From a virus: a stretch of DNA of 61,596 nt. A model generated the notes under the pieces. The model had not been told where the DNA came from. It worked only from the letters and a program-made list of their open reading frames with translations, and ran no database searches. The position numbers and the translations under genes were made by a program. Where the stretch lies: IMG/VR virus record IMGVR_UViG_3300005366_000004, positions 1 through 61,596 of that record; one strand, written 5' to 3'. Of the stretch, positions 1-61,596 are shown piece by piece; positions within the stretch are counted from its first letter, which is position 1; each line of letters begins with the position of its first letter.

Positions 1-337
1 GGAAGCGATGGAAGAAGCGGCCCGAGTAATTGAGGCTTTGAAGCCAGCGGAATACGGGAACGGAACGATTGTCCGCTTGCGTCGAGCACACGCCGCCCTC
101 TCCGCTCCCTTGCCGAAGGATGCGCAGCCCGAGCCGTGGCGCATTGGCAGCCCGCCAGAAAAGGGATGGTACGACACTAAGCGCGACACCGATGGAATCG
201 AGGTAACCCTGTGGTGGAACGGTAAGCGGTGGAAGGCCTCGCCACACAGCCCCGAAGGCATCTGGTTGGATGAGCGCCGGAAGTACAGACCGGCCACCAC
301 CCAAGCAGCACAAGACAAGGAGCATGGGCATGACTGA
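1..337 (+). CDS. Hypothetical phage protein, 3' part of a gene spanning the window ends
   Basis: The frame is open from base 2, so the ATG at 8 is probably internal. Joined to the right end, the reading frame runs from ATG 61487 through 61596 and on to 337 without a stop, giving 148 residues. The C-terminal half has a Trp-rich stretch (residues WRIGSPPEKGWYDTKRD, then TLWWNGKRWK) that looks like a small beta domain. I do not recognise a family. It overlaps the next gene by a few bases, as expected in an early phage operon. It lies near the end of the PL operon, between the HNH insertion and the excisionase. Confidence 0.75.
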   Translation, partial: EAMEEAARVIEALKPAEYGNGTIVRLRRAHAALSAPLPKDAQPEPWRIGSPPEKGWYDTKRDTDGIEVTLWWNGKRWKASPHSPEGIWLDERRKYRPATTQAAQDKEHGHD

Positions 338-950
338 CGCAGTGCGCAGGGAGTTTGAAGAGTGGCAGGCGCAGCAAGACCCACGCAGCTACCCGAAGGA
401 GCGACAAGCGTTCGAGGCTGGCTACGCCGCAGGCCGAGCAGCAGCGGAAGCGGATAGGGAGATGATGATGCAACTGAAGCGGCAGAACAAAAAGCTGCAG
501 CAGTCCCTCGCTTACGCAGAGAGTCAGGCATCAGAGTACCGCGCCAGATATGACGCGCAAACGAACGGGCTTCGTAGGGTCATGGCAGAACTGGCAGAGG
601 CGCAGAAGGATGCGCAGAGATGGCGGGAGTTCTGCGCGTCGGTCAAACAGGCGCTCGCGGGTGGCTTTGGATATGCGCCGCTATGGGGTGAAGACGAGCG
701 CCTATTTGCCAATATCATTTCGCAGCGTCGCGGAGAGGGCCAAGTCAAGGTGGAATTCTGGTACGACGCGCCGAACGAGATCATAAATGACCTGGACGCC
801 GCCATCAGTGCTTTAACGGGAGCAGATAAGAACGGGCCGGAACCGGCCCAGCTTGAGGACGTGAATCATGCAGTACCCAGTAAAGAGCGAAGCGGTGATG
901 GCAATCTGCCGGACACGATGGGCAGGCCAAATCGAGTGGCCGAAAGTTGA
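330..950 (+). CDS. Hypothetical coiled-coil early protein
   Basis: About 206 residues from the ATG at 330, chosen because AAGGAG at 317-322 is 7 nt upstream; an in-frame ATG at 324 is too close to it. The middle (roughly residues 30-110) is rich in Glu, Arg, Gln and Ala with heptad character, so a coiled coil is likely. A more globular segment follows (FGYAPLWGEDERLFANIIS). No enzyme motif is visible. Function unknown. Confidence 0.7.
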   Translation: MTDAVRREFEEWQAQQDPRSYPKERQAFEAGYAAGRAAAEADREMMMQLKRQNKKLQQSLAYAESQASEYRARYDAQTNGLRRVMAELAEAQKDAQRWREFCASVKQALAGGFGYAPLWGEDERLFANIISQRRGEGQVKVEFWYDAPNEIINDLDAAISALTGADKNGPEPAQLEDVNHAVPSKERSGDGNLPDTMGRPNRVAES

Positions 951-1086
951 CCCGTGCGAAGGATGTCCACTGCTCAGTAAGTGCGAAGACGCGCCGGAGG
1001 AATCAGGCATCGAGCCTTATCTTCTCTGGCTGGTGGAAATCAATATGGAAGCGGAACGGATTGAGAAGGAAGCGAGGAGGAATTAG
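868..1086 (+). CDS. Small Cys-containing phage protein
   Basis: 72 residues. A cysteine group (CRTRW, then DPCEGCPLLSKC) could bind a metal, followed by an acidic, helical tail. It overlaps the previous gene by 83 bases in another frame. GAGG lies upstream of ATG 868; an internal ATG at 898 is an alternative start. The stop abuts the next start codon. Function unknown. Confidence 0.6.
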   Translation: MQYPVKSEAVMAICRTRWAGQIEWPKVDPCEGCPLLSKCEDAPEESGIEPYLLWLVEINMEAERIEKEARRN

Positions 1087-1299
1087 ATGAGCAAATTTGA
1101 GGAATCATCAATATATCAAGTCGGCATGCTTTACACGGAGCTTGGCAAACTGCTGACATTCCCGGATACGAGCCTTAATGACATTGCCGATTTCTGCGAT
1201 GCACATGGGTTTAGCGTTGATTTCCTGTTCAAGACGAAGGCAAAAGAGCCTGGAGATCAAGCAGAACCAGTTCAAGCCGCATCGCAGAACAAGGATTGA
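1087..1299 (+). CDS. Small hypothetical early protein
   Basis: 70 residues. The ATG directly follows the stop of the previous gene and is preceded by GAGGAGG, so the pair are likely translationally coupled. The sequence is mixed alpha with a hydrophobic centre and a polar C-terminus. No motif recognised. Confidence 0.65.
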   Translation: MSKFEESSIYQVGMLYTELGKLLTFPDTSLNDIADFCDAHGFSVDFLFKTKAKEPGDQAEPVQAASQNKD

Positions 1300-1316
1300 C
1301 GGAAGGAGATTGAGAG

Positions 1317-1592
1317 ATGATCGTAGCTGTGAAACCGCTTTACGTACAATTGGCAGATTTGCCGAAGGTGATTTCTCTAAGCACGGCGACAATAGAGAGG
1401 GAAATCAGATCAGGTGACTTCCCGAAGCCCAGGCAAATCTCAGGGCGTCGGGTGGCATGGCTGCTTAGAGAGGTGGAAGAATGGGCAGAAAAGCGCCCAG
1501 TATCCGATCTTCCACCGCCGCCAAATACTGGAAAGCCAAAGAAGGCTACCGAACAGCCGCAAGCTCTTCCAGCTTCCGATCAAGACGAGTAA
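1317..1592 (+). CDS. AlpA/MerR-type HTH protein, probable excisionase
   Basis: 91 residues. Residues 10-60 show the AlpA-like winged-helix pattern: LADLPKVISLSTATIEREI (helix-turn-helix), SGDFPKPRQI (wing), then RRVAWLLREVEEWAEKRP. Proteins of this type act as excisionases or activators in prophages. It is the last gene of the rightward PL operon and its 3' end overlaps the convergent integrase by 47 bases, the position where xis is expected. AAGGAG precedes the start. The excisionase role is inferred from family and position. Confidence 0.8.
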   Translation: MIVAVKPLYVQLADLPKVISLSTATIEREIRSGDFPKPRQISGRRVAWLLREVEEWAEKRPVSDLPPPPNTGKPKKATEQPQALPASDQDE

Positions 1593-2841
1593 GCCATTCC
1601 CGCCGCTCATTGTCGTAGGAGTGGCGGTTGTAAACACCCTTCACGCCCGGTTGCATGTGGCCGAGTACCGCCTCTGCAACCCCGTCAGGGCAGCCCATCG
1701 AGGCAAGCAACGTTCTCACTGTGCGACGCAGATCATGCGGCGACCAGCGGGTTACAGGAAGTCGCGGACGTTCTAGATCAGGGCGCGTTGAGCTATATGG
1801 TTGGTGGTAATGGACAGCATTCTGGACTATTTTCTGGCTTATCGGCTTGTCTTTCTTTCTACTCCCCGCCGGGAACAAAAAGCTTGATTTCGCAACCTCC
1901 ATTCTTCTTCGAACAACCGCCTCAGCCCGGCCAATAATTGGAACACGCAAATCAGTTGCATTCTCGTGGCGGGCATTCTTTGTCTTGCTCTTTGGAATCG
2001 TCCACCAGAACCCGTCTTTCTCTTCTGAAAGCTCTTGAGCCTCCATTGCTACAATCTCCGCCCCGCGAGTTCCGGTCCAGAGGTATATGGTCAACACATC
2101 GTGTAAAGTGCGGCTGAAGTTCGGCAGCCACCTAATCAACTCGCCGACTTCTGATGCTGACAGGACGCGCTTCGTTGTTCCAACATACTCCCCGTCTATC
2201 TTCTTACCCTTGCTCTTAATCTTCCCGTGCATGATCTGCCGCCACCAGTTCGGCGTAGAGTCTGGAAGTTTCCCGGCATCAAGGCAATAGTCCCATGCCG
2301 CCCCGAGTTCTGCCCGCAATGCTTTACACACGCCAGGCCTGTCTATGTTGGAATTGAGCAAGTCGAAAGCCTGCCCTCGGGTGAGAGTTGTTGCAGGCAA
2401 GTCAGCAAAATCCCCAAGCATGTTGTCGAACATCCAGCGCACCTCTTGCGCCCCCTTCTCCTTTCGATTCCGCTCGACATGTCCGGTGAGGTAGATTTCA
2501 CAGACTTTCCCGACAGTAAAGTCCGCTTCTTGCTTGGCTTTTTTCTCCTGCCTCACCTCGGCGGCTGCTTTCTGTCGCGCAGCCTTTTTCTCCAGCGATG
2601 GATCTTCGCCAGCTTCCCTTTTCTGGCGTAGGTCTTCCCATGCGACCATTGCCCGAACATGGGACATGGCGGGCCACTCGCCAATCTTGATCTGACGCAT
2701 CCGGCCATCCACTGGACTCTTATATCGGTATGTCCAGGTTTTGGTGCTCCGCGTAGCTTCCAGACGTAGCCCCGGACAGTCATCAATGGTAAGGTGTGCC
2801 CCCGGCTGCAGTAGCTTTGCAGCTCGTGCATCGAATTGCAT
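1546..2841 (-). CDS. int: Tyrosine integrase (P4-like)
   Basis: 431 residues, usual length for P4-type integrases. The N-terminus has the DUF4102-like DNA-binding domain (PGLRLEATRSTKTWTYRYKSPVDGRMRQIKIGEWP). A SAM-like core-binding domain follows at about 105-210. The catalytic domain keeps all key residues: Arg in TGTRGAEI, Lys in the PKSKTKN region, HDLRR, LGH and the nucleophile Tyr in VYNRHSY. It should catalyse site-specific integration and excision of the genome. It is convergent with the AlpA-like gene. GGGGA lies just upstream of the ATG. Confidence 0.97.
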   Translation of the reverse strand: MQFDARAAKLLQPGAHLTIDDCPGLRLEATRSTKTWTYRYKSPVDGRMRQIKIGEWPAMSHVRAMVAWEDLRQKREAGEDPSLEKKAARQKAAAEVRQEKKAKQEADFTVGKVCEIYLTGHVERNRKEKGAQEVRWMFDNMLGDFADLPATTLTRGQAFDLLNSNIDRPGVCKALRAELGAAWDYCLDAGKLPDSTPNWWRQIMHGKIKSKGKKIDGEYVGTTKRVLSASEVGELIRWLPNFSRTLHDVLTIYLWTGTRGAEIVAMEAQELSEEKDGFWWTIPKSKTKNARHENATDLRVPIIGRAEAVVRRRMEVAKSSFLFPAGSRKKDKPISQKIVQNAVHYHQPYSSTRPDLERPRLPVTRWSPHDLRRTVRTLLASMGCPDGVAEAVLGHMQPGVKGVYNRHSYDNERREWLTRLDRKLEELAAVR

Positions 2842-2851
2842 AATTTTCCCC

Positions 2852-2921
2852 GGCGTAGGTTTTGAGTGATATAAAATAGATGCCGGGATTTTAGCGTAGG
2901 TTCATACATAAAACCTACGCC
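2852..2921. repeat. Three GGCGTAGGTT-type repeats upstream of int (possible attP arm sites)
   Basis: GGCGTAGGTTTT at 2852-2863, GCGTAGGTT at 2894-2902, and the exact inverse AAAACCTACGCC at 2910-2921. The last two form an inverted pair with a short spacer. They begin 11 bases upstream of the integrase start codon. Repeats beside int are typical of integrase arm-type sites or an autoregulatory operator. Which of these applies cannot be told from sequence. Confidence 0.55.
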
Positions 2922-3073
2922 ATTTTGCGAAGTGTAGTGGGTGTGTTGTGATAGGCAGTGATGACAACCCACCACGCCAGCGGCAGGAATAAGAATTGAA
3001 AAATCAAGCACTTAACGAAATTTCCAAGGAAACACGCGGTTTTAGCGAGGCCGAAATTTCTAAGCATACTCCT

Positions 3074-3112
3074 ATGATGCATTAGAGGCTCCCCCCTCTG
3101 TAAACGCATCAT
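3074..3112. other. Two-part hairpin between int and the cargo operon
   Basis: ATGATGC (3074-3080) pairs with GCATCAT (3106-3112), and inside it AGAGG (3084-3088) pairs with CCTCT (3095-3099). No T-run follows, so it is not an obvious terminator. The rest of the ~360-bp gene-free stretch 2842-3205 holds the two repeat sets listed separately. Confidence 0.5.
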
Positions 3113-3122
3113 CAATGTTTAG

Positions 3123-3162
3123 AAGTTACGCCAAAAGTTACGCCGGATTTCTGGCGTAACTT
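3123..3162. repeat. AAGTTACGCC x3 repeat/palindrome, probable operator
   Basis: AAGTTACGCC occurs at 3123-3132 and 3135-3144, and its exact inverse GGCGTAACTT at 3153-3162. The last two form a perfect 10-bp palindrome with an 8-bp spacer. The set ends 43 bases before the first gene of the rightward cargo operon (3206), so it may be an operator for that operon or an arm site of the attachment region. Confidence 0.6.
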
Positions 3163-3205
3163 CCTCGCCTCCGCACGATTCCATCGAGCAACCAAGGAGG
3201 ATCAA

Positions 3206-3334
3206 ATGAACAAAAAACTAATCTCCATCGCGCTTGTGGCTGTTATTGCGCTGATTTTCGGGATCGAGTGGCTGGATCTTCGAGGCAATCAATACCTGGA
3301 CATGGTTTCTCGTGCTGTTCTTTGGGGTAAGTGA
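3206..3334 (+). CDS. 42-aa single-span membrane protein
   Basis: Reads MNKKLISIALVAVIALIFGI followed by a short polar tail. A near-perfect AAGGAGG lies 5 bases upstream of the ATG. One N-terminal hydrophobic segment suggests an inner-membrane peptide or uncleaved signal anchor. It is the first gene of the rightward cargo operon. An 11-codon ORF beginning at 3334 overlaps its stop and carries the ribosome site for the next gene. Confidence 0.65.
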   Translation: MNKKLISIALVAVIALIFGIEWLDLRGNQYLDMVSRAVLWGK

Positions 3335-3369
3335 TGCCCTTCCAGCCCGTAACCGCCATGGAGGAATAG

Positions 3370-3582
3370 ATGAGCCCAGCCAGAAAGCTAAGCACCGGTT
3401 TCGCGCCGTCCGAGTACAGTTTCGCAATGGCAATGGCAGCAATTCTCGGCACCAAACGGAAGCGCAAGCCAGTGCCGCCAACCGAAGAGGAAAAGGTCCG
3501 TATCGCGGCAGACAAGGAGCGCGCCGACTGGAACGCGGAAGTCGAGCGCCGCAAGGCTGAGAAGAAAGGGAGGAATAGATGA
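3370..3582 (+). CDS. Small basic hypothetical protein
   Basis: 70 residues with a basic centre (GTKRKRKPVPP) and a charged helical C-terminus. GGAGGAATAG precedes the ATG. It overlaps the next gene by 4 bases (ATGA). A longer ORF in another frame (3312-3560) has no ribosome site and was not used. Function unknown. Confidence 0.6.
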   Translation: MSPARKLSTGFAPSEYSFAMAMAAILGTKRKRKPVPPTEEEKVRIAADKERADWNAEVERRKAEKKGRNR

Positions 3583-4094
3583 CAACCGAACAGAATGCGA
3601 CGGAACTCAAGCCGTGCCCATTTTGCGGAGACGCAGCATCGATCTACGGCGTCGAAACTCAGAATTTCCATAGCGTCGAGTGCATAGATTGCGGGGCGTC
3701 TGGCAAAGTTTACAGATCGAAAGAAGAAGCCATCGCCGCCTGGAACAAGCGAGCACAGCAGCCGATGCAACGAGGCAATGTCCCGCTTAGTGCTGACGGC
3801 AAATCTGTTTTCATCGAAGGCTTCGGGGAAGTTGCACTTGATTACAAGGCTGGACGAGATGCGCAGCCGACGCCAGTACCAGCGGGGCAAGTGCCTGCAA
3901 TAGTGCACGATGCGCTCTTGCGGGCGTATTCAGCACTGGTCTCATGCAGCATCAAGAAAAATAGCGATTTCCGCGAAGACCAATTCTATTTCAACGAGGT
4001 CAAGGTAAGAGACGCCATGCAGGCAATCAAGCCTATCCTTGATGCGATACCAGCCGCCCCGCAGCCTGAAAGGAGGAATGATGCAAATCGTTGA
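3579..4094 (+). CDS. Lar-like restriction alleviation zinc-ribbon protein
   Basis: 171 residues. The N-terminus matches the Lar family: LKPCPFCGD (first CxxC), then HSVECIDCGASG (second CxxC) and the closing SKEEAIAAWNKRA. Lar of the Rac prophage reduces host type I restriction. Here the ribbon covers residues 10-60 and is followed by a ~110-residue extension without a known motif. GGAGGAATAG precedes the start. Restriction alleviation is inferred from the family only; many phage Lar-like proteins are untested. Confidence 0.8.
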   Translation: MTTEQNATELKPCPFCGDAASIYGVETQNFHSVECIDCGASGKVYRSKEEAIAAWNKRAQQPMQRGNVPLSADGKSVFIEGFGEVALDYKAGRDAQPTPVPAGQVPAIVHDALLRAYSALVSCSIKKNSDFREDQFYFNEVKVRDAMQAIKPILDAIPAAPQPERRNDANR

Positions 4095-4263
4095 TATAGA
4101 TTTCAGGTTCGCGGTCCCTGATAAGACCACAACGAACCCGCCTGTTCTGCAATGGCGGAAGAAGGTTCCTATTCCGTCGGAAGAAACAAAGCACATGCCG
4201 GTGCCGTACATTACCGGCTACGAATGGACCGAATGGCAGGACGTGCGGACGGAGGAGGAATGA
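4081..4263 (+). CDS. 60-aa hypothetical protein
   Basis: AGGAGG at 4071-4076 fits ATG 4081 better than the adjacent ATG 4078. Residues include a Trp-rich end (GYEWTEWQDV). It overlaps the previous gene and, by TGATG, the next one. Not recognised. Confidence 0.6.
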   Translation: MQIVDIDFRFAVPDKTTTNPPVLQWRKKVPIPSEETKHMPVPYITGYEWTEWQDVRTEEE

Positions 4264-4412
4264 TGCAAAACAAGATCGATCTCGACGAGCTTGAGGCGGC
4301 AACTTTGAAATTCTGGTCTGGCGAAATTGATATGGAAGCCTACATAGCCGCCGCGAGTCCTGCCGTTATCCTGGAGCTTATACGTATGGCAAGGGAGAAA
4401 AATGCTAGTTAA
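4263..4412 (+). CDS. 49-aa hypothetical protein
   Basis: Starts at the TGATG overlap after GGAGGAGG. Acidic, helical: KIDLDELEAATLKFWSGEID. Its 3' end overlaps the next gene. Function unknown. Confidence 0.6.
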   Translation: MQNKIDLDELEAATLKFWSGEIDMEAYIAAASPAVILELIRMAREKNAS

Positions 4413-4614
4413 TGCACATGACCATCCCGGACCAGCCTTATTCCAAGGAATCGGTTTTATGGTGATAGCTGTGTGGCTCTTTCTTAGGGCACATACTGGC
4501 GATATGAAGATGCCAAAACCCCGCGAGGAATTGCGGCCACCAAAGAAGACAAAGCGCAAAAAGTTTTGGGAGTACGCGAACGATCCCGGCAATCTCATCG
4601 AGGATGATAAATGA
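4402..4614 (+). CDS. 70-aa membrane protein
   Basis: One hydrophobic segment near the N-terminus (GIGFMVIAVWLFLRA) followed by a strongly basic tail (KPREELRPPKKTKRKKF), which by the positive-inside rule would face the cytoplasm. Overlaps both neighbours. Role unknown. Confidence 0.55.
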   Translation: MLVNAHDHPGPALFQGIGFMVIAVWLFLRAHTGDMKMPKPREELRPPKKTKRKKFWEYANDPGNLIEDDK

Positions 4615-5036
4615 TGGACATTGAAGAACTGAAGAAGCGCCTGCGCATGATGCGCAATGCAGCGGCAACCGGAGCCGCCGACGCCCTATCCCAGCTACAA
4701 GCCGAAAACAAGGAATTGGCTGCGTTCGTAATTGCATGCGGTGGATTCTGGGAGAATAGCAAGAGCAAACTCCTTGGCGATGAATCTCTGCATGCGGTTA
4801 TTGAGAGCGCATTCTCAGGGGCAGCCGAAGCCGAGAAGCTCCAAGCCGAAAACGCCGAACTGCGGCGCGAGCTGGAAGAGGCGCGGAAGGATGCGGCAAC
4901 GGAGATTGTCTCAATTGCAGAATCGAAGGGATGGGGAATGCGAAACGATGAACCGTTTGAGGATTCGGTTCGAGAAGTCTGCGATGAGTTCTTGCGCACC
5001 GCCCGCCAGCAGCAAGGCGATGACGCCAAAGGGTAG
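4611..5036 (+). CDS. Coiled-coil hypothetical protein
   Basis: 141 residues. Two coiled-coil stretches (DIEELKKRLRMMRNAA and AEKLQAENAELRRELEEARK) flank a short hydrophobic block (LAAFVIACGGFW). The start ATGA overlaps the stop of the previous gene. Similar coiled-coil proteins of unknown function are common in phage early regions. Confidence 0.6.
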   Translation: MMDIEELKKRLRMMRNAAATGAADALSQLQAENKELAAFVIACGGFWENSKSKLLGDESLHAVIESAFSGAAEAEKLQAENAELRRELEEARKDAATEIVSIAESKGWGMRNDEPFEDSVREVCDEFLRTARQQQGDDAKG

Positions 5037-5053
5037 GATACCGGAAGGGATAT

Positions 5054-5221
5054 ATGTTGAACTACGCCGCACTTCGAGAAATTGCCGATCAAATTGGAAG
5101 AAAGAAGGCGTCCCTCATGTATCCGCCTGACGACAAGCGCAGGGAGACCGAGGCTTCTCGGATTGCGGATGCGGAGTACAGAAAAATGGTAATACCGCCA
5201 CTGAAAAACAGTAACATTTAG
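5054..5221 (+). CDS. 55-aa hypothetical protein
   Basis: Reads MLNYAALREIADQIGRKKAS and onward, a charged helical protein. GGAAGGGATAT precedes the ATG. Its stop codon lies inside the AGTAAC/GTTACT palindrome at 5210-5226. Confidence 0.6.
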   Translation: MLNYAALREIADQIGRKKASLMYPPDDKRRETEASRIADAEYRKMVIPPLKNSNI

Positions 5222-5226
5222 TTACT
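5210..5226. promoter_or_regulatory. AGTAAC-ATTTA-GTTACT palindrome before the glycosyltransferase
   Basis: A 6-bp perfect inverted repeat with a 5-base spacer, followed 6 bases later by TACAAT (5233-5238), a good -10 hexamer without a clear -35. It may be an operator over a weak promoter for the glycosyltransferase, or a short transcription-pausing hairpin. Confidence 0.4.
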
Positions 5227-5279
5227 TTCTAGTACAATCCCCCTAAGGTTGACGTTTGCGCAATAACAAGGGGGATGGA

Positions 5280-6176
5280 ATGGCAAAGACTTATCTGCTT
5301 GTGCATGAGGTGAGCTATCGGTATGTGACGGCAATGGTTGATTACATCGCCGCGCAGCTAAAAAAGCATTCGCTATTAGATACGGAAATCCACTTCTGCA
5401 AATCAGTCGAAGATGTTTCGTTAGAGCAGAATTCCCTTGTCTATATCATTGGCGACCCTTTCAAGAAATTCACCAGAACAAAGAGCTGCAAATACGTATT
5501 CCTGAATTTCTCGGTGCTGTATGTGCTTGGGAATCCATTCAAATGCAGCTTCTCGGCGTTCAAGCTGATCAGGAAGAAGTGGAAGATTTTCGAGGATAAG
5601 CTGGAATGCTACGACTACGTGCTTGATTATTGGGCCGAGCAGACCGCAGTAATGCAGAAGAAAGTGTCAGTGCCGGTCAAAACCTTCCCGGTGTCGGTCG
5701 ATGTCAGGCAAGATCTGAGCGACCCAAGAAAGTACGATGTCTGCTTCGTTGGCGGCGTCACGCCTCGGCGGGCAAAGATTCTCAAGAAGCTGCAAGCCTT
5801 GGGGATCAGTGTTTCGCCGACGGAGGGCGTTGTCTTTGAGGACGTGGCAGCCGAGTCTAAGATCGTGCTGAATCTTCGCGCACGCCGCAGCAATCATCTT
5901 GAGCTACCGCGAATTGTCGGCGCGTTCGCCACCAAAGCCGCGCTGATTACCGAGCATGATCCCGCGCTAGAAAAGTTCTGCCCTGCCGACATTTACGTCT
6001 CTGCAAAATATGGCGACCTTGTGGATCAGATACAGGCATTGCTGAAGAACCCCGGTCGATTGAACGATATCGCCAGCCGCGCATATTCATGGATGGCAAA
6101 CTCTCATGCTGTTAGATGCGAACGTGAGTGGGGAAATCGCGTTCTTGAGATACACGCAGCACTCGCCGGAAAATGA
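5280..6176 (+). CDS. GT-B-type glycosyltransferase (group 1/CgeB-like), cargo gene
   Basis: 298 residues from ATG 5280; GGGGGATGG lies upstream and the longer frame from 5256 has no ribosome site. The C-terminal half looks like a GT-B nucleotide-sugar domain: YDVCFVGGVTPRRAKILKKL (start of the second Rossmann fold), KIVLNLRARRSNHLELPRIVGAFATKAALITEHDPAL, with the conserved Glu in the donor-site region. Phage glycosyltransferases modify host lipopolysaccharide (blocking superinfection) or phage DNA; which one here is unknown. No DNA-base-modification partner gene is visible, so surface modification in the lysogen is the likelier guess. It sits in the int-proximal rightward operon, a usual place for lysogenic conversion genes. 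Confidence 0.75.
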   Translation: MAKTYLLVHEVSYRYVTAMVDYIAAQLKKHSLLDTEIHFCKSVEDVSLEQNSLVYIIGDPFKKFTRTKSCKYVFLNFSVLYVLGNPFKCSFSAFKLIRKKWKIFEDKLECYDYVLDYWAEQTAVMQKKVSVPVKTFPVSVDVRQDLSDPRKYDVCFVGGVTPRRAKILKKLQALGISVSPTEGVVFEDVAAESKIVLNLRARRSNHLELPRIVGAFATKAALITEHDPALEKFCPADIYVSAKYGDLVDQIQALLKNPGRLNDIASRAYSWMANSHAVRCEREWGNRVLEIHAALAGK

Positions 6177-6361
6177 CGGAATCCGCCCTCTCCCGCCTAC
6201 AGCCCGATGAAATCTGCACTATCGTCATGTGCGACGGGACAAAACGCGACGGCGCATGGTCACCGCGTGACAACGGATTCCATTTATGCGATGGTAAGGG
6301 AGAGGGCTTCATCGCCCACAAGGATGTCTATGAGTGGTGGCCTGCTAGTGTGAAGTTTTAA
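6173..6361 (+). CDS. 62-aa hypothetical protein after the glycosyltransferase
   Basis: ATGA overlap with the glycosyltransferase stop indicates coupled translation. Sequence CDGTKRDGAWSPRDNGFHLC suggests a small beta domain. Its stop overlaps the convergent end of the M14-Kelch gene, so the two operons meet here with no spacer or visible terminator. Confidence 0.6.
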   Translation: MTESALSRLQPDEICTIVMCDGTKRDGAWSPRDNGFHLCDGKGEGFIAHKDVYEWWPASVKF

Positions 6362-9282
6362 AGATGCGGGCCATGGTCGAGCACTCCGCAGCCGGTCATT
6401 GTGTAGCCGCTGATTGCCGTGGTCGAGCAAGTGATGTCGGTGGACATCAAGTTGCCATAGAACCACAGGTCGAACGTCAGGCCCGTCCCCGTCGGCGTGA
6501 TCCGCCAGAAAACCATATCCTTCCGCCATTCCACCTCTGAGCGCGTGTGGTTGAGCATAAAGACCGGGAAGGTATGCGATTGATCGGCACCGTCATTCCA
6601 TCGCAATTGAAACGCGCCGTTTGGGTCAGTGTCGGTCGTATCGCTGGCTGTGTACCAGAGTTCGAGCGACGATAACCCGCCGCTGACTGTGAAGCCCATG
6701 ACCTGCTGATCAACCTGCGACCGACTCGTCCAGTACGGAGAAAACACGCCAGCGACAGGATCGCCAGCGCTGCCGGTGGTGATCGACATCGGGCACGTGC
6801 GCACCACTGCCGCCTGAGATGTGCCTCTGATCAGGTCGAATGCTGCCGCTGCTTTGCTGTCCGTGATTTTCAACACTTGAAAACCGTCGTGGAACTTCAA
6901 CGTTTTACCCGGCGTCCAGACGCGGAAGTAAGCCCGCAACGCTGCCGTCGCGCCCTCGCCTGCCCGAATATAGACGGGCAGCGTCATGGGCGTGGCGTGC
7001 CTCGGCGGGACTCGCCGGAGCGGGTCGATATAACGCCGCGTGCCTCCGGTCTGGCCAAGGATCGCCACTGGCGTGCATTGGACCATCCGATTTTGATCTG
7101 GCGATGTATCAGTCCCCACCCTGGCAACAATGACGTATCGATCACCGTCCGCCGTATCGAATGCCTGCGTCGATCTGATGTACCCGTGCGACGTGGCGGC
7201 GCTGCGAAGGCCAATCGTCGTGCTCCCATCCTGCAGCTCCCACACCTCCGCAGTCCGACCGGCGAGATTCGCGCCAGTCATAAAGGTCATGACCTGATCG
7301 GCGCTCCGATAGCGAGCGATACCGTCTGCATATGCTGGGCTTGTGATCGTGATCAGGGTGCCGTCGTCGTCATAGTCTCCATCGAGGTCGTATGAGTATG
7401 ACGATACTGTTTCGCTCGCCGCATCGAAGATATAAATATCAGACTTCCAATCGGTATCAACGGCGGGCGATGTGGCATTGGTGCCGAATGCAAGATATAC
7501 GCTGGCCGTGCTGTCCGAGGCCGTCGCCGCAATGACCTGCCGGTTGCGCGCCGCTGGCAAGGTCGCAGCGATCACGCTTCGTGCCGCTGTGCTGAGGTTT
7601 AGCTTCTCAATCGATGATTTCACCGACGCCCCGCCGTCGCCGCCGAACACGTAGATATAACCATCCGACCTCAACCAGCTTCTGTGCCGCTGCGTCAGGC
7701 CGGACAGTTGCGCAAACAGCGTCGCCACGCCGGTGGCTGGATTTACCTTGTAAATGTCCTTCGAGACTGCCGACGAGGTTCGACCGCCGATCACGTACAG
7801 ATAGCCACCGTAATAATGCATGGTGTGGCGCTGCAGGGCGATGGGCGATCCGCTGACGGTCACGGATGCCACCTCTACCCAGGCATCCGCTCCGGCCCAT
7901 GTCTTCACATAGAGCTTGTCACTGTACGCGCTCGCCGCCGTGAAACCGCCATAGAACCATACTGACGTGCCATCCGTCGCCACCGCTCCCGATTGGATCG
8001 CCACCGGCAGCGCTGGCGCAGATGTGATTGTTCCATCGACGTTATCGCGGTAACAGGTCGCGGTCGCTCCAGCACCGTCAGCGCCGCCAGCTACAAATCC
8101 GACATCGCCATAGGTGCAATATGCCGCCTTTTCTAGCGCCTTCGGGAATGCGTCGTTGGTTGTTCGGCTCAAGCGGAACCTTCGCCTGGAGTTCCTGCCG
8201 CTGAGATTCGCCCTTGTGTAGTTGAAGAAGCTCGGCCTGTTTTCGGCATCGTTCCACGCAGAGAAATCACTGTTGGAATTGATAACGGATAGCGCGGGCG
8301 TGACAGCCACGCCCATTAGATTTCGCGCCGTCGTGGCGTCTACAGCAGCGGCCATAATCCCGGTGAACAAATCTAAGCCAACAGTCGCGGACACGCCCTG
8401 ATTTTCCGTTTCGGGCACCTCAACGACCAGACTGAAAGCGTCCGGTCTGGAGTGTTGGCGGAACCATGTATTAAGGTACGGTTTCCGATAGCTCCTGTAC
8501 TCCGTCAAAAACGGCGTGTCGTTCACAATCGTGAAGCCGGACCAATCGCGCTGCGATACCAATTGCTGGCAGTAGTTGTACCCGAGCCGGTGCGTGCGCT
8601 CCGCTTCCGGTGCGTGATAAATTTCTTCGACAAGGAACCCCCAAGTGGTCCTACTCCACCAAGCGTGGGTATCCAATGTGCAGATGATCCGCCGGGCGAA
8701 CGTGAGGCCCCATGCCTGTATGCCCGCTGTCTCCGGCTGATCCGAGGGGGCCGCGCCTTTATCTGTGTCCGGTGCCTCGGCCCAAAACCACGGCCAGTTA
8801 CGATTCAGGTTGACACTGTTGGCATTCTGCCGCGTGTCGGCAACCATCCCATCGGGATTGACACCAAGGATCACAACAAGCGCTATATGCTGACGTGCCA
8901 AGGCCAGGATATTGTTGCTGTCGCTTGTGGCGAACTCCTTGGCCGCCGTCATGACGCCCTTGGCAAGATTGAGTTCGTTGCCGTGGATGCCGAGCGAAAT
9001 CAAGACGACAGGCCGCACGCCATCATCGTTGATCCGCATGGCCTTGATCTGCCGCCCACTCGGCAGCGTCGTCACGGTCTCGATCACAACATCAAGATCG
9101 GCGCTTGCGGCAATGTCCGCAGCCGCTGTCTGCAATGTTGCGTAATTGTGCTCAACAGTGGCATCGTCAAAGGGCGACGCGATGTTCTCCAGCTCTTGAA
9201 ATGCAAAATTGGAGGCGAGCAGCGTGCGTCTTGTCGGCGAGTTCGCAGTCGCACTAGATGCAGCATGTGCGGCGACTGTCAT
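6358..9282 (-). CDS. Zinc carboxypeptidase (M14-like) fused to Kelch beta-propeller; last late gene
   Basis: 974 residues. Residues ~60-300 carry the M14 metallocarboxypeptidase signature: H100xxE103 in GIHGNE (zinc ligands), VNPDG and NLNRNW (substrate-carboxylate Asn/Arg, R161), H206 in LDTHAWW (third zinc ligand) and E288 in VVEVPETE (candidate catalytic Glu). Residues ~390-640 hold Kelch-like blades with GG and YGG/VFGG turns (GGRTSSAVSKDIYKVNP, VFGGDGGASVKSSIEKLN). A beta-rich C-terminal region of ~300 residues follows. It overlaps the 116-aa gene upstream by 4 bases and closes the late operon after the lysis genes. M14 enzymes trim C-terminal residues from peptides; in a virion this could act on peptidoglycan stem peptides or surface protein. 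It may be a tailspike or fibre. The role is inferred; the motifs are visible. Confidence 0.85.
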   Translation of the reverse strand: MTVAAHAASSATANSPTRRTLLASNFAFQELENIASPFDDATVEHNYATLQTAAADIAASADLDVVIETVTTLPSGRQIKAMRINDDGVRPVVLISLGIHGNELNLAKGVMTAAKEFATSDSNNILALARQHIALVVILGVNPDGMVADTRQNANSVNLNRNWPWFWAEAPDTDKGAAPSDQPETAGIQAWGLTFARRIICTLDTHAWWSRTTWGFLVEEIYHAPEAERTHRLGYNYCQQLVSQRDWSGFTIVNDTPFLTEYRSYRKPYLNTWFRQHSRPDAFSLVVEVPETENQGVSATVGLDLFTGIMAAAVDATTARNLMGVAVTPALSVINSNSDFSAWNDAENRPSFFNYTRANLSGRNSRRRFRLSRTTNDAFPKALEKAAYCTYGDVGFVAGGADGAGATATCYRDNVDGTITSAPALPVAIQSGAVATDGTSVWFYGGFTAASAYSDKLYVKTWAGADAWVEVASVTVSGSPIALQRHTMHYYGGYLYVIGGRTSSAVSKDIYKVNPATGVATLFAQLSGLTQRHRSWLRSDGYIYVFGGDGGASVKSSIEKLNLSTAARSVIAATLPAARNRQVIAATASDSTASVYLAFGTNATSPAVDTDWKSDIYIFDAASETVSSYSYDLDGDYDDDGTLITITSPAYADGIARYRSADQVMTFMTGANLAGRTAEVWELQDGSTTIGLRSAATSHGYIRSTQAFDTADGDRYVIVARVGTDTSPDQNRMVQCTPVAILGQTGGTRRYIDPLRRVPPRHATPMTLPVYIRAGEGATAALRAYFRVWTPGKTLKFHDGFQVLKITDSKAAAAFDLIRGTSQAAVVRTCPMSITTGSAGDPVAGVFSPYWTSRSQVDQQVMGFTVSGGLSSLELWYTASDTTDTDPNGAFQLRWNDGADQSHTFPVFMLNHTRSEVEWRKDMVFWRITPTGTGLTFDLWFYGNLMSTDITCSTTAISGYTMTGCGVLDHGPHL

Positions 9283-9629
9283 AAGGGAACCCCTAATGCA
9301 AAGGGCTGAATTACCCAGGGCGCACCAGCTCGTGACGTAATGAGCGTGTATATGTCCATCAGTCCCGGCCCGATACTTTGCGCTGGTAATACACCATCAC
9401 TTGGCACCACATTGGCAGGCCACGTGTCAGAGTAGTTGCCAGTGCGCTCAATCATCACTATGAGTGCGGTTGCCTGCGTGACGCTGGAAAAGCTGAATTG
9501 AATATTGCCCGTTTGCGTGATGTCAAACAGGTTATTGCTGCAATCCAAGACAATAGCGCCACTGGCGTTATTAAGTGTCGCCAGCTTTCCATCATTCCTG
9601 TACTCGCCGTATAGCCAATTCTGAGTCAT
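9279..9629 (-). CDS. Small beta-rich structural-type protein
   Basis: 116 residues. Sequence such as GNIQFSFSSVTQATALIVMIERTGNYSDTWPANV resembles the repeating beta modules of phage fibre/neck-decoration proteins. Its start is 21 bases after the lysozyme gene and its end overlaps the M14-Kelch gene, so it may be its partner or chaperone. Not assigned to a family. Confidence 0.6.
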   Translation of the reverse strand: MTQNWLYGEYRNDGKLATLNNASGAIVLDCSNNLFDITQTGNIQFSFSSVTQATALIVMIERTGNYSDTWPANVVPSDGVLPAQSIGPGLMDIYTLITSRAGAPWVIQPFALGVPL

Positions 9630-9650
9630 GTTTATCCAGTATTCCTAGTG

Positions 9651-10112
9651 TTATTCAAGAGAGCATGGATTCATCAATAGAGTGCACTCAACCTCGCGAC
9701 GCATGACTAAGCCGGGTAATTTTCTACCTCCACCCATGACCCATTTACGCAGTTCATTTGCAGCGCCGTCGATATCACCCGCGTTCAGTCGGCGGCGCAG
9801 CGTGGAAGCTTTGAGCCGCCCAAGCCCAAGGTTGAAGGAGAAATCCGCGATTGCAGCGAGTGCATGCGGCTTATCGGTAAGCGTCGGGCATAGCGCTAAA
9901 GTCCCGCGAATGAAGCGCTCCGCATCCATGCGCATGACGACGATGCATTTCTCGCGGCTCCATTCATCTCCAAGGCGTACTTCCGGTCCTGTGTGGCCGA
10001 CACCGATGGTGATTTTTCCCGCTGGGCAGATGTATGATTTCGTCCGCAAACCCTCAAACCTGAGAAGCAACGGCTCTAAGATCTGCATTGCGGCCTCAAT
10101 TGAGGTTTTCAT
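9651..10112 (-). CDS. Endolysin, T4-type lysozyme (GH24)
   Basis: 153 residues, normal for RrrD/T4-like lysozymes. The catalytic set has spacing E20-8 residues-C29-5 residues-T35 (FEGLRTKSYICPAGKITIGVGHT), the E-C-T variant of the usual E-D-T triad. Downstream ALAAIADFSFNLGLGRLKASTLRRRLN and RKWVMGGGRKLPGLVMRRE are the standard family motifs. It cleaves the glycan strands of peptidoglycan. No clear signal or SAR segment is present, so release probably depends on the holin whose gene it overlaps by 4 bases. Confidence 0.93.
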   Translation of the reverse strand: MKTSIEAAMQILEPLLLRFEGLRTKSYICPAGKITIGVGHTGPEVRLGDEWSREKCIVVMRMDAERFIRGTLALCPTLTDKPHALAAIADFSFNLGLGRLKASTLRRRLNAGDIDGAANELRKWVMGGGRKLPGLVMRREVECTLLMNPCSLE

Positions 10113-10576
10113 TTTCGCAGGCTGTTATGGATGCGCTCACCGACGAACACGCCAAGGAAAGCGGCGATCAGCGTTTCGTCGAACTCGCGCAGCACAAATC
10201 CGGCGGCGACCATAGTCGCGATCCAGATAAGAAGGGAAACGGTAGCACCGGCAGGACGAATTGCGGCGTTCCAGGCATCTGCCCACAGCACGCCAGTCTT
10301 TACGCCGGTTGCCTTAACCGCCTCGATAAAGGCGCTTGCCTCGGCCTGCGAGATAGCGGCATCGGCCACGACCTGCACTTGCTGCACCTGGAGCTGGGCC
10401 TGAAGTTTGATGCGCTCCATGTCGCGGCTGTGTCGCTGCGCTTCGAGTTCGGACTGCAGGCGCTGCAGCTCCATTTCTTGCTCGTGGTCTTGGCGCTTGT
10501 CGAGGAAGTCCATCACTGCGCCGAAGATTAGACGGAATGCAGAACCGCCTAGGAACGAGAATAATGCCGTAAACAT
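10109..10576 (-). CDS. Holin_3TM-like membrane protein
   Basis: 155 residues. An N-terminal hydrophobic helix (LFSFLGGSAFRLIFGAVM), a long amphipathic coiled coil (~25-95), then NAAIRPAGATVSLLIWIATMVAAGFVL and a final segment AAFLGVFVGERI. This order (helix, coiled coil, xxIRP, two membrane segments) matches the three-span holin family of gene-transfer-agent and phage lysis cassettes. It overlaps the endolysin gene. Ribosome site GGAGG lies at the end of the 21-codon ORF upstream. Confidence 0.75.
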   Translation of the reverse strand: MFTALFSFLGGSAFRLIFGAVMDFLDKRQDHEQEMELQRLQSELEAQRHSRDMERIKLQAQLQVQQVQVVADAAISQAEASAFIEAVKATGVKTGVLWADAWNAAIRPAGATVSLLIWIATMVAAGFVLREFDETLIAAFLGVFVGERIHNSLRK

Positions 10577-10580
10577 AGTG

Positions 10581-10646
10581 TCACCCTCCGAATATCATTC
10601 GCCAGACCAATTCCCAAAAATCAAACGAAAAATCAATATCAGTCAT
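10581..10646 (-). CDS. 21-codon ORF between spanin-like gene and holin
   Basis: Reads MTDIDFSFDFWELVWRMIFG plus Gly. Its ATG overlaps the stop of the preceding gene (ATGA) and its last codons carry the GGAGGG ribosome site for the holin. It may be a translated coupling leader setting holin level, or a tiny membrane-active peptide (aromatic, hydrophobic C-terminal half). Too short for any homology claim. Confidence 0.45.
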   Translation of the reverse strand: MTDIDFSFDFWELVWRMIFGG

Positions 10647-10963
10647 CTCTGATTCCTCGCCTCGCGTTCCGCCTTTAGCACGTCAGCCACAACCGCCATC
10701 GCTTGATTTCCCTTGCCCATGGCAGCCATCATTCCAAGGCTTCTCTCGATACGAGTAATCGTGTCCCATCCGACCATCTTGCTTTCAATGACAGTTACCC
10801 TAGACTGAAGCGCCGCGATTTGGCTTTGCTGCACGGTGATCGTGTTCAGCAGTTGCGTTTGGCCTTCATTGACCTTCCATAGGAGCCCAGCTACCCCAAC
10901 AATCAGCAACTTTGCTAACCAGTCCGCGAATTGAACCAAATACTTCCTCATCTCGTTTTTCAT
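10643..10963 (-). CDS. Membrane-anchored coiled-coil protein in the lysis cassette
   Basis: 106 residues from ATG 10963, preceded by GGAGG; the longer frame has no ribosome site. One transmembrane helix (LLIVGVAGLLW) then a coiled coil (GQTQLLNTITVQQSQIAALQSRVTVIES). This is the topology of an i-spanin or an accessory lysis protein. No separate lipoprotein o-spanin was found nearby on this strand. Spanin role is only a suggestion. Confidence 0.6.
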   Translation of the reverse strand: MKNEMRKYLVQFADWLAKLLIVGVAGLLWKVNEGQTQLLNTITVQQSQIAALQSRVTVIESKMVGWDTITRIERSLGMMAAMGKGNQAMAVVADVLKAEREARNQR

Positions 10964-11421
10964 GCTGCCTCCGGGTGAATTGCCATCAGCATGTTTCCGC
11001 TGATATGGCCGGTGTCTTGGAATATGATTCTTCCGGCCTTGTGAATGGTTGCCGCAGCAAGCTCGAAGCACTCCCATCTATCGTCTTCTTGCCAATCACG
11101 ATCAGGCGATAGCGCAAGACCGAGAGCGCCCTTCCAGTCGTATCCCTTATCTACCTGATGCCGTGCCCACTCAAGACCAGCCTCGGCATTCGGCACCTGA
11201 TACGTAATGCGCTCGACTTCTACGCATCCTTTCATCGCCTCGGAAAGCAATACCCGGCGCGCACCCTGCAGCATGTTTGCCTCAATCACATAGTCGCCAT
11301 CGACAACCATGCAGTGAGAGGCGCGGGCGAAATAGAAGCGGCTTCGAGGCAAAGCCCATCGGATCAGCCATGAGGCAGGATTGAAGCGCCGTTTTGTGAA
11401 AATTATCGTGATGGTGTCCAT
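10960..11421 (-). CDS. YiiX/permuted NlpC-P60-like cysteine hydrolase
   Basis: 153 residues. The order of candidate catalytic residues is permuted: His in ASHCMVVDGDYVIEA comes first and Cys in RWECFELAAATIH comes last, with a DWKGALGLAL segment between. That is the YiiX/YebB-like layout seen in many phage and bacterial proteins. Substrate unknown; peptide or lipid amide bonds are the family's targets. ATGA overlap with the next gene. It lies just upstream of the lysis genes, so a part in envelope breakdown or entry is possible. Confidence 0.75.
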   Translation of the reverse strand: MDTITIIFTKRRFNPASWLIRWALPRSRFYFARASHCMVVDGDYVIEANMLQGARRVLLSEAMKGCVEVERITYQVPNAEAGLEWARHQVDKGYDWKGALGLALSPDRDWQEDDRWECFELAAATIHKAGRIIFQDTGHISGNMLMAIHPEAA

Positions 11422-11474
11422 GAACTTTTTATGTTTTCTGTTATCTAAATGTCTTCTTGAATTTCGTTAAAAGT

Positions 11475-12512
11475 TCACCAAAGACCGAAAATTTTTGCTG
11501 CAACAGCAATCGCGATCAGAGCGCCTATGATCAGGATCGGCGTGCTGTCCGATTTCTCGGGCTGCGGTTCTGGTTTTGGTGGAGTCGGAGGAACTGGCGC
11601 AGGGTCTGGCTTCGGCGGTGCTGGGTCTGGCGGCGGAACGACTTCCGGGCCGGGTGAGACTGGTGGCGGTTCTGGCTGTGGCGCGGGAACTGGCGCAGGC
11701 TTGGTCAGATCAGCGCCTACACTGTCAATACCCGCAAACTCCCTCACCACCCACAAGTCGATGAGATCAACGATAACGACAAGTGCGGAGCAAGTGAAAT
11801 ATCCCTTGTCGCACCAATCCTCGCCCCATGAATTGGCGATCTTCAGCATTACCCTGTCAGGCAGGCGCTTGTATCCGCCGATGACCAAGGCATGATTTCC
11901 CCAATAGGGATTGGTCGTCGGATTGATGAGGCTGTACGGCGTACCGGCTGGGAGATCGCGCAGCTTCTGCCCTACCCGCATGGCGGCCATCACCGGCCAG
12001 CCTTTCGCCAGCGCGTACATGATTTTGTGGATCATGTCGTCGTTTGCGCTGACCGGAATGCGCAGGTACTCACCCACCTTGTAATTCAGAGCGTCTGCGT
12101 ATGCCTCCGGCTGGGGGCGCTCGTTGATCTTCTCATCGTCGTATTGGCAGAACTTCTCACGCGATATGCCGAGCTTGTTTGCCGCTCTCAGCGCCATCCG
12201 GAGCGTGCTGCCTGGATCGCCTTCTAGGAATTGCGGGCCGAGTAGCTCGCGGCTCGTGAAGTAGTTGAACCTTGGCGATAGGTCGCCATCGTCGTCGGCT
12301 GGCGTATCTTGAAAAAGGCCAGCCGCAGCACGGTACATCTCCCCCGTCTTGACCATGCTTTGCGCTGTGCATGAACCAGCGCTCAGTTGATTCTGAGGGA
12401 ATCCGCCGTAGGTGAATAGATCGACCTCATCAGGCAATAGCGCGTCCGGATCGACTTCGAACAGAAAGTCGCGGCTGTCCTGCGGATCAGGCTGGAGGTT
12501 GGAGAGTTGCAT
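11475..12512 (-). CDS. Papain-like (C1) cysteine peptidase with Pro-rich stalk and C-terminal membrane anchor
   Basis: 345 residues. Catalytic elements of family C1: Q42 and C48 in QLSAGSCTAQSM, H207 in WGNHALVIGGYK, N227 in IANSWGEDWCDKGYF. The order Q-C-H-N and spacing fit papain. No propeptide of normal size is present. After residue 270 comes a ~50-residue Pro-rich linker (KPAPVPAPQPEPPP and similar), then one transmembrane helix (TPILIIGALIAIAVAAKIFGLW). The protein would be tethered to a membrane with the protease on a stalk. It is the first gene of the lysis side of the late operon. Targets are unknown. Confidence 0.88.
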   Translation of the reverse strand: MQLSNLQPDPQDSRDFLFEVDPDALLPDEVDLFTYGGFPQNQLSAGSCTAQSMVKTGEMYRAAAGLFQDTPADDDGDLSPRFNYFTSRELLGPQFLEGDPGSTLRMALRAANKLGISREKFCQYDDEKINERPQPEAYADALNYKVGEYLRIPVSANDDMIHKIMYALAKGWPVMAAMRVGQKLRDLPAGTPYSLINPTTNPYWGNHALVIGGYKRLPDRVMLKIANSWGEDWCDKGYFTCSALVVIVDLIDLWVVREFAGIDSVGADLTKPAPVPAPQPEPPPVSPGPEVVPPPDPAPPKPDPAPVPPTPPKPEPQPEKSDSTPILIIGALIAIAVAAKIFGLW

Positions 12513-12541
12513 ATGGGCCTCGCAAAATTCTTGGTTTTGCT

Positions 12542-12559
12542 AAAGCCCATACGGCTTTT
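12542..12559. terminator. Small hairpin before the antisense cargo pair
   Basis: AAAGCC (12542-12547) pairs with GGCTTT (12553-12558), followed by TAAAA on the plus strand and preceded by an A/T-rich run on the other. It could be a weak bidirectional terminator between the protease gene and the lipoprotein promoter. The rest of 12513-12669 holds only promoter-like sequence. Confidence 0.4.
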
Positions 12560-12623
12560 AAAATGTACTGCTAGAATTCAAGTTCTGATTGAGAAATAAG
12601 CGCATCCCGCGCTTGCAATCTAA

Positions 12624-12655
12624 TTACCACATTTTGCCATTGTAAGCTATACATC
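12624..12655 (+). promoter_or_regulatory. Candidate promoter for the lipoprotein cargo gene
   Basis: TTACCA then an 18-base spacer and TATACA, ending about 15 bases before the lipoprotein start. Both hexamers match 4 of 6 consensus bases, so this is only a candidate. A cargo gene transcribed against the late operon needs its own promoter. Confidence 0.35.
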
Positions 12656-12669
12656 ATTAGGGGGCTGGC

Positions 12670-12990
12670 ATGAAAATATTCCCGCTTGCATTCGGTGCTT
12701 TTGTGGCAATTTACGCATTATCCGGGTGCTCTTCTGGCCCTCGTGCGCCAGATACGCGGACAGAAGAACAAAAGGCACGGGAAAGAGCGGCGTGGGCCTG
12801 TTATTCGGCGATGTCGCTTACTTCAACAAAATCAGGATCTTCTGCGGAAGCATCTGCCCGTGCGAATCGATGCTTCCAAGACCCGGACGCATACCAAAAA
12901 TACCAAGAACAAGAAGAACAACGCCGAAACGCACCTTCGTATAACTGCCAACGAAACTTCAACGGCACTTTTAACTGCACACCATACTAA
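12670..12990 (+). CDS. Small lipoprotein, cargo gene
   Basis: 106 residues. Signal peptide KIFPLAFGAFVAIYALSGC ends in a lipobox with Cys at residue 20 (LSGC); position +2 is Ser, which favours the outer membrane. The mature part is charged and ends CQRNFNGTFNCTPY with two Cys pairs overall. AGGGGGCTGGC precedes the ATG. It is the only gene of any size in the late region on the opposite strand, consistent with expression from the prophage. Possible roles are superinfection exclusion or host surface change; unproven. Confidence 0.75.
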   Translation: MKIFPLAFGAFVAIYALSGCSSGPRAPDTRTEEQKARERAAWACYSAMSLTSTKSGSSAEASARANRCFQDPDAYQKYQEQEEQRRNAPSYNCQRNFNGTFNCTPY

Positions 12991-12992
12991 CC

Positions 12993-13073
12993 ATGGAAAT
13001 CATATTGATCATAGGCGGCGTTTGGGTCGCTGGCCTTATATTTTTCGCCGCCATAGAAGCAATTCGCCATTAA
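12993..13073 (+). CDS. 26-aa membrane peptide downstream of the lipoprotein
   Basis: Reads MEIILIIGGVWVAGLIFFAA then IEAIRH: one complete membrane span with a short basic tail. It starts 2 bases after the lipoprotein stop. Its TAA overlaps the TAA of the convergent ejection-protein gene within a 4-base shared sequence. A real two-gene cargo unit is plausible. Confidence 0.5.
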   Translation: MEIILIIGGVWVAGLIFFAAIEAIRH

Positions 13074-15448
13074 TCACTCGTGTTACCACTTGATAACATG
13101 GAGTTAATGAACATTTGCTGTTTGATTGGGTCATAAACCCCATTCAAGCGGGCTAATTCCTCAAGTCTCGACACCGTATCAGGGCCAGCAGCAAGAGCGT
13201 CATGCAGGTCATTTATTGCCAAGCCATTCTGCCACTTGTCAAGAACTGTCGGAATCGCCTTTGTTGGACGCTTGAACATCTCCAGCCATCCTCCAAACTG
13301 TTGCCCCTCACTGGCGTTTGCCATGGTTGGAGAACCAATCGGCGGCTTCATCCCTTGAGCGCGAAAGATGTCCAATGCGCCACCAAAAGGTGCAACATCA
13401 CCGCCAGCGGCACGGATAGCTTCCATCAAGTTAGCCTCTTGAATATCATTCCCCGCTACCTCATTAGCAAAACGTGACCCAGCAGTCGGCAATTCACCAG
13501 AAAGCTTGTCCCTCGATGCTGCCTCATACTTCCGGCGCAAGTCTTGAGCGAGGAATCGCTTCACGATGTCAGGATTCTGCGCGCCGAGTGTGGTTGCAGT
13601 GCGAGACACCACCGAAGGCGTCACGTCGGCGGGATCTTTCGGCAAAAAAGTCTCAGATTGCTGCTTGAAGTCGTTGCTTTGTGCGAGCTTGCCGACTTGA
13701 CTTGCCTCCAGTGGCTCAATCACGTCCTGCGTAATCTGCTTATACTTCTCGCGACCGGCGGCGATGTCGGGGCTGACATCTTTGATCAGCGAATCCAAGT
13801 TCTTCACATGTGGCCCGAGTACGCCAGCCTGTGTCTTATCAAAAGGAGTCGGCTGGAATGGCAAATCCAGTTTGTCACGGTTCGCCTTGTAGACACTTTC
13901 GAGCTGCGAAGGGTAGAAAATCATCTCTCCGTTCGGGGCTAACTCGTCGCGGAAGGACTTCAAAATCTTCCCCTCCGTTGTGTTCGGATTCGCAAGGCGA
14001 ATTTGCTTGTCCAAATCAGACAGAAAACCGGAGACTTTACCTTGTACTTCCGGCAAATTCTTCTCGGCCAAAGCATCTTGAGCATCATAGAACTGACGTT
14101 CTGCGTCGATAGCCTCATCAAGCCGAGTGCGCGAGATGTCCTTAGCCTCATCCGATGCTTGCTGGTACTCCTTCGAGCGCTCAAGCTGATGCGTATAGCG
14201 TTGCGGGAATTTCGGTTGGCCCGGAACTGGGTAAAAATTCTTGGAAATCTGCTCTTGCTGGTTTGCGTCAGCGCCCAATTTCCCCGAAATCTGACTTGCT
14301 AGATTGCGAGAGTTGATCCTGTCGTCCCAAATATTCTTTGTTGCTGACACCTGATCGGCCAAATTCATGGCCTCGGCATCGCTTGATCTAGCGGATTGAT
14401 AGTTCGGGCGCACGGCCTCTGTGCGTTCCTTTCTCGCTTGATCAATCGCGTCTCTTGCGGCTTTCTGGAACAGACCAGCCAAAGTATCAGGATATGCCTC
14501 AGCAGGAGCAATCGTATTGATCGCGTTGCCGACGAGTGTTCTGTTGGCGTCAGGCCGCGCCTGCATAATCGATGTCAGGCCGCCTGGTCTCCCTGCGCGG
14601 TCGGATTGTTCAGCAAGACGCTGCTGCGTCTGCATCTTAGGATTCTGTCCGGTGACTTTCTGGATCGCCTCATATCCTGTGATTGGCGACCCTTTTTCCG
14701 CCGCCATCTTCGCCAGCGCGCCTGCTTGCTGCCATTGTTGCGGCGTGACACCATTGGCCGCCGCTGCTACACGATCCCCGGCAGTTCCACGAGTTGCAGG
14801 TAAACCGCCGAGAAGCGCCCCGCCGCCGAACGTGCCGCCGATCTTGATCAGATTATCAAGCGATTGATTGCCGGTATTCACGTCATGCAGTGCGTTGTAA
14901 CCAATACCAGCGCCAAGTCCAGACATACCAGTTGACGCAACGTCGCGCACTATTGGCTTGATAAGTCCGCGCTGCGCGTTTTTGAGAACCGCAGAAGGTC
15001 TGAGTCCTCCCCCGGTGAATGCCTGAGTCGTAAAATCCACCAACCGCCCAGCGGCATCCGTCGGCGCATAGTCGTCATTGATGAGGCCAGCCTTCCGGAA
15101 CATCATGTTCCAGACGCTCAATTTTTCCGGATCTGTTACTTCGGGCAACTGATCAGTATTCAACACGCCGAATTTGTGCCCAAGATAGCCAGCGCCAGCC
15201 TTTGCAAGATTACCGACAGCCACAATCCCGCGTGGGATGGTATCCAGAAGATTAGCAACGCCCGAACCAGCGGAATATCTGACAGCAGTGTCAAACTTCC
15301 CGGCATCCTGAACACCCTCAAGCCGAGCTTTGAATTTGTCCGGCGTGAATCCCTCTTGCAAAAGATAGTCGTTGATGTGTTCCGGAGGCGCACCCTTGGA
15401 TGCCATCAATTCAACATTCTTCCGAACGCGGTCAAAGTCGTTTTTCAT
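13070..15448 (-). CDS. Large internal virion/ejection protein
   Basis: 792 residues. Starts with a small helical domain (NDYLLQEGFTPDKFKARLEGV), then Gly/Ala-rich hydrophobic stretches (~85-220: GIVAVGNLAKAGAGYLGHK, GMSGLGAGIGYNALHD, GGTFGGGALLGGLP) and long charged helices to the end. That pattern (amphipathic Gly/Ala membrane-active segments plus helices) is typical of podovirus ejection proteins delivered with the DNA. It is the last of three consecutive candidates and starts within an ATGA overlap. No lytic transglycosylase motif is seen. Function inferred from position and composition. Confidence 0.65.
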   Translation of the reverse strand: MKNDFDRVRKNVELMASKGAPPEHINDYLLQEGFTPDKFKARLEGVQDAGKFDTAVRYSAGSGVANLLDTIPRGIVAVGNLAKAGAGYLGHKFGVLNTDQLPEVTDPEKLSVWNMMFRKAGLINDDYAPTDAAGRLVDFTTQAFTGGGLRPSAVLKNAQRGLIKPIVRDVASTGMSGLGAGIGYNALHDVNTGNQSLDNLIKIGGTFGGGALLGGLPATRGTAGDRVAAAANGVTPQQWQQAGALAKMAAEKGSPITGYEAIQKVTGQNPKMQTQQRLAEQSDRAGRPGGLTSIMQARPDANRTLVGNAINTIAPAEAYPDTLAGLFQKAARDAIDQARKERTEAVRPNYQSARSSDAEAMNLADQVSATKNIWDDRINSRNLASQISGKLGADANQQEQISKNFYPVPGQPKFPQRYTHQLERSKEYQQASDEAKDISRTRLDEAIDAERQFYDAQDALAEKNLPEVQGKVSGFLSDLDKQIRLANPNTTEGKILKSFRDELAPNGEMIFYPSQLESVYKANRDKLDLPFQPTPFDKTQAGVLGPHVKNLDSLIKDVSPDIAAGREKYKQITQDVIEPLEASQVGKLAQSNDFKQQSETFLPKDPADVTPSVVSRTATTLGAQNPDIVKRFLAQDLRRKYEAASRDKLSGELPTAGSRFANEVAGNDIQEANLMEAIRAAGGDVAPFGGALDIFRAQGMKPPIGSPTMANASEGQQFGGWLEMFKRPTKAIPTVLDKWQNGLAINDLHDALAAGPDTVSRLEELARLNGVYDPIKQQMFINSMLSSGNTSD

Positions 15449-17052
15449 TTTTTCAGCCTGACTCCATAAAGTTGCTGATAATCCACCTTGCCGCTATTTG
15501 ATGGCTGCATTGGAGCCGGTGACTGCGGCTTCTCCACCTTCGGAACGTATGCCGGAGGAACATCTACCGTCAACGGGTACGGAGCATTGATGCCGGATGC
15601 CCGCTTGTTGTGCTGCTCAATAGCCCTGATGGAAATCTCTCGATTAAATTTGAGCAGTTCAGGCAACGCATTCGGATCTTTCCCAATTGTGCCGAGAATC
15701 GTATCGAGTCGTTTTGCGTCGGCGTCAGTGGGGTTATATCCGAGCGCTTTTGCCTTTGCGAGCAGCGGCATGCCAAGCGTGGAGCGCAGGAAGTCAGTGT
15801 TCGTTACTTTATCCGGCGAAATCTCCATGCCAAACACGTTATTGAGCACCTTTGCGGTATCTGTCTTTAGATCCGCTCCAGAGCCGAGAATTGCCCCCTT
15901 CTGAATCAAATCCAGGCTCTTGTCGATAGCGCGCACGCCTTCCGCAAGATCTTCGGCTTTCTTCTGCCCCTCTGTTATATCTTTCCCCATGGTCGTGCCG
16001 AGACTTTTCTGGAACTGTTCCTCAACAGTGCTTTGGCCATATGAGGAGCCTTGACCGGATTGTTGCGAGCCACCCACCGGAGCGGCTAGATCGACTTGCC
16101 CCCGCACGACCCTGCCGTTCGGCAATTGGTAATTGACGCCAAACTGGCTTTCACCAGTTTTACGGGCATTTGCCAAAAGATCGGCGCGCACATTCCCAGG
16201 CAACTGTTCAAGCAGATCCTGACCTTGATAACGCGCCTCTTGATTGGCGTTGCCGCCATCCGTTGCCCCGTCAACAATTTGACCAATTGTCTTAGGATTG
16301 TATTTGCCATCGGATTTTTTGAGCAATTCGAGCGGTGCAATCGTATTCTTGTTTGTCGCCCTGATGGTTGCCTCTGTTTCTGCGCCCTTGATTTCTGCGT
16401 TCGCTTGCGGGAACCCGCGCTTTACGATGACGCTCCCATCCGGCGCAATATCAAATCCCTTAGTCGGATCAGCAATGTATTCGCGAGTCCCGTCAGGTTT
16501 GTCATAGAACGATCCTGGCTTACGCTCGAATCCCTCTTTTGCCATTTTGTACTCAGGAAGAATGTCCTTGCCAAAATACTTAAACAAGGCGACATCATCC
16601 GGGGACATATTTGCAAGATTGCCTCCCCTCCCTCCAGACGGGATTGCTGGCGCACCACTTGGCGGCGCAACATCGCCGTACATGCCGCTTCCAAGCTGTC
16701 CGGGCGCGGAGGCGGTTGGAGCACTTCCGCCGCTGGATAACAGACGGCTAGTAAGCATGTTGTCAATTTCTCGTTGACGCTGGAACTGAGCCGCTTGGAG
16801 CAATGCTTGCGTCACATGCGGGACATATGATGCCCGGAGCGCCTCTTGCTGCTTCTGCGCTTCGTTCATCGCCGCCAATGCATTACCGAACCCTTCCGCC
16901 GATGATCCGCTCTTTGTGGGAGAAAGAGCGCCAGCGGCATAGGCAAGCCATCCGCGATTCTGGTCGATTGGATCTTGCGCGAGCTTCGACAATACGCCGG
17001 TGATGTCCGTGCCGCCTAATTGAGAAAGTGCGCCTTGTTGTTCGTCAGCCAT
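15445..17052 (-). CDS. Internal virion/ejection protein
   Basis: 535 residues. The N-terminal ~90 residues carry GWLAYAAGALSPTKSGSSAEGFGNALAAMNEAQKQQEALR, a motif common to internal proteins of short-tailed phages with large genomes. A low-complexity Ser/Gly/Pro segment (~105-150) follows, then mixed helical sequence to a C-terminus with SIRAIEQHNKRASGI. It overlaps the next gene by 4 bases. Probably ejected or inside the capsid; inferred. Confidence 0.6.
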   Translation of the reverse strand: MADEQQGALSQLGGTDITGVLSKLAQDPIDQNRGWLAYAAGALSPTKSGSSAEGFGNALAAMNEAQKQQEALRASYVPHVTQALLQAAQFQRQREIDNMLTSRLLSSGGSAPTASAPGQLGSGMYGDVAPPSGAPAIPSGGRGGNLANMSPDDVALFKYFGKDILPEYKMAKEGFERKPGSFYDKPDGTREYIADPTKGFDIAPDGSVIVKRGFPQANAEIKGAETEATIRATNKNTIAPLELLKKSDGKYNPKTIGQIVDGATDGGNANQEARYQGQDLLEQLPGNVRADLLANARKTGESQFGVNYQLPNGRVVRGQVDLAAPVGGSQQSGQGSSYGQSTVEEQFQKSLGTTMGKDITEGQKKAEDLAEGVRAIDKSLDLIQKGAILGSGADLKTDTAKVLNNVFGMEISPDKVTNTDFLRSTLGMPLLAKAKALGYNPTDADAKRLDTILGTIGKDPNALPELLKFNREISIRAIEQHNKRASGINAPYPLTVDVPPAYVPKVEKPQSPAPMQPSNSGKVDYQQLYGVRLKK

Positions 17053-17076
17053 AATTCGTATCCTGTATCTTATGCG

Positions 17077-18336
17077 TCAGGAAAAAAGCTTGTCCCAAAG
17101 ACCGCTACTCTTCGCCAAACCAACACCGGCATTAATTTGATCCAACGTACTCGGACCATAGCCAGCCCCCTGCAACGGAGCAGAGGATGTCTGCGTGCTG
17201 GACGACGGTACGATATTGTTCTTGATCATGCCGCTCAACCATGTGAGATTGTTCTTGTCCCAATCCCGTTGGTTCAAGAAGTCTTGATAGCCAGTGTCCA
17301 AGCCCTTCTGATTCAGTTGCTGCTGCAGTGCGCCGATGCCACCCAAAGCATTCGCGTCATTGTTGCCCAGAGTCTGGCGCAACTGGCCGAGCGCACCTAA
17401 CTGCTGCGCCACCCCCAAACCAGCATTTGCGCCGATCTGCGCGCCTTGGTTCTGCAGATTTCCAGCGGAGATGTTGGCATTTGCTCCGAGCTGGCCGCCA
17501 CTAATCGCGGTATTCGCGCCGAGCTGACCGGCGTTGATTCCAACGCCAGACGCAAGCTGCCCCGCGCCAAGCGCGGTCTGTGCCCGCATCTGCTGCTGCT
17601 GTTGCTGTCGAGTGGCATCATTGCCAAAGATACCGGCTGCCGTGCCATAGCCGCTTTCCAGTGCCGCCGCCTGCTTGCCCGATATGTCGGCCTGCGCGTC
17701 ACGGATAGAGCGGCCAAGGATGTCAGCATTCCGCGTCGATCCGAACTGACCGCTTCCGATGAATTGATCCTGCACGCCGGGGATGATGTTTTCCATCAGA
17801 TTCTGATTCCCCAGGCGGCCAATCTCATTCACGACTGCCGAGGTATAGGGGGACATGTACTGTTGCCAGTTATTTGTCCACGTCTGCGCGGGTCCGGCGA
17901 CAGCAGCGTTCGCCTGCCGTCCTGCGCCGAGCGCATTACCATACGCAGCATTCCCGTATTGAACGGCCAGTTGATTTGCATTGCCACTGGCTGCAGATGC
18001 GATATCTGTGGCATTTGCTCCGTATTGCGCACCAGCACCGAGGCGAGCGTTAACATCGGGCATAACGCCGGAAGCAATGCCAGATGCCATGCCTACATCA
18101 GGTATCCAATTGCCTTGGTTGGTGCGGATCTGTTGGAATGCAGACTGTTGATCAGGGGTGAAGTCGGCCAGACGTTGCCCAGGATATGGCGTATATCCCT
18201 GATTGGCGAGACCGATTGCCTTACCAGCAAGCCCGGCCTGATAGTCGGCCAACCATTGCGGAATTTGCCCAACGTTCTGCGTGGTTGTGTTGACGTTCTG
18301 CGGCGCGGAACCTTGGGTTAGCCATTCAAGTGCCAT
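17077..18336 (-). CDS. Ala/Gly/Gln/Asn-rich ejection-type protein with repeats
   Basis: 419 residues, very low in charge. Contains repeated short blocks (ASGVGINAGQLGANTAISGGQLGANANISAGNLQNQGAQIGANAGLG) and a QQQQQQ run. The conserved start PQWLADYQAGLAGKAIGLANQGYTPYPGQRLADFTPDQQSAFQ is shared with proteins found upstream of ejection genes in podovirus-like phages. Likely a virion internal or tail-lumen protein. ATG follows the end of the previous late gene by one base. Confidence 0.6.
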   Translation of the reverse strand: MALEWLTQGSAPQNVNTTTQNVGQIPQWLADYQAGLAGKAIGLANQGYTPYPGQRLADFTPDQQSAFQQIRTNQGNWIPDVGMASGIASGVMPDVNARLGAGAQYGANATDIASAASGNANQLAVQYGNAAYGNALGAGRQANAAVAGPAQTWTNNWQQYMSPYTSAVVNEIGRLGNQNLMENIIPGVQDQFIGSGQFGSTRNADILGRSIRDAQADISGKQAAALESGYGTAAGIFGNDATRQQQQQQMRAQTALGAGQLASGVGINAGQLGANTAISGGQLGANANISAGNLQNQGAQIGANAGLGVAQQLGALGQLRQTLGNNDANALGGIGALQQQLNQKGLDTGYQDFLNQRDWDKNNLTWLSGMIKNNIVPSSSTQTSSAPLQGAGYGPSTLDQINAGVGLAKSSGLWDKLFS

Positions 18337-18337
18337 G

Positions 18338-19555
18338 TTATTTTCCTTTCATGCCATCGCGCATGTATTCGAGTGGAGATTTTGCGCGCGGAGGAATGTC
18401 GTTCGGATCGGTGGAACGGTGATGCTGGCGGACTGCGTGCATCATGCCGTGCAGGGCTTCCGCTCCCGCATCACTGCTGCCCGAGCCAAGCGCGCTCACA
18501 ACATCAGCGGGCACCATGAATTCCCCGCGAGATCCCATAATCGGCACATCATCCGACTGGCCATCCGAGATTTGCGACAATGCGCCCTTTACTTGGCCGC
18601 CGTGCGCCATCTTTGCGGGTTGATTCTGATTACCAAACCACATGTGCTCACCGCCTGTAATGGGAGCGCGGGCCAAGTCGCCTTGATATGGGTTTATAGT
18701 GTGATCGGGGAGCGTGTTGAAATACTGATTCGCCCATTGCTGCTGCGTTGGCGACCAGCTTCCACCGGCAGGGCCTATCCCAGAGAGTGCGCCAGATCCC
18801 GATCCAGTAGGGGCCGGGTTCTTGTTCTTCAGAAGACTGCCGATGATGTTAGCGCCGCTAGTGAGCAGACTTGGGTTATTCTTAACCGCATCCATTATCG
18901 ACGATAGCGCACCCCCGCCAGATAATGCGCTGCCCGAGCCTGCCAAATCGGCGGCGGTCAAACCTGAAAGGCCAGATCCAAGTTCACCGATGCCACCTGT
19001 TGTCCCCATGAGGGAGCCGACGCCCTCGGTTGTCGCGCCATAAGTTCCACTGCCAAGCGTCCCGAGTTCTCCGGTGGTGCCAGCCCATGGAGCTGTCGTT
19101 CCAGTCGCCGTCATGCCCTCTGCAGGGAGCGATGAGAACCCTCCTGCGGCCTCACTACCAGCGCCTGCCGCCCCTGCTGCGCCACCTGCAGCGCTACCCA
19201 ACGCGCCAACGCCGAAATACATTCCGACTGCAGGCAAAACGAAATCGTTGACAATCCCTCTTACGCCATCCCAAAAGGTGTCTTGCTCATACCTCTTTAA
19301 ACGGAATGGATTCTTATCGTCCCCCTGAGTGATCATGTAGCTATTGCCGGGGTGATCAGGGTCGGCAACGTTAATGTTGGAAACGTTGACCGGGCCATGA
19401 TAATCTTCATCACTACGCGCAAACGTTACTTGACCACTACCTAGCCCAGGAATGTCTATGGCATCAATATTCCCGCCAGAATAATAAGGGTCGCCACCAG
19501 TAACTTGATTTACTAGGTCGTTCCAAGTTTTATATCTGCTGAAGTCTAAAGGCAT
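18338..19555 (-). CDS. Gly-rich virion protein, probable ejection/internal protein
   Basis: 405 residues from ATG 19555, 2 bases after the stop of the 80-aa gene; the longer frame overlaps that gene without a ribosome site. A Gly/Ala/Ser/Thr-rich middle (~90-240) separates an N-terminal globular part from the C-terminal motif KMAHGGQVKGALSQISDGQSDDVPIMGSRGEFMVPADVV, which recurs at the C-termini of phage internal proteins. Role inferred. Confidence 0.6.
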   Translation of the reverse strand: MPLDFSRYKTWNDLVNQVTGGDPYYSGGNIDAIDIPGLGSGQVTFARSDEDYHGPVNVSNINVADPDHPGNSYMITQGDDKNPFRLKRYEQDTFWDGVRGIVNDFVLPAVGMYFGVGALGSAAGGAAGAAGAGSEAAGGFSSLPAEGMTATGTTAPWAGTTGELGTLGSGTYGATTEGVGSLMGTTGGIGELGSGLSGLTAADLAGSGSALSGGGALSSIMDAVKNNPSLLTSGANIIGSLLKNKNPAPTGSGSGALSGIGPAGGSWSPTQQQWANQYFNTLPDHTINPYQGDLARAPITGGEHMWFGNQNQPAKMAHGGQVKGALSQISDGQSDDVPIMGSRGEFMVPADVVSALGSGSSDAGAEALHGMMHAVRQHHRSTDPNDIPPRAKSPLEYMRDGMKGK

Positions 19556-19557
19556 GG

Positions 19558-19800
19558 CTATCCTTGAGCAATGTCCGATAACCGTTGAGCCCAAGATTGC
19601 CAATCATCGAATCCGTTCGGATTCGGCAATCCTTCTGCCTCAAGGTCTAAGATCTCGTACACCCTCAGCGCCCAAGATAGCCACTTATCTTCGCTTTCAG
19701 GGATACCAACATTATACTGTGCTAGTTCCTCAGTTACTACACCAGCCCATCGCATGAAGTCAATACCGATAGGGACAGGAGCGAAAAAATTTGTTGTCAT
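19558..19800 (-). CDS. 80-aa hypothetical virion-region protein
   Basis: Trp-containing helical protein (DFMRWAGVVTEELAQYNVGIPESEDKWLSWALRVYEI). It overlaps the nozzle-like gene by 4 bases, so is probably co-translated with tail genes. Short proteins of this kind recur beside gp10-like genes; function unknown. Confidence 0.6.
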   Translation of the reverse strand: MTTNFFAPVPIGIDFMRWAGVVTEELAQYNVGIPESEDKWLSWALRVYEILDLEAEGLPNPNGFDDWQSWAQRLSDIAQG

Positions 19801-21560
19801 CCGCGTTCGTCCCCAGGCTCGACAGTGACAAGCACTTGCCCCATCTCGAAATTGCCGCCGATGACGTTTGATTCAAACTTGATGGACATGATGCCTCTCT
19901 GCTCTCTTGGGTCGATGTGCTCAGTCGATGAGGTGAACGAATACGGGGCCGACTCGATATTCTCGCTGTTGGCGTAATTTCCACCCTCAACGTACATGTT
20001 CATCTCGCCGGACTGCACAAAGTCAGGCTCAACCCGAACAAGAGTTGTTTGCACGTTCGTCGGCATCAGGTTTTCCGCTGGGCCTGCAGTCTTATAAGAG
20101 AAATTTGCAGTAGTGACGTAGCTTTGAATTGCCGTCACATCTTGGCCGCTTATCTTGTCGTGTCCGGTCTCATGCTTCCACACCACATCCAATTGCTGGC
20201 TTTGCTGCGCTGCGGTCAGAACTCCAGTCGCGCTCCCATTTGTAATGGTTTCTCCGTTTGTGAATGGCACAGCCGTCCCGGCATCAACAAGATTCATTGA
20301 GCCAGGAAGGAGTCTAGCAATCGTTCCCGTTGCGCTCGACGACATTCCTGTGATCGTGTCACCTTCGCTGAATGATCCAACCAGCGGCGCGTAAGTGAGA
20401 TACACTGAATCGCGACTGTCCTCTATGCCAGCCATTACCGGGTAGCCTAAAAGCTGCGCCGACATTCCAGCACTGCGCCCAGCATGATTGTCATACCATG
20501 TCTGCTCGCGCACGTTGTAGATAATGACATCCGTGCATTCTGTTGCGGTTCCGCGAGGGTAAAACCACCAGATCTCCCCATATCGAGGAACCTTTACCCC
20601 CCATACTTTCTGCCGCTGCGAGTAGTTCAGGTTATCGAAGAACCAGTTCGCGTTCATCTGGTTCGGCAGCTCCTGCACAACGCCGTTATAGACATAGAAC
20701 CGGTCGATTCCGATCCAGAAGTACAGGCCGCTGTATTCCACCATGGAATGCTTCGACATTACGGAGATATCAGCGGACACCGTGTCGTATGTCCAGATTC
20801 TCGTTCCGCCAACAAACGTCACGCGGATGAGCGAATCGAGAGACCAGAACAGACCAGCCGGGGAGCCTGACCCGCCGCGCATCGGCATGCCTTTCACTAT
20901 CTTCGTACTGCACGGATTGGCAGAGTTCGCGAAGTTACCCCCGCCAGTTGTCCACCCGGTTGACGCAGAAAAGTCATTTGCATTCGAATTCCGGATTAGC
21001 CCGTTGCTGCCATAGACAAAAAGGAACGGCTGCAATACGGTGCAACCGCCCGATACCTGAATCACTCCAGAGCCGTCCGAGATCTGGGAAAATGCCGCTG
21101 TCCCGGTGATGTCGCCATAATAGATGCCTCCAGCCGTGTCACTGGAAATATCGTTCATGTCAGGCGTCGATGCAGCTATCAATGCGGTAAATGACCCGCC
21201 TGTGCTGCTGTACATGGCAGCGGTAGACCATGAGTAATTGTCGTTCTCGGTTAATCCCGACGGAGTGCGGTCGTATACAGCACCGCCAACGCCGTTATCG
21301 TCTACCTGCAGCCGCTGAATGCCCCATGGACTGAAGGAATGAATCGAGTTCGTCGAAAGTCGGCTATCTGTATAGATGGATCGGATGGGGCCGGTTAGCT
21401 TGTTGCTGATCGCGCTATAGCCGCCGATCTTCTTCGGCCTGCCACGCTGAAACCGTATCCATTGACCATCTGAATAGAAGTCCTTGTCGAACGAGGTCCC
21501 ATCCCGTTTGATCCCCGGTTTGCTGGTGATCTCGAATATCTTCTGGATCTGATCAGCCAT
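19797..21560 (-). CDS. Tail nozzle/hub protein (P22 gp10-like)
   Basis: 587 residues. The start RDGTSFDKDFYSDGQWIRFQRGRPKKIGGYSAISNKLTGPIRSIYTDSR is characteristic of podovirus tail nozzle / packaged-DNA stabilisation proteins, followed by a beta-propeller-like series (GLFWSLDSLIRVTFVGGTRIWTYDTVSADISVMSKHSMVEYSGLYFWIGIDRFYVYNGVVQELP). It should form the tail tube end below the adaptor ring. It overlaps the gp4-like adaptor gene by 8 bases. The length fits the family. Confidence 0.75.
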   Translation of the reverse strand: MADQIQKIFEITSKPGIKRDGTSFDKDFYSDGQWIRFQRGRPKKIGGYSAISNKLTGPIRSIYTDSRLSTNSIHSFSPWGIQRLQVDDNGVGGAVYDRTPSGLTENDNYSWSTAAMYSSTGGSFTALIAASTPDMNDISSDTAGGIYYGDITGTAAFSQISDGSGVIQVSGGCTVLQPFLFVYGSNGLIRNSNANDFSASTGWTTGGGNFANSANPCSTKIVKGMPMRGGSGSPAGLFWSLDSLIRVTFVGGTRIWTYDTVSADISVMSKHSMVEYSGLYFWIGIDRFYVYNGVVQELPNQMNANWFFDNLNYSQRQKVWGVKVPRYGEIWWFYPRGTATECTDVIIYNVREQTWYDNHAGRSAGMSAQLLGYPVMAGIEDSRDSVYLTYAPLVGSFSEGDTITGMSSSATGTIARLLPGSMNLVDAGTAVPFTNGETITNGSATGVLTAAQQSQQLDVVWKHETGHDKISGQDVTAIQSYVTTANFSYKTAGPAENLMPTNVQTTLVRVEPDFVQSGEMNMYVEGGNYANSENIESAPYSFTSSTEHIDPREQRGIMSIKFESNVIGGNFEMGQVLVTVEPGDERG

Positions 21561-22179
21561 TTACCGTTGTCCTGTCTGGAATTCGGTTATTGTTCTCGGC
21601 ATTGAATGCGGCTAGCCCTCGATCATACGTACCCTGCCACTTCTGCAATTCAGTGCCGTTCTTTGTCCACGTGTACGCTTGCACAAGAGTTGCCGCAAGC
21701 AGAAGCTGAGGCGCGTTCACAGTAAGCCAATTCGTTTGGTGTGAGCTATCCAGCGGCTGCAGGCGAACATGACACAACAGCTCAAAATTGAAGGCAGTGC
21801 TGGGCGTCGGAACTATCAGGAAATTGTCGAAGTTGTAGTCCGCATAAAAGCGCGGGCTTCCTGTGGAGGTCGGATTCGGCCAGTAATTGCGGCAATACTC
21901 ATAGGAACGCGGGAGGATTTCGACTCTGTTCCCAGATGCATCCGTGTAATTAAAGCTGATGTTATCGCGCCAGAATGCGGGCTTCGGCAGCGTGCTTTGG
22001 TTTGACTTGAATGTACCAGTAAGCGGAAGCTGAAACCCCAGGATCTTGAGTTCCGTAGCGAGCGTATTCTCTGCCAGCATGATGAAACGCGGGATTTGAG
22101 CGATTGTCGCAGCGTCAGCGCGCTCCAGGTAACTCTGAACGTCGCTAACCAGCGAATCGTACGTCATTGATGCGGACAT
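21553..22179 (-). CDS. Head-tail adaptor protein (gp6/gp4-like)
   Basis: 208 residues: YDSLVSDVQSYLERADAATIAQIPRFIMLAENTLATELKILGF at the N-terminus and PQLLLAATLVQAYTWTKNGTELQKWQGTYDRGLAAFNAENNNR at the C-terminus are the helical parts conserved in phage adaptor proteins that dock on the portal ring. Preceded in the operon by fibre genes, followed by the nozzle gene. Confidence 0.75.
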   Translation of the reverse strand: MSASMTYDSLVSDVQSYLERADAATIAQIPRFIMLAENTLATELKILGFQLPLTGTFKSNQSTLPKPAFWRDNISFNYTDASGNRVEILPRSYEYCRNYWPNPTSTGSPRFYADYNFDNFLIVPTPSTAFNFELLCHVRLQPLDSSHQTNWLTVNAPQLLLAATLVQAYTWTKNGTELQKWQGTYDRGLAAFNAENNNRIPDRTTVNG

Positions 22180-22182
22180 ATG

Positions 22183-22611
22183 TCACTCCGGAATAATCCA
22201 AACAGCAGATTGCGCCTGAAGGGCGAGCGCAAGTGCCTGCGCCAGTTCATCTTTCGTTACATCGACCGCGCTGTTATCGTGCAAGACCCAGGTGCATGAT
22301 GTTTGGCCGGTGATGTCCGCCACTTTCAGCGCCCGCGCCATGCGCTCTTGGCTGATCTCGTCGCCGTCGAAGACTTTTCCGTTCACCTCGACCGTGATTG
22401 CATCAACTATTGCTTGGCGCTGAGCCTTCAGCTCGTCGCGTGTTGGGGGCGGCAATTGAGGTGCGTACCCATCCGGCGCATCGATAACTTCGGCAGCCCC
22501 AATCACGTCGAACTGCATGTCCAAATCGCCGTTGCAGCGGTAGCGGTCGCTCAAAACCTCAACTGTATGAAATGGCCCGAACGTCTCGGTAGCGGTCTGA
22601 ATCAGTTTCAT
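22183..22611 (-). CDS. DUF4376-type protein, tail-fibre accessory
   Basis: 142 residues from ATG 22611, in ATGA overlap with the fibre-like gene. The C-terminal ~100 residues have the DUF4376 pattern (RDELKAQRQAIVDAITVEVNGKVFDGDEISQERMARALK, then WVLHDNSAVDVTKDELAQALALA). Members usually follow tail-fibre genes and may act in fibre assembly or attachment. Role inferred. Confidence 0.75.
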   Translation of the reverse strand: MKLIQTATETFGPFHTVEVLSDRYRCNGDLDMQFDVIGAAEVIDAPDGYAPQLPPPTRDELKAQRQAIVDAITVEVNGKVFDGDEISQERMARALKVADITGQTSCTWVLHDNSAVDVTKDELAQALALALQAQSAVWIIPE

Positions 22612-24329
22612 GCTGCTGCCTCCACTTTGCAGAATATGAGACCTGTTGTGCTGAATGCTCCTTGTATCCAAGATGCGTTCGTTGCGATTGGATATCCGGC
22701 TGGTCCTAGAGAGGCGGCAAGAACGTTAGGTAACGGAAGCTGGAAAATGCCGGTTGAGCTAACGTAAATGCCGTTGACTACACCAGCAGTGGAGCTCGGC
22801 GCAATGGCATATGCTGCACCTCCTGCTATAAGGTTTTGCCATGCTCGAAGGTTGTAAATATTTGCTGGTCTTAGCCTACTTACGGATGCGGTGGCAATCG
22901 GAATAATCGATGACAATACCGGCGACGTTCCAGAGGTATCAACATTAATTGCCATGCAAACGCTGGTGGATGTATCTGCGTAAAACAGGCCATTTGATCC
23001 AGATAGCGATATTGCCGCCTGCGCGGAAATCTGCATGTTACCGACAACGTTTTGTAAAACTTCCGTTCCAGCAGAAGCGGTTCCAGCCGTGTCGATTAGA
23101 TGATTAAGCCCAAAACTCGTATTGCTCGCATGGTAAAGGACGCATAGTTTCGTGTTGCTTACTGCCAGCGTGTCGATTGCGGTCGTGGCATTCGTCGGGG
23201 TGATGCCAGAACTGAGCGTCGCTACACTGATAGCGGCTACTGTTCCAGACACCGAAACCACTGCGCCTTTAAGTGACGTGTTCATGTGGAATACGGCGAT
23301 ATTCCCAGACCCTAGAGCCTGCGACCGATAAGCAGCGGAAGATGTTGCAGTGTTGGCCTCAGTACCAGCGGACAAAGCTGATCCTGATACTGTCCAAGGC
23401 TTGGCGTAGAGGTTTGTTGCCGTCGCCTCAATCGCCAGAACCACACTGGAGCTGATTGTGTAAATCGTCGGCGCAGTCGCAACAGATCCTGATGCCGTTG
23501 TAGCCGCAGACTCAGATCCGATTGTTGGCGTGGTGCCCGATATTGTGATTGCGCGAATTGCGGATACACTGGCGGCCCGGCCATAGCTGACTACCCAAGA
23601 CGACCCCACTGCCTTCAACTGACCGAATGCATTCCAGTTCCCTGCGAGAGTTGCAGTGCCCTTTGTCCCGCTATTGACCGTGATTCCGGTTGTAGAGTCG
23701 ATGGTCAGCGTTACGGCTTCCATCGCCGTTGTGCCATCGCATGAAACAATAAGAACTTGGCTTGCAGCAGATAAGATCGCCAAGAAGTTTCCTGAGCTTA
23801 TGCCGGTTCTGACCGTGGCAACAGCTCCCCACTGCGATCCTGCAGCCTGACTTGAATCGTAAACAACCGCGTAGAGCGTCGTCCCAGCGCCGCCAACAAG
23901 GCAAACACGATTAGAATCGATAGTGATCGCCGTAAAATAGCTCGAACTTACGCCAGTATTCGTAGCAGTCGCATTGACGAGCTGCGCCGTGACGCCAGTT
24001 TTCGCAATTCCAGGGATCGACCAAGTGCCAGCCGCAGAATTTGCCGCCAGACTGATAGAAACGCCAGTTTTCGGGCGAATCCATCCGAGTTGGGTGCCGG
24101 TGCTGTCCTTGATCCCGTAGTCGTAATCCCCGGCGTTATAAATGCTGGCTATCTGCGCTCCCACTGCCGCAGCGTTCCCGTTTGGCAGCGTTGCGTAATA
24201 ACCGGGAGCGGCTGGTGTCACGACATATGCCGAAGATGTCCCGCCGGTTAGCGTTACGTTACCCGTCGCCGTACTCCCGCTTCCGAGGAATGCGGATGGC
24301 GCAGGAAATCCAAACGTCCCATTATTCAT
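22608..24329 (-). CDS. Beta-rich tail fibre-like protein
   Basis: 573 residues of Ser/Thr/Ala/Gly-rich beta repeats, e.g. NSGTKGTATLAGNWNAFGQLKAVGSSWVVSYGRA, with blade-like repeats of ~45-50 residues suggesting a beta-propeller or repeated sheet. Few charged residues. Starts 2 bases after the 215-aa gene. Likely receptor-binding or fibre component together with its neighbours; not assignable further. Confidence 0.65.
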   Translation of the reverse strand: MNNGTFGFPAPSAFLGSGSTATGNVTLTGGTSSAYVVTPAAPGYYATLPNGNAAAVGAQIASIYNAGDYDYGIKDSTGTQLGWIRPKTGVSISLAANSAAGTWSIPGIAKTGVTAQLVNATATNTGVSSSYFTAITIDSNRVCLVGGAGTTLYAVVYDSSQAAGSQWGAVATVRTGISSGNFLAILSAASQVLIVSCDGTTAMEAVTLTIDSTTGITVNSGTKGTATLAGNWNAFGQLKAVGSSWVVSYGRAASVSAIRAITISGTTPTIGSESAATTASGSVATAPTIYTISSSVVLAIEATATNLYAKPWTVSGSALSAGTEANTATSSAAYRSQALGSGNIAVFHMNTSLKGAVVSVSGTVAAISVATLSSGITPTNATTAIDTLAVSNTKLCVLYHASNTSFGLNHLIDTAGTASAGTEVLQNVVGNMQISAQAAISLSGSNGLFYADTSTSVCMAINVDTSGTSPVLSSIIPIATASVSRLRPANIYNLRAWQNLIAGGAAYAIAPSSTAGVVNGIYVSSTGIFQLPLPNVLAASLGPAGYPIATNASWIQGAFSTTGLIFCKVEAAA

Positions 24330-24331
24330 AT

Positions 24332-24979
24332 TTAGAAATCCCCGCCGCTAACCAGCACATTGAATGCCTCTGCGTTATTTGGAGCAGCCCTAAGAGACCA
24401 TCCGGGAGGAAGAACAAGCGGCAGGTATCCGGCATCTGCCGTGTTGGTGGAGGATGCGGTGTTCGTAAATGCGGAGACAGTTCCGGATGGAGTAGCCGCG
24501 CTTACCGTGATCTCGCGCCACAGATTCGAAACCGGCGTGGATGGCGTGCTGCTATACGCGCCCACGGTCGATGCATTCAACGTCGGTGTCGTTGACATCG
24601 TGTAGGTGAACGTTGTCGCCCCCGTCACAGTAACTGCAACGTCGGTCACGTTGTAATCATCCGGGAATGCGCCCTGCACCGTAATCTTGTTTCCGGTTGA
24701 GAGGCCGTGCGCGGCTGCCGTGGTGACTGTTGCCGTCGTGCCGACAAACGTAATCGTCGAGATGGTGACGCCAGCCTTCCCCTTTGTGATGAACAGCCGG
24801 ACCATGCCTGCTGTCGTCGTGCTGGTCGCCTCGATAACGACCTTGTCAATGCGCGATCCGCTCGACCCGGCCACGAACGCGGCAACGATTGTTCCCGTTC
24901 CATCCCGGTTGGTGTTCGCAGTCGAAATATTCGCAATACCGACACGGGGCGAGTTTGCGTATTGTGCAGTTGAGGACAT
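24332..24979 (-). CDS. Structural protein, fibre/baseplate type
   Basis: 215 residues. Starts NSPRVGIANISTANTNRDGTGTIVAAFVAGSSGSRIDKVVIEATSTTTAGMVRLFI, a pattern of virion beta-sandwich proteins. An inserted segment (~75-140, TATVTTAAAHGLSTGNKITVQGAFPDDYNVT) is a recurring phage module. It shares its start codon overlap with the 428-aa gene. Exact role unknown. Confidence 0.65.
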   Translation of the reverse strand: MSSTAQYANSPRVGIANISTANTNRDGTGTIVAAFVAGSSGSRIDKVVIEATSTTTAGMVRLFITKGKAGVTISTITFVGTTATVTTAAAHGLSTGNKITVQGAFPDDYNVTDVAVTVTGATTFTYTMSTTPTLNASTVGAYSSTPSTPVSNLWREITVSAATPSGTVSAFTNTASSTNTADAGYLPLVLPPGWSLRAAPNNAEAFNVLVSGGDF

Positions 24980-26265
24980 TAGATAATTCCTTGTGCGAAG
25001 AGTAGATAATCAGGAACTGGCGCACTCGGCAAAGTGACGCCGGAGATGGTGCCGCCTGTGATGTTCACATTGGGGATAGTCACTTGGCCTGATGCGCTGA
25101 CAGAAATCGACATCGTGCCGTTTGAGGACAGCGAAAAGTTGTTAGCGCCAGACGAATACAGGCCGGTGGACGGGTAGCTGGAAAATGTGAGAGACGGAGC
25201 AGTTACCGTCCCGGCATTAAGAATCAGGGAACTGACGTTCGTGGCGAGCGAATTATTAGCCTGCGTGACGTTAACTCCATCGCAGAACACGATCACACTT
25301 TGTCCTTGCGGGATCGTGAGCGTTGATCCAGGCGTTGGCGATTGCATGGTGAACGTGTATGAGCCGCTAGTGGCGTTCGTCACGTAGTAAATCTGGACGA
25401 CCGCTGGCAGCACAACAGTTTCGTTCGATGTAAGCGTCCCCGTGTAGCGCTGAACAACGTTTGCCGCTTCTGTCATCGTCAGCGTGTCAGTGCCGCCGGT
25501 GACAGTTTTTGTCAGTTGGGTGAAATTGAACTGCGTATTCCGGCCAAGACCGACCGTGTACCAAGTAGCTGCTGCAGCAGCATGCACGAAACAGGAGTCG
25601 TTCGGCTGTAGCGTGATGGACGCGAGAGAGTTGATTGTCTCGCCGGTTGCTGCGGCAATCGTCAGCGTTCCAGTTCCTTGGTTACGAACCGCGAACACAA
25701 AACCAGTGGTTGCCGTTGCCTCTGCCGGTAAGGTGATTGTTCCCGCGCCGCCAGTCCAGACATACAGACGTGCCCTGTCTGTCGTGGCGATTGTGAACGA
25801 TGCCGCCGTGGAGGTGGACGGCCAATCCAGGTTAAGAGTTGCGCCAATTGCCTTGACGCCGTACCCCTGCACTGAAGCAGCAGACAGCGAACTTGACCCA
25901 GAACCGAACAGGAATGAATTCCACGTCCCAGCCACAGTCGAATTGTCGGTGACGTAAATCATCACCTGCTGACCGGCAGTCACAGAAACCAGCGTTGACC
26001 CGTCGTTCTTCAGGATCGTGTAGGTATTCGACCCCGGATTCGTAAAAAGGACGTTTTCGCCGGTCGATACCTGATTGGCGGGGGGCATGGTGATCGTCAG
26101 GCTGCCAGATGTGGCGGTGACGTCCATGATCCGCGCAACGTAATCAGTCGCTGTCGTGCTCAGATCCGGCCATTGCAGAGTGACGTTGGCCGATAGCGTA
26201 ACTGTACGCTGCGCTACGTCGGCAGGTTGCAATACTCCCCCGCCGAATACGTTCGTGAAACTCAT
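24979..26265 (-). CDS. Tail fibre-like protein with repeated beta modules
   Basis: 428 residues made of repeats containing segments such as TITLPAEATATTGFVFAVRNQGTGTLTIAAATGETI and TLTSNETVVLPAVVQIYYVTNATSGSYTFTM; each ~100-residue module resembles the beta-sandwich units of phage fibres. The C-terminus ends PNVNITGGTISGVTLPSAPVPDYLLFAQGII, typical of fibre tips. Virion surface protein by inference. Confidence 0.7.
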   Translation of the reverse strand: MSFTNVFGGGVLQPADVAQRTVTLSANVTLQWPDLSTTATDYVARIMDVTATSGSLTITMPPANQVSTGENVLFTNPGSNTYTILKNDGSTLVSVTAGQQVMIYVTDNSTVAGTWNSFLFGSGSSSLSAASVQGYGVKAIGATLNLDWPSTSTAASFTIATTDRARLYVWTGGAGTITLPAEATATTGFVFAVRNQGTGTLTIAAATGETINSLASITLQPNDSCFVHAAAAATWYTVGLGRNTQFNFTQLTKTVTGGTDTLTMTEAANVVQRYTGTLTSNETVVLPAVVQIYYVTNATSGSYTFTMQSPTPGSTLTIPQGQSVIVFCDGVNVTQANNSLATNVSSLILNAGTVTAPSLTFSSYPSTGLYSSGANNFSLSSNGTMSISVSASGQVTIPNVNITGGTISGVTLPSAPVPDYLLFAQGII

Positions 26266-26274
26266 CTCTATCCT

Positions 26275-26502
26275 TTAAACAGAAATGTCCGTATCAGGAC
26301 GTGGGTATTGGATGGTGATCTTGTCCGGCTGCCGCGCAGGTAGTCGCCACGGGTCGTACTGGTCCATGCAGTGCTTATGTCCACGGATACCGGGTGAATT
26401 TGGATCGGATGTCATGTCAGCGTGCGGCATCTTCTGCGAACATCTTGAGCAAATCCCAATCGCCACGTCTGACTTTCCGAGTGTGTTTAGATACAAAGGC
26501 AT
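26275..26502 (-). CDS. 75-aa Cys/His protein (possible zinc knuckle)
   Basis: CSRCSQKMPHADMTSDPNSPGIRGHKHCMDQYDPWRLP places C-x2-C and H-x2-C-like pairs suitable for zinc. Short proteins with this motif recur beside adaptor genes in related phages. Function unknown. Confidence 0.65.
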   Translation of the reverse strand: MPLYLNTLGKSDVAIGICSRCSQKMPHADMTSDPNSPGIRGHKHCMDQYDPWRLPARQPDKITIQYPRPDTDISV

Positions 26503-26504
26503 GA

Positions 26505-27503
26505 TTACCTCGTGTATGCCGAAATGCGAGGAGCTATCCGAATCGGTGCGCCGTCGCGCTCGCCGTCCTCTGCTTGTTTAAGGTGATATTCGGCCTGTTG
26601 CATCAATAGCTCGATGCGGCCCGGTGGTAGTTTCTCCGGCGGCAGTTCCATCGCCATACGGGAGGCAATCAGAAAGATGATTCCCTCAAGCCAGCGCTGA
26701 GGAACCTCAAGCGTGTTTGTGAGTGCGCCAACATCCTGAATTTGCCTCTGGTTCCAAACTACGACTTGGGCCGTCGTGTCTTCAGGAACGGGCCATAGAT
26801 ATAGACGCGGGACTTGATACTGCTTGTCGTACCAATACTGCAGCGGCCTACCCGGGAAAGCCTTGTTCGGCAGATCCGAGTACTCGTCGCGGTTATAGGG
26901 CGACATCGTGATTTCGAGAGGCGTATTGCCGAAGCTGGCAGATGAGACATCCAAGCTGGCAAGTACAGTCTCACGGATGCGCCAATATTGCGATGTCGTG
27001 GTTGGCTCCAGGTCGAACCAGTACGGGAGGTTTGCGGTCGTCGTGAAGGATGGAACGGTGTAAAACGTTGTCCATGACGCGCCGTCGGTCGATGTCTCGA
27101 CAACTAGGTTGTACGTCGCCGCGCTTGTCGGAACGATTCCTATCGTGTTGATGGCATAGTCGTTGCCCGATCCGAAATCAATCGCTTGCGTCGTTGAAGT
27201 GCTCGATGTCGTCCCTGTCGGGTAAGTCATCGTCCGATACATGCAGTTCAGCACGTCCACGGTGCCGACAGGCAGGTTGTATGCGGCTTGATTGAGTGCC
27301 AGACCGAGAATCGTGCGCTGGACACACCAGAGGCTCACGCCACGGTTAGCAAGATCGGAAAGCAGGAAGAAGAGATTTTCTTTTGCCGAAAGCTGCTGCT
27401 CGGCTGAGAGCGAAGGCGCGAGAACGCCGCAGCGCCTAGCCGCGTGCTCGATGATGGTCGTGACGTCGATTGTGGTCGCGCCAACTGTACCGGAAGTTGC
27501 CAT
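26505..27503 (-). CDS. Head-tail connector/adaptor-type protein with an inserted beta-sandwich domain
   Basis: 332 residues. The ends (IEHAARRCGVLAPSLSAEQQLSAKENLFFLLSDLANRG and WLEGIIFLIASRMAMELPPEKLPPGRIELLMQQAEYHLKQAEDGERDGA) resemble the helices of adaptor proteins. Between ~100 and ~190 lies an extra beta-rich segment (NDYAINTIGIVPTSAATYNLVVETSTDGASWTTFY, ending SQYWRIRE) resembling a discoidin (F5/8 C)-like fold. After it the core resumes (EITMSPYNRDEYSDLPNKAFPGRPLQYWYDK). Function from context: neck of the virion. Confidence 0.65.
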   Translation of the reverse strand: MATSGTVGATTIDVTTIIEHAARRCGVLAPSLSAEQQLSAKENLFFLLSDLANRGVSLWCVQRTILGLALNQAAYNLPVGTVDVLNCMYRTMTYPTGTTSSTSTTQAIDFGSGNDYAINTIGIVPTSAATYNLVVETSTDGASWTTFYTVPSFTTTANLPYWFDLEPTTTSQYWRIRETVLASLDVSSASFGNTPLEITMSPYNRDEYSDLPNKAFPGRPLQYWYDKQYQVPRLYLWPVPEDTTAQVVVWNQRQIQDVGALTNTLEVPQRWLEGIIFLIASRMAMELPPEKLPPGRIELLMQQAEYHLKQAEDGERDGAPIRIAPRISAYTR

Positions 27504-27506
27504 TTG

Positions 27507-27629
27507 TCAGTTCTCGATATTCTCTCCTTTGCGGCGTCTAAGCTGTTCAGCTATGCCGCAGTGGTATTTGTTCGATTGAGGTGCGCAGAACAAAGCCGGT
27601 CGGCTTATTGCGCAACCATCACACCTGTG
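27507..27629 (-). other. Short Cys-rich ORF without a standard start codon
   Basis: A 40-codon frame downstream of the 248-aa gene encodes CDGCAISRPALFCAPQSN and then KYHCGIAEQLRRRKGENIEN, with paired cysteines as in a zinc finger. No ATG or GTG is available; a TTG at 27593 would give 28 residues. It could be a small gene with a rare start or the 3' end of a frameshift product of the upstream gene (+1 frame). Real coding is only a possibility. Confidence 0.3.
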
Positions 27630-28365
27630 TCACGCCAAATGCGCCAGCAGTCGTACTATTCGGGCCGCAAGCAAGCGCAGGCAGGGCGATGCACATTACC
27701 AGACGCTTGGAGCCATCCGAAGCACTGGACAGCGCATAAGTGCCGCGCACATCGCCCGTTGCGGTCGTCGCCGGTGATGTGGTGTCAGCCACGGTCAACG
27801 TTCCAGTGTCGCGAGCTAGAGTGTTGTTCCAGTTGACGCTGACGGTATAGACGCGATCAGTGACGCGCACAGGAAGGCCGACCGTATCGGTAAAGCCAAC
27901 CGAAATGTTGCCAGCGCAGGTCGCACTGATGGCGGCGCGGTAAATCGACTTGAACGCTTTCAACGTGGCGACGCGAGTAGTGCCGTTCAGCGTGATCAAC
28001 TGCGACATTGGGTTGCCGTAGATGTCGTATCCATAGAACGTGATTGTCTGGGTTGTGTCGCCAGCATCTGAAGATACGGCATCGATACACCGTGCGCAGT
28101 CAAGCACATATCGGGTCGTTCCAGTCGGGTCCACCGTAGTGGTTACGCCGGTGCCAGCCGTCAGTGTGAGATTCCCAGCGCCACTAACTGCCTGAGCAGT
28201 GGCAAGGCCGGAAGTTTGCTTGGTAAGCGGGACCAGATCGAAGATATAGACGCGCCCCATTGGGCCGACGCCTTTTGACATGGGGGACGGGCCTGCGGTG
28301 CTGGTCGCACCTTCCATATTGGGCGCGTACGCATTGCCCAGATACAGGTCATCGGAAATTTGCAT
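27619..28365 (-). CDS. Structural protein downstream of the capsid gene
   Basis: 248 residues, beta-rich, with a central segment (RYVLDCARCIDAVSSDAGDTTQTITFYGYDIYGNPMSQLITLNG) seen in virion proteins that follow the major capsid gene. Probably a head decoration, head-closure or tail-tube component. No stronger assignment is possible by eye. Confidence 0.6.
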   Translation of the reverse strand: MQISDDLYLGNAYAPNMEGATSTAGPSPMSKGVGPMGRVYIFDLVPLTKQTSGLATAQAVSGAGNLTLTAGTGVTTTVDPTGTTRYVLDCARCIDAVSSDAGDTTQTITFYGYDIYGNPMSQLITLNGTTRVATLKAFKSIYRAAISATCAGNISVGFTDTVGLPVRVTDRVYTVSVNWNNTLARDTGTLTVADTTSPATTATGDVRGTYALSSASDGSKRLVMCIALPALACGPNSTTAGAFGVTQV

Positions 28366-28433
28366 TTGAAGCTCCTTCTTGAAAAGTTTGCTTGCAGTTT
28401 AAAAACGGAGCGCCGAAGCGCCCCGTGTATTGC

Positions 28434-29366
28434 TTACGCCCCAGCGGTGGAGAAAAAGCATCTCGGGTCAGTAAAACCATAGGCTTTTCTCATAGTGCTC
28501 TTGTAGCGGACCGAGTCCGTTTCAAAGTCACCTTCCATCGATTTCTCGATGTTGCGACGCACGAGAACCTGCAACCCCTTCGGCGCATCGGTGGTAATAC
28601 CCCACTGAGTCGCGGAAGTCATGCGGGAGATGACTGCCACTTCCTTCAGGTAGCCCATCGACTTGACCGGGTTGATGTCGTTGTTGTTGGTGCCGGTGCG
28701 CAGAACCGAGTTCAGCAGAACCTCTGCTTGCAGTTCGTTGCCCGGAGCGACAACCAGCTTTTGCGGCATCAGGCGAATCTTCTTGCCGTTGTTGTCAACG
28801 CCATTCGTGCGGATCTGGATCAGCAACTGCTCAAGCGAGGTCTGCGAGAGGGCTGCCGGAGTCGCCAGAATGTTGGAGAACGTAGAACCGAAGTTGACGT
28901 TCGGTGCCAGCGGGTGCGAAGCCGAACCAAGAGCCACACCATCACCGCCTGTGTACGATGCGTTGTAGGCGCGGTTGATGATGTTGGCGCAGTTCAGTTC
29001 ATCGGTTTCGATCATCGATTGCGCCAGATGCTCGGAATACTCCTTGCCGATTCGGATATGGTCGCCGTCTTCTACCAGGACTTTCGTTAAGGCGAAAGCG
29101 AGACCGTACACCGAATAGACGTAGCGCTTCTGGAACAGAATACCGCCAGCTTGATACGTTACCGGGGAGCCATCCGGCAGCAACGGAGCCGCACCGAATC
29201 CGTACTGGACCGGCTCTTCGTGGTACGCACGCGGAATGCCATCACGGACGGCGAAGATTTGTTTGTACTCGTCCTTCCGCTGATCGTAGATGCCGTCAAA
29301 AGCTTCGTTGAGGATCGGTTCGACTATCGGGCGAAAGTCGGTACTGCGCATAATATTAGTAGCCAT
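28434..29366 (-). CDS. Major capsid protein
   Basis: 310 residues, size and position right for an HK97-fold capsid protein. Features: N-terminal NIMRSTDFRPIVEPILNEAFDGIYDQRKDEYKQIF, the surface-forming middle GKEYSEHLAQSMIETDELNCANIINRAYNAS, and C-terminal GLQVLVRRNIEKSMEGDFETDSVRYKSTMRKAYGFTDPRCFF, as in Mu-type and related capsid proteins. GGAGG lies 7 bases upstream of the ATG (strong site). Preceded by the decoration and scaffold genes. Confidence 0.82.
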   Translation of the reverse strand: MATNIMRSTDFRPIVEPILNEAFDGIYDQRKDEYKQIFAVRDGIPRAYHEEPVQYGFGAAPLLPDGSPVTYQAGGILFQKRYVYSVYGLAFALTKVLVEDGDHIRIGKEYSEHLAQSMIETDELNCANIINRAYNASYTGGDGVALGSASHPLAPNVNFGSTFSNILATPAALSQTSLEQLLIQIRTNGVDNNGKKIRLMPQKLVVAPGNELQAEVLLNSVLRTGTNNNDINPVKSMGYLKEVAVISRMTSATQWGITTDAPKGLQVLVRRNIEKSMEGDFETDSVRYKSTMRKAYGFTDPRCFFSTAGA

Positions 29367-29377
29367 GGCTTACCTCC

Positions 29378-29938
29378 TTAGATCGCTACTTTGTTGGACA
29401 CGTATTGCGAACGCGCCAACTGGACTTGAACGACCGTGTAAGCATCGCCCACGGCATTACCCGGATCACCGTTGAACCCGATGATACGGAACTGTTTCTG
29501 AACACCAGCACCGCCAAGGGTGCTATTCAGGGCGGACGAACCCAGGCCGGTCGAAGTGGAGCCGGAGGTCGGATTCACTACGTCTGCCTGATCGCCGATA
29601 GCTGTTTGCGCAATCGATCCGTTCGCCTGCACGTTGTAGACGATAGCCGGATCAGCCCAAACGTAGGCAGTGATGTTGGTGGCGGTCGTGCTGGCGGGCC
29701 AGTAGTTAGACCACGTCGGCTTGCCGGTGGAATCGGTATACTCACAACCGGCGAAGATGCCAAGCAGGTCGGCGGCAGTCGTTCCAGCGGTAATCGTGCC
29801 GTTGGTGTCGAGGATGACAGGGTTGTACTTGTACAGAGCCGTACCATATGCCGAAGCGATGGTGTACGGATAGGCGTACGCACTCCCCGTCGGATGGTCC
29901 GCCGGAACGAATCCGAACGGTGACGATGATGCACTCAT
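29378..29938 (-). CDS. Capsid-associated/decoration protein
   Basis: 186 residues. SPFGFVPADHPTGSAYAYPYTIASAYGTALYKYNPVILDTNGTITAG resembles small capsid-decoration proteins encoded just before the major capsid gene in short-tailed phages. All-beta composition, few charges. Spacing to the capsid gene is 11 bases. Confidence 0.65.
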   Translation of the reverse strand: MSASSSPFGFVPADHPTGSAYAYPYTIASAYGTALYKYNPVILDTNGTITAGTTAADLLGIFAGCEYTDSTGKPTWSNYWPASTTATNITAYVWADPAIVYNVQANGSIAQTAIGDQADVVNPTSGSTSTGLGSSALNSTLGGAGVQKQFRIIGFNGDPGNAVGDAYTVVQVQLARSQYVSNKVAI

Positions 29939-29957
29939 TTTTAAATCTCCAAATTAG

Positions 29958-30527
29958 TTAGCTGAAAACCGGCGCTCTGCGGGAGCGGCCTAGTTCGTCG
30001 AAGCCGTCGCCCTCGATTTGTCCGAGTTTGCGGCCATTGCTGTCTTCTTGGGCGTTTTGCTCTTCAATCTGCTGCCGAATTCCTTGCTCGTATTCCAGCG
30101 GCATGTTGTGATGGAATTCCGTCATGATCATCTGATAGATGTCCTCGGGGATTTTGAACAAGACCATCTCGTTACAAGACACGAATCCTGCGAACTCGCC
30201 GTCTTTCATAGTGAACTTGTCCATGCCATACACTTCGCTGGCCCTAACCGGCTCGTAGCCAAGACGAATACGGTTGTGGATAGGATCGACCTTGCTGTTT
30301 GTTGACAGCCAGCAGAGGTGATAACCAGGAATTGCGGGGGGGGATGGAAGAACTTCCTGCTTCCATTCGCTGCGGATCATCCTGCGACGTTCTTCAGCGG
30401 AGAATGCAGTGCCATCGGATTGGGTGCGGCCAATATCGGCAGATTCACGTCCTGCGCGGGCTTCTGCACCGTCGGATTTTTTCAAGCGGTCGTCGCCGCC
30501 AATAAAGCCTGAGTGATTTTTGGACAT
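29958..30527 (-). CDS. Hypothetical head-region protein
   Basis: 189 residues. Conserved-looking core: PAIPGYHLCWLSTNSKVDPIHNRIRLGYEPVRASEVYGMDKFTMKDGEFAGFVSCNEMVLFKIPEDIYQMIM, with charged tails. It lies between the scaffold-like gene and the decoration gene, so it is probably needed for head assembly. The family is recognisable in such clusters but has no assigned function that I know. Confidence 0.65.
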   Translation of the reverse strand: MSKNHSGFIGGDDRLKKSDGAEARAGRESADIGRTQSDGTAFSAEERRRMIRSEWKQEVLPSPPAIPGYHLCWLSTNSKVDPIHNRIRLGYEPVRASEVYGMDKFTMKDGEFAGFVSCNEMVLFKIPEDIYQMIMTEFHHNMPLEYEQGIRQQIEEQNAQEDSNGRKLGQIEGDGFDELGRSRRAPVFS

Positions 30528-30539
30528 GTCTCTCTCCTA

Positions 30540-31490
30540 TTAGCTGCGGTTCTTATCGTATTCACGATATGCTTTGATCATCTTGGTGCGTTTTTCTGGG
30601 TTGTCCCACGCACCAGCTTCTTTCAAAGCCTGAACTCGCTCAGGAGAGAGGTTGTATTCGCTCTTGGATGCGCCGGAAGAAGACTCCCTTCCCGATCCAG
30701 TAACGACACTCTTGCGGCTTTCTCTACGTGTTTCAACGCTACCACTAACATAGCGATGTGGCAAGTATTTTTTGAGGCGCGCCTTGTACTCATCCCAGTA
30801 TTGGGGCGTGCGCGGGTCCCATCCTTCACGAGTTAGACCGGCATCGACAGTTAGAGCAATGCGGCTGTCTTCATCTTTCCCATTAAGGTCAAGCCAACGG
30901 TGCTCAGACATGAACTGTTCGCCATATGTCCTAACACGCGGGTCAAGCGTTTGCGGTTGCTGCTGGCGCTGCGAATAGGACGTCTTGATGTTCGCAAGAC
31001 GTGAAGCCTCTTCACGTGCTGCAACCATCTTTTCTGTGTAGTCAGCGGCTGCGGCATGGTTCCCGCTCTCATATGCTGCTGCGATCTGCGCCTTGAACCA
31101 GGACGAAGCATCGGAAGCCTCTTTGATCTTGGCGTCAAGCTGCGCAATCTCGCTGCCTGTTGACCTGCGCTCGACCAGATCGAGGCGCTGACGCATTTCG
31201 TTGAGCAATTCATCACGTGCAGCAATCTCTCGGCGAAGCGAATCCTCGCGCTCCCGCTGGACTTGCTTCTTGCGCTGACGTTCTTCGCGGCGGCGTTGAC
31301 GGATTAGCTCGCGCTCTTCATCGCTGATGTCGTCTGAGTCGTCCTCATGATGATCCTCATGCTGATCTTCGCTTTCGGATTTGGTGCGACTATCACCATC
31401 AGAACCATCTTCCTTACCAGTCTCCAGCTCTTCGCCTTCCACCAGATCGTCTTCTTGGTCTTGCTGCAAATCTGCATTTGCTTTTGCCAT
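30540..31490 (-). CDS. Scaffolding-type protein
   Basis: 316 residues from ATG 31490, with GGAG 8 bases upstream; the frame from 31499 begins with GTG. The first ~70 residues are strongly acidic (EDDLVEGEELETGKEDGSDGD, EDQHEDHHEDDSDD), followed by a long Arg/Glu coiled coil and a smaller C-terminal domain ending KMIKAYREYDKNRS. Acid tail plus coiled coil beside the capsid gene is typical of scaffolding proteins, which direct procapsid assembly. Confidence 0.7.
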   Translation of the reverse strand: MAKANADLQQDQEDDLVEGEELETGKEDGSDGDSRTKSESEDQHEDHHEDDSDDISDEERELIRQRRREERQRKKQVQREREDSLRREIAARDELLNEMRQRLDLVERRSTGSEIAQLDAKIKEASDASSWFKAQIAAAYESGNHAAAADYTEKMVAAREEASRLANIKTSYSQRQQQPQTLDPRVRTYGEQFMSEHRWLDLNGKDEDSRIALTVDAGLTREGWDPRTPQYWDEYKARLKKYLPHRYVSGSVETRRESRKSVVTGSGRESSSGASKSEYNLSPERVQALKEAGAWDNPEKRTKMIKAYREYDKNRS

Positions 31491-31504
31491 GTGGGGCACT
31501 CCAA

Positions 31505-31528
31505 ATAAAAAAGGCCCATACGGGCCTC
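31505..31528 (-). terminator. Intrinsic terminator directly upstream of the scaffold gene
   Basis: On the minus strand AGGCCC-GTAT-GGGCCT is followed by a 6-T run, then TATTTGGAG, whose GGAG is the ribosome site of the scaffold gene. Hairpin and ribosome site are fused into one cassette, repeated at other late genes. Confidence 0.7.
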
Positions 31529-31551
31529 GTTGATTAAATCTTTTCTGCTGG

Positions 31552-31773
31552 TTAGTTCTTCGTCGATGTTGCTTCGTAGAATTTATCTAAGATCTCCACC
31601 GCATCTTCAATATCTTCAGAATGGATGCCGTGCTTTATTTCGTCAGATTGGCACTTCAGCCATTCCTCAAATTTCTCAGACTTCACATCCTTTTCCCAAT
31701 CTGGGTGGATACGCCTCACGATAGCGAGTCTTCTCTCACGTGCTTGAGCGCTAAGTTTGGATATCTTCATCAT
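31552..31773 (-). CDS. 73-aa hypothetical protein
   Basis: Charged helical protein (RERRLAIVRRIHPDWEKDVKSEKFEEWLKCQSDEIKHG). AGGAAGGG precedes the two start ATGs. Sits between the co-chaperonin-like and scaffold genes. Role unknown. Confidence 0.6.
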   Translation of the reverse strand: MMKISKLSAQARERRLAIVRRIHPDWEKDVKSEKFEEWLKCQSDEIKHGIHSEDIEDAVEILDKFYEATSTKN

Positions 31774-31780
31774 TCCCTTC

Positions 31781-32266
31781 CTACAGGATGTAAGCTTTGA
31801 CGTTGCGCGGATCTTCGGTAATCAAGCTGATCAGCTCGTGATCATTGAAGATGCAGAATGTGGCTTTCTCTTCTTCGCCGGGGATCTCTTTTTCCCAGCG
31901 GTCGCCACCCCAGCGGGGGACGCTCACATAATCGCCAACCTTCGCCCATGCGCCCTCGGGCCATGGCTCCTTCGTTTCGCGATTGCAGAAGGCAAGAGGT
32001 CCAAGCGCCACAACACGGGCAACCTGATCATTCCATTTGTCCGTTTGCTGTGTCTCTTCCACGATGAGGATGCCGCCCTTGGTCTTTTTCTTCGTGCGGC
32101 GTAGTTGAACCAGGACACGCGCCCCAAACGGGCGACGACCGGGTTCAAGCTCAGGGAAATACCAGTCAAGCGTGTCTTCAGGTTCTTGTTCGGCTTGTTT
32201 GCCAGTGTTCAGGATGCTTGCGACATCCTCTGTGGAGGGGATTACCAACATCGATTCAGCAGTCAT
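31781..32266 (-). CDS. GroES-like co-chaperonin (phage head-assembly type)
   Basis: 161 residues. RPFGARVLVQLRRTKKKTKGGILIVEETQQTDKWNDQVARVVALGPL followed by PWPEGAWAKVGDYVSVPRWGGDRWE is the Cpn10 beta-barrel with its mobile loop (KKTKGGILI). Phage versions such as T4 gp31 work with host GroEL to fold the capsid protein. An N-terminal ~45-residue extension precedes the barrel. GGAG lies 8 bases upstream of ATG and just after a terminator hairpin. Position beside scaffold and capsid fits the role. Confidence 0.8.
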   Translation of the reverse strand: MTAESMLVIPSTEDVASILNTGKQAEQEPEDTLDWYFPELEPGRRPFGARVLVQLRRTKKKTKGGILIVEETQQTDKWNDQVARVVALGPLAFCNRETKEPWPEGAWAKVGDYVSVPRWGGDRWEKEIPGEEEKATFCIFNDHELISLITEDPRNVKAYIL

Positions 32267-32282
32267 GCGATTGCTCCAAAAT

Positions 32283-32303
32283 AAAAAAGCGCCTTCCGGC
32301 GCT
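32283..32303 (-). terminator. Intrinsic terminator directly upstream of the co-chaperonin gene
   Basis: Minus strand AGCGCC-GGAAG-GGCGCT then TTTTTTATTTTGGAG. The T-run merges with the GGAG ribosome site of the co-chaperonin gene, as at the other late cassettes. Confidence 0.7.
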
Positions 32304-32311
32304 CGGTTGAT

Positions 32312-32458
32312 TTACTTCTTGTTCATGCTTTTCAGCGTTTTCGCCAGTCTGGCGCGCTGACCTAGTTTCCCACCAGCTTTCGCCGCCTTATCAAGCGTCT
32401 TGGCTTGGATATTCTTTTCCTGAGATACCGCTAATTCCTTGTGGAACGACCATTTGTT
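32312..32458 (-). other. Short basic ORF without a standard start codon
   Basis: Open frame ending just before the terminator at 32303. It encodes a basic, Lys/Arg-rich C-terminus (KAAKAGGKLGQRARLAKTLK then SMNKK) that looks like a real phage small protein. It is in the +1 frame relative to the 92-aa gene it overlaps, and has no ATG, GTG or TTG. Either a rare start codon or a frameshifted extension of the 92-aa protein would be needed. Confidence 0.35.
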
Positions 32459-32669
32459 TTAGGTCGCGTCCTTTATCCAATTCGCCACTTGATGCCTCTT
32501 GCGTTTCGCTCACTTTCACGGAGTCGCCAATCAACTCCACCGTCACGCCATGCGAGGCATAATCCACATAGCCGAACTTGGTATTCGCGTACTGCTCAAT
32601 AGTGTCGCAGTCTGATTGTTCGACTTCTTCGGCCTCTCCGCTTGGATACGTCACGCGGAATCTACTCAT
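32391..32669 (-). CDS. 92-aa hypothetical late protein
   Basis: FRVTYPSGEAEEVEQSDCDTIEQYANTKFGYVDYASHGVTVELIG: small mixed alpha/beta protein. Its ATG overlaps the stop of the 58-aa gene (ATGAGTAG). Function unknown. Confidence 0.6.
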   Translation of the reverse strand: MSRFRVTYPSGEAEEVEQSDCDTIEQYANTKFGYVDYASHGVTVELIGDSVKVSETQEASSGELDKGRDLKQMVVPQGISGISGKEYPSQDA

Positions 32670-32838
32670 CCTCTTTTCCTTTCAATATGTCTTCGATCTC
32701 GCCAATCAAAGCGCAGCATTCCTCGTACTTCCCGACGAGGTATTGAAGCTGCTCCATCGACTTCGGCGGATGCGAGAGCACATTTGCTTCGTACTCACGC
32801 TTACGCTCAAGCAGGAACTCAAGCGCCTGCTCTAGCAC
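32662..32838 (-). CDS. 58-aa coiled-coil protein, GTG start
   Basis: Translates as VLEQALEFLLERKREYEANV then LSHPPKSMEQLQYLVGKYEE and on to EIEDILKGKEDE. The GTG overlaps the stop of the 57-aa gene and the stop overlaps the ATG of the next, a tight coupling chain. Highly helical and charged. Too short for the usual ORF cut-off, but composition and coupling support it. Confidence 0.55.
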   Translation of the reverse strand: MLEQALEFLLERKREYEANVLSHPPKSMEQLQYLVGKYEECCALIGEIEDILKGKEDE

Positions 32839-33005
32839 TTGCCGCCCTTCTTGATCTGGCCGCCCTTCTTGTAGCCGGGGACGCCGTTATCGCGCTTGGC
32901 TGTGGTGATCGGGCCTGCTGGCAAGCCTTTAACCATCCCGCCCGTTTTCAGCTTCTGGGCCATTGCCATCTGCTTGTGTTGCGGAACCGATTTGTTGCCT
33001 TTCAT
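32832..33005 (-). CDS. 57-aa Lys/Gly-rich protein overlapping the portal 3' end
   Basis: Reads MKGNKSVPQHKQMAMAQKLK, then TGGMVKGLPAGPITTAKRDN and GVPGYKKGGQIKKGGKC. AGGAGAAGCAT precedes the ATG. It overlaps the last 77 bases of the portal gene in another frame. Small basic proteins ending in GGQIKKGGK are common after the portal in podovirus genomes; function unknown. Confidence 0.65.
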   Translation of the reverse strand: MKGNKSVPQHKQMAMAQKLKTGGMVKGLPAGPITTAKRDNGVPGYKKGGQIKKGGKC

Positions 33006-35643
33006 ATGCTTCTCCTATTTGCTGGTTGCTGTCTTTCGCTGCCAATTGAAGAATGGTTCGCAGCGTCGCCATCTGCTCTTGGTACTGCAAACGTTCCATT
33101 TCGCGCTCTTGACGACTTCTCTCGCGCTCGGACTCCATCGTCTCCCGCATCTGCTGCAAGAAAGCATCGAACTTGTTGTCCTGCTCGTTCTTTGCAAGTT
33201 CGGTTTGCTGCTCTGCTGCGGTCTGGTCAGCTTCGGCCTTCGCCGCCAACTGTGAGGCATGAGTATCAGCAGCGAATTTAGCCGCATCGCGTTGCTGTTC
33301 TGCCTGCAAATCCTGCGCCTTCTCTGCGGATTCCTGCTGCATCTCCATGGTCTTCAACTTCTCGTTGGATGCGATCTGCATCTGACCGAGATTCATCGTG
33401 ACCTGTGATGCCGGATCAAGTTGCGGAGGCGGCTGGAATTGCTGCATGAGTTGCTGGGCCTGCTGGAGCATCTGCATGATTGGCGCAAGTTCTTGCGCCA
33501 TTCTCTGATCAGCTAGAGCCGAACCGTGAAGCTGCGTCTTGCTGTCGTCTTCCGGCTGGCCGGTGACTTCGGTCAGTGCCCCAGTTGCAGCCGCCACATG
33601 TTGCGCGTAGTACATCGGCAGATGCTCTTTCACCACGTGCTGAATCAGCGTCGGTAAAGCCGGTATTGCTGCAATCGGATTGGCGCAAAAGATCGGGGAG
33701 AGCGCATAGTGCATGTGCGTCATCATGTGCGCTAAGTGGTCCTGATCTTCGTACGCCTTCAGCGGCTGCTTGCCTTCGGATGCCTTCACGTTCTCCTGAA
33801 TCGCATCGAGGCGCTCCGGCTCGAATGTCTCAATCAGAACCTCGTTTGCTTCCGGGAAGTTCAGCAGTCGCAGAGCGCGCCGATTGAGTTGATCCAGCTT
33901 GTAGAACTGCGGGAACTGCTCTGCAAGCTGCATCACAGCCTGGAGCTGTGCGTAACGCTGCGCCTCAGAGAAGATATTCGGGTCCGAGACGGGAATCACA
34001 TCCATCGGGCCTTCAAAATCAGCCCGACTGACGATCAAATCGCCCAGTTCTTCGACTGTCTCCTGATCGTCTAGGTGATCGCGGTTGATGCGATGCAGGA
34101 TCTCCAGCACCTTCATCTGCGCCGCGTGAAGTCTCGAATGGATCGCCGAGAACGTAACGCTGCCCTGCTCGATCAATGCCAATGCAGTGCCGACCGGCAT
34201 ATTGTTCGAGGCATCGGCGATCTTCTCCTCTGCCGTTGCCACAACACCCTTGGCCTGATTCGTCAGCCAATCCAGAAGTTGGAACAGGACTTCAGATGGC
34301 GGATTGAACGGCATCGGCATCGCGATTTTGCGGATGTCGTCAATGTTCGGCGTTGCGTCAATCTCCGTTACTTCGGTAGGCGAAATCGAGATATTCTGAC
34401 CGGCTTCTCGTGCGCCCTTCAATTTCAGCATGCCGGGCATGTTGTTGATGTGCGCCGAGTCCATCAGTGCACGCAACGCGCCAGTCAAAGCGCCAGACAT
34501 AGAGCCGATGATGTGCGGCAAACCTATGCCATACGCGCCACGCCACGGGATGAACTTGAACTCAACAATCCACTCCAGCGCTTCCGGGTTGATGTCGTCG
34601 GCGTCATTGTCGCCGTCGTCTTCCCAGTTGCGGTAAATCGCCAGAACCTTGCGCGTGCAGTCATCAACCGTGATGATGTACGGCGCTGGCTTCGGCATCA
34701 GCGGGTCGGAGATTTCGTAATCCACGTATATCTCGTAGATTTTACGAAGCCCGTCTTCGTTGTCGTATGCTGCATCCTCCAAGCCTTCGATCTTATCCGT
34801 CGCCTTCTTGGAGTCAGACCCCTCCGGCAATTGTGGATCGGCTATCGTAATGTCTCGATAGAGGCCAGATACAATGCGCGACTCGAACGCCTGCCGCGTG
34901 ATCATCTGCTGATGCGTCTTGCGGTGCGCGCTGTAGAAGTCGGAGCACGCATACGGCAGGAAGATGTCATCAATCGGGATGAACTCAGAACGCGGGCGCT
35001 CTACTCGCTCGTCGTACCAGACCTTCAGATACTGGCTACCACCAAGCGGCAATTGCGTCAGGAGCTGCTCAAGCTCGGCGCGGTACTCTCGAATCTGCTT
35101 CGTGAGCTGCCAGTTCATGTATGACTTCTTGCGCTCGGCTTTCTCGATCTTGGCATCCGTTGCCTCGCCGATAATCTGCGTTTTGCACGGGCCAGCAGCA
35201 GGGAAAATTTCCTTGATCGCCCGTGCGGCGAAGTCGATGCAGCCTTCAGCCAGAACAGGATGCACCACCTTGCTTGCGCCGTCGAAGTCCGCGCCGCCTG
35301 GAGCGTCATCACCCAGGCCAGTCCGGCGAATGCCATCGGCATACTGCTTATCGCGCTTCTCGCGGGCTTTCTTGTCCTTCTCGATCAGATCAAGCAAGTC
35401 ACCAGCGATGGCGCGCAGCTCGTTCTCTTCCAGTCGTTCGGCGAGGTTGTCGAGGAAATCGCCAGCGTCTTCCTCTTCATCCTCGTCGAGAACGATGGTT
35501 GCAGAGCCGTCGGGATTCTCGATGACGTTGCCCTCGGCCAGCGGGTCATCCTCTTCGGGTGCTGGCGGCTCGTCCACGATGGGCGCAATATTCCTGCCGT
35601 ACTCCTGTTCGATTTCTGGGATATGCGGTGGCTTGTTCGGCAT
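32929..35643 (-). CDS. Portal protein
   Basis: 904 residues. N-terminal acidic tail (EEDDPLAEGNVIENPDGSATIVLDEDEEED), then the portal core: DLLDLIEKDKKAREKRDKQYADGIRRTGLGDDAPGGADFDGASKVVHPVLAEGCIDFAARAIKEIFP. A large wing region follows and MSGALTGALRALMDSAHINNMPGMLK and the helices of the crown. The last ~200 residues are a Gln/Ala/Glu coiled coil typical of large podovirus portals. It forms the dodecameric DNA channel at the capsid vertex. Starts after a terminator-ribosome site cassette. Confidence 0.85.
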   Translation of the reverse strand: MPNKPPHIPEIEQEYGRNIAPIVDEPPAPEEDDPLAEGNVIENPDGSATIVLDEDEEEDAGDFLDNLAERLEENELRAIAGDLLDLIEKDKKAREKRDKQYADGIRRTGLGDDAPGGADFDGASKVVHPVLAEGCIDFAARAIKEIFPAAGPCKTQIIGEATDAKIEKAERKKSYMNWQLTKQIREYRAELEQLLTQLPLGGSQYLKVWYDERVERPRSEFIPIDDIFLPYACSDFYSAHRKTHQQMITRQAFESRIVSGLYRDITIADPQLPEGSDSKKATDKIEGLEDAAYDNEDGLRKIYEIYVDYEISDPLMPKPAPYIITVDDCTRKVLAIYRNWEDDGDNDADDINPEALEWIVEFKFIPWRGAYGIGLPHIIGSMSGALTGALRALMDSAHINNMPGMLKLKGAREAGQNISISPTEVTEIDATPNIDDIRKIAMPMPFNPPSEVLFQLLDWLTNQAKGVVATAEEKIADASNNMPVGTALALIEQGSVTFSAIHSRLHAAQMKVLEILHRINRDHLDDQETVEELGDLIVSRADFEGPMDVIPVSDPNIFSEAQRYAQLQAVMQLAEQFPQFYKLDQLNRRALRLLNFPEANEVLIETFEPERLDAIQENVKASEGKQPLKAYEDQDHLAHMMTHMHYALSPIFCANPIAAIPALPTLIQHVVKEHLPMYYAQHVAAATGALTEVTGQPEDDSKTQLHGSALADQRMAQELAPIMQMLQQAQQLMQQFQPPPQLDPASQVTMNLGQMQIASNEKLKTMEMQQESAEKAQDLQAEQQRDAAKFAADTHASQLAAKAEADQTAAEQQTELAKNEQDNKFDAFLQQMRETMESERERSRQEREMERLQYQEQMATLRTILQLAAKDSNQQIGEAYERQQIGSATQADGNGPEAENGRDG

Positions 35644-35661
35644 GTTTTATGTTCAGGCAAT

Positions 35662-35684
35662 AAAAAAGCCGCTCAATGGCGGCT
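35662..35684 (-). terminator. Intrinsic terminator directly upstream of the portal gene
   Basis: Minus strand AGCCGC-CATTGA-GCGGCT then TTTTTTATTGCC; it overlaps the terminase stop by one base. The stem and T-run are clear; the next ATG follows ~20 bases later with a poor ribosome site. Confidence 0.7.
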
Positions 35685-37273
35685 TATGTTGCATATGGGT
35701 TGCTGCGTTTTCGGCTGTAATCCGCCGTCTCCGGCTCGTCATCCTCATACTCAGGAAGCACAAGCATGTTCGTATCTTTGAGATAGATCATTGCCTGCGT
35801 GAAAGAATCAACCAGGTCGTCATGTTCTCCGTTCGGGAACTGCTCGCACTGCTTCAGCAGCTTGCGCGCCCATGTGATCGGCTTGCCCGGCTCCTTCTTC
35901 GACTCCAGTACGTAGATCACATCCATTTCGAGGACTGGCGCAGTCAAGTGCGCTCTCAGCTCCTTGCTTGCCTTCCCTGGGTTGTACGTGTGAACCGGGA
36001 TGCCAGTGCGGCGCAAGTCCCGAATCAGCGCGATCCCGCTCGCCTTTTCCTCGATCATCAGCATGTCAGCCCTGCGCGCCGGATGCATCGGGTCATCCTT
36101 GACACCGCCGTACCTTGCGCTCCAGTCGTCGATCAGCTTCGGGCGAAGATCTGGATAGCTGATATGCTCGTCCCACGCATCCAGCAGCAATGCACACTTG
36201 CGGCGCTTGTGCGTGAAGATCCCCCACACAGTGCAGGCTGTCGGATCGTTGGACTCGTCATCTGTAAATGCTGTGTCGTAGCTTTGCAGGACGAATTCCA
36301 AGTCTGGCAATGGCGTGTGTGCGGGCCAGAGCTGGAAATGATCAGTCCTCAGAATGCCACCACCGGCTGGAGACGGACGCTGCTGCAACTGCCCTGCCGC
36401 GCCGTACTCACCGAGTCGCGTGGACAGCGTCTTGACCACGTTCTTCGGGTACAAACTTGGCCACAGAAGCTCACCGTGCTCAGTGCGCGGATCGCCGTCC
36501 AACGGTGTCCTACACTGCGGCCCCTCGTACTCCATCGGCAAGCAGAGATGCACCCAGTCTTTCTTATAGTCCGCCTGCTCCATGATGTGACCGGACAGGT
36601 CTTTCTCGTGGAGCCGCTGCATTACCACGACAGTGGCAGCACCACGAGATGCGCCACGAGACGAGAGCGTGCGGTCAAACCAGTTCAACGCTTGGACACG
36701 TTCAGCATCCGATTCCGCCTTTTTGACGTTGTGCGGATCGTCGATGATCTTGCGGTCTGGGTGGTGACCAGTGCCGCGCCCGCCGACAGAGGACGACATG
36801 CGGAAGCCGCCAGCAGTCAATGCGTAATGCAGCTTCTGGTTGATATCCTTGCGGATCGCAATGCTAGGCCACAGCCGCTGATACCATTCGGACGTAATGA
36901 TGTCCCGGCATTTCATCGCGTCGCGGATAGACAGCGATTCATCGTATGACGCACCAAAGTACCGAAGCGCCGGGTTCTGCGTCCACTCCCACGCGGGCCA
37001 CATGACCGACACGAGAATTGACTTCATCGTCCCTGGAGGAACGTTAATCAACAGGTTCTTGATCTCGCCGCGAGTGACGGCTTCGAGATGCTCACAAATG
37101 ACATCGATGTGCCAGTTGTGTTTGTATTCTTCGGCTGGCTCAATGACGTGCCATGCTTGCTCTACGAAATTAACTAGCTTTGTGCAGTGACGGCGCTCTT
37201 GCTCCAGTTCTGCAGCGGCCAGCAGTTCCTTGATCCTAGCTGGCGTGAGGTTGCCTAGGTCTGAGAGGTTCAT
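35684..37273 (-). CDS. Terminase large subunit
   Basis: 529 residues. ATPase: Walker A-like VPPGTMKS at 78-85, then RYFGASYDESLSIRDAMK and the DDPHN acid pair near 175. Nuclease domain: DTAFTDDES (~345), EEKASG, and GEHDDLVDSFTQA (~490) supply the RNase-H-type acidic residues. This is the packaging motor of phages with headful or cos packaging; the type cannot be told. It starts 3 bases after the HEAVH gene's stop. Confidence 0.95.
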   Translation of the reverse strand: MNLSDLGNLTPARIKELLAAAELEQERRHCTKLVNFVEQAWHVIEPAEEYKHNWHIDVICEHLEAVTRGEIKNLLINVPPGTMKSILVSVMWPAWEWTQNPALRYFGASYDESLSIRDAMKCRDIITSEWYQRLWPSIAIRKDINQKLHYALTAGGFRMSSSVGGRGTGHHPDRKIIDDPHNVKKAESDAERVQALNWFDRTLSSRGASRGAATVVVMQRLHEKDLSGHIMEQADYKKDWVHLCLPMEYEGPQCRTPLDGDPRTEHGELLWPSLYPKNVVKTLSTRLGEYGAAGQLQQRPSPAGGGILRTDHFQLWPAHTPLPDLEFVLQSYDTAFTDDESNDPTACTVWGIFTHKRRKCALLLDAWDEHISYPDLRPKLIDDWSARYGGVKDDPMHPARRADMLMIEEKASGIALIRDLRRTGIPVHTYNPGKASKELRAHLTAPVLEMDVIYVLESKKEPGKPITWARKLLKQCEQFPNGEHDDLVDSFTQAMIYLKDTNMLVLPEYEDDEPETADYSRKRSNPYAT

Positions 37274-37276
37274 GCA

Positions 37277-37663
37277 TTACTTCCTCGCCTTTTCCGGGAA
37301 GACGGCAGAAATCATGCATTGCGTGATGTATTGAATGGTGTACGCCTCAAACTCGTCACCCGGTTTTTTTTCGCCAGTCTCACACAGCAATTGTTGATAC
37401 ACATGCACAGCCTCGTGCGCCAAAAGACCGCACACTGAGGCTTTGCTGCGGCGACCGCGCAAATCTATGCAGACGATACAAAGAGCACTCGCCCCCTTGC
37501 GATCAAGTATGTGAGTGGTGGCGTTCGCGCCCTCATTAATCCATCGCGGCAGCGGTTTTACGCCAAGGCGGCGCATCTCGCGCTGAAATGCCTTTTCGCT
37601 GGCTGTGAACCCGAAGTACATCGGGAACATCGCCATGTCAAAGTAGTGCATTCGGTCGCTCAT
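37277..37663 (-). CDS. HExxH-type (HEAVH) putative metallopeptidase
   Basis: 128 residues from ATG 37663, which overlaps the stop of the 104-aa gene (ATGA). SVCGLLAHEAVHVYQQLL carries HEAVH, a zincin-type HExxH, followed by EKKPGDEFEAYTIQYIT where the Glu could be the third ligand. Small HExxH proteins are often encoded between terminase subunits. Peptidase activity is inferred; a structural role is equally possible. Confidence 0.6.
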   Translation of the reverse strand: MSDRMHYFDMAMFPMYFGFTASEKAFQREMRRLGVKPLPRWINEGANATTHILDRKGASALCIVCIDLRGRRSKASVCGLLAHEAVHVYQQLLCETGEKKPGDEFEAYTIQYITQCMISAVFPEKARK

Positions 37664-37974
37664 TCTGACCTCGGCGGAACGACAATCACGTCCATCGACA
37701 TGAAATGTGCACCATCCTCTTGCCACGTCTTCGGCTGATCACGCCAAGCAATCGTTGATCCGTCAGGCTGACGATCAAAGAACATTGCGGCCAATTGCGC
37801 GAACTCGTATTCTGCATCTTCCGCACTACAGCCGCGCACTTGTAGGGTCGTTTGCCCGATCTGACTTGAGCTGCACTGGTCGAGCACTATCATGCGCAGC
37901 GGCGCGTTCGGAGCGATCAATTGAAAGTTGAAATGCTTGCCGATCTTCTCGGATATCTGTTTGAGTTCAGTCAT
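37660..37974 (-). CDS. 104-aa hypothetical protein between terminase subunits
   Basis: Mixed alpha/beta protein (LIAPNAPLRMIVLDQCSSSQIGQTTLQVRG). ATGA overlap with the HEAVH gene. Function unknown. Confidence 0.6.
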   Translation of the reverse strand: MTELKQISEKIGKHFNFQLIAPNAPLRMIVLDQCSSSQIGQTTLQVRGCSAEDAEYEFAQLAAMFFDRQPDGSTIAWRDQPKTWQEDGAHFMSMDVIVVPPRSE

Positions 37975-38090
37975 TCAATATTCCTCCGAATATTATTCGT
38001 TTCCGCCCGGCGGGCGAATGTCACTTTAGGCCGTTTTTTCTTGGCCATCACAAAACAAGAATCGGCAAAACTCAATTGCACAAAATTTTC

Positions 38091-38582
38091 TTACTTCGCC
38101 GCCTTCTTCAGCAGCGAGGTCAGCGCCTCAAGCTCAGACCCCGACAGCTTCGTCATGTCGATTTCGCCCGCGTCTTGGTTGATGTTGTGGTTGGTGTTCT
38201 GCGCTGTCACATCAAGCCTATCGCCGTACTTCTTCGGGGCCATCTTGGACAGCAGCCACTTGCGTGCATCCACGCGCAGCCTAGAGCGCGCAACAACCTC
38301 ACTATTCGTGCGCTCGTTACCGTTCTCGTCCGTGTAAGTGTCGTTGCGCCCGTCGTCGGATATTTCAAGGATTTCTTCGGCCATTTGTTCTTGCTGCACC
38401 TCGCGGGCCTTCGCGTACTGCTTTGAAAATTCCTCGTGCTCTGCCAGCCAAGCAAAAATCGTTGACATGACAGGCATCCCTTCGGATGCGCAAATCTTCC
38501 GCAGAGTCTCGCCTTCAGCAATGCGCTGACATATTTCTGCGGCAATTTCGTCGTTATACGTACTTGGCCTTCCGGCTGGCAT
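38091..38582 (-). CDS. Terminase small subunit (Sf6 gp1-like)
   Basis: 163 residues. N-terminal HTH: GRPSTYNDEIAAEICQRIAEGETLRKICASEGMPVMSTIFAWL, then helix-rich oligomerisation core and C-terminus KYGDRLDVTAQNTNHNINQDAGEIDMTKLSGSELEALTSLLKKAAK. This pattern fits Sf6-type small terminases, which recognise the packaging site and recruit the large subunit. Confidence 0.85.
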   Translation of the reverse strand: MPAGRPSTYNDEIAAEICQRIAEGETLRKICASEGMPVMSTIFAWLAEHEEFSKQYAKAREVQQEQMAEEILEISDDGRNDTYTDENGNERTNSEVVARSRLRVDARKWLLSKMAPKKYGDRLDVTAQNTNHNINQDAGEIDMTKLSGSELEALTSLLKKAAK

Positions 38583-38584
38583 GA

Positions 38585-38661
38585 CAGTAATCTTTCATTA
38601 CTAGATTGTTAATTAACATGGATTGGAATCGAGACATGAACCTTGCAGATTCGTGATTCCA
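38585..38661 (-). other. Structured spacer between fibre cluster and terminase
   Basis: Minus strand: GGAATC ... GATTCC (6-bp arms, ~29-base loop), and within the loop GAATCT-GCA-AGGTTC forms a 6-bp stem (one G-T pair). No T-run and no tRNA cloverleaf is found. The segment could carry a packaging (pac) site since it abuts the small terminase gene. Nothing else was found here. Confidence 0.35.
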
Positions 38662-38958
38662 CTATGCTGTGGGGCCAGCACCGAAATAGACAATATTCAG
38701 CTTTGCGCCTGCGGCCTGCTCGATGAATTTGACGCTCGACAGGTCCGCAGCCTCGATCTCTAACTCACTTCCTGCGGGGAGTGGATAGCCAACTGTTGCC
38801 GTTGGATCTACGCCGCCGGATCTCCAGCGCACGGCTTGCGATTCAGGTGTCACCAATGCATATAGTGTGTATACAGGTACTGTGAGCGCGGTTGCAGAGG
38901 ATAAGTCTGTGATCTGCTGATAACCGAGATACTTACTGAAACGATAATACAAGTTCAT
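38662..38958 (-). CDS. 98-aa late protein of fibre cluster
   Basis: Beta-rich: YQQITDLSSATALTVPVYTLYALVTPESQAVRWRSGGVDPTATVGYPLPAGSELEIEAADLSSVKFI. Looks like a small beta-sandwich, perhaps a fibre tip or connector. Clustered with other tail-fibre-like genes upstream of the terminase. Confidence 0.6.
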   Translation of the reverse strand: MNLYYRFSKYLGYQQITDLSSATALTVPVYTLYALVTPESQAVRWRSGGVDPTATVGYPLPAGSELEIEAADLSSVKFIEQAAGAKLNIVYFGAGPTA

Positions 38959-38961
38959 TTT

Positions 38962-39423
38962 CTACATCCTCCTTGTTTGTGTGCCAGTGTGGCGGCGATT
39001 TCTTCGGGAATGCAGGCCGCTCTTTATCGATATGCCGGAATCTGCAACGACCTCGCCGCCGCCTGAGCCGTTACCCACGCCGAGGATCGTGAACTGGCCA
39101 GTATTGGTGATCGCGTTTGACCCGCCTGCATTCGTCAGCGTGCCGGAATAGCTATATGTCCCAGGTACCGCAGTGAATGCAGCGGAGCCTGTGCCACTTC
39201 CCAGCGTGGCCGCGGTCGGTCCTTGACTTACCGCGCCGCCCGAGACTGCTGTGATTGTTACGGTCCCGGACGTTGGAGTGTTTGCGGTCGTGAAGTTGAT
39301 CGTTACGTTCTGCCCGTCGATAGTTGGGTCTGTGAATGCCCCAGTCGGCGCAAGCGTAACTCCCGATGAATCCGCGCTTAATACGCCGACCGAAAACGAG
39401 CCGACCGGATCTGTGCCCAGCAT
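38962..39423 (-). CDS. 153-aa Ser/Thr/Gly-rich late protein (Ig-like)
   Basis: Ig-like beta module (TITAVSGGAVSQGPTAATLGSGTGSAAFTAVPGTYSYSGTLTNAGGSN) followed by a basic tail (SGLHSRRNRRHTGTQTRRM). Possibly a fibre-associated or cell-surface-binding protein. Not assignable. Confidence 0.55.
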   Translation of the reverse strand: MLGTDPVGSFSVGVLSADSSGVTLAPTGAFTDPTIDGQNVTINFTTANTPTSGTVTITAVSGGAVSQGPTAATLGSGTGSAAFTAVPGTYSYSGTLTNAGGSNAITNTGQFTILGVGNGSGGGEVVADSGISIKSGLHSRRNRRHTGTQTRRM

Positions 39424-39424
39424 G

Positions 39425-40300
39425 TCATACGCTCTCTAAGAGGATGTGCAGAACGCCACCAGAGTTTGACATGGTGGTTGACAAACTTGTTGGGGGGCTT
39501 GGAAGCCCCGAAGCGTAAGTAACGGATGCGAACAGTCGGCTTAGAGCCAAGCGCGAGTCAGAGTTATGCGAGCCGATTGGACACATGACCGCACCAGAAA
39601 TCACCGCTATTGTCGGCGTAGAGTCAGACAATAGACCGACCCAATACCATCCCGGCGAAAGGTGCACGTTCGACTGAGATACTGTTCCGCGTACGATACC
39701 TGTTGAGGTTGTCGAGACGCCTGTCGTGCTGCCGAGGAGCGTGCCAGGAGACCCGTCAACGGCCATTGCCCATACACCGATTGCGAGATTGCCGCCTGCA
39801 GCCCCGGAAGTTATGTACGTCGTCAGGGCCGCGAGAGTCATCCCCGCATCTAGTCTATATGGCGAAAGATAGAGTGTATTGGCCGACATCGCGAATGTAC
39901 TCGTCGAGCCCAGCATAGGTGCAGCACTCGCCACCCTCTTAGCAATCGTGTTGCCGAATGTGTTCGAACCAAGACCGGATGCGCTCCCCCCCGCCATTTC
40001 TGCAGCAAGCGCGATTCCGACCTCGGCAGAACTTGTCAGCGAGAGGAACGTCGCATGATTCTTCGAGGGCGTTCCGCTCTCTAGCTTGGAAATGCCTCTG
40101 GTGCGCGTGAGTGTCGTACTTGTCGCTAAAGTGCACTCCACTAACTCACGATTATTGCCATCCTTGATGGCAACAGTCACAGTTGCGCCGACGGGAACAA
40201 AATCCTGAAATCTGACGAAACTAGCAACGGCACCAGTCAGGGTTATTGTTGCGCCTGTGCCGGTCGTTGAAGTTGTTTCTTTTACCCAATCTGCGAGCAT
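39425..40300 (-). CDS. Tail fibre-like protein with conserved phage N-terminus
   Basis: 291 residues. MLADWVKETTSTTGTGATITL then GAVASFVRFQDFVPVGATVTVAIKDGNNRELVECTL resembles the N-terminus of several phage fibre/tailspike proteins, where it binds the virion. The C-terminal ~180 residues are beta-rich (LAIGVWAMAVDGSPGTLLG, SPGWYWVGLLSD). Likely an attachment or baseplate-type component. Confidence 0.65.
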   Translation of the reverse strand: MLADWVKETTSTTGTGATITLTGAVASFVRFQDFVPVGATVTVAIKDGNNRELVECTLATSTTLTRTRGISKLESGTPSKNHATFLSLTSSAEVGIALAAEMAGGSASGLGSNTFGNTIAKRVASAAPMLGSTSTFAMSANTLYLSPYRLDAGMTLAALTTYITSGAAGGNLAIGVWAMAVDGSPGTLLGSTTGVSTTSTGIVRGTVSQSNVHLSPGWYWVGLLSDSTPTIAVISGAVMCPIGSHNSDSRLALSRLFASVTYASGLPSPPTSLSTTMSNSGGVLHILLESV

Positions 40301-40309
40301 GTCTCAACC

Positions 40310-43300
40310 TTAATAAGTATCCGCGAAGTAATATTTCGGGTCGTCTGAGTAGTCAATTCCAGTAGCACGCGATGCCAGATCATCGATGAGCGCTTGATTG
40401 ACCGTCGCGCCTGCTGCTTTGGCTAGCTTCAAAGCGCCATGAATATTTGATAGGTAACCGCTTGCAGACAGAATGCCTCCAATGCAGTTTGTCGAAGGCG
40501 GATTTGCGACCACGGTGAAGGTGGCTCCGGGTGCCGCAGTATTTGTCGGTGCAATCGGCGTTCCGCCAGGCGTAGCGGCTAGTTGGAAAGTGGTGCCAGA
40601 TTTATTGACGACGTAGTACGGGGTGCAAGCAGAGAATCCGCCGGGAGCGGTAGTCTCAATGTTTTCCCACATCATCACATCACCGTTTTGTACAGAGAAT
40701 CCTTGGAGCTGAGTCCCAATCGTGAATAATCCAGTCCCTGAATCCCACGACGCAGCAGGCTGAAGCGTGTGATATGCAGTCTGCGAAGGCGACGTAATCA
40801 GGTTTGCCGCGCCAGTGCTTCCGACACGAACGACTGAGCGATATGCAGTGATGTGCCATGCACCATGATTGGTGCGCACCCAGTCGTACCACTTCGACAG
40901 ATGGCTAGCCACAGCAGTGGCTGAAGAGCTTTCCGTCATCTTTGCGACATGCGACGCAGCCTGCAAATAGTATCCATTCATCCATGGCGACAAATTGCAA
41001 ATATCCGTGAAATGCAGCAGGCCGGATGTCTTCCAGAACGTTGTTGCTAGGTTGTTCGTGAAGTCCATCACTGCCGCATAATTCGCCGTTGAAAGATCGT
41101 TGAAGTATGTCTTGTACGCTGCACATTGAGGCGGCGAATCTGGCAGTAGAGCTGCAGTCCAGCCAATATCACGAGCCGCCCATGCGCCAGCACGTAGCTG
41201 TACGTTGAACGTAACAACGCCGTTATAGCTGGTGCCGTTGATCGATATATTCCGCTCCGCGCCGCAGTTTTGGGCTGTTGCAGTCGTGACCCCTGTATAC
41301 CCACCAGAAACCGCAACGTTAGCCATCTCCAGCATCAAATCCAGATATTGCGGCTCGCCGGTCATCATGTACGGATAAGACGCGAACGCAGGCATATGGT
41401 CAAACGTCAGCGATTGCAAGGCGCTAAACGTCATTGACCCAGTTGGATTCGTAAACCCGGACGTATGCGACGTGTTGCCATCCCAGCGGAAGCTATTGCT
41501 AGACGCAGGCATGCCGCTGTAAGTGCCGCTGTTGCACGGTTTGACTGTCTTGGTGCTCGAATTGAGCACGTGAATCGCTGCATGCCCAAGAGCCAGCCCG
41601 ACAACACGCGACACCTGCTGATCGGTGGCGCGCTGGGACAGTAGAGTCTTGACGTGCCACGTCGGCATCACGCCGATGTCCGACCGTTCGCCAGTTCCGC
41701 CGTTGGCGCGCTGTACCGGACCCATCGTGCCCAGTGAATAGCTATAGCTCTGTTGAGTCGTCGGGGTTGTTGTTGCGTATGTCGGCACGAGGCCGGTTGA
41801 CATCCAATACTGAGCGTTATGCACGACTCTGACTGTCGCATCAGCAGAAACGCTGCCGCCTGCCTGCACGTAGTCCCACATTGCCGACGTGCCGCAAGTC
41901 CACAGCGAGCCGAAATGTGTGAGATACGGATACGCCGTCAATGTCATTCCTGACGCGGAGCCGGACAGAGAAATTGGAGCAGTCCCGCCGAGGAAGTTGG
42001 AGGCAGCTTGAAGCTTTAAGGTATCTGTTCCGAAGCTTTGCGTGAAATACGAGGTGCCGGAGACCAACGGCGATGGTAACGTTGTGCCAGATGCGCGGAC
42101 AAGCGTCTGATCCTCAAATCCATGCGCGGTAACAGTTAAGCTATCGCCGCTTGTGTAGCTTGCACTCCTCGGAGTCGTATTCGTCCAGCAGTCCCGCACC
42201 GTGGACGCGCCATTCTTCAGCAGGAAACTTGAGAACGAACGCCCGCATTTCGCAGGGCTATCCACGTCATACCAGGGCTGCGTTACGCGCCCGAGGTAGC
42301 GCAAACCGTAAAGATTGCCGCTTGCATCCTGAAGCGCCGAGACGTACCAGTAGCATTCCAATTGGCCGTGGTTCGATCCCGACTGCATGAATTGCTGACG
42401 AATACGCCACACCTTGCCGACTGGCCCATCTCCAAACGTCAGGATGTCATCGTTATCCGTAACGCCTTGGTTAAGGCTGGATGTCCACGTACCGGACAGG
42501 TTATCCAAGCCTGTGACGACCACTTGCAAGTCTGTCGAACCCGAGGACAAGTCCGCAAGTGAGCGCGACGAACTGCCCGGTGCCGTGATGGTTGACTTGA
42601 CGTTGACCGTAATGGAGCCGCTACCAGCAACAGTCGTCGGCACGCGAATCAGGAAAGACGCAAACTTCAGCGAGCCGTCAGACCAATACGTCTGGCCGAA
42701 CATCGTGTAGGGGATATTCGTCCCGCCTACAGTCTCAAATTTCGGATAATGCCCGGTTGCGATGTCGCCCTTTTTGAAAGGGTGGCCAAACATCGGCGGG
42801 ATAAAATCTGCGGCAACCGTTGACCCGGATGTGTTCGAGACAGTAAATGTCGTCAGAACGCTACTGTCAGAGTCCGGCAAGTTAGCTGGTGCGTCAATGT
42901 GGAAGCTAGAGGTAAGACCGAGACCTGAGACACCATCCAAATTGGCCGACAGCACGTAATCACGCGCCGCGCCTGTGAGGCCAAGTGTCCCCTGCACCCA
43001 TTCGCCGCCTGCGCTGGTAATGCGAATAACTGCCGCGCCTGTATTGAGATCCGCCGCGCTGTTCGTGGTTACGCTTGATACAGTGCCCAAGCTGGTCGTG
43101 CTGCCGTTGGCATAGGTGATGGAGCCGGTCAGGCTCGCCTGGAAGCGAGTTGTCCCCGTACTCCATACGGTTGCTGCGCTGGCGTTAGATGCAGCAGACG
43201 GATTGTGCTTGATGGTGATCGTCTTATTCGATCCAAGGACGGTGGCAAGCGTCTCAAGCCATCCGCCCTTCGTAACCGCATCACCTAAAGCATCTTCCAA

Positions 43301-43321
43301 TGCCGCGCTGTAACCAACCAT
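40310..43321 (-). CDS. Large tail-fibre/tailspike with RIFT-barrel lyase-like middle and helical toroid-like domain
   Basis: 1003 residues from ATG 43321; AAAGG lies 8 bases upstream. Residues ~175-230 read FGHPFKKGDIATGHYPKF and then FGQTYWSDGSLKFASFLI, like the N-terminal RIFT barrel of PcRGLX/YetA-type polysaccharide lyases. Residues ~640-860 (YLDLMLEMANVAVSGGYTG, RAGAWAARDIGWTAALLPDS, FTDICNLSPWMNGYYLQAASHVAKM) look like an alpha/alpha toroid found in lyases. The N-terminal ~160 residues would bind the virion. Proposed depolymerase for capsule or exopolysaccharide; this is inferred from fold-like patterns, without a confirmed active site. Confidence 0.65.
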   Translation of the reverse strand: MVGYSAALEDALGDAVTKGGWLETLATVLGSNKTITIKHNPSAASNASAATVWSTGTTRFQASLTGSITYANGSTTSLGTVSSVTTNSAADLNTGAAVIRITSAGGEWVQGTLGLTGAARDYVLSANLDGVSGLGLTSSFHIDAPANLPDSDSSVLTTFTVSNTSGSTVAADFIPPMFGHPFKKGDIATGHYPKFETVGGTNIPYTMFGQTYWSDGSLKFASFLIRVPTTVAGSGSITVNVKSTITAPGSSSRSLADLSSGSTDLQVVVTGLDNLSGTWTSSLNQGVTDNDDILTFGDGPVGKVWRIRQQFMQSGSNHGQLECYWYVSALQDASGNLYGLRYLGRVTQPWYDVDSPAKCGRSFSSFLLKNGASTVRDCWTNTTPRSASYTSGDSLTVTAHGFEDQTLVRASGTTLPSPLVSGTSYFTQSFGTDTLKLQAASNFLGGTAPISLSGSASGMTLTAYPYLTHFGSLWTCGTSAMWDYVQAGGSVSADATVRVVHNAQYWMSTGLVPTYATTTPTTQQSYSYSLGTMGPVQRANGGTGERSDIGVMPTWHVKTLLSQRATDQQVSRVVGLALGHAAIHVLNSSTKTVKPCNSGTYSGMPASSNSFRWDGNTSHTSGFTNPTGSMTFSALQSLTFDHMPAFASYPYMMTGEPQYLDLMLEMANVAVSGGYTGVTTATAQNCGAERNISINGTSYNGVVTFNVQLRAGAWAARDIGWTAALLPDSPPQCAAYKTYFNDLSTANYAAVMDFTNNLATTFWKTSGLLHFTDICNLSPWMNGYYLQAASHVAKMTESSSATAVASHLSKWYDWVRTNHGAWHITAYRSVVRVGSTGAANLITSPSQTAYHTLQPAASWDSGTGLFTIGTQLQGFSVQNGDVMMWENIETTAPGGFSACTPYYVVNKSGTTFQLAATPGGTPIAPTNTAAPGATFTVVANPPSTNCIGGILSASGYLSNIHGALKLAKAAGATVNQALIDDLASRATGIDYSDDPKYYFADTY

Positions 43322-43335
43322 CAGCAGCCTTTCAA

Positions 43336-43371
43336 ATAAAAAAGGCCCGCTCACATTTCTGCGGCGGGCCG
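43336..43371 (-). terminator. Intrinsic terminator directly upstream of the 1003-aa fibre gene
   Basis: Minus strand GGCCCGC ... GCGGGCC (7-bp arms, 13-base loop) followed by TTTTTTATTTG and AAAGG, the ribosome site of the fibre gene. Confidence 0.75.
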
Positions 43372-43402
43372 AAGTACCCAAGGGAGGTTGGGGTGAAGGA
43401 AA

Positions 43403-43594
43403 TTAGGTATTACCGACTCTCAGGCTATCCAGCAGCCGATCCACGCTTTCTCGCGCTCTGATCGGCTTCATCGCCTCTTCTTCGAGGACGTATTGCGCAA
43501 ATCCGCGCAGCGTGGCGACTATCGTGTTTCTGTCGGGTCGCGTAGCTACCAAGCTGTCAGCCAGTGCTTCGATGCTCTCTGCTACGCGATCCAT
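43403..43594 (-). CDS. 63-aa helical hypothetical protein
   Basis: DRVAESIEALADSLVATRPDRNTIVATLRGFAQYVLEEEAMKPIRARESVDRLLDSLR: helical. ATG 43594 directly follows the stop of the N4 gp49-like gene. An upstream in-frame ATG (43648) inside that gene is possible but has no ribosome site. Function unknown. Confidence 0.6.
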   Translation of the reverse strand: MDRVAESIEALADSLVATRPDRNTIVATLRGFAQYVLEEEAMKPIRARESVDRLLDSLRVGNT

Positions 43595-43599
43595 TTGCC

Positions 43600-43956
43600 T
43601 TATTGTGCTGCCAGCTTCGAGCGCAGCTCGTAACCCATCAGCGGCCAAATCTTCTGCACGGCGTTCTGGCGGGCGATCTTGCGGCCAATCTCGGCGTCGA
43701 AGTTCTCAGGCGACGCGCAGGCGCTTTCGCCAGTTACGGTGAAGCCGTTTTTCAGGACTAGGACGCAGAAGGTCAGAAGGTCAAGCGCCTTATCTGCTGC
43801 TTGCACTTCGGGGCCACCCCGGTAGTAGCCGCAGACACCGTCGAATGCTGTGAAGTAATACTCGCTTGCGATATTCGCTTCGATGTCGTCCGGCGTGATG
43901 CGCGGCGCGGTCAGGCCCTTGGCTTGGATTTCCTGCTCAATTGCTTGATCATTCAT
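43600..43956 (-). CDS. N4 gp49/Sf6 gp66 family protein
   Basis: 118 residues. ITPDDIEANIASEYYFTAFDG and LTFCVLVLKNGFTVTGESACASPENFDAEIGRKIARQNAVQKIWPLMGYELR match the family closely. Its biochemical role is not established. Common in podovirus genomes. Confidence 0.85.
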   Translation of the reverse strand: MNDQAIEQEIQAKGLTAPRITPDDIEANIASEYYFTAFDGVCGYYRGGPEVQAADKALDLLTFCVLVLKNGFTVTGESACASPENFDAEIGRKIARQNAVQKIWPLMGYELRSKLAAQ

Positions 43957-44280
43957 TCGGTATTCCTTGGCTGGTTTAAGCCCGGTCCATGATTAAGATG
44001 CGCGGTGCTTTTCCGCGTGATGCAGAGGGGGCTGATGTTGCCTTGCCGATAGTTCGTAACTATTTAGCATCATTGCTCCATGGGAATGGTTGACGGCCAG
44101 CCGAAACGCCACCCATGAAGGGAGGGGCATGGATAACGTTCAGCCGCGCCATCAAAAGAGCCGCCTATACTCGGCCAAGTCTATTTACCGCCAGGAATCC
44201 CCAGCGGATAAGCGGCTCTCTTCATAGCGCGATTACTGGCCGCCAGTACAGCAGCAGCCAGAATATCCACATTGGATAGG
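43957..44280. other. Gene-free stretch in the early late operon
   Basis: About 320 bases. AGAGCCGC (44157-44164) pairs with GCGGCTCT (44212-44219) across a 47-base loop, followed on the minus strand by TTTT, a weak terminator candidate. CATGGG ... CCCATG form another inverted pair around 44080-44115. A 45-codon minus ORF (43993-44130, start not preceded by a ribosome site) is doubtful. Nothing else recognised. Confidence 0.4.
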
Positions 44281-44496
44281 TCATCGCAGTATCCCGAGAC
44301 GGATCATGCGATCTACAGCGTCTTCCAGCTCTTGGAATGGCGCTTTCGGAGGTGGCACGAATAGCGTGAAGCCCTCCAGCAGATCGATTGGCGGCTTTGC
44401 TGGCTTGCGATGGATAACGCGGAATGTTTTGCCTGCCAGCTTATTGGAGCCGGTTGGCATGCCGCCGAGTTGCTTTCTAATGTCGGAGTTGCTCAT
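44281..44496 (-). CDS. 71-aa hypothetical late protein
   Basis: KQLGGMPTGSNKLAGKTFRVIHRKPAKPPIDLLEGFTLFVPPPKAPFQELEDAVDRMI. Starts at ATG 44496 within an ATGA overlap with the 46-aa gene. The longer frame up to 44691 would run through the tR'-like hairpin, so was not used. Unknown function. Confidence 0.6.
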   Translation of the reverse strand: MSNSDIRKQLGGMPTGSNKLAGKTFRVIHRKPAKPPIDLLEGFTLFVPPPKAPFQELEDAVDRMIRLGILR

Positions 44497-44633
44497 GATC
44501 CCAATCTCCCCCAGAACTTTGCCACCCACTCCGGGCTTTTGTGCTCCGGCGTATTGCGCTCGCGGCGCTCCATTAAGGACTGCATTTGACGGCGCACATC
44601 GCGCTTGGTCTTTGATCTGGACTGAGACTGCAT
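44493..44633 (-). CDS. 46-aa basic protein, first late gene after tR'
   Basis: QSQSRSKTKRDVRRQMQSLMERRERNTPEHKSPEWVAKFWGRL. GGAGGTTGCC precedes the ATG at 44633, and the terminator tail runs straight into it. Arg-rich, helical. Unknown function. Confidence 0.6.
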   Translation of the reverse strand: MQSQSRSKTKRDVRRQMQSLMERRERNTPEHKSPEWVAKFWGRLGS

Positions 44634-44647
44634 GGCAACCTCCAAAT

Positions 44648-44681
44648 GAAAAAGGCCGATCCTTTTCAGGTTTCGGCCTTT
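44648..44681 (-). terminator. tR'-like terminator after the late promoter
   Basis: Minus strand AAAGGCCGA (44673-44681 on the other strand as TCGGCCTTT) pairs with TCGGCCTTT at 44651-44659, then TTC. It lies ~30-60 bases downstream of the candidate late promoter. In lambdoid phages such a terminator is read through only with Q. Confidence 0.7.
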
Positions 44682-44714
44682 GTAGACGCACTTTTGACGT
44701 GTATCTAATTCGGC

Positions 44715-44743
44715 ACTATAGCGGACAAGTTTGTTTTTGTCAA
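44715..44743 (-). promoter_or_regulatory. Consensus late promoter (pR'-like)
   Basis: On the minus strand TTGACA (44743-44738), a spacer of exactly 17 bases, then TATAGT (44720-44715). This is the strongest promoter match in the window. A terminator follows within ~65 bases and the whole structural operon lies downstream. It lies at the end of the HNH gene and downstream of the Q-like gene, matching the order Q-pR'-tR' in lambdoid phages. Confidence 0.8.
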
Positions 44744-45420
44744 AATGATTCATGATTAAACTTGTTCGACTTCGTTCTATTTTCCTGCCGCGGAATTACC
44801 CGGAGATTGAACTCACAATGAAGTCCGCAGACCCTTTTATTTACGATTGGAATAATGTGGTCGACCTCATGAGGAACCCCGGTTTTCTCACTGAGCCTAT
44901 CCCGCTCTAAATAAACCTCAACCATCTTGTCCTGGTTAGCCCATCTTGGGGTGGCTAGCCTAATCAGGACCGCCCTTCGCTCTTTTGGATCTTTTGTATT
45001 TTGAATAACAGAATGCCAATGTTTTTTCAATTCTGGATTCGTCCATGGGTTTTTCAATGCAATCATCTCTATTGCATTTTTTGTCCAATCGAGCTGACTC
45101 ATGCGGAATTTTGACCCTCTAAATCGCTCGGAATACTCGTAGGGCGTTATTAGAATTTGGCAAAGGAAGTAACTTACATCCTCCCCGGTTGTCGCTTCAT
45201 ACCAAGCCTTAAATCCTGCGCCGCGCAGTTCTTCGTGAATCTTGGCCAAGAGAAGCGCATCATGCTCCTGCGCCCGAATCAAACTTAAGCGGCGCGATTC
45301 TTTCTTCCTCGCAATTTCTTCCCGCTCGCCCTGCATATTACGAAGATGGTGAATTTCGGCCTTCCATTCTTGGCGTTTCTGCCTTGCCTGCTCATTGCGC
45401 TGCTCTCTAGTCATTGCCAT
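44740..45420 (-). CDS. HNH endonuclease
   Basis: 226 residues from ATG 45420, preceded by GGGGGG. C-terminal GVPHEVDHIIPIVNKRVCGLHCEFNLRVIPRQENRTKSNK is the HNH core (DHIIP, NLRVI, N in the last helix). The N-terminal half is a basic coiled coil (REQRNEQARQKRQEWKAEIHHLRNMQGEREEIARKKESRR). Phage HNH enzymes near terminase or late genes aid packaging, or are homing-type. The role here is unknown. It lies between the Q-like gene and pR'. Confidence 0.8.
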   Translation of the reverse strand: MAMTREQRNEQARQKRQEWKAEIHHLRNMQGEREEIARKKESRRLSLIRAQEHDALLLAKIHEELRGAGFKAWYEATTGEDVSYFLCQILITPYEYSERFRGSKFRMSQLDWTKNAIEMIALKNPWTNPELKKHWHSVIQNTKDPKERRAVLIRLATPRWANQDKMVEVYLERDRLSEKTGVPHEVDHIIPIVNKRVCGLHCEFNLRVIPRQENRTKSNKFNHESF

Positions 45421-45440
45421 GAATCCCCCCCGAAAACCAA

Positions 45441-45980
45441 TTAAGCATCTAAAAATCCGCACATCTTTTCTAATCTATCTGCCGCTTCGCGCTGAGCATC
45501 GCAATCAAGCTGCCTTAGCTTTTCCCAGATCGCATTTTTCTGATCATAGGCAGTTGATTTTGGAACATTGATCCTCTCAGCAATTTCCCTGATCGACACG
45601 CCGCGTTCGTAGTACGCCCGGATGATTGCATGCCGCATGGTTCGGACTGACATTCCAGTAATCCATTGCGTAGACCACTCGGCCAAGTTCGCCACGGCTT
45701 CCTTGTACTCGTCCAGCATCTTGTCCGATCCGCAGCAAGGGCACTCTTCATATTTGAGTGAGTAGCGCGCAATGATGCAAGACCTCTTAAACGACGGCAT
45801 TTTATCGATCTCGCCTCGGATAAATCCGGCTTGGCCAGCTCCATCCAAGGAAACAAGACCTTTACCAGAGCCAACGATTCCAGTCTTCATCATCTTTGCA
45901 TGCGGCGATACGGCATATTGCTGCGCCGAGAAGCGGAACGCAAAAATCAAAGCCTCGTTTGTGTTCTTAAACAATTCCAT
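45441..45980 (-). CDS. Q-like late antiterminator candidate (zinc finger + HTH)
   Basis: 179 residues from ATG 45980, with GGGAGG 5 bases upstream. A CPCCG motif (YEECPCCGSDKM) suggests a zinc site; the C-terminal part SIREIAERINVPKSTAYDQKNAIWEKLRQL is a helix-turn-helix. It is the last PR-operon gene before the HNH gene and the pR'-like promoter, the place of Q in lambdoid phages. Lambda Q likewise has a zinc-containing DNA-binding domain. Sequence identity to a known Q cannot be claimed. Confidence 0.6.
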   Translation of the reverse strand: MELFKNTNEALIFAFRFSAQQYAVSPHAKMMKTGIVGSGKGLVSLDGAGQAGFIRGEIDKMPSFKRSCIIARYSLKYEECPCCGSDKMLDEYKEAVANLAEWSTQWITGMSVRTMRHAIIRAYYERGVSIREIAERINVPKSTAYDQKNAIWEKLRQLDCDAQREAADRLEKMCGFLDA

Positions 45981-46057
45981 TTCGCGCCTCCCAATGTGTT
46001 TAAAATACGGTCGCAACTCATCACTTTTAGCCTCGGTCTTTGTGCCGGGGCGTTTTC

Positions 46058-46303
46058 TTAGTAGTCGGGAGAAATATTCTTTGCCGCCTTGTGCGCCGTC
46101 TCAAGATTCCTAACAGAGTCAAGGCAATATTCCCCGCTACCCATAAAACGCCAGTAACTCGTATAGTCGCGGAATATCCGTAGTTCTCTGGTTTTCTTCC
46201 ACCACAAATATCCCGTAGTGACATCGACCGTAGCAAAATACCTATAGTTGAGAACTGTTTGCCCGGTACGGCTGTAGTCTCTAAAGTTTTTTATTTCCAT
46301 CAT
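46058..46303 (-). CDS. 81-aa Tyr/Trp-rich hypothetical protein
   Basis: FRDYSRTGQTVLNYRYFATVDVTTGYLWWKKTRELRIFRDYTSYWRFMGSGEYC: small beta protein of unknown function. AAAGGAGGAAGAG precedes the two start ATGs. Confidence 0.6.
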   Translation of the reverse strand: MMEIKNFRDYSRTGQTVLNYRYFATVDVTTGYLWWKKTRELRIFRDYTSYWRFMGSGEYCLDSVRNLETAHKAAKNISPDY

Positions 46304-46321
46304 CTCTTCCTCCTTTTCGCT

Positions 46322-46519
46322 CTACTTCACACCGGTCAAAATTACTTGCGCCTGGATGCATCTCGCCGAATAAGCGTCATAGTCCGCTTTTGGTAGGTTT
46401 TTTCGGACTTGCTCGCACTGCTCAACCGTCGGAAATCTCTCCAATACGTCCACGTTCCCCCTGTTGTAATCACCATTGGAGACCACAACTAGCAACCACA
46501 AAAACACTGCTTGCATCAC
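46322..46519 (-). CDS. 65-aa exported-type protein
   Basis: MMQAVFLWLLVVVSNGDYNRG looks like a short signal peptide or anchor, followed by a small region with two cysteines (VEQCEQVRKNL, SARCIQAQ). A periplasmic disulphide-bonded protein is possible. GGAGGAGG lies just upstream. Confidence 0.55.
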   Translation of the reverse strand: MMQAVFLWLLVVVSNGDYNRGNVDVLERFPTVEQCEQVRKNLPKADYDAYSARCIQAQVILTGVK

Positions 46520-46591
46520 CTCCTCCTTTTCGCTCTCTGCTCCTGCCTCGCCTTTTCCCTGCGTAGGCGCTCTGTTGGGTATTCGTAGTGG

Positions 46592-47014
46592 TCAAACAAA
46601 ATAATCAAGCTCCAAGTGTTTGCGCATGATCGCCCTTGCATCGGCTAGCGCGTTATGAGGCAGGAGGGAAACCGCGTCCAGATCGCGCCGGATTTCCATC
46701 GTCAGCGGCGGCGTGTCGAGCCTGTAGCCGGGGCCGGTAATCAGCAAGTTGCAGAAGTGCGCGATGTCTTCCGGCCAGTCCGCAATGATGTGCACGGACG
46801 GATAGCGCGACAGGAACAACGACAAACCAGTCTGCATCTCGATCTTCGGAATCGGGTCTTTGTTGAGGATCGGCATCACGTTCTGCGCTACCCATTGGCC
46901 CGGATTCTCGCAATAGGTCACCTCGTACCATTCCTGACCGTCTTCAGCGACTAGGGCCATGGAAATCAAATCGCCCTTGAACTCGTTGAACTCCGTGTCT
47001 ATCCAAATTCGCAT
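46592..47014 (-). CDS. DnaQ-like DEDD exonuclease
   Basis: 140 residues. IDTEFNEFKGDLISMALVAEDG supplies Asp/Glu of motif I, IIADWPEDIAHF motif II, and PHNALADARAIMRKHL the His/Asp of motif III (DEDDh). Similar to 3'-5' exonucleases of the Rv2179c/RNase T type. Overlaps the VRR-NUC gene by one base. Substrate unknown. Confidence 0.8.
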   Translation of the reverse strand: MRIWIDTEFNEFKGDLISMALVAEDGQEWYEVTYCENPGQWVAQNVMPILNKDPIPKIEMQTGLSLFLSRYPSVHIIADWPEDIAHFCNLLITGPGYRLDTPPLTMEIRRDLDAVSLLPHNALADARAIMRKHLELDYFV

Positions 47015-47304
47015 TACTTCCCCTCCTTCACTACGTTAAGAGCCTGCTCGACGGTTTCAACCACATGCACCGGCGCGGTCTTGGCTGCGTTCAGAATCCA
47101 GTTGATTTCGTCCTGCGTCAGCTCCCGCTTACTGGCGACCTTCTTCGAATCCTTCACTTCGAGCAGATGCCAGTTGCCACCAAACCCCACCAACAAATCC
47201 GGACATCCTTTGCCAATACTTGCCAGCGACTGGACGTAGGCCCCAATGCCGCGTAGAGCCTTGACGATGTCGTTCTGATTGGCGTCGATCTTGGCGAACT
47301 TCAT
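47014..47304 (-). CDS. VRR-NUC-domain nuclease
   Basis: 96 residues, usual for a stand-alone VRR-NUC. IGKGCPDLLVGFGGNWHLLEVKDSKK shows the PD-(D/E)xK core: Asp in GCPDLL, Glu and Lys in LLEVKD, and LTQDEINWI the following helix. Enzymes of this family cut branched DNA in repair and phage replication. ATGA overlap with the 36-aa gene. Confidence 0.8.
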   Translation of the reverse strand: MKFAKIDANQNDIVKALRGIGAYVQSLASIGKGCPDLLVGFGGNWHLLEVKDSKKVASKRELTQDEINWILNAAKTAPVHVVETVEQALNVVKEGK

Positions 47305-47411
47305 TTATCCACCTTCTCCACCCCAATCTTGACGACGCCAAACATCACGCCAATCAGTAGCAGGCAGACCACAAAAATAAACGCAGCACCGATACAAGCA
47401 AGAATCTCCAT
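47301..47411 (-). CDS. 36-aa membrane peptide
   Basis: MEILACIGAAFIFVVCLLLI then GVMFGVVKIGVEKVDK: one transmembrane helix with a charged tail. Overlaps the VRR-NUC start (ATGA). Unknown function. Confidence 0.55.
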   Translation of the reverse strand: MEILACIGAAFIFVVCLLLIGVMFGVVKIGVEKVDK

Positions 47412-47430
47412 CACAATCCCCTTTCCCTAA

Positions 47431-47673
47431 TCAACCGTTACGATTCCTGCGCCCCATCTTCCGGCGAGCGCGGTTATAGACGCCAACCAGGCCGAATCCA
47501 GCGAAAAGCAGGATGATGATTGCTACCCACAGGCCAACACCGCCCCATATCGGCAATGTGACCAACCACCAGGAGATGTCAGCAAGGCCGGTGATTTTCA
47601 GCACGGACAAGAAAAAGACCAGCACCGCGCAGTAGGTGACCGTGTAGCTCGTGTTTTCGTTTTCTGTCGCCAT
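47431..47673 (-). CDS. 80-aa two-span membrane protein
   Basis: VTYCAVLVFFLSVLKITGLADISWWLVTLPIWGGVGLWVAIIILLFAGFGLV holds two membrane segments; C-terminus RARRKMGRRNRNG is strongly basic and so cytoplasmic. It resembles the small FXF-type membrane proteins found in phages. Function unknown. Confidence 0.65.
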   Translation of the reverse strand: MATENENTSYTVTYCAVLVFFLSVLKITGLADISWWLVTLPIWGGVGLWVAIIILLFAGFGLVGVYNRARRKMGRRNRNG

Positions 47674-47674
47674 T

Positions 47675-47950
47675 TCATTCCTCCTCGTCTATGCCGTCGC
47701 CGGTTTCTGATGTGCGCATAGCATCTTCGATAGCTGTATCAGCTTCAATTCGAGCAAGTAATTCTGTCGCTTCACTACTCGGCCCACACCCCTCAGCAGA
47801 AAGGCGGTAAAACAATGCCGCCTGCACAAATGAGTGCGCCGACCAGATCAAATCAACTTCGTCATACGCCAGATTCGCTGGGACAGTGCGATCTGTCATT
47901 TCCAACATCATCATCGCGTTGATCAAATATCGCCTCTGGATTTCATTCAC
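47675..47950 (-). CDS. 91-aa helical protein, GTG start
   Basis: GTG at 47950 has AAAGGAG 6 bases upstream; an ATG at 47983 has none. YLINAMMMLEMTDRTVPANLAYDEVDLIWSAHSFVQAALFYRL is helical. Acidic C-terminus. Function unknown. Confidence 0.6.
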   Translation of the reverse strand: MNEIQRRYLINAMMMLEMTDRTVPANLAYDEVDLIWSAHSFVQAALFYRLSAEGCGPSSEATELLARIEADTAIEDAMRTSETGDGIDEEE

Positions 47951-48006
47951 CTGCTTCTCCTTTTCCGTTGTACGGCTCTGCAAACCACTCTCGTCTGAAC
48001 TGCCAA

Positions 48007-48288
48007 TTACCGCGCGCGCTGCTGATCGTTTTTGCGGTTGCTACCCGGTTCGCTAGGGATAGCAGCAGTCTTGCAATTGCGTTCCTCATGTACCCTCCGC
48101 TCTAGTGCAACAAAAAGCTTGTCCTCGATTCGTTCCTTATGCCCCGGCTTACCGAATCTATCCAGCGAGTCGATTGTCTGCAGCAGGTGCCGAACGCAGC
48201 AATCGACGCAGCGCATGTCCACGGCTCGCGACGTTATGGCGTCGGCTGCCATCAGGCAGGTCTTGCAGCAGATGTCTGAGCTAATCAT
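48007..48288 (-). CDS. 93-aa Cys-rich protein
   Basis: ISSDICCKTCLMAADAITSRAVDMRCVDCCVRHLL contains three C-x(1-2)-C pairs, a likely zinc site. AAGGGGGTAGC precedes ATG 48288. Unknown function. Confidence 0.6.
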   Translation of the reverse strand: MISSDICCKTCLMAADAITSRAVDMRCVDCCVRHLLQTIDSLDRFGKPGHKERIEDKLFVALERRVHEERNCKTAAIPSEPGSNRKNDQQRAR

Positions 48289-48298
48289 TGCTACCCCC

Positions 48299-48541
48299 TT
48301 ATTCCGGCTTTGTTGGCACATCCTTCACCAAGGCCCAGCCCTGGCTAGTTGTATGCATTCGTCTGATCGATACGCTGGTCGTGCGTGATGATGTCAGCGC
48401 GCCGCTCGGATGGCATCTAGACATCAAAGCCTTTCCATTTGCGACTTGCATTACCCGGCAATGCCTGCCATCCATCCTTACATCGAGATCGCGCCAGACT
48501 TGCCCAACTTTCACCTCTGTGCCTTCTTTCGTAATGTTCAC
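48299..48541 (-). CDS. 80-aa small beta-fold protein
   Basis: VKVGQVWRDLDVRMDGRHCRVMQVANGKALM ... RTTSVSIRRM: pattern VGQVW(x)DxDxR(x)xGR seen in many phage-encoded small proteins. Function unknown. Confidence 0.65.
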   Translation of the reverse strand: MNITKEGTEVKVGQVWRDLDVRMDGRHCRVMQVANGKALMSRCHPSGALTSSRTTSVSIRRMHTTSQGWALVKDVPTKPE

Positions 48542-48638
48542 ATTTCCTCCCTATCCCATCGTTATCTTCAAAAAGCTCTAAATCGCCTCGTATTGCGTTT
48601 TCTCGATGAGTTGACATGCATCTACCTAGTCACTCATT

Positions 48639-48869
48639 TCATCGCCTTGTAGGGCCGATGCTTGGCCTCCAATCACCCCATTCCCCACGACTCCCACGAC
48701 TCCACTGCTTGCTACAGTCTTCCCGCAACCTCTGCCCCGACTCCTTTCCCCGTCTCGCTATCACCTTGTCGATGTATGCAAGTGCTGCTTCTTGGCTCTT
48801 GGTGCGCATCTTTAGGATGTGGCGGACTTCGCAGCGGTGGCGGTGAGTTTCCGTGTCTGCTGGCTTCAT
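48639..48869 (-). CDS. 76-aa hypothetical early protein
   Basis: RCEVRHILKMRTKSQEAALAYIDKVIARRGKESGQRLREDC followed by a Trp/Gly-rich tail. ATGA overlap with the next gene upstream suggests coupling with the 217-aa gene. Function unknown. The ~100 bases between 48541 and 48639 hold no gene. Confidence 0.6.
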   Translation of the reverse strand: MKPADTETHRHRCEVRHILKMRTKSQEAALAYIDKVIARRGKESGQRLREDCSKQWSRGSRGEWGDWRPSIGPTRR

Positions 48870-49519
48870 CCTTGGTTATCAACCACCAGTCGCAGCATTC
48901 CAACCGAAGAACTGGCATCCAACTGCTTGACCGGCAAAAGTGGCTTGTCAGATCCGTTCCCGATAACCTTCTTTGCCCGCTCCTCATTCCCGATCAGCAT
49001 TGGCGGCTCGGTATGTGCATAGCCGCTCTTGCTGTTCGATGCTTCAGAAATTCCGATTAGGGTCGGCGGGTATTCGGGTATTTCGCTGCGCATCCGGTAG
49101 CCGCGATACCGGTTCACAAACTCGTTGCGCACGAACGGCCATTCATCCTCGTTCTTGTTCCCGAACTGAATCCAACCACCCATTTCCGTCACCACCCGAT
49201 GAATCAGCGGATCGTCAAAAACCACTGAGCGATAAGTGCCAACAGTCCGAACAGCGCGATCCACTTTCGCCCAGGCTTGCAGGGCCGAATCCTGCGTGGA
49301 GCCTTGCAGCATCTTCACGATGTCCGCAATCTTCGGCATGAACTGCCCGCTGTCAGGATTCTGCGTATGGGCCCATAGAGCCTTTTCCACAGCCTCAACG
49401 TCGTACTGCTGCAATCCCTGCCAATAGAGGTCGGCAACTCCCTTCGACATTTCTTTGCCGTAGTAGTCGCATACCGCTGTCAGCACCGTCGCGAACCGCT
49501 TTTTGTCAATGTCCTGCAT
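48866..49519 (-). CDS. Replication-associated hypothetical protein (DUF6475-type)
   Basis: 217 residues. KKRFATVLTAVCDYYGKEMSKGVADLYWQGLQQYDVEAVEKALWAHTQNPDSGQFMPKIADIVKML is the conserved core of proteins that follow replication initiators in phages. It overlaps the initiator-like gene by 14 bases. Possibly a helicase loader or its substitute; inferred from position. Confidence 0.65.
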   Translation of the reverse strand: MQDIDKKRFATVLTAVCDYYGKEMSKGVADLYWQGLQQYDVEAVEKALWAHTQNPDSGQFMPKIADIVKMLQGSTQDSALQAWAKVDRAVRTVGTYRSVVFDDPLIHRVVTEMGGWIQFGNKNEDEWPFVRNEFVNRYRGYRMRSEIPEYPPTLIGISEASNSKSGYAHTEPPMLIGNEERAKKVIGNGSDKPLLPVKQLDASSSVGMLRLVVDNQG

Positions 49520-50303
49520 CTGATTCCTCCAGCCACCGTTGAAGATTTGCCGCCGTCGCTTGTCCCGCTTTCCCTAATGTCGGATGAGATTGAGTCGGAG
49601 AAGCGCGGGCTTGTGGAGATGCCCGCTCGTTCCGTACCCAATTGCGCCAGGTTGCCGACCAATCGAGCTTGCAACCCTTCTGGCCTCCAATCCCATGCCA
49701 GTAATCGCGAAACCTTGCGGCAGTCTCGCCAACATGCAAATCCGGTCTTTCGGCTTTGCAGAACTCGAAATCAGCATCGCTAGGCTGCCAGTCAGCAGGC
49801 AACCGCGTAGCGCGTTGCGTCTCTGCTTTTGACTTACTCTTCTTCTCTTCTTCTCTTATCTCTTCTTCTCTAGGCGTGACATGGTGTGACATGGTGTGAC
49901 ATGGTGTGACAGCATTCTCTTGCTGCTCTTGTGGCGTGACATTCTTCCCCTCCCGCTCACGCTCACGCTGGGCGCGCTTTCTGTCTGCAGCGGTGTCATC
50001 TTCGCGTTCACGCTTCGGCTGGCGCTTCTCCCAGCCCGTCAAGTAATTGCCGTTCAAAAAACGACCTTGCATTGCGCCACGAATTGCCTCGATATCTTCG
50101 ATATCAATATCCAATGCCGTGGCAATATCCTCGTCGCTCCACCCCTCGATATGTCCGCGCTCTGTCGCATTTGATGCGCAGGTCATCATATGAAGAGCAA
50201 CCGCAATCACGCGGCTGATCTCTTGCTTGGAAACACGGGAAATCGTCCGCCACTTCGGATCGTTCACCATGTCAGTCCACAGGCGGAACCATGGGTTAGC
50301 CAT
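49506..50303 (-). CDS. Replication initiator-like protein (O-type position)
   Basis: 265 residues. N-terminal ~95 residues resemble a winged-helix DNA-binding domain (WFRLWTDMVNDPKWRTISRVSKQEISRVIAVALHMM, EGWSDEDIATALDIDIEDIEAIRGAM). A charged middle (~95-160, KREREDDTAADRKRAQRERERE) contains the iterons at DNA level, and the C-terminus RFRDYWHGIGGQKGCKLDWSATWRNWVRNE is a domain common in phage replication proteins. Lambda O has the same plan, with origin repeats inside its gene. Confidence 0.7.
   Translation of the reverse strand: MANPWFRLWTDMVNDPKWRTISRVSKQEISRVIAVALHMMTCASNATERGHIEGWSDEDIATALDIDIEDIEAIRGAMQGRFLNGNYLTGWEKRQPKREREDDTAADRKRAQREREREGKNVTPQEQQENAVTPCHTMSHHVTPREEEIREEEKKSKSKAETQRATRLPADWQPSDADFEFCKAERPDLHVGETAARFRDYWHGIGGQKGCKLDWSATWRNWVRNERASPQARASPTQSHPTLGKAGQATAANLQRWLEESDAGH
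49876..49912. repeat. Iteron-like GTGACATGGT repeats inside the initiator gene
   Basis: GTGACATGGT occurs three times head to tail (49876-49885, 49886-49895, 49896-49905), followed by GTGACA and another GTGACAT near 49936. A pyrimidine-rich tract (CTTCTT-type, about 49837-49872) lies beside them. This is the layout of an initiator-bound origin next to an easily melted strand. Confidence 0.6.
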
Positions 50304-50734
50304 TAATCAAGCCCTCCATGAGACTCAGGCCAGTAGATCGGGTCGGCACATTGCTGAAAGAAGTACCGAACAGGCCACCCTCTCCGCTCCATGAAATCAA
50401 AATGATCAACTTCGCAATCTAGTGCGACGGTATAGCAAGCATCTGTGCAGCTATCGGCGTTCTGGCGAATGAGATCCTGGATTATGGCTAGAGGAGCCTT
50501 AAAAAACTCCCTAGATGCATTTACTCGGTACTCCGCAAGATCGTTATGCAATGACTGCTCAATCTCGTACGGATGACTTGTGCCAAAAAATGCCAACAAG
50601 GTAAAAGGGGTTGGGCATGCGGTGGCGGCGGACAACTCCATCATTCGCTCTTTCGGATGCTTCAGAGTGAAGCCGATCTTATAAATGCCGGGCATCGATT
50701 GATTCGCCAACACGTAGACAAAGCCGTATGTCAT
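50303..50734 (-). CDS. GIY-YIG/T5orf172-type protein
   Basis: 143 residues from ATG 50734 with GGGGA upstream. FVYVLANQSMPGIYKIGFTLKHPKERMMELSAATACPTPFTLLAFFGTSHPYEIEQSLHNDL has the GIY-YIG pattern (Y-V then G-I-Y-K-I-G) of the T5orf172/MUG113 family, and EFFKA closes the core. Putative nuclease of unknown target. Confidence 0.75.
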   Translation of the reverse strand: MTYGFVYVLANQSMPGIYKIGFTLKHPKERMMELSAATACPTPFTLLAFFGTSHPYEIEQSLHNDLAEYRVNASREFFKAPLAIIQDLIRQNADSCTDACYTVALDCEVDHFDFMERRGWPVRYFFQQCADPIYWPESHGGLD

Positions 50735-50768
50735 TCCCCTACTCCCCTTACAGTCACATTTCTTCTGT

Positions 50769-51038
50769 TCAACCAATCAGCCGCTCAATCGTCACTGCCA
50801 AGGCATCGATCTCGTCCATTTTCTTAATCCGCCACATGCCGCGCTCCCCGTGCAAACCGAGTTTTGGCCCTTGGTGGCAGCTCTTGCATAAGGCAACGGA
50901 TGTGTACCATTGCCCTTGTTTGATCTCGTGGCAGTCACAGGGACCCGGATCATCACAAACTGAGCAAGGCAATGACTTCACGGCTTCGATGTGTTTGCGC
51001 TCAGCCACGGTCGGCGCTTTCTTGTTTTTGCTTTGCAT
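50769..51038 (-). CDS. Ref-like HNH recombination nuclease
   Basis: 89 residues. SLPCSVCDDPGPCDCHEIKQGQWYTSVALCKSCHQGPKLGLHGERGMW carries CxxC and C(x)2C zinc pairs and an HNH-like core similar to Ref of phage P1, a RecA-dependent nuclease, though P1 Ref is longer. Position within the replication region fits. Confidence 0.7.
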   Translation of the reverse strand: MQSKNKKAPTVAERKHIEAVKSLPCSVCDDPGPCDCHEIKQGQWYTSVALCKSCHQGPKLGLHGERGMWRIKKMDEIDALAVTIERLIG

Positions 51039-51047
51039 GGCGGTTAC

Positions 51048-51470
51048 TCAGCCGAACACCGTAAGGCCGCCAGACGTGGAATAGCCAGCTTGGAAGCCAA
51101 TCGAGCCGTTTTTAAAGCAGATGTCAGTGCGGAACCGGCCCACTAGAAGAGGATCTAAACTCGGGATGTTCTTGGCTTGGAGCGGTCGATATGTGGGCAG
51201 CTTTGGGGCCTTTGTGACCTCCGAATCTGCAGGAGCAGCGCTGTATTGCTGCAGCACCTTCAGGACAGGCTCATGCTTCTTGCCATTCATCTTGAGCCAG
51301 TTGTTCTCATGCATATGGCGCAGGGTATTGCGAACTGTGTTAGGGCTCATGCCCTGTTTTGTCAGGGTCTGGACAATCCCCCTGTATTCCATCGGCCCTG
51401 CTTTGCACAGAAGCGCGGCAATCCTGTCACCGGCAGTTCCTTGTTTTGGTCCCCTGAATACGTCTTTCAT
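51048..51470 (-). CDS. Winged-helix DNA-binding protein
   Basis: 140 residues from ATG 51470. DRIAALLCKAGPMEYRGIVQTLTKQGMSPNTVRNTLRHMHENNWLKMNGKKHEPVLKVL is a winged-helix pattern. Followed by a Gly/Ser-containing C-terminus without a motif. Probable transcription regulator. Confidence 0.6.
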   Translation of the reverse strand: MKDVFRGPKQGTAGDRIAALLCKAGPMEYRGIVQTLTKQGMSPNTVRNTLRHMHENNWLKMNGKKHEPVLKVLQQYSAAPADSEVTKAPKLPTYRPLQAKNIPSLDPLLVGRFRTDICFKNGSIGFQAGYSTSGGLTVFG

Positions 51471-51553
51471 GACATCCCCCAAACGTAAATGAACGAGAAA
51501 ACTGCTACAGCAACCACCGTCAGCGCGGCGGCAAAAATGACGGGCGTATCCAT
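51467..51553 (-). CDS. 28-aa membrane peptide
   Basis: MDTPVIFAAALTVVVAVAVF-like single transmembrane helix, ending SFIYVWGMS. Start overlaps the stop of the 88-aa gene (TAATG) and stop overlaps the winged-helix gene (ATGA). Coupled chain supports it. Confidence 0.5.
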   Translation of the reverse strand: MDTPVIFAAALTVVAVAVFSFIYVWGMS

Positions 51554-51819
51554 TACGCTGCCTTTTGATTCTTCGTTCTCAGCGCATCGAGACGCATGTT
51601 CTCGAACTTGATTTGCTCGTTGAGAGAGCGCAGACTCTGAACGGCGTGGTTTGAGGCACGGATCACGCGATTCAGCTTTGCGGTATAGGCTGACTTGATG
51701 TCGGATTGGCTTGCGTTCAGGTCGATCTGAAGGCGCAGATAACGCGCATCTTGGTTAAGCGTGTCGATGTGGCTCAGCAGCTCAAGACGCTCAGATTGCA
51801 TTTGTTCGAGGGGTGTCAT
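51553..51819 (-). CDS. 88-aa coiled-coil protein
   Basis: From ATG 51819 with CGGAGGCGAAC upstream. LEQMQSERLELLSHIDTLNQDARYLRLQIDLNASQSDIKSAYTAKLNRVIRASNHAVQSLRSLNEQIKFENMRLDALR: nearly all heptad. Function unknown. Confidence 0.6.
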   Translation of the reverse strand: MTPLEQMQSERLELLSHIDTLNQDARYLRLQIDLNASQSDIKSAYTAKLNRVIRASNHAVQSLRSLNEQIKFENMRLDALRTKNQKAA

Positions 51820-51832
51820 GTTCGCCTCCGGG

Positions 51833-52084
51833 TCAGAATTTGTACTCGGGGCTGACATCGAGAATGCGGCGGATGTCACTGAATGTGATTCCGGCTATCT
51901 CATGGGCGCGAATCAGAAAAGTCGCGCCGGGAGCAAGGATACCGTGACGGATCTTGCTGATAACAGGGGGGGCGAATTCAAGCTTGCGGCTAAGTGCTGC
52001 GTCGTTTTTGCAGCCAAGCATCTCCTTAGTGACATCCAATAAGAGGTTTGCGCGGTCCACGGCTATCTTGGTTTGGTGTGTCAT
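51833..52084 (-). CDS. Cro/CI-type HTH regulator
   Basis: 83 residues from ATG 52084 with AAGGGAGAAGG upstream. MLGCKNDAALSRKLEFAPPVISKIRHGILAPGATFLIRAHEI is an XRE-type HTH. In position it resembles cII or an additional regulator after cro in a lambdoid operon. Target unknown. Confidence 0.65.
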   Translation of the reverse strand: MTHQTKIAVDRANLLLDVTKEMLGCKNDAALSRKLEFAPPVISKIRHGILAPGATFLIRAHEIAGITFSDIRRILDVSPEYKF

Positions 52085-52101
52085 TTTTCCTTCTCCCTTT
52101 G

Positions 52102-52269
52102 TCAATCACGTTTCTCCACGACCTTAGCGGCGTGGGCGTTATAAAAACGGAGCCAGACATGATGCAAATCCGGCTGGTAACGAGGCAGGCAATGCTCAGG
52201 CAACTTGCCTGCCGTGGCTGCTAATTTGGCGTTGTGCTGCAGTTCTGCGATGGGGCGAATTTCACTCAT
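52102..52269 (-). CDS. 55-aa hypothetical protein
   Basis: MSEIRPIAELQHNAKLAATA then GKLPEHCLPRYQPDLHHVWL and RFYNAHAAKVVEKRD. Start overlaps the stop of the 63-aa gene (ATGA). Unknown function. Confidence 0.6.
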   Translation of the reverse strand: MSEIRPIAELQHNAKLAATAGKLPEHCLPRYQPDLHHVWLRFYNAHAAKVVEKRD

Positions 52270-52457
52270 AAAATCTGTTCTTCTTTAATGTAAATATCGA
52301 CTGATCGAAAAAAATACCGCTCTATCTGTCGATACTCTGATTGCCTTGCTGGCCTCTCTTCAGGGGAGACCCCTTTAAGAGCCTCCTTCGCTGTCCTCAA
52401 GCAGCATGCATAATGGAGGACGTAGTCTGCTGGCTTTAGATTCTTGATCTCCCCCAT
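52266..52457 (-). CDS. 63-aa hypothetical protein
   Basis: KPADYVLHYACCLRTAKEALKGVSPEERPARQSEYRQIERYFFRSVDIYIKEEQIL. Helical, two adjacent Cys. ATGA coupling to the next gene. Unknown function. Confidence 0.6.
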   Translation of the reverse strand: MGEIKNLKPADYVLHYACCLRTAKEALKGVSPEERPARQSEYRQIERYFFRSVDIYIKEEQIL

Positions 52458-52464
52458 CTCGGCC

Positions 52465-52731
52465 TCACATCCTCATGTGCATTTTTGTTGCTCCGTAATT
52501 CACGCGGCCCGGTAGAAACATGGCCCTGTTCTGGCCCGGAATGGACCATTCGTTTTTCCTCCGGCGGCGCTTATGATTCTCATCAGCGGTCCACTCGATG
52601 GCTTTGTCATTTAGGACGGCGCTTTGCGATTTCCCTGCTGACTGGCATACATCCCTGAATGCAACATAATCAGTGGGACGCATTGCGACCTTAACAATGA
52701 TGCTGCGGGTTTCTTTTGCTGCTTGCTTCAT
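52465..52731 (-). CDS. 88-aa basic protein, possible RHH regulator
   Basis: From ATG 52731 with GAGGAAACC upstream. RSIIVKVAMRPTDYVAFRDVCQSAGKSQSAVLNDKAIEWTADENHKRRRRKNEW resembles a ribbon-helix-helix arm plus helices and a basic tail. First gene after the cro terminator in the PR operon. Function unknown. Confidence 0.55.
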   Translation of the reverse strand: MKQAAKETRSIIVKVAMRPTDYVAFRDVCQSAGKSQSAVLNDKAIEWTADENHKRRRRKNEWSIPGQNRAMFLPGRVNYGATKMHMRM

Positions 52732-52828
52732 GGTTTCCTCGTGAAAAAGAAGGACTTCGGTAAAAAAAATGAAAAGTTCAAACAACTGCAAACTGCTGTG
52801 ACATTGGTCAAAAACTCGAATCCGGGCG

Positions 52829-52858
52829 GAAAAAATGCGGCCCTGTGTGAGCGACCGC
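52829..52858 (-). terminator. tR1-like terminator after cro
   Basis: Minus strand GCGGTC (52858-52853) pairs with GGCCGC (52842-52837), one G-T pair, followed by ATTTTTT. It lies 37 bases after the Cro-like stop, like tR1 in lambda. The remainder of 52732-52894 shows no gene. Confidence 0.5.
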
Positions 52859-52894
52859 CTAACTTCCTAGGGACAGCTAAATCGTTTCTTGCTT

Positions 52895-53110
52895 CTATTT
52901 CTTGGTGCGGCGAGCCTTAGTGGTGCACTTGCTGTGATCTTCAAAGAGGTCTGGGCGAGCAACTTTCAAGAATTTCAGTTGCTGCTTTGGAATTCCCTTA
53001 ATGCCCTTCCATTGAGAAACCGCGCTAGGCGTAACCTCGCAATACTCGGCGGCAGCCGTCGTCCCGCCGAGGCGATCAATGATTGATATGGCTTGTTCCT
53101 GTGCATTCAT
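52895..53110 (-). CDS. Cro-like (YdaS-type) repressor
   Basis: 71 residues. IIDRLGGTTAAAEYCEVTPSAVSQWKGIKGIPKQQLKFLKVARPDLF is the YdaS/Cro-type HTH. First gene from the PR promoter (53117-53145). It should bind the TTTAG-N4-CTAAA operators and oppose CI. Basic tail (KARRTKK) at the end. Confidence 0.85.
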   Translation of the reverse strand: MNAQEQAISIIDRLGGTTAAAEYCEVTPSAVSQWKGIKGIPKQQLKFLKVARPDLFEDHSKCTTKARRTKK

Positions 53111-53116
53111 GCACTT

Positions 53117-53145
53117 ACTTTAGCGCACTAAAGCATAAAATGCAA
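53117..53145 (-). promoter_or_regulatory. PR promoter
   Basis: Minus strand TTGCAT (53145-53140), 17-base spacer, TAAAGT (53122-53117). The -10 overlaps the operator at 53119-53132. The arrangement is the same as at PL (TTGCAC-17-TAAAGT). Confidence 0.75.
53119..53132. promoter_or_regulatory. Operator TTTAG-CGCA-CTAAA
   Basis: Perfect inverted repeat TTTAG/CTAAA with 4-base spacer, inside PR. A degenerate half-site (CTAAA preceded by GCAAG-type bases) lies between it and the second operator. Expected binding site for CI and Cro. Confidence 0.75.
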
Positions 53146-53165
53146 GCACGCTAAAGCACCTTTTG

Positions 53166-53179
53166 TTTAGAGTGCTAAA
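53166..53179. promoter_or_regulatory. Operator TTTAG-AGTG-CTAAA touching the cI start codon
   Basis: Same palindrome as at PR. It ends one base before the cI ATG (53181), leaving no room for a ribosome site, so cI may be translated from a leaderless or very short transcript and autoregulated through this site. Confidence 0.75.
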
Positions 53180-53180
53180 C

Positions 53181-53606
53181 ATGGAAAAAATGACACTTGG
53201 GGATCGACTGCGAGAAGTAATGCAGGAATTGGGCATTAACTCGCCCAGGGAATTTGCGGAGTTCTGCGATGTTTCGGAGGGGCTGGTATCTCAGTGGTTC
53301 TCCGGCACAACAAAACTTGGAGCAAAGCCACTTATCGCGCTATCACGCACGAAGTTCAGTCTCGACTGGATTGTTGACGGGAAGCTTCCGAAATACAGTA
53401 AAGAACGAGGTCACATAACTGTGGCTCCGGAGCCGGAGTCAAAAGGGTGTGACCCAGGTACCATTGTTGAGATGACAACTGTCTATTACTACACGGACGA
53501 CGCAGGTCGCGATGCAATAAATTCTGCCATTGAGGCTGCAAAAACAAATCTACCGACCCGCATTAGAAACCAACTGGAGATGAACAGGCGTAACAGGCTT
53601 GGGTAA
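53181..53606 (+). CDS. CI-like repressor lacking an S24 peptidase domain
   Basis: 141 residues. HTH at ~5-60: LGDRLREVMQELGINSPREFAEFCDVSEGLVSQWFSGTTKLGAKPLIALSRTKFSLDWIVDGK. The C-terminal ~60 residues carry no S24-type Ser/Lys dyad region, so RecA-driven self-cleavage is not expected. ATG 53181 is preferred over 53163 because 53166-53179 is an operator. Relief of repression could then come from the KilA-N antirepressor-like protein. Confidence 0.8.
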   Translation: MEKMTLGDRLREVMQELGINSPREFAEFCDVSEGLVSQWFSGTTKLGAKPLIALSRTKFSLDWIVDGKLPKYSKERGHITVAPEPESKGCDPGTIVEMTTVYYYTDDAGRDAINSAIEAAKTNLPTRIRNQLEMNRRNRLG

Positions 53607-53720
53607 TGGCAATGGCGATGCTTGCGCCATATTTGAAAGGTAAATAAGTGAAAGCTTTAATCGTGCTGGGTCCATGCGTTCCAGGTCGTTAATAGCTTGC
53701 TGCTTCTCCTGTTCCGTCAT
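53550..53720 (-). CDS. 56-aa protein antisense to the end of cI
   Basis: MTEQEKQQAINDLERMDPAR then LKLSLIYLSNMAQASPLPLP and the rest. A near-perfect AAGGAGG lies 5 bases upstream of ATG 53720. Its 3' third overlaps the cI C-terminus on the opposite strand. Probably translated, but its function is unknown. Confidence 0.6.
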   Translation of the reverse strand: MTEQEKQQAINDLERMDPARLKLSLIYLSNMAQASPLPLPKPVTPVHLQLVSNAGR

Positions 53721-53743
53721 AAATCCCTCCTTGATGGGATCGG

Positions 53744-53771
53744 CTTGACGTCTTGAATCTTGACGTCTTGA
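53744..53771. repeat. CTTGACGTCTTGA direct repeat
   Basis: CTTGACGTCTTGA at 53744-53756 and 53759-53771, so CTTGA occurs four times at 7-8 base steps. Close by, CCTACA-GA-TGTAGG forms a palindrome at 53789-53802. Regulator-binding sequence upstream of the 56-aa and Arc-like genes is suspected. Apart from these and the palindrome at 53992 the 53607-54038 stretch on the plus strand has no gene. Confidence 0.5.
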
Positions 53772-53991
53772 CCTATGCTAATACATCGCCTACAGATGTA
53801 GGGGCTTTCTTACAAAACACTTACAAAATCTCAACCATCGCAATAGACCATTACTTTTTATTGATAGTTGCCGAAAATATGTAACGCAATTGAAAATACC
53901 CCTGTATGTAAGAACAGTGTACCGCAAGTTACATTTTGAAACTACACCATAAAGACCTAGTTTTAGAGCAAGAAAAGCGGGTCTAGTTTCG

Positions 53992-54021
53992 CCACCGTGG
54001 TGTTATTGTATGGCACGGTGG
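53992..54021. promoter_or_regulatory. CCACCGTG/CACGGTGG inverted repeat before the Arc-like gene
   Basis: Arms 53992-53999 and 54014-54021 with a 14-base A/T-rich centre, 18 bases upstream of the Arc-like start. Probable operator for autoregulation. Confidence 0.6.
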
Positions 54022-54038
54022 ATTCTTACACTAGGGGC

Positions 54039-54308
54039 ATGAGTTTTCGAAACATTGCCCCGTCAAATATCCGCTTTCCTGACGAGCTGAAAGAGCAAAT
54101 CGACAGGTCATGCAAAGAAAATCGACGCTCCATGAACTCTGAAGTTATTTTCGCTGTGGAATCACACTACGCGGACAAAGAAAAATACAGGAGTCTCAAG
54201 AATTTCAGTACTGGCGATCTACTGGAGGAGCTGATCCGCCGCCTTGGCGCTGAGGGATTGACTATCCAGCCAGCGAAAGAGAAAGAAGAGCCGCCAGATA
54301 GTGCGTGA
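54039..54308 (+). CDS. Arc-like ribbon-helix-helix regulator
   Basis: 89 residues from ATG 54039. SFRNIAPSNIRFPDELKEQIDRSCKENRRSMNSEVIFAVESHY is the Arc/MetJ ribbon-helix-helix: beta ribbon, then two helices with the conserved SMNSE start. Helical C-terminus. P22 Arc controls the ant antirepressor; here the KilA-N gene lies nearby, so a similar task is possible. Autoregulation through the palindrome just upstream is expected. Confidence 0.8.
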   Translation: MSFRNIAPSNIRFPDELKEQIDRSCKENRRSMNSEVIFAVESHYADKEKYRSLKNFSTGDLLEELIRRLGAEGLTIQPAKEKEEPPDSA

Positions 54309-54337
54309 GTTGGCCCGATAGCAACACGCATACATAT

Positions 54338-54358
54338 ATATACGCAGATTGCGTATAT
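54338..54358. promoter_or_regulatory. Toxin-antitoxin operator palindrome ATATACGCA/TGCGTATAT
   Basis: Perfect 9-bp arms with a 3-base centre, beside TATACT (54363-54368), a good -10, and upstream of the toxin start at 54396. Typical antitoxin-bound operator; further TATA/GCG repeats flank it. Confidence 0.65.
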
Positions 54359-54395
54359 CTGCTATACTGCGCGTATTCAATAAGTAGAAATACAG

Positions 54396-54740
54396 ATGCG
54401 CGCCACCTTCGTAGAATTACCGCCATTCGAGCGTCACCGCAAAGAATATCTCGATGACAGTGCTTTTCAAGCCCTTCAAAATGAGATGCTAAAAAATCCA
54501 CAAGCTGGCGATGTCATTAAGGATACTGGCGGATTGCGTAAGTTGCGTTTTTCTGATCGGCGACGCGGTAAGGGGAAGCGTGGAGGATTACGGGTTATTT
54601 ATTATTGGTGGATTGATGAGTCGCAATTTTTGCTTTTCACGGTCTACGACAAAGATGAAATGAGCGACCTATCGCCCGACGAACGTAAGAAACTCGGCAT
54701 CATGCTGGACAAAGAGCTGAAAGCGAGGATTATCAAATGA
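54396..54740 (+). CDS. RelE/HigB-type toxin
   Basis: 114 residues. GDVIKDTGGLRKLRFSDRRRGKGKRGGLRVIYYWWIDESQFLLFTVYDKDEMSDLSPDERKKLG is the RelE/HigB2-like fold core, with the basic loop and YYWW/F-LL-YDKDE ends. These toxins cleave mRNA in ribosomes. Toxin precedes antitoxin, as in HigBA and NadS-type pairs; ATGA overlap with the antitoxin. Confidence 0.85.
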   Translation: MRATFVELPPFERHRKEYLDDSAFQALQNEMLKNPQAGDVIKDTGGLRKLRFSDRRRGKGKRGGLRVIYYWWIDESQFLLFTVYDKDEMSDLSPDERKKLGIMLDKELKARIIK

Positions 54741-55051
54741 AAAAGCGGAAACTTTTTGATGAATTGGTCGAGGGATTTGATGCGCTAAAAGACCAGCGAC
54801 AAGGGAAAATAACGCTGCGCACCCACACCATCGAGGCAAAGCCAGTGCCGAAAATTACCGGCAAGGAAATTGTAGAGTTACGAGAAAGAATGCACGTCTC
54901 TCGGGCTGTGTTTGCAAATCGCCTACGGACAAATGTTCGCACCTTGGAAAATTGGGAGCAAGAAAGAGCGCAGCCAAGTGCGCAGGCTGTTTTACTGATC
55001 AAGCTGGTAGAAAGAAATCCTGAGATGCTAGAGATTTTGGAGACAATTTAG
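54737..55051 (+). CDS. HigA/NadS-type antitoxin
   Basis: 104 residues. N-terminal DELVEGFDALKDQRQGKITLRTHTIE is the toxin-binding part; XRE HTH ITGKEIVELRERMHVSRAVFANRLRTNVRTLENWEQERAQPSAQAVLLIKLVERNPEMLEIL follows. The pair is in the immunity region and probably stabilises the prophage or excludes other phages. Confidence 0.87.
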   Translation: MKKRKLFDELVEGFDALKDQRQGKITLRTHTIEAKPVPKITGKEIVELRERMHVSRAVFANRLRTNVRTLENWEQERAQPSAQAVLLIKLVERNPEMLEILETI

Positions 55052-55058
55052 CCAAGAT

Positions 55059-55081
55059 AGCCGCCCAAAAGGCGGCTTTTT
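55059..55081 (+). terminator. Terminator after the antitoxin gene
   Basis: AGCCGCC (55059-55065), loop CAAAA, GGCGGCT (55071-55077), then TTTT. Isolates the toxin-antitoxin operon from the convergent KilA-N gene. Confidence 0.75.
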
Positions 55082-55088
55082 CATTTCC

Positions 55089-55913
55089 TCACGCCACTAG
55101 TTTCAATATCCTAGACCGTCGCCAATCCTCCGCGTATTTCTGCAATGCCGGTTTCCGTGTCGCATAGTCTGCGCCGGAGCCGATCAGCACGGTGTTCAGT
55201 TCTTCCAGCTTGGCAAGTAGGTCAAGCTGGGCAGAATCAAGGCTGTCGCGGTCCAGCCCCTTAAACTCCCCCGCCAGCGCCCAATTAACCAGCTTTGCCT
55301 CGGCCATGTAATGGTGCGCCTGGCAGTCCTTGCCCTGCTTCTGGCGTGTGATCTGCAGGACTGCAGCCATTATCTTGTGCGATGCCGATGCCTCGTGCCG
55401 CAGCCTGCGCTGATCGTGGACTGAGTGAGTGCCGCGTATCAATAATTCGATCTGCTCATCGCACCAGACAGCAAAGTCTATATCTAGCCACTGAGCAAAT
55501 CGAACCGCAAGCTTGGGGTGTAGCCATGTTCCGCCGCCGTTCTCCTGAGAACCTTGTTTTGTCGAAACAAATCCAGTTTTCTTTGCTAGCGCGAGAAGTT
55601 TTGCCCTAGAGGCTGCTGATGCGCTATCTAAGTCATTGATTTTGTTCAATTCCTGCACAAAACCGGAATTGCCTATCCGCCTTGCCAGCGCAGCCATGTA
55701 TTGCACCGTGTCGCGCTGATTCAACCAATCGCTTGGCTCTTTAGAAAATCTCGCCGCAACAGTCGTTGCATTAAACCATCCATCGTCACGAAACGTGACA
55801 TCCATTCCATCGTATTGCGCAATAACTAAGTGACTCACTCGGGTTCCTTTCGTCAATAGCACGGCTTTGTTGCACTCCCGCAGCAATCGGAGTGTGGAAA
55901 TATTTTCGCACAT
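55089..55913 (-). CDS. KilA-N domain antirepressor-like protein
   Basis: 274 residues. KilA-N core: DDGWFNATTVAARFSKEPSDWLNQRDTVQYMAALARR and GGGTWLHPKLAVRFAQWLDIDFAVWCDEQIELLI. C-terminal part is helical (ASASHKIMAAVLQITRQKQ). KilA-N proteins of phages include antirepressors such as P22 Ant relatives. Its start lies 4 bases after an operator, so CI probably represses it. Since CI lacks an S24 domain, this could be the induction switch; inferred. Confidence 0.8.
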   Translation of the reverse strand: MCENISTLRLLRECNKAVLLTKGTRVSHLVIAQYDGMDVTFRDDGWFNATTVAARFSKEPSDWLNQRDTVQYMAALARRIGNSGFVQELNKINDLDSASAASRAKLLALAKKTGFVSTKQGSQENGGGTWLHPKLAVRFAQWLDIDFAVWCDEQIELLIRGTHSVHDQRRLRHEASASHKIMAAVLQITRQKQGKDCQAHHYMAEAKLVNWALAGEFKGLDRDSLDSAQLDLLAKLEELNTVLIGSGADYATRKPALQKYAEDWRRSRILKLVA

Positions 55914-55917
55914 TTCC

Positions 55918-55931
55918 TTTAGTTCGCTAAA
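55918..55931. promoter_or_regulatory. Operator TTTAG-TTCG-CTAAA upstream of the KilA-N gene
   Basis: Perfect TTTAG/CTAAA palindrome like those at PR. It lies immediately before the KilA-N ribosome site (AAAGGA) and start. Probable control of this gene by CI or Cro. Confidence 0.75.
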
Positions 55932-55938
55932 TTATTAC

Positions 55939-55967
55939 TTGCACTTATTAATTTAGGCTGCTAAAGT
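55939..55967 (+). promoter_or_regulatory. PL promoter
   Basis: TTGCAC (55939-55944), 17-base spacer, TAAAGT (55962-55967). The -10 overlaps the operator at 55952-55965. It drives the rightward early operon from 56026 onward. Confidence 0.75.
55952..55965. promoter_or_regulatory. Operator TTTAG-GCTG-CTAAA in PL
   Basis: Fourth perfect copy of the palindrome. Centre-to-centre distance to 55918-55931 is 34 bases, to the two at PR about 2.8 kb. Confidence 0.75.
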
Positions 55968-56025
55968 ACACACATCGACGCAGCACACAGAAACAAGTGC
56001 AGCGGATAACCAGGAGGGATGAGAG

Positions 56026-56298
56026 ATGGAAGCGAAACAGATTGAGATAGCCGGTTATGAGCAGGAAGGTCATTGTGAGCACTGTGGCCGCGCACTCAAG
56101 CATTGCATCCGCCTTGGTGATGGCCGAATCGTCGGCGCAACCTGCTTCGACAAGGTTCTTACGAAGCCGCGACTGTACTTTGGCAAGCCGTACCGTGTCG
56201 GCGCAGAAAACGTGATCCGGCGCGCAAAGATCGCAGAACTAGGCCGCCTTGCTCGCTATGGCATGACTGCACGTGACTTGGTTTTCGAGGCCGCATAA
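56026..56298 (+). CDS. 90-aa zinc-finger-like protein, first PL gene
   Basis: EGHCEHCGRALKHCIRLGDGRIVGATCFDKVLTKPRLYFGK: CxxC ... C spacing suggests one zinc finger; helical C-terminus. GGAGGGATGAGAG precedes the ATG. Unknown function. Confidence 0.65.
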   Translation: MEAKQIEIAGYEQEGHCEHCGRALKHCIRLGDGRIVGATCFDKVLTKPRLYFGKPYRVGAENVIRRAKIAELGRLARYGMTARDLVFEAA

Positions 56299-56307
56299 GG
56301 GTTGTCC

Positions 56308-56463
56308 ATGAGCAAAACAAGCAAATCGAAGGTAGTCGACCTCGGAAAAGAAAAGCAAAAGCGTCTCGTGCTTGATGCATTCGACAAGCTTGAGAACAAG
56401 GGCAAGCGAGAGCGCACCGAACAGAAAAAGTTGGTAGAGCGAGAAGCGCGCAAGCGGTTTTGA
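56308..56463 (+). CDS. 51-aa basic protein
   Basis: MSKTSKSKVVDLGKEKQKRL then VLDAFDKLENKGKRERTEQK and KLVEREARKRF. Lys/Arg-rich helix. Coding is supported by clean frame and position; no motif. Confidence 0.55.
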   Translation: MSKTSKSKVVDLGKEKQKRLVLDAFDKLENKGKRERTEQKKLVEREARKRF

Positions 56464-56482
56464 ATAACTGGAGGGATGAGAG

Positions 56483-56746
56483 ATGGAAAAACTATACGTG
56501 CACAGTCAGAACCGCAATCTGGTAGTAACGGCCACGAATAAGGTGGTAGCTGACACGTTAAGTGAAGACTTCACCGCAGAAGAGCAGCGTGAACACACAG
56601 AATGCATCGTCCGCGCCTGCAATAGCCGCGATGCCTTGGTTTCCGCACTGCGCAACCTATACGAAGCGATTGATAGCTGCACTGACTTGACGCCGGAGAT
56701 TCTGCAGCAGGCTAGCGCCGCACTATCCCTCGCTAAAGGTGAATGA
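56483..56746 (+). CDS. 87-aa hypothetical early protein
   Basis: NRNLVVTATNKVVADTLSEDFTAEEQREHTECIVRACNSRDALVSALRNLYEAIDSCTDLTPEILQQASAALSLAKG: shape of a phage protein repeated in many early operons. GGAGGGATGAGAG precedes it. Function unknown. Confidence 0.65.
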   Translation: MEKLYVHSQNRNLVVTATNKVVADTLSEDFTAEEQREHTECIVRACNSRDALVSALRNLYEAIDSCTDLTPEILQQASAALSLAKGE

Positions 56747-56747
56747 G

Positions 56748-57011
56748 ATGGAAGCAATCAACGCACTAGCCGCAGAACTGGGATGCTCACCGGCAGACCT
56801 GAAATGCTTAGCAGTAGGTGTCGCAGAGTCGATGAAGAAGGATGGCGCTGTTGATGCCTTCTTCAAGCATCCGGAAATGCAGGTTGCGTTATGCGAAGCA
56901 TATGTTGCTGCCCAGCTCAAGAAATTCGAGGCATTCGTGGTCACGTACATGAAGAACAAAGAGGCTCGTGAAGCTTTTCAGATCAGGGTTCTGCAACTTT
57001 TGGGGGAGTAA
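56748..57011 (+). CDS. 87-aa hypothetical early protein
   Basis: From ATG 56748, AAAGGTG 7 bases upstream. EAINALAAELGCSPADLKCLAVGVAESMKKDGAVDAFFKHPEMQVALCEAYVAAQLKKFEAFVVTYMKNKE: helical. Unknown. Confidence 0.6.
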   Translation: MEAINALAAELGCSPADLKCLAVGVAESMKKDGAVDAFFKHPEMQVALCEAYVAAQLKKFEAFVVTYMKNKEAREAFQIRVLQLLGE

Positions 57012-57013
57012 TC

Positions 57014-57358
57014 ATGGGCACACAACTATTCGCAAGACCGGCAGCACAACGTCAATGGCATGCAGAAGCAATGCGACAAGACGCAATCGACAGCGAGGCA
57101 AAAGAGGCAGCACGCCACATCAAGTCAACGCTGTCACTCAACGCACGCAACCTGTCTGCAGTAAGCGAGGCAATGCTGGATCAGATCGGGCAAGAGGAAA
57201 TGCAGATGATTCTCGAATGCTTGGAGCGCGGGAACGATGGATTGCTTGGGCTGGTGACGATCTTGAGCGCGGTGAAGGAAGCGGCGATTTACGAAGTGGC
57301 GGAATACCACGCAATCAAGGTTGTTGAGGAACATGGCACGGCTGTTTTGAACTACTGA
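57014..57358 (+). CDS. 114-aa hypothetical early protein
   Basis: QRQWHAEAMRQDAIDSEAKEAARHIKSTLSLNARNLSAVSEAMLDQIGQEEMQMILECLERGNDGLLGLVTILSAVKEAAIYEVAEYHAIKVVEE: helical. Last gene before the large RNA-like segment. Function unknown. Confidence 0.6.
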   Translation: MGTQLFARPAAQRQWHAEAMRQDAIDSEAKEAARHIKSTLSLNARNLSAVSEAMLDQIGQEEMQMILECLERGNDGLLGLVTILSAVKEAAIYEVAEYHAIKVVEEHGTAVLNY

Positions 57359-57360
57359 CT

Positions 57361-57895
57361 CTCCTCCCTGGTGCTGCCATGTGCAGCCGAGTGGTTCACG
57401 AAACGAACCGCAAAGACGCATGCGGATTAAAGATTCGATCAGTCCGCAGCCGCCTTTGAGCTCTCCTTATACGGTGCCAGAAGCGCGAAAGCGTAACCCG
57501 ATTCTGGCTAGCCCTCGCCTCGACAACGAGGGTCAACACAGAAGCGGCATCGAAGCATAGCAAGCGATGCTAGGGCCAAAGTATGCGGAGGATTCGCGAT
57601 TAATCCGCAAAGGATAACCCGACCGCTATCGAGCGGTGAGCCGGATTGCAACCATCTGGCGATGCTGTTTCTGTGTTGGTGGCGGAAGAAGTAGCGGTCA
57701 CATATGGGCTTAGAGCGAAGCCGTGCGCACGGAGCGTATCCCCCCGTATTCATCCCGCAGTCCGCCAGGATCGCAACCTAAAGCCAACACCTAAAGCCCC
57801 TCCGGGTAAGAGAGGGGCGACACGAAAGCGACCTGCTTAGGAGACGTGAGACATCTCCGAAGTACGTGCTGTGCGGGCAGGCCGCTTTCGTGTTG
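57361..57895 (+). ncRNA. Candidate large structured RNA in the PL operon
   Basis: About 535 bases with no supported ORF on either strand but with a chain of near-contiguous perfect helices: 57373-57387 (5 bp), 57391-57411 (7 bp, one G-U), 57421-57448 (8 bp), 57476-57508 (7 bp enclosing a CGC-GAAA-GCG tetraloop hairpin), 57512-57532 (6 bp). A 19-bp long-range helix 57534-57552/57660-57678 with only two G-U pairs closes a multiloop with hairpins at 57584-57609, 57622-57637 (ACCGCT-ATCG-AGCGGT) and 57641-57659. A second long-range helix 57680-57686/57761-57767 holds 57707-57722 and 57721-57732. Then 57796-57818 (7 bp) and an 11-bp helix 57820-57830/57883-57893 enclosing 57832-57836/57877-57881 and 57840-57858. 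No T-run follows, so it lies in the early transcript. It could be a GOLLD-, ROOL- or other large-RNA relative, or a new class; the family is not identified. Confidence 0.7.
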
Positions 57896-57907
57896 AGGGA
57901 GGATGAC

Positions 57908-58066
57908 ATGACACAACAGCAGCCGGAAGAAACAGAAAGCAAACGTCCAGTATGCGAGGAATGCGACAAAGAGATGTATCCATTTGCCGCAGATGTGAAT
58001 GGGCGAATGGTTGAGGGGTGGGGCTGTGATTACTGCGGATGGTCGTTTGATGACGAGGGGGAGTGA
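57908..58066 (+). CDS. 52-aa zinc-ribbon-like protein
   Basis: From ATG 57908 with GAGGGAGG upstream, directly after the RNA segment. RPVCEECDKEMYPFAADVNGRMVEGWGCDYCGWSFDD: two CxxC pairs, a small zinc ribbon. Ends acidic. Unknown function. Confidence 0.65.
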   Translation: MTQQQPEETESKRPVCEECDKEMYPFAADVNGRMVEGWGCDYCGWSFDDEGE

Positions 58067-58257
58067 TGAGCGCACAACAGCAGCCAATTAGCTACGAACG
58101 CATGCGGGAAATACTTGGGGCCAAGTTGGTGGTGCAGTACAGAGAGTCGAAGTTCCCGATGGTATGGTGCTCTCAGTGTGGCAAGGGATTCGGGCCGGGT
58201 AACAGTGGATTTTCACACTGTAAGCATCACCAACATTTGACGGTAGTGGAGGATTGA
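58066..58257 (+). CDS. 63-aa zinc-finger-like protein
   Basis: From ATG 58066 overlapping the previous stop (TGATG-type). KFPMVWCSQCGKGFGPGNSGFSHCKHHQHLTVVED: CxxC and HxxxC-like set. Unknown function. Confidence 0.6.
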   Translation: MSAQQQPISYERMREILGAKLVVQYRESKFPMVWCSQCGKGFGPGNSGFSHCKHHQHLTVVED

Positions 58258-58258
58258 G

Positions 58259-58351
58259 ATGTTCAAAACAAACGACTTTTTCGCCCGTCATGAGTACGTG
58301 ACGCTTGTCCTGATCGGTTTGCTGGTGTGTGTAGCTGGAGCGTTCAAATGA
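58259..58351 (+). CDS. 30-aa membrane peptide
   Basis: MFKTNDFFARHEYVTLVLIG then LLVCVAGAFK: short polar start and one membrane span. Overlaps the next gene by 4 bases. Lambda-like PL operons also carry tiny membrane proteins. Function unknown. Confidence 0.5.
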   Translation: MFKTNDFFARHEYVTLVLIGLLVCVAGAFK

Positions 58352-58509
58352 AACCACTTTACTCGAACGAATACACGAGAACGCATCTGATGAACCCTGA
58401 CAGACGATACGTTCCAGCATGCGCGACGAATATAGCAGAGACATTCCAGCGTATCCGTGCGAATCAGAATAAGGCAAGCAAGTCAGCCAAGGTTCGGCGG
58501 ATCAGATGA
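58348..58509 (+). CDS. 53-aa hypothetical protein
   Basis: From ATG 58348 (ATGA overlap). KPLYSNEYTRTHLMNPDRRYVPACATNIAETFQRIRANQNKASKSAKVRRIR: basic, helical C-terminus. Unknown. Confidence 0.55.
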   Translation: MKPLYSNEYTRTHLMNPDRRYVPACATNIAETFQRIRANQNKASKSAKVRRIR

Positions 58510-58580
58510 AGAAGACGCCGACATGCTGGGCAGGGAAGATTCGGCGGTTCTTGAGGTGGATAAGCAGGACGTGGAAGTAA
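58506..58580 (+). CDS. 24-codon basic Trp-rich ORF
   Basis: MKKTPTCWAGKIRRFLRWIS then RTWK: cationic and amphipathic. ATGA overlap with the 53-aa gene. Too short to be sure; it may be only the coupling leader for RecT. Confidence 0.35.
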   Translation: MKKTPTCWAGKIRRFLRWISRTWK

Positions 58581-58629
58581 CAGTATCAATAACCTAATGC
58601 GGGCAGAGTCTCCGCGAGAAAGGCAAGAA

Positions 58630-59397
58630 ATGAACGAAATAATCACACAATCGCGGGCAAGCTTCTCTCTCGCGCCTCAGGATCTTGACCAAGCACTCAG
58701 GTTCGCCGAAATGCTCTCCAAGTCAAGCATCGTCCCGAAGGACTTCCAGAACAATCCCGGCAATATCCTCGTTGCGGTTCAGTGGGGGATGGAACTCGGC
58801 CTTCAGCCAATGCAAGCAATGCAGAACATCGCCGTAATCAATGGCCGCCCTTCCCTTTGGGGCGATGCAGTTATCGGACTTGTTCGTTCTTCGTCGGTTT
58901 GCGAATACGTCATCGAAGAAAACCTTGAAGACAAGGCGATTTGCCGCGTAAAGCGTCGCGGCGAGGACGAGCAAGTTCGCATTTTCACCAAGGAGGATGC
59001 TCAGAAGGCCGGGCTTATTGGCAAGCAAGGTCCATGGACTCAGTACCCGAAACGAATGATGCAAATGAGGGCGCGATCATGGGCGTTACGCGATGTGTTC
59101 CCAGACGTGTTGCGCGGCATGCCGATTGCAGAAGAAGTCATGGACATTGAATCGCGGGACATAACTCCAATGCCGCAACGCCTGACAGGGGCGCAGGCAG
59201 CAGAGGCAGCGCGGCTATCCGCCCCGATTGACTCCGAAGAGCGAAGGCAACTGATCATCGAGCTTGAAAAAGTCATCCGCGAAAGCGGCCAAGGTGCCTA
59301 CGCAGAACGGTGGAAGGGATTGACGGCAGCTCAGCGCAAGATGGTCGGCAAGGAAGAGCACGAACGAATCTGGTCAATGGGAGATGCAAATGAGTGA
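58630..59397 (+). CDS. recT: RecT-family single-strand annealing protein
   Basis: 255 residues from ATG 58630 (AAAGG upstream). LSKSSIVPKDFQNNPGNILVAVQWGMELGLQPMQAMQNIAVINGRPSLWGDAVIGLVRSS is the RecT core, followed by WTQYPKRMMQMRARSWALRDVFPDVLRGMPIAEEV. Anneals homologous single strands, with the exonuclease next door, as a phage recombination pair. Confidence 0.92.
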   Translation: MNEIITQSRASFSLAPQDLDQALRFAEMLSKSSIVPKDFQNNPGNILVAVQWGMELGLQPMQAMQNIAVINGRPSLWGDAVIGLVRSSSVCEYVIEENLEDKAICRVKRRGEDEQVRIFTKEDAQKAGLIGKQGPWTQYPKRMMQMRARSWALRDVFPDVLRGMPIAEEVMDIESRDITPMPQRLTGAQAAEAARLSAPIDSEERRQLIIELEKVIRESGQGAYAERWKGLTAAQRKMVGKEEHERIWSMGDANE

Positions 59398-60013
59398 GCT
59401 TCAGCGAACTGAGGATTGGCATCTGGCCCGCGCAGGGAAGTTCACCGGCTCAAAGTTCTGCGACGTAATGGCCCGCAGCAAGAAGAATGGCGAGCCGCTG
59501 AAGGCGTACAACGATCTTGTTTGGCAGCTTGTCGTCGAGCGCATGACAGGACAGCCAGTGGAAGGGCCAGTCGGTCATGCTCTCAAGTGGGGAACAGAGG
59601 TTGAGCCGTACGCCCGCGAGGCATACGAGCTGGAAACCGGAAACATTGTGAGCGAAGCGGGCTTTGTGACTCACCCGAAGTTCGGATTTGCTGGAGCATC
59701 GCCTGACGGCTTGATTGGTGACGACGGCGGCTTGGAAATGAAATGCCCGAAGGATTCCCGTATTCACCTGGAGCGCTTTTCAGAAGGCATCCCAGAGGAA
59801 TACGTTCCTCAAGTGCAGGGCAACCTGTGGGTGACGAGTCGGAGGTGGTGGGACTTCGTTTCGTACGATCCGCGCATGCCCGAATCTCACCGGATTTATA
59901 TTCAGCGCATTGAGCGCGACGAAAGGTACATCGCGGAACTGGAGACGGCAATCTTGGCGGCGGAAGCGGTTGTACAGGCAAAACTCGAATACCTACTTAA
60001 AACGGCGGCTTAA
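59390..60013 (+). CDS. YqaJ-type (lambda Exo-like) exonuclease
   Basis: 207 residues from ATG 59390, overlapping recT. RTEDWHLARAGKFTGSKFCDVM at the N-terminus and GASPDGLIGDDGGLEMKCPKDSRIHLERF give Asp, Glu and Lys of the PD-(D/E)xK exonuclease site. 5'-3' resection that feeds RecT. Confidence 0.92.
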   Translation: MSELQRTEDWHLARAGKFTGSKFCDVMARSKKNGEPLKAYNDLVWQLVVERMTGQPVEGPVGHALKWGTEVEPYAREAYELETGNIVSEAGFVTHPKFGFAGASPDGLIGDDGGLEMKCPKDSRIHLERFSEGIPEEYVPQVQGNLWVTSRRWWDFVSYDPRMPESHRIYIQRIERDERYIAELETAILAAEAVVQAKLEYLLKTAA

Positions 60014-60015
60014 TC

Positions 60016-60324
60016 ATGGATTTCATCGCCATCCCCGCCGAAGTTTTGCAGTCTTCCGAGTATCAAGAACTAACGCTCGGCAACAAGCATCTTCTGATCG
60101 AGCTTTACGCGATGTTCGGGGACTGCGAGAGATTCACAATTGATTTGGAAAATCCAGTCTTGTACAAGCAGCCACAGAAGGCGCATATGGGTAGGAAAGT
60201 GATGGCACTGGTGAATTCTGGTCTCCTGAAAACGGTTGACCTTACAAAGAGTGGGAAATGTCATTACAAGCGAGTGTTCACCTTTAAGTATCCGGCAACG
60301 GAAGCATTTGAAAGGGCAGCATAA
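60016..60324 (+). CDS. 102-aa hypothetical protein
   Basis: FIAIPAEVLQSSEYQELTLGNKHLLIELYAMFGDCERFTIDL ... ALVNSGLLKTVDLTKSGKCHYKRVFTFKY: winged-helix-like. Between exonuclease and NinB; function unknown. Confidence 0.65.
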   Translation: MDFIAIPAEVLQSSEYQELTLGNKHLLIELYAMFGDCERFTIDLENPVLYKQPQKAHMGRKVMALVNSGLLKTVDLTKSGKCHYKRVFTFKYPATEAFERAA

Positions 60325-60326
60325 CC

Positions 60327-60731
60327 ATGAACAAGACGATTACATTGCGCGGCGAAAGCAATGCACAACAGCTTTGGAGTTTTCTCCGTGCGAATTGGCG
60401 CGCAATGGCCGACGCAGGCAAGCCGCTCGCAGTCAACATCACCGAAGCCAAGAGCAAGCGCAGCAGTCAGCAGAATAGATTTCACTTCGCCCGAATGGAA
60501 CACTTAAGCGAGAGTGCGTGGGTGAATGGCGCAACATTTTCAAAAGAAGCTTGGCACGAGTTCTTTGCCGACCGTTTTGCGGCAAAAACTGAAGTGCGCC
60601 TCCCAGATGGCGAGATAAAGCTAGTTCGTCAAAGTACTTCCGATATGAACGTGGAGGAATTCTCGGCATTCTGCACAAAAATCGATGTGTATTGCTCTCA
60701 GAGCCTTGGAATTGATCTAGGTGAAATATGA
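60327..60731 (+). CDS. ninB: NinB-family recombination protein
   Basis: 134 residues. ITLRGESNAQQLWSFLRANWRAMADAGKPLAVNITEAKSKRSSQQNRFHFARMEHLSE is the NinB core, ending KIDVYCSQSLGIDLGEI. NinB (lambda Orf) aids recombination by binding SSB and DNA ends. The C-terminus just before the HNH gene resembles the peptide encoded after that gene, so this 3' end may be the result of an insertion. Confidence 0.9.
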   Translation: MNKTITLRGESNAQQLWSFLRANWRAMADAGKPLAVNITEAKSKRSSQQNRFHFARMEHLSESAWVNGATFSKEAWHEFFADRFAAKTEVRLPDGEIKLVRQSTSDMNVEEFSAFCTKIDVYCSQSLGIDLGEI

Positions 60732-61393
60732 CAAAAAGTATCGCCGGTCAGCAGTTTGGTCGCCTCGTCGCATTAGAGCGGGTTGGCATGCAAAACAGAA
60801 AATCATTATGGAAATGTAAGTGTGATTGCGGCGGCATCAAGGTGGTCCGAAGCGATCACCTCTGCAGCGGGAAAATTGTCTCGTGCGGTTGCTATTTCAA
60901 GGAGGTAATGTCGAAGCGAATGACAACCCACGGGATGACAAATAGCCGCGTCTACAGAATATGGCATGACATGATCAATAGATGCCACTACGAGAAGTAC
61001 CCTGAGAGGCATCTGTACGGCGGTCGTGGGATCAAGGTATGCACTAGATGGAGAGATTCGTTCCAAGACTTTCTAGCTGATATGGGCGAGCCGGATGGAA
61101 AACAAAGTATTGACCGGATAGACGTGAATGGTGATTACGAGCCAGGAAACTGTAGATGGGCAGATGCGAGCACTCAGGCATTAAATAGGAGGCCGCCAAG
61201 GCACACCGCGTCATCGCGATTGATAACGAATAACGGTGCAACCAAATCGCTTTCCGAGTGGTCCCGGCAATGCGGCTTATCGAGAAAGACCATCGAAGGC
61301 AGGTTGCGGCGTAAATGGAACATTGAAGATGCGCTAACACTTCCGCCAAAGCCGCCAAAGTCGCCTCGTTATAAGAGGTCGCAGAATGATTAA
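60728..61393 (+). CDS. HNH-type homing endonuclease-like protein inserted after ninB
   Basis: 221 residues. GRLVALERVGMQNRKSLWKCKCDCGGIKVVRSDHLCSGKIVSCGCYFKEV is a Cys-rich N-terminal zinc domain; YGGRGIKVCTRWRDSFQDFLADMGEPDGKQSIDRIDVNGDYEPGNCRWADAS is the HNH-like core (DRID, Asn-Tyr, CRW) of a common family of mobile phage nucleases. The C-terminal part is an AP2/HTH-like DNA-binding helix set. The ATGA overlap with ninB and the duplicated ninB tail behind it mark it as a recent insertion. Confidence 0.85.
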   Translation: MTKSIAGQQFGRLVALERVGMQNRKSLWKCKCDCGGIKVVRSDHLCSGKIVSCGCYFKEVMSKRMTTHGMTNSRVYRIWHDMINRCHYEKYPERHLYGGRGIKVCTRWRDSFQDFLADMGEPDGKQSIDRIDVNGDYEPGNCRWADASTQALNRRPPRHTASSRLITNNGATKSLSEWSRQCGLSRKTIEGRLRRKWNIEDALTLPPKPPKSPRYKRSQND

Positions 61394-61445
61394 CTACGTG
61401 TACTGCTCGCAGGAACTCGGGCTGGATCTTGGCGAAGCAGCATGA
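61386..61445 (+). pseudogene. Orphan ninB 3' end after the HNH gene
   Basis: Encodes MINYVYCSQELGLDLGEAA. The stretch VYCSQELGLDLGE matches VYCSQSLGIDLGE at the end of NinB but with many silent differences, so it is not a recent copy of that sequence. Most likely it is the original ninB end, left behind when the nuclease gene arrived with its own version of the 3' end. Confidence 0.75.
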
Positions 61446-61486
61446 CTTGCACCGTGGAGCTTGAAAGCAAATTGGAGGGAGACGAG

Positions 61487-61596
61487 ATGAACGAACAGAT
61501 GAAGCAAGTGCTGGAAGTGGCGAGGTCATACGTCAAATTGCAGAACGATGCCGAAGGAATGTTTGAGGGATTTGGCGGACGCAAGCCACGGCCAAG
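61487..61596 (+). CDS. 5' part of the gene that continues at base 1
   Basis: NEQMKQVLEVARSYVKLQNDAEGMFEGFGGRKPRP, then runs off the end two bases into a codon. Joining to base 1 keeps the frame and gives 447 nt with a stop at 335-337. GGAGG lies 8 bases upstream of ATG 61487; ATG 61442 in the same frame, overlapping the orphan ninB stop, is an alternative start. Unknown function. Confidence 0.75.
   Translation, partial: MNEQMKQVLEVARSYVKLQNDAEGMFEGFGGRKPRP

Follow-up and report, generated by a model that had tools for sequence, protein, structure and literature searches.

What use would a bacteriophage have for a carboxypeptidase joined to a beta-propeller? The question is raised by a gene in the stretch of 61,596 nucleotides analyzed here (the window), which comes from a soil bacteriophage. 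For the open reading frame at 6358–9282, an earlier note had proposed an M14 zinc carboxypeptidase followed by a Kelch propeller and a beta-rich region, and each part of this architecture was borne out. The gene lies on the minus strand and runs from ATG to stop, encoding a protein of 974 amino acids. The M14 metallocarboxypeptidase domain spans residues 27–320 (8323–9204, minus strand); Pfam places Peptidase_M14 (PF00246) at residues 73–213 with E = 1.7e-15, and the profile of the M14-Kelch family described below matched the solved structures of carboxypeptidases A, B, and T, with a best E-value of 3e-19. The Kelch beta-propeller occupies residues 377–695 approximately (7198–8154, minus strand), for which Pfam recognized PF24681 (E = 2.5e-13) and Kelch_6 (3.3e-10) with repeats at about 426–587, and Kelch domains were likewise matched by the family profile. 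The C-terminal residues 696–974 (6361–7197, minus strand) are conserved within the M14-Kelch family and gave no family match in the Pfam search.

Structure prediction was consistent with this division. The full-length AlphaFold2 model was mediocre overall (mean pLDDT 69, pTM 0.42); a large share of the M14 and Kelch domains was confident, with pLDDT values for the Kelch part mostly around 90 to residue 600 and lower beyond, and residues 696–974 were modeled as beta-rich with low confidence. A structure search with the whole protein listed Kelch folds only, and for this reason the M14 domain was folded separately, which gave a pLDDT of 83.5 and a pTM of 0.87. All 50 matches listed by VIA for this model were carboxypeptidases, with carboxypeptidase B (7eqx_C) superimposing at 2.8 Å over 260 residues (Z 24.7), and Foldseek agreed. 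The propeller model superimposed on the Kelch domain of NS1-BP at 2.3 Å over 282 residues (VIA Z 35.5). Pfam, the profile, and VIA all point to Kelch repeats arranged in a propeller.

Comparison with a relative of the same architecture on an 87.7-kb siphophage contig (L003, 75% identity) served to evaluate the reality of the reading frame. With a pS of about 0.9, synonymous sites were saturated; nonsynonymous differences amounted to 0.14–0.20 per site in the M14 domain, linker, Kelch domain, and C-terminus alike. This combination indicates that the M14-Kelch protein is a real, selected protein rather than a product of chance and, judged from these rates, purifying selection acts on all of its major domains. 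A hypervariable, receptor-binding propeller found no support in this comparison, divergence being similar across the M14, Kelch, and C-terminal parts.

Additional relatives were found by scans of viral contigs and by tblastn. The same architecture is present in a fragment of another siphophage (L008, 62% identity), in a 347-kb phage (L023, 31%), in a 36-kb siphophage (L012, 29%), and in Pseudoalteromonas phage J2-1 (26%). More distant members include proteins of 1500 amino acids (L015–L017), and the M14 domain is joined to other parts in L013 and L018–L020. The L013 protein (6952–10434) is an M14-Kelch protein extended at its N-terminus by a cysteine-rich stretch of about 95 residues that resembles a zinc ribbon; those of L019 and L020 are fiber-like phage proteins in which the M14 domain follows repeated fiber segments, the N-terminus of L019 resembling a baseplate protein by eye. 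One pattern scan of limited sensitivity over 84,980 bacterial and archaeal genomes recovered no full-length cellular relatives; the matches, which came from two genomes, were short and at the M14 level only.

The surroundings of the gene in these phages bear upon where the protein acts. In the window, the gene directly upstream (9279–9629, minus strand, 116 amino acids) is of a tail-fiber-tip type, with PHROG tail-fiber matches at E-values of 1e-4 and weaker and a match to PHROG 5596, of unknown function, at 1.5e-7; its stop codon overlaps the start codon of the M14-Kelch gene (ATGA). A fiber-tip-type gene is found directly upstream, with the start/stop overlap, in L003, L008, L012, and L023 as well; in the partner-domain alignment, identity to L012 and to L023 is no higher than 17%. 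Three relatives carry a tail-hub N-terminus in the same polypeptide: L009 (3364–6735) and L010 (4090–6855) have it in front of M14 and Kelch, and L014 (2554–4242) has it in front of M14 and ends before Kelch. This hub part comprises about 215 N-terminal residues and matches PHROG 4271 ('tail protein') with E-values of 2e-28 to 3e-33. The L009 protein gave tblastn matches to 'GTA TIM-barrel-like domain' tail proteins, and its gene belongs to a distal-tail operon that also encodes DUF2460, a baseplate-hub protein, and an NlpC-like protein; a separate short gene just upstream has the same hub N-terminal match. Because L009, L010, and L014 fuse the M14 module to a tail-hub N-terminus, a tail location is likely for the window protein too, the assignment resting on its relatives. 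The option of a virion-borne enzyme, left open in the earlier note, is thereby well supported by sequence comparison, both from the hub fusions and from the coupling to a fiber-tip-type neighbor.

We also examined the active site in an alignment of nine divergent M14-Kelch proteins, the window protein included, with identities of 26–35% (L014 is only partial). The four motifs that had been named, HGNE (H100/E103), NLNRNW (N160/R161), DTHAWW (H206), and EVPETE (E288), are all present, and H100, E103, R151, N160, R161, H206, and E288 are invariant in the nine proteins; the same seven catalytic and zinc residues are kept in the J2-1 relative at 26% identity. Within the motifs, the N of HGNE varies and W163 of NLNRNW is Y in L023. 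The zinc ligands H100, E103, and H206 align with H69, E72, and H196 of carboxypeptidase A, giving the HxxE pair and the distal His. R151, N160, and R161 correspond to R127, N144, and R145, the set for the terminal carboxylate, in a profile alignment that covers the first-half residues, and E288 corresponds to the general base E270 by motif and because the model places it in a core strand. An additional signature, E261-x-R-S-x-R-K-x-Y, is invariant in the nine proteins, R263 being Thr in J2-1; the invariant basic loop (R266/K267) suggests that the family prefers acidic or otherwise negatively charged substrates. The window protein is probably an active, tail-associated metallocarboxypeptidase with a propeller.

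Taken together, the reading that we favor, and think probable, is that of an active carboxypeptidase of the tail fiber or tail tip, which docks through its propeller and works at the cell surface as the phage adsorbs or enters. The M14-Kelch protein would sit at the distal end of the tail (fiber tip or tail tip), and the short fiber-tip-type partner encoded by the overlapping gene would be its neighbor or its point of attachment. Docking on the host surface would fall to the Kelch propeller and the C-terminal beta domains, and the M14 domain, as an active zinc carboxypeptidase, would cleave C-terminal residues off a peptide of the surface or the cell wall at adsorption or entry. We infer, for the window phage, the presence of the protein in the virion, its catalytic activity, and its use at the cell surface. 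As to the substrate, the stem peptide of peptidoglycan is our leading candidate, a surface protein or peptide polymer stands only a little behind it, and some other substrate is the least expected of the three; nothing was found in favor of pili, which had been listed along with murein peptides and surface proteins.

A narrower version of this reading, which is possible but on balance doubtful, holds that the protein is a tail-borne murein enzyme that trims or opens stem peptides at entry, like M14 peptidases of the MpaA/Csd4 type, and so aids DNA injection. Phages whose backbones differ greatly all keep the active-site loop, as would suit a substrate that is found everywhere, and one tail-tip fusion occurs in a module that also carries an NlpC/P60-like protein. 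There is a distant similarity to MpaA (NCBIfam PRK10602, E = 2.8e-6; MpaA in the PDB, 1.7e-9 with the profile), but the score of 26.5 bits lies far below the curated cut-off of 157, and membership among the MpaA murein tripeptide amidases was rejected on this basis. Furthermore, the closest folds are carboxypeptidases of the A/B type, a carboxypeptidase alone would open the wall poorly, and a propeller is unexpected on an enzyme that penetrates the wall.

The genes that the window shares with the L003 siphophage bear upon a second version. The two phages have in common the M14-Kelch protein, the fiber-tip partner (54%), a large fiber-like protein (22608–24329, minus strand; 57–58%), a small neighbor of the latter (47%), and a papain-like (C1) protein (11475–12512, minus strand; 52%). 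The fiber-like protein has no family match and may be a fiber on account of its position and of the low-complexity N-terminus of its relative. The papain-like protein has a proline-rich tail, and the product of the adjoining gene (10960–11421) is weakly similar to permuted papain proteins of the C92/YiiX type; the two products are possibly further envelope enzymes. As intervals of the window, the shared segments (L003/L039) are 22183–24329, 11475–12512, and 6358–9629. In searches with a positive control, the portal and a 587-residue virion protein of the window had no match in the L003 siphophage; the terminase (TerL) had none in the relatives, a negative that by itself shows little. This pattern fits a history in which adsorption genes passed between phages that are unrelated but infect a similar host, which the two would presumably share. 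A tail module exchanged widely among phages might edit the receptor: the propeller would recognize a surface protein or peptide and the carboxypeptidase would trim its C-terminus, leading to commitment to ejection or to release of the virion. It would be a proteinaceous counterpart of the polysaccharide-depolymerase tailspikes, and we offer it tentatively, as more speculative than the favored reading of a surface-acting tail carboxypeptidase.

Three further explanations depart from that reading. The M14 fold might have been turned into a receptor-binding module that has lost cleavage. The position of D142 of carboxypeptidase A, the Asp of the DxNRN motif, is Asn in the M14-Kelch family (VNLNRN), and no single Tyr is clearly equivalent to Tyr248, given that Y262 varies and that Y269 is invariant but offset. 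However, the zinc ligands and the residues like R127, N144, R145, and E270 are invariant at 26–35% identity, whereas a protein that only binds should have lost them, and we consider loss of activity unlikely.

It is similarly improbable, and slightly more so, that the protein is a late-made factor for lysis or release outside the virion. The M14-Kelch gene closes a minus-strand run that contains the terminase (35684–37273), the portal (32929–35643), other virion genes, ejection-protein genes, and lysis genes, and the next gene is convergent, in agreement with its earlier description as the last late gene ('late' being judged by position only). The order toward M14-Kelch is papain-like gene, weakly C92/YiiX-like gene, small genes, phage lysozyme (endolysin; 9651–10112, minus strand), and fiber-tip-type gene. 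M14-Kelch is thus the last gene after the lysozyme in the window, and its neighbors are of the holin type in L012, whilst in J2-1 there is a small helical gene next to it; this proximity to lysis-type genes in the three phages was counted against a tail location. On the other hand, a fiber-type partner lies in between, fiber and lysis genes are commonly neighbors in phages, and relatives carry tail-hub fusions. Between the roles in entry and in lysis that had both been suggested, lysis is the less likely, even though the gene sits beside lysis genes.

Least probable is a cargo gene for lysogenic conversion that acts on the host cell: the phage has an integrase (1546–2841), and M14-Kelch lies near that end beside a glycosyltransferase-like gene (5256–6176, on the opposite strand and convergent with it), but inspection by eye showed no clear secretion signal at the N-terminus of the protein, its start overlaps a fiber-type gene of the late strand, and its relatives include hub fusions and proteins of phages with other layouts. 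The sole hint of a host comes from the integrase, which shows 55% identity to a locus of Burkholderia cenocepacia, and the glycosyltransferase-like gene could possibly serve lysogenic conversion of the surface bound by the fibers. A role in anti-phage defense was dismissed in that there was no PADLOC match.

Enzymes that cut polysaccharides are textbook components of phage tails; unlike these, tail-borne exopeptidases have hardly been studied. The M14-Kelch family, which is found in phages of about 36 kb to 347 kb, including the cultured phage J2-1, and as hub fusions, provides a concrete set for asking which surface peptide phages trim. We found no description of the family in the literature searched. 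The earlier view of the protein as unusual is tempered by the recurrence of M14 in phage tail modules and of Kelch in other virion proteins. A review states that phages rarely produce carboxypeptidases (PMC6116005), and another remarks that a zinc carboxypeptidase domain, found in the Clostridium perfringens phage phiCP24R, had not been reported from viruses before (PMC9234517). M14 domains in phage tail modules are already annotated, and M14-Kelch would be a new variant within the tail-borne enzymes that act on the host surface.

The J2-1 protein, annotated only as a 'Kelch motif family protein' (ATN93378.1), is a full-length homolog with the same domain order and the catalytic residues kept, although its gene adjoins the helical gene and the terminase rather than a fiber-tip gene. 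The tail-module zinc carboxypeptidases (Staphylococcus phage StB20, Bacillus phages Pony and Page, phiCP24R; PHROG 4722) are likewise M14 proteins, mostly from the tail region, with the same zinc-site motifs, but no Kelch propeller is reported for them and identity is 17–24% in the aligned M14 examples. In StB20 (L026) the M14 gene is annotated 'tail protein' and lies between a tail endopeptidase and a tail fiber; a nearby gene annotated as a poly-gamma-glutamate hydrolase hints at a capsule-directed use there. M14 genes are annotated in tail modules of Pony, Halomonas phage YPHTV-1, and Stenotrophomonas phage BUCT702, and beside a 'phage tail protein' on a Paenibacillus plasmid, where an acidic loop (DNDTP) replaces the basic R-x-R-K-P or similar of the M14-Kelch family, a contrast that likewise suggests, without proving it, a taste of the latter for negatively charged substrates. 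Carboxypeptidases A and B (M14A) share the fold and the catalytic residues with the window protein, which differs in that no pro-domain was found and in its Asn at the D142 position, its charged substrate-side loop, and its propeller. The Kelch propellers of the jumbo phages PhiPA3, Noxifer, and Phabio also occur in proteins annotated as virion structural, with no M14 domain evident among the matches listed. The gamma-PGA hydrolases PghP and PghL are, like the window protein, phage-borne zinc hydrolases of a related fold, and they strip capsules of this surface polymer (PMC6506827, PMC4497714). Membership in their family was rejected, there being no PF05908 match: PghP and PghL have His77, Thr79, and Ser80 in place of R127, N144, and R145 (PMC6506827), whereas the window protein keeps the carboxypeptidase set.

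Follow-up and report, generated by a model that had tools for sequence, protein, structure and literature searches.

The locus raises the question of how the late genes of this phage are switched on, and whether the 179-aa protein encoded ahead of them may be an antiterminator of the Q type. The whole stretch of DNA analysed, 61,596 nucleotides from IMG/VR record IMGVR_UViG_3300005366_000004, is referred to as the window. A first-pass annotation had read the locus as a lambda-style Q/pR'/tR' module with the consensus promoter TTGACA-17-TATAGT. This promoter is present on the minus strand (44743-44715) and is the best sigma70-type match found: no other site in the 61.6-kb window matches at 11/12 positions or better, and no other match of at least 10/12 has a terminator-like hairpin within 120 nt downstream. 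With two mismatches allowed, 2 promoter matches were found against 1.98 expected by chance. As a bare sequence match, the late promoter is only mildly improbable by chance, and the case was therefore put to comparative and structural tests. On the opposite strand, a promoter-like sequence, TTGACG-17-TATAGC (44694-44722, +), overlaps the late promoter and shares its -10 region; this match lies within chance expectation.

The hairpin with a T-run that had been noted shortly after the promoter was likewise recovered, at 44681-44648 (-), and consists of AAAGGCCGA-N13-TCGGCCTTT followed by TT, i.e., a 9-bp stem with a U-tract. For the 65-nt leader, a folding energy of -23.9 kcal/mol was computed (z -5.1), a stability reached by none of 200 shuffled sequences. 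We infer a start site near 44708 (-), which would give a leader of about 60 nt with the stem beginning near +26. In relatives, the terminator stem is kept despite many base-pair exchanges, in a set that is selected for pairing by construction. An Rfam search of the window yielded no match and hence no known leader RNA. Upstream of the terminator, a small hairpin (GACACT..AGTGTC) was considered as a conserved RNA element of the leader; it is clear in some relatives but absent in others and, being patchy, was not taken as a universal RNA signal. The coordinates of all features are collected in Table 1.

Table 1. Features of the late-gene locus in the window.
Feature	Position	Strand	Basis
179-aa protein, putative antiterminator of the Q type; GKGL..DGA.QAG motif, CPCC cluster, HTH at residues 113-150 (approximate)	45441..45980	-	ORF, motifs, fold
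HNH endonuclease gene, between Q-like gene and promoter	44740..45420 (ORF 44740-45462, ATG 45420)	-	ORF, relatives
-35 element TTGACA, late promoter (pR' analogue)	44738..44743	-	promoter scan
17-bp spacer AAAACAAACTTGTCCGC, candidate antiterminator-binding element	44721..44737	-	relatives, palindrome enrichment
-10 element TATAGT, late promoter	44715..44720	-	promoter scan
TTAGAT, -10-like box among the first transcribed bases; candidate element for a sigma-dependent pause	44703..44708	-	relatives
TAGATACACGTCAAAAGTGCGTCTA, conserved part of the leader; forms a weak hairpin in part of the relatives	44683..44707	-	folding, relatives
Intrinsic terminator (tR' analogue), 9-bp stem and U-tract	44648..44681	-	hairpin scan, folding, relatives
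46-aa ORF preceded by the ribosome-binding site GGAGG; first gene past the terminator	44493..44633	-	ORF reading
Intrinsic terminator inside the late cluster, readthrough expected to be needed	43344..43370	-	terminator scan
Terminase large subunit, start of packaging/head genes	35684..37273	-	annotation
Intrinsic terminator between terminase and portal genes	35666..35685	-	terminator scan

Decisive support for the late promoter comes from its recurrence in relatives. Among loci with at least 200 nt of downstream sequence, a promoter-terminator unit placed between -40 and +200 relative to the stop codon, and thus at most 200 nt from the homologous gene, was found in 68/116, compared to 68/7319 control windows (0.93%) taken from the same loci; the homologous loci are interrelated, so that these counts are not independent. 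In these loci (0.9% of the controls), as in the window with its hairpin, an intrinsic terminator stands between the late promoter and the late genes. In 29 of the 68 units, the distance from the -35 to the start of the stem is 62 nt, and in 50 it is 61-65 nt; in 27 the -35 overlaps the homologous gene's own stop codon. At least 19 more loci carry the unit outside the 200-nt count, either displaced downstream (at least 17) or with a -35 below the scan threshold. The latter applies to L001 and L008, where the unit lies at the gene. Further downstream it is found in the window and in L070, L074, L075, L095, L104, L112, and L117, in the window and several of the others behind an inserted gene, as well as at 1.3-3 kb in nine more loci (L010, L014, L018, L033, L041, L054, L076, L085, and L125). 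In a separate genome sample, four of the five loci with downstream sequence contained the unit: in two it lies at the gene, and in the other two, including L144, which shares its unit with L104, it follows after about 1 kb. Far-downstream promoter-terminator matches lacking the pause box were left out of the module counts, and about a quarter of the homologue loci have no recognised module in the sequence covered. In L104, L144, L033, L041, L054, and L142, the Q-like gene and the promoter-terminator unit are separated by 1-3 kb of other sequence; such intervals are perhaps a hotspot for cargo genes.

The gene upstream of the promoter encodes an HTH protein, as the first-pass annotation had stated, and only the HNH gene lies in between (179 aa, 45441-45980). 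It starts with an ATG at 45980 preceded by GGGAGG. The strongest family motif, GxGKGL..DGA.QAG, corresponds to residues 39-52, and the cysteines of the window protein (C80, C82, and C83), candidate ligands for the zinc finger that the first-pass annotation had named, are located between two short strands, with CxC...CC found in many relatives. Searches against Pfam, PHROGs, and NCBIfam matched the C-terminal part only, to generic HTH or sigma70 region 4 entries, and none of the 50 family members searched has a known Q model listed at E 0.01 in these three collections, in line with the earlier remark that the putative Q resembles no obvious known Q. A profile of the 50 members against PDB sequences yielded no similarity to AlpA up to E 10, and the same applies to single queries. 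At the DNA level, no similarity of the locus was found in the phage collection. No paper describing the family as antiterminators was found in the literature searched, subscription papers excepted, and there is no mention of gp2 or of antitermination in the paper on the Bcep176 transcriptome (PMC12584637).

Homologues with about 30-34% identity occur in five phage records. In all four phages examined, Bcep176, Shewanella vB_Sb_QDWS, Achromobacter CF418P1, and Bordetella PHB09, the gene ends the early region and the terminase or other late genes come next; the Bcep176 homologue adjoins the end of its record. A profile scan of IMG/VR gave 253 confirmed matches, the best 80 of which were used further. 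A scan of genome contigs with the single 179-aa protein yielded no match, and one with the family alignment gave 44 loci. The hosts are mostly Burkholderiales and related lineages, with the family present in both phages and prophages. In even genome samples, it was found in 7/300 genomes of the order and 1/369 of the class, both counts including the genome already known as carrier. The records of L003 (OK094664.1, Shewanella phage vB_Sb_QDWS) and OP650936.1 ('Hujiaoplasma phage zrk29-1') are each 47,902 in length and have identical match scores; they are possibly one phage deposited under two host names.

An AlphaFold model of the 179-aa protein, built from 47 aligned sequences, reached a mean pLDDT of 86.6. 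In a Foldseek search against the PDB, the top two places were taken by chain G of the AlpA-loading complex and chain G of the AlpA-loaded one (probability 1.00, TM 0.60-0.63), and the next match had a probability of 0.11. VIA-align gave Z scores of 14.2 and 13.7 for AlpA over 152-154 of the 179 residues (3.2-3.4 A), 7.3 and 7.1 for lambda Q, and 4.5 and 4.3 for Q21, with the best unrelated row at 4.8. For the predicted model, the AlpA score is far above background; those of lambda Q and Q21 are weak evidence alone and, so taken, would be within the chance range for helical proteins. The predicted layout comprises eight helices, an ill-defined loop after helix 2 (low confidence 34-38), and an HTH formed by the last two helices. 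This resembles AlpA, which has eight helices, a loop after helix 2 that is disordered in the ring, and an HTH from H7-H8 (PMC9371919). AlpA contacts its target through R128, K138, S139, T140, and H142 (PMC9371919), and K141-S142-T143 of the model resemble the DNA-contact residues K138, S139, and T140. The predicted model thus appears to share the whole-protein fold of the AlpA/lambda Q structural class. As no sequence similarity to AlpA or any Q was detectable, the link to AlpA rests on the predicted model. The protein belongs to a new sequence family, with AlpA as nearest known relative by predicted fold.

Q proteins and AlpA need a sigma-dependent pause element at the start of the transcript (PMC9371919). 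At this position, about 8 nt past the -10, relatives contain a conserved -10-like box, e.g., TTCGATAC, TTAGATAC, and TCATATAC and similar sequences, further examples being CATTCGATAC, TTTCATATAC, TTCAGATAA, and AATTAGATAC. As a sequence feature, the -10-like element that belongs to a Q-type module can thus be recognised. The first-pass annotation had also pointed to the stretch between the -35 and the start as the place for a qut site. A candidate was indeed found in the -35/-10 spacer, where close relatives carry palindromes of the type CGGACA-AATA-TGTCCG, perfect ones being CGGACAAATATGTCCG (L008) and GTCCGGTTTGACCGGAC (L146); the palindrome of the window itself, however, is degenerate, with the right arm TTGTCCG kept and the left arm changed. 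In 38 non-redundant spacers, the inverted repeats have on average 4.29 paired positions compared to 3.70 in shuffles (sd 0.12, z 4.9), and in a fair share of these spacers the palindrome is weak or absent. The enrichment is consistent with a candidate binding element. A palindrome between -35 and -10 would also suit the operator of a conventional transcription factor that represses or activates the promoter, with the hairpin serving only to end early upstream transcripts, and the HTH of the 179-aa protein is by sequence closest to generic HTH and sigma70 region 4 domains. This explanation nevertheless appears very unlikely, as the AlpA alignment covers the whole protein and not the HTH alone, the hairpin follows the promoter at a nearly fixed distance that would be purposeless for an end-of-operon terminator, and a near-consensus promoter needs no activator.

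The window HNH gene ends within the late promoter, its TGA stop codon forming part of the -35 TTGACA. L001, the closest relative (93% identical), lacks the HNH gene, and its promoter starts 9 nt after the stop codon; compared to L001, the window has about 720 bp of intervening sequence and differs upstream of the -10. Relative to L001, the HNH gene of the window can be read as an insertion, through which the left-arm change in the spacer probably came about. This makes it conceivable that the insertion crippled the module in this phage by changing the left part of the binding element, the late genes being driven otherwise, which would agree with the replaced sequence and the degraded palindrome. 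We consider this highly unlikely, since the -35 matches the consensus and neither the right half-site TTGTCCG nor the pause box nor the terminator is damaged. Moreover, relatives with the same HNH gene keep the promoter with the HNH stop codon in the -35: the same family (36-43% identity) occupies the site between Q-like gene and promoter in L074, L095, L117, and L075. These HNH relatives were located by position, and a search of viral contigs for HNH relatives by the HNH protein's own peptides yielded none. Possibly, the HNH family is a mobile gene specialised for the junction between Q-like gene and promoter.

Downstream of the late terminator, the genes of the window include those for terminase, portal, head, tail-fibre, and DNA-ejection proteins. 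A 1023-aa ORF (40310-43381, -) without a PHROG match lies between late promoter and terminase gene, an unusual place for so large a gene. Four further strong intergenic terminators were found on the late strand (-), at 43370-43344, 35685-35666, 32304-32287, and 31528-31511; their position between same-strand late genes fits a need for processive antitermination. About 60 loci contributed 80 large downstream ORFs, which include terminases belonging to four Pfam types (GpA_ATPase 12, TerL_ATPase 11, Terminase_6N 10, and Terminase_3 6), so that the putative switch is combined with different packaging systems. That promoter and hairpin constitute a stand-alone trans-acting small regulatory RNA of about 60 nt, as strong promoter, stable fold, and clean terminator might suggest, is extremely unlikely, since relatives differ in the leader sequence and in its upstream hairpin while they keep the promoter-terminator spacing and the Q-like neighbour, and since the late genes follow directly. 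Phage leader RNAs can have secondary roles, and an RNA of this kind would not be exclusive of a Q-type switch.

Predicted fold, an order of gene, promoter, and terminator conserved across many phages, and two candidate cis-elements of the kind needed by Q-type factors, the spacer element and the -10-like pause box, all support the module proposed by the first-pass annotation, and the locus is very probably a late-gene switch of the Q type with the 179-aa protein as predicted antiterminator. By predicted fold, the protein stands closer to AlpA than to lambda Q, and the leader is far shorter than the lambda late leader of about 194 nt. The elements, their order and spacing, and their recurrence beside homologues can be read from the DNA itself, and together with the predicted AlpA-like fold they suggest the following mechanism. 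The promoter at 44743 would fire constitutively with host sigma70 polymerase, and transcription would, without a phage factor, halt at the hairpin after about 60 nt. The 179-aa protein, whose gene closes the early region, may read the -35/-10 spacer via its C-terminal HTH and engage polymerase held in a sigma-dependent pause on the -10-like box. By analogy to the biochemistry of AlpA and Q, its N-terminal ring would then narrow the RNA exit channel such that hairpins cannot form, and polymerase would pass the late terminator as well as four or more others within the late cluster. The spacer palindrome further suggests, as a hypothesis, a dimer at loading, which would set the protein apart from AlpA with its one protomer and from Q21 with two on a direct repeat. 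It is conceivable, at somewhat less than an even chance, that the family represents a separate, sequence-unrelated Q-type lineage of Burkholderiales phages with an inverted-repeat loading site, loading as a symmetric dimer, and a junction that is home to a specialised HNH gene with its stop codon in the -35.

In the AlpA structure paper, further Q-like antiterminators were anticipated to emerge from structure-based annotation (PMC9371919), and the 179-aa family appears to be one of these. The locus appears to be a switch that turns on phage structural genes and had not been annotated before. If true, a late-gene switch could be assigned to a large set of temperate phages with a regulator so far annotated as hypothetical; one of them is Bcep176, whose infection has been followed in a published RNA-seq series (PMC12584637). 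Nature offers numerous protein-spacer pairs on which recognition specificity, the palindrome's role, and the pause can be tested directly, and which may yield a set of orthogonal antiterminators.

Among known systems, GafZ of the Caulobacter gene transfer agent is similar by description, with an HTH, a putative binding element between -35 and -10 that is a near-perfect palindrome, and antitermination of phage-like structural genes (PMC11150451). For GafZ, no structural similarity to known antiterminators was reported, and it acts together with GafY and IHF (PMC11150451). Q21 of phage 21 (PMC6606751; PDB 6p19, 6p1b) follows a similar functional logic, but the fold match is weak (Z 4.5) and Q21 binds a direct repeat as two protomers, whereas the spacer element described here tends to an inverted repeat. 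The likeness to lambda Q (PDB 7ubm, 7ubn) includes the position of Q at the end of the early genes, followed by promoter, terminator, and late genes, a binding element in the spacer and a pause box, both candidates in the window, and a related predicted fold at a lower score. Unlike in lambda, the terminator is much closer to the start, an HNH gene lies in between, and there is no sequence match to Q models. The predicted fold is best matched by AlpA of Pseudomonas aeruginosa (PMC7969949, PMC9371919; PDB 7xya, 7xyb), an experimentally proven Q-type antiterminator that also has a C-terminal HTH and controls host cell-lysis genes. AlpA binds between -35 and -10, where the family described here has its candidate element, and both systems show a -10-like sequence at the start, a pause sequence for AlpA and a candidate one here, and an intrinsic terminator soon after, located at +26 (PA0807 promoter) and +54 (alpB) in the targets of AlpA (PMC7969949); the stem in the window, at about +26, corresponds to that of PA0807. 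A single AlpA binds the element GGGACG-N5-GGTA, which has not been described as palindromic. Unlike AlpA, the family described here combines a Cys cluster and an often palindromic spacer with phage packaging and head genes as putative targets and with a regulator gene adjoining its own predicted target.

Follow-up and report, generated by a model that had tools for sequence, protein, structure and literature searches.

Genomic context of the element

The window, i.e. the whole stretch of DNA that was analysed, comprises the 61,596 bases of a virus record. It represents a temperate tailed phage, with genes for an integrase, a terminase, a portal protein, a repressor and a KilA-N protein. Its early + strand operon contains genes for RecT, a YqaJ exonuclease, a NinB-like protein and an HNH protein. 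The preliminary description had placed a large structured RNA in an early operon, which agrees with the presence of RecT, YqaJ exonuclease and NinB downstream, an early recombination operon. The HNH protein encoded near the RNA matches phage HNH endonuclease families (PHROGs). Between a 114-aa ORF of no known family and the ATG at position 57908 lies a gap of 549 bases without a convincing gene (Table 1). ORFs inside the element reach at most 64 aa in the sense and 81 aa in the antisense direction, and they are absent from distant relatives. Neither a promoter-like site, within the element or immediately ahead of it, nor a good terminator was seen in the window. As a promoter or terminator of its own is not evident, the RNA probably belongs to the operon transcript. 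The copy of the RNA in the window is referred to below as W.

Table 1. Positions of the element, its helices and the neighboring genes in the window
Feature	Position	Strand	Description	Evidence
Upstream ORF	57014–57358	+	114 aa, no known family	95% identical in L082
Whole element	57360–57907	+	structured RNA, from stop codon of upstream ORF to ATG 57908	fold, tiles, covariation
P1, 5′ strand	57362–57369	+	UCCUCCCU, pairs with 57896–57903	sequence
P2	57373–57387	+	hairpin GCUGC-CAUGU-GCAGC	3/5 pairs changed on both sides, 100% paired
P3	57393–57409	+	hairpin GGUUC-ACGAAAC-GAACC; loop conserved, stem free	4/5 pairs changed on both sides
P4	57411–57458	+	CAAAG (57411–57415)/CUUUG (57454–57458) around replaceable domain	
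P5	57476–57508	+	hairpin GCCAGAA..UUCUGGC, GAAA tetraloop	predicted fold
P6	57511–57533	+	hairpin GCCCUCG/CGAGGGU	predicted fold
P7	57534–57678	+	19-bp helix 57534–57552/57660–57678 enclosing multi-branched domain	sequence and fold
P8	57680–57767	+	UGGCGGA (57680–57686)/UCCGCCA (57761–57767) and inner hairpins	sequence
Linker	57790–57796	+	CCUAAAG, conserved	identical in W, L082, L180, L186, L191
PA	57796–57818	+	hairpin GCCCCUC-CGGGUAAGA-GAGGGGC; 9-nt loop conserved, stem free	3/8 pairs changed on both sides, 100% paired
PB	57819–57894	+	long helix 57819–57830/57883–57894, exchangeable head 57831–57882	10/13 pairs changed on both sides
P1, 3′ strand	57896–57903	+	AGGGAGGA, Shine-Dalgarno site of ATG 57908 ORF	sequence
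Downstream ORF	57908–58066	+	52 aa, zinc-ribbon-like (by eye), ribosome site inside P1	
Recombination cassette	58597–60013	+	RecT annealing protein and YqaJ exonuclease, 3′ of the RNA	

Folding and extent

Folding of positions 57361–57895 gave an energy of −218 kcal/mol (z −4.63), which none of 100 shuffled sequences reached, in line with the earlier claim that the order of this segment is beyond chance. For the full gap (57360–57908), z was −5.76 relative to shuffled sequence. When the window was divided into 110 tiles of 549 nt, the element ranked first (z −5.0; the tile mean is −0.3 with a sd of 1.4). With 250-nt tiles it ranked only 7th and 10th of 246, so its order is partly long-range. 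The individual helices of the preliminary description (the 19-bp, 11-bp and 7-bp helices, the GAAA hairpin and two TGCGGA..TCCGCA hairpins) are all present where it had located them; its statement that almost every base lies in perfect pairs was overstated. The limits it had proposed, 57361–57895, do enclose structured sequence, but the unit is wider (∼57360–57907), because an 8-bp closing helix, P1, joins both ends. The minus strand of the element folds about equally well (z −4.42), so folding alone does not assign a strand, and covariation is needed for this.

Strong structure was also observed elsewhere in the window. The second most structured 549-nt tile (43086–43634, z −4.6) lies at the start of the late minus-strand genes. 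A repeat-rich, strongly structured stretch that adjoins the integrase gene (2860–3180, 250-nt tile z −6.7) contains the repeats GCGTAGGTTTT..AAAACCTACGC and GTTACGCC..GGCGTAAC and probably corresponds to integrase arm sites or attP.

Relatives of the RNA

Besides W, five distinct versions of the RNA were identified, each in a metagenomic contig of a virus. The family comprises six distinct sequences, two of which are near-identical over most of their length. One of these, L082, was found through the protein encoded by the neighboring 114-aa ORF, the only find of this kind; a 461-nt stretch is 98.5% identical to W, the preceding gene is 93% identical and other shared stretches are ∼75–90% identical (75–93% for neighboring genes). 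L180 is a distant copy of 1091 nt in the terminase relative L090 (59.8 kb). L186 and L191 were found with a pattern for the 3′ part, CCTAAAG..CCGGGTAAGA, and L192/L193 (one sequence; L193 is 280 nt long) with a pattern for the 5′ part. In these patterns the loop letters were fixed and the stems left mostly free, so the covariation described below was not created by them. L082, L180 and L186 contain both end modules, L193 only the 5′ module and L191 only the 3′ module; hence no invariant core is common to all members. L191 also lies in a different context, with a promoter-like sequence before the RNA (judged by eye). Relative to shuffled sequences, z values for folding were −5.5 (L082), −4.7 (L180), −3.4 (L191), −2.8 (L186) and −2.5 (L193).

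The genomic position of the RNA is retained in W, L082, L180, L186 and L193. In all five, its 5′ end is located at most ∼10 nt from a stop codon, its 3′ end is the Shine-Dalgarno site of a short ORF, and recombination genes follow within ∼3 kb on the 3′ side, their types differing between RecT and ERF-like or Sak4-like proteins (the latter two assigned by eye). The first ORF after the RNA is different in W, L180 and L186, and a related zinc-ribbon ORF is found directly after the RNA in L082 and L193 and as the second ORF in W. That the place is conserved and the downstream targets are not speaks for the RNA itself having a function. For the upstream ORFs, homology of W with L186 or L193 is no more than suggestive. 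Directly after the RNA of L180 (minus strand) there are two paralogous genes with AAW/AAR(D) repeats in differing copy number. In L191 (1–2800), a dUTPase-like fragment precedes the RNA, which consists of the 3′ module only, and a full dUTPase-like gene follows it, suggesting a local duplication around the RNA.

Models built from the alignments recover the members with E values of 1e-8 to 1e-15, which is expected by construction, and a model search of 80 related phage records returned only the known members and two weak matches at chance level. No DNA similarity to the segment was detected in 50,697 phage records, 72,556 plasmids and 5,426 E. coli genomes, and none to the L180 and L186 copies in the phage records. 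Eighty loci of RecT relatives contained no RNA copy, the short matches there being coding sequence. A neighbor search with a 90-aa ORF yielded no further RNA-bearing phage, and the small zinc-ribbon ORF led to L203, L206 and L207, all without the RNA. An exact 17-mer from the middle domain matched only the L082 contig, a translated-frame scan of genome contigs gave nothing, and the 5′ pattern had eight matches in 84,980 genomes, none with more of the RNA. Searches with model R1 (399 genomes of a single order) and model R2 (369 genomes of a single class) gave only weak matches (E ∼1e-3), which proved on inspection to be coding sequence or terminator-like hairpins. Pattern matches L187, L189 and L190 were rejected since they lie in coding sequence, and the weak R1 matches L213 and L214 were not accepted as members. 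The L213 stretch (1210–1740, from the RecT relative L040; 16.5 bits with R1) is a structured intergenic region of ∼530 nt with a terminator-like hairpin at its end (z −3.8); it is possibly an analogous large RNA without a clear sequence relation. L207 has a GC-rich region with many inverted repeats before its early genes (1900–2150).

Architecture of the RNA

The two ends of the RNA are brought together by P1. The arrangement in which this helix includes the Shine-Dalgarno site is the same in L082, L180, L186 and L193 as in W. When counted by hand over these five members, pairing is intact in 36 of 40 cells, with one double change from G-C to A-U, and it is maintained though the RNA length ranges from 280 to 1091 nt. 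Within the 5′ module, P3 of L082 has the stem CCUCC/GGAGG in place of GGUUC/GAACC, and the loop is identical. P4 encloses a UGCGGA/UCCGCA hairpin in W (57421–57448; the second TGCGGA..TCCGCA hairpin of W is located at 57584–57609). Its counterparts in L082, L180, L186 and L193 are CUAACA../..UGUUGG, and the inner domain is replaced in L082, in which the 45 nt after P3 give way to a ∼150-nt hairpin domain with a 15-bp base.

The middle domains (57459–57786) are known only from W and the near-identical L082, and there is no covariation evidence for them. P5 lacks such evidence because L082 is its sole carrier besides W, and P8 could not be tested for covariation because it is invariant in L082. 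P7, which includes two G-U pairs, has 15 exact bases in common with helix PB of L186, and P6–P7 look, on sequence resemblance, as if they were a second copy of the 3′ module (PA–PB). An alternative pairing of 57673–57679 with 57784–57790 is possible by sequence, and it is also invariant in L082, the only relative with this region; a bistable second state of the RNA is neither supported nor excluded.

The 3′ module includes the linker; its letters belonged to the pattern with which L186 and L191 were found, and its presence in L082 and L180 is independent evidence. The 11-bp helix of the preliminary description (57820–57830/57883–57893) lies within PB, and the heads inside PB differ between members. 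The L180 head (∼7607–7660, minus strand) contains a T-arm, GCGAG-UUCGAUU-CUCGC, with the closing strand directly after it, as in tRNA and tmRNA; the W head has no T-arm. This arm and the tmRNA 3′ end are near-identical, the one pair change between them being compensated; the arm could be a captured tmRNA or tRNA end. The match of the head to the 3′ part of tmRNA (RF00023) is weak (E = 0.007 in 2.3 kb and 1e-5 in 181 nt), and a complete tmRNA- or tRNA-like domain was not accepted, as the likeness is confined to L180, scores 17.9 bits against a cut-off of 47 and comes without a CCA end. Over the ∼3.3 kb of the family, two 5-bp T-loop-like hairpins are only modestly more than chance would give. 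A reading of UAUGG/CCUAAAG as an 11-nt tetraloop receptor was abandoned, since L082 does not retain UAUGG, and a kissing pair CGGGU/ACCCG, possible in W, was not found in L186 and L191.

Between L186 and L180, 41 bases of the 3′ module match exactly and an end piece of 18 bases is also shared, and L180 contains a 37-base repeat that includes most of this end piece. L180 furthermore joins a W-like piece, CACCTAAAGCCCCTCC, to an L082-like piece, ACTTGTTGGTGAAG. Judged from such sequence comparisons, domains between and inside the conserved modules are exchanged between phages.

Covariation and strand

The preliminary description had named the absence of covariation across homologs as an outcome that would refute it, and the helices passed this test. 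In the 5′ module (P2, P3 and P4; five sequences), 93% of cells are paired, compared with 76% in shuffled and 27–55% in slid controls, and 8 of 18 pairs are changed on both sides. The corresponding values for the 3′ module (PA and PB; five sequences) are 98%, 82% and 40–50%, with 13 of 21 pairs changed on both sides and at most three when slid. Over both modules, 21 of 39 base pairs in five helices are changed on both sides with pairing retained, a signal that is lost in the shuffled and slid controls. On the + strand, ∼10 G-U cells were counted against three A-C cells, an excess which indicates that the + strand RNA is what selection keeps.

Comparison with known RNA families

No Rfam 15 family was found at cut-off in the window, L186, L191 and L192, and relaxed limits gave nothing convincing. 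The GOLLD model (RF02032) had no match in the window at E ≤ 10 and none in the RNA of the six members, with a single chance match elsewhere in one record (E 0.3). The ROOL model (RF03087) had none in the six member records (the controls were silent as well), and cmscan of the window at gathering scores and at relaxed limits was also negative. ARAGORN detected no tRNA in the window, L180, L186, L188, L191 and L082. A reverse transcriptase (RVT_1) was absent from the six member records, while positive controls were matched in four genomes. Group I and II introns, retrons and HEARO were rejected as identities, given the lack of an Rfam match and of a reverse transcriptase. The RNA nevertheless fits the loose kind of 'large ornate phage RNA', being long, supported by covariation, non-coding and phage-borne. 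The preliminary description had left open a new class or a distant known one; a large ornate RNA is borne out, and the first option is favored, given the negative Rfam 15 search, the failure of the GOLLD and ROOL models and the lack of a reverse transcriptase. No description of this class was found in the literature searched, most subscription papers being outside its scope. We are highly confident that this is a real RNA class that is absent from Rfam.

GOLLD assembles into an RNA-only 14-mer cage, and ROOL also forms an RNA-only cage. OLE is found mostly in Bacillota, and HEARO accompanies an IsrB-type HNH nuclease. To our knowledge, bacteria and phages have only a few described RNAs of the large ornate type, whose functions remain open. 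GOLLD, ROOL and OLE have been described as RNA-only multimers (PMC12286853). GOLLD sometimes carries tRNAs in its linker and has a conserved 3′ and a variable 5′ region, and its level rises at lysis (PMC12286853).

The new RNA resembles GOLLD as a large ornate RNA of phages and prophages, and the tRNAs that sometimes occur in the GOLLD linker may be compared with the T-arm head of L180. However, many GOLLD RNAs exceed 800 nt, compared with 549 nt here, and no tRNA genes lie near the new RNA. The new RNA also lies in an early operon, whereas GOLLD rises at lysis. As to the GOLLD layout of a conserved 3′ and a variable 5′ region, the new RNA has a conserved 3′ part, a conserved 5′ part and variable sequence between them, the 3′ module being absent from L193 and the 5′ module from L191. 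ROOL is similar in size, phage-borne, highly ordered and without an evident protein partner, but it is often located near tRNA islands, and none is found at the new RNA. Like OLE and HEARO, the RNA is a structured molecule of several hundred nucleotides with protein-coding neighbors, again without an Rfam match, and the IsrB-type HNH nuclease of HEARO was not seen near it. In L180, the likeness to tmRNA and tRNA consists of the T-arm joined to the closing strand; the difference is that the acceptor runs into PB. The likeness to GOLLD, ROOL and OLE is one of kind, not of membership.

Possible functions of the RNA

The family, helices P2–P4, PA and PB, the strand, the position and the complementarity of the 5′ end to the ribosome site are observed, and the function is inferred. 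The best overall explanation, to which we assign a probability of roughly 0.6, is a new class of large modular non-coding RNA in the early recombination operon of certain temperate phages, with a trans role similar to those of GOLLD and ROOL. The RNA would be transcribed within the operon and fold as a closed unit, in which P1 unites the ends and masks the ribosome site of the small ORF that follows; the pairing is observed, its effect on the ORF is inferred. Such closure may shield the RNA from translating ribosomes. The fixed loops ACGAAAC and CGGGUAAGA, together with CCUAAAG, may contact the RNA itself, other copies of it, or a host or phage factor; their position on freely changing stems suggests that they are probably docking sites. 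The exchanged heads and P4 domains would then be variable cargo, in one relative a head with a T-arm. The trans action taken by itself remains tentative, slightly short of even odds in our estimate, since it is inferred without expression data, but it is favored over control in cis and over a role as a counter-defence decoy. A more speculative form, which we regard as distinctly doubtful in the absence of multimer data, is a third class of phage RNA whose copies join via the fixed loops to form a particle of RNA alone; the exchangeable heads and P4 domains would be its cargo, and production would fall early in infection and not near lysis.

The RNA might instead act in cis as an intercistronic control element, with P1 sequestering the Shine-Dalgarno site and folding, or a factor bound at the loops, toggling it in early infection. 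What is expected of a leader or switch, a structure that occludes the ribosome site, is present in five members (there are no translation data): the closure is retained in 36 of 40 cells over very different lengths, the RNA always fills the gap from the stop codon to the ribosome site, and the window shows no evident promoter or terminator belonging to the RNA alone. This conserved closure fits control in cis at least as well as it fits a trans role. A conserved controlled gene, on the other hand, is missing; W, L180 and L186 have different genes after the RNA, which is unlike a dedicated leader, the size and the domain exchange go beyond the needs of a switch, and L191 has the 3′ module without P1. 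Known intercistronic elements that sequester ribosome sites share the pairing of P1 with the Shine-Dalgarno site, but the new RNA is much larger and swaps domains, and its controlled gene is unconserved. Control in cis is thus considered somewhat unlikely, although it is the strongest rival.

A decoy that counters host defence is an improbable reading. Its fixed loops or T-arm-bearing heads would bind or engage a host protein such as a nuclease that cleaves tRNA, and the rapid exchange of heads would reflect an arms race. The replaceable heads and P4 domains, the perfect T-arm and weak tmRNA match of the L180 head and the early-operon position are compatible with this, but the W head lacks a T-arm, T-loop-like hairpins are only modestly above chance and no target is known. 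That the inverted repeats act in DNA, as recombination or replication sites, is very improbable: both strands fold about equally, the element precedes the recombination cassette and its modules are shuffled, but the + strand excess of G-U over A-C (∼10 to 3), the two G-U pairs of the 19-bp helix and the conservation of loops on varying stems all speak for RNA. Readings as a catalytic element that is degraded or mobile, be it a group I or group II intron, a retron non-coding RNA or an OMEGA/HEARO RNA, are hardly credible, for although the RNA is large and structured, with its ends together exactly between genes, it has no Rfam match, no reverse transcriptase in the member records and no interrupted gene, and the nearby HNH protein matches phage HNH endonuclease families.

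The preferred reading, a modular RNA acting in its own right, fits the conservation of the RNA next to unconserved downstream ORFs. The natural exchange of modules distinguishes the fixed parts (the two loops and the linker) from the parts that are free to change. As a covariation-supported class with a defined operon position and versions of ∼280 to 1091 nt, the family offers a smaller and more tractable system for studying the function of ornate RNAs.
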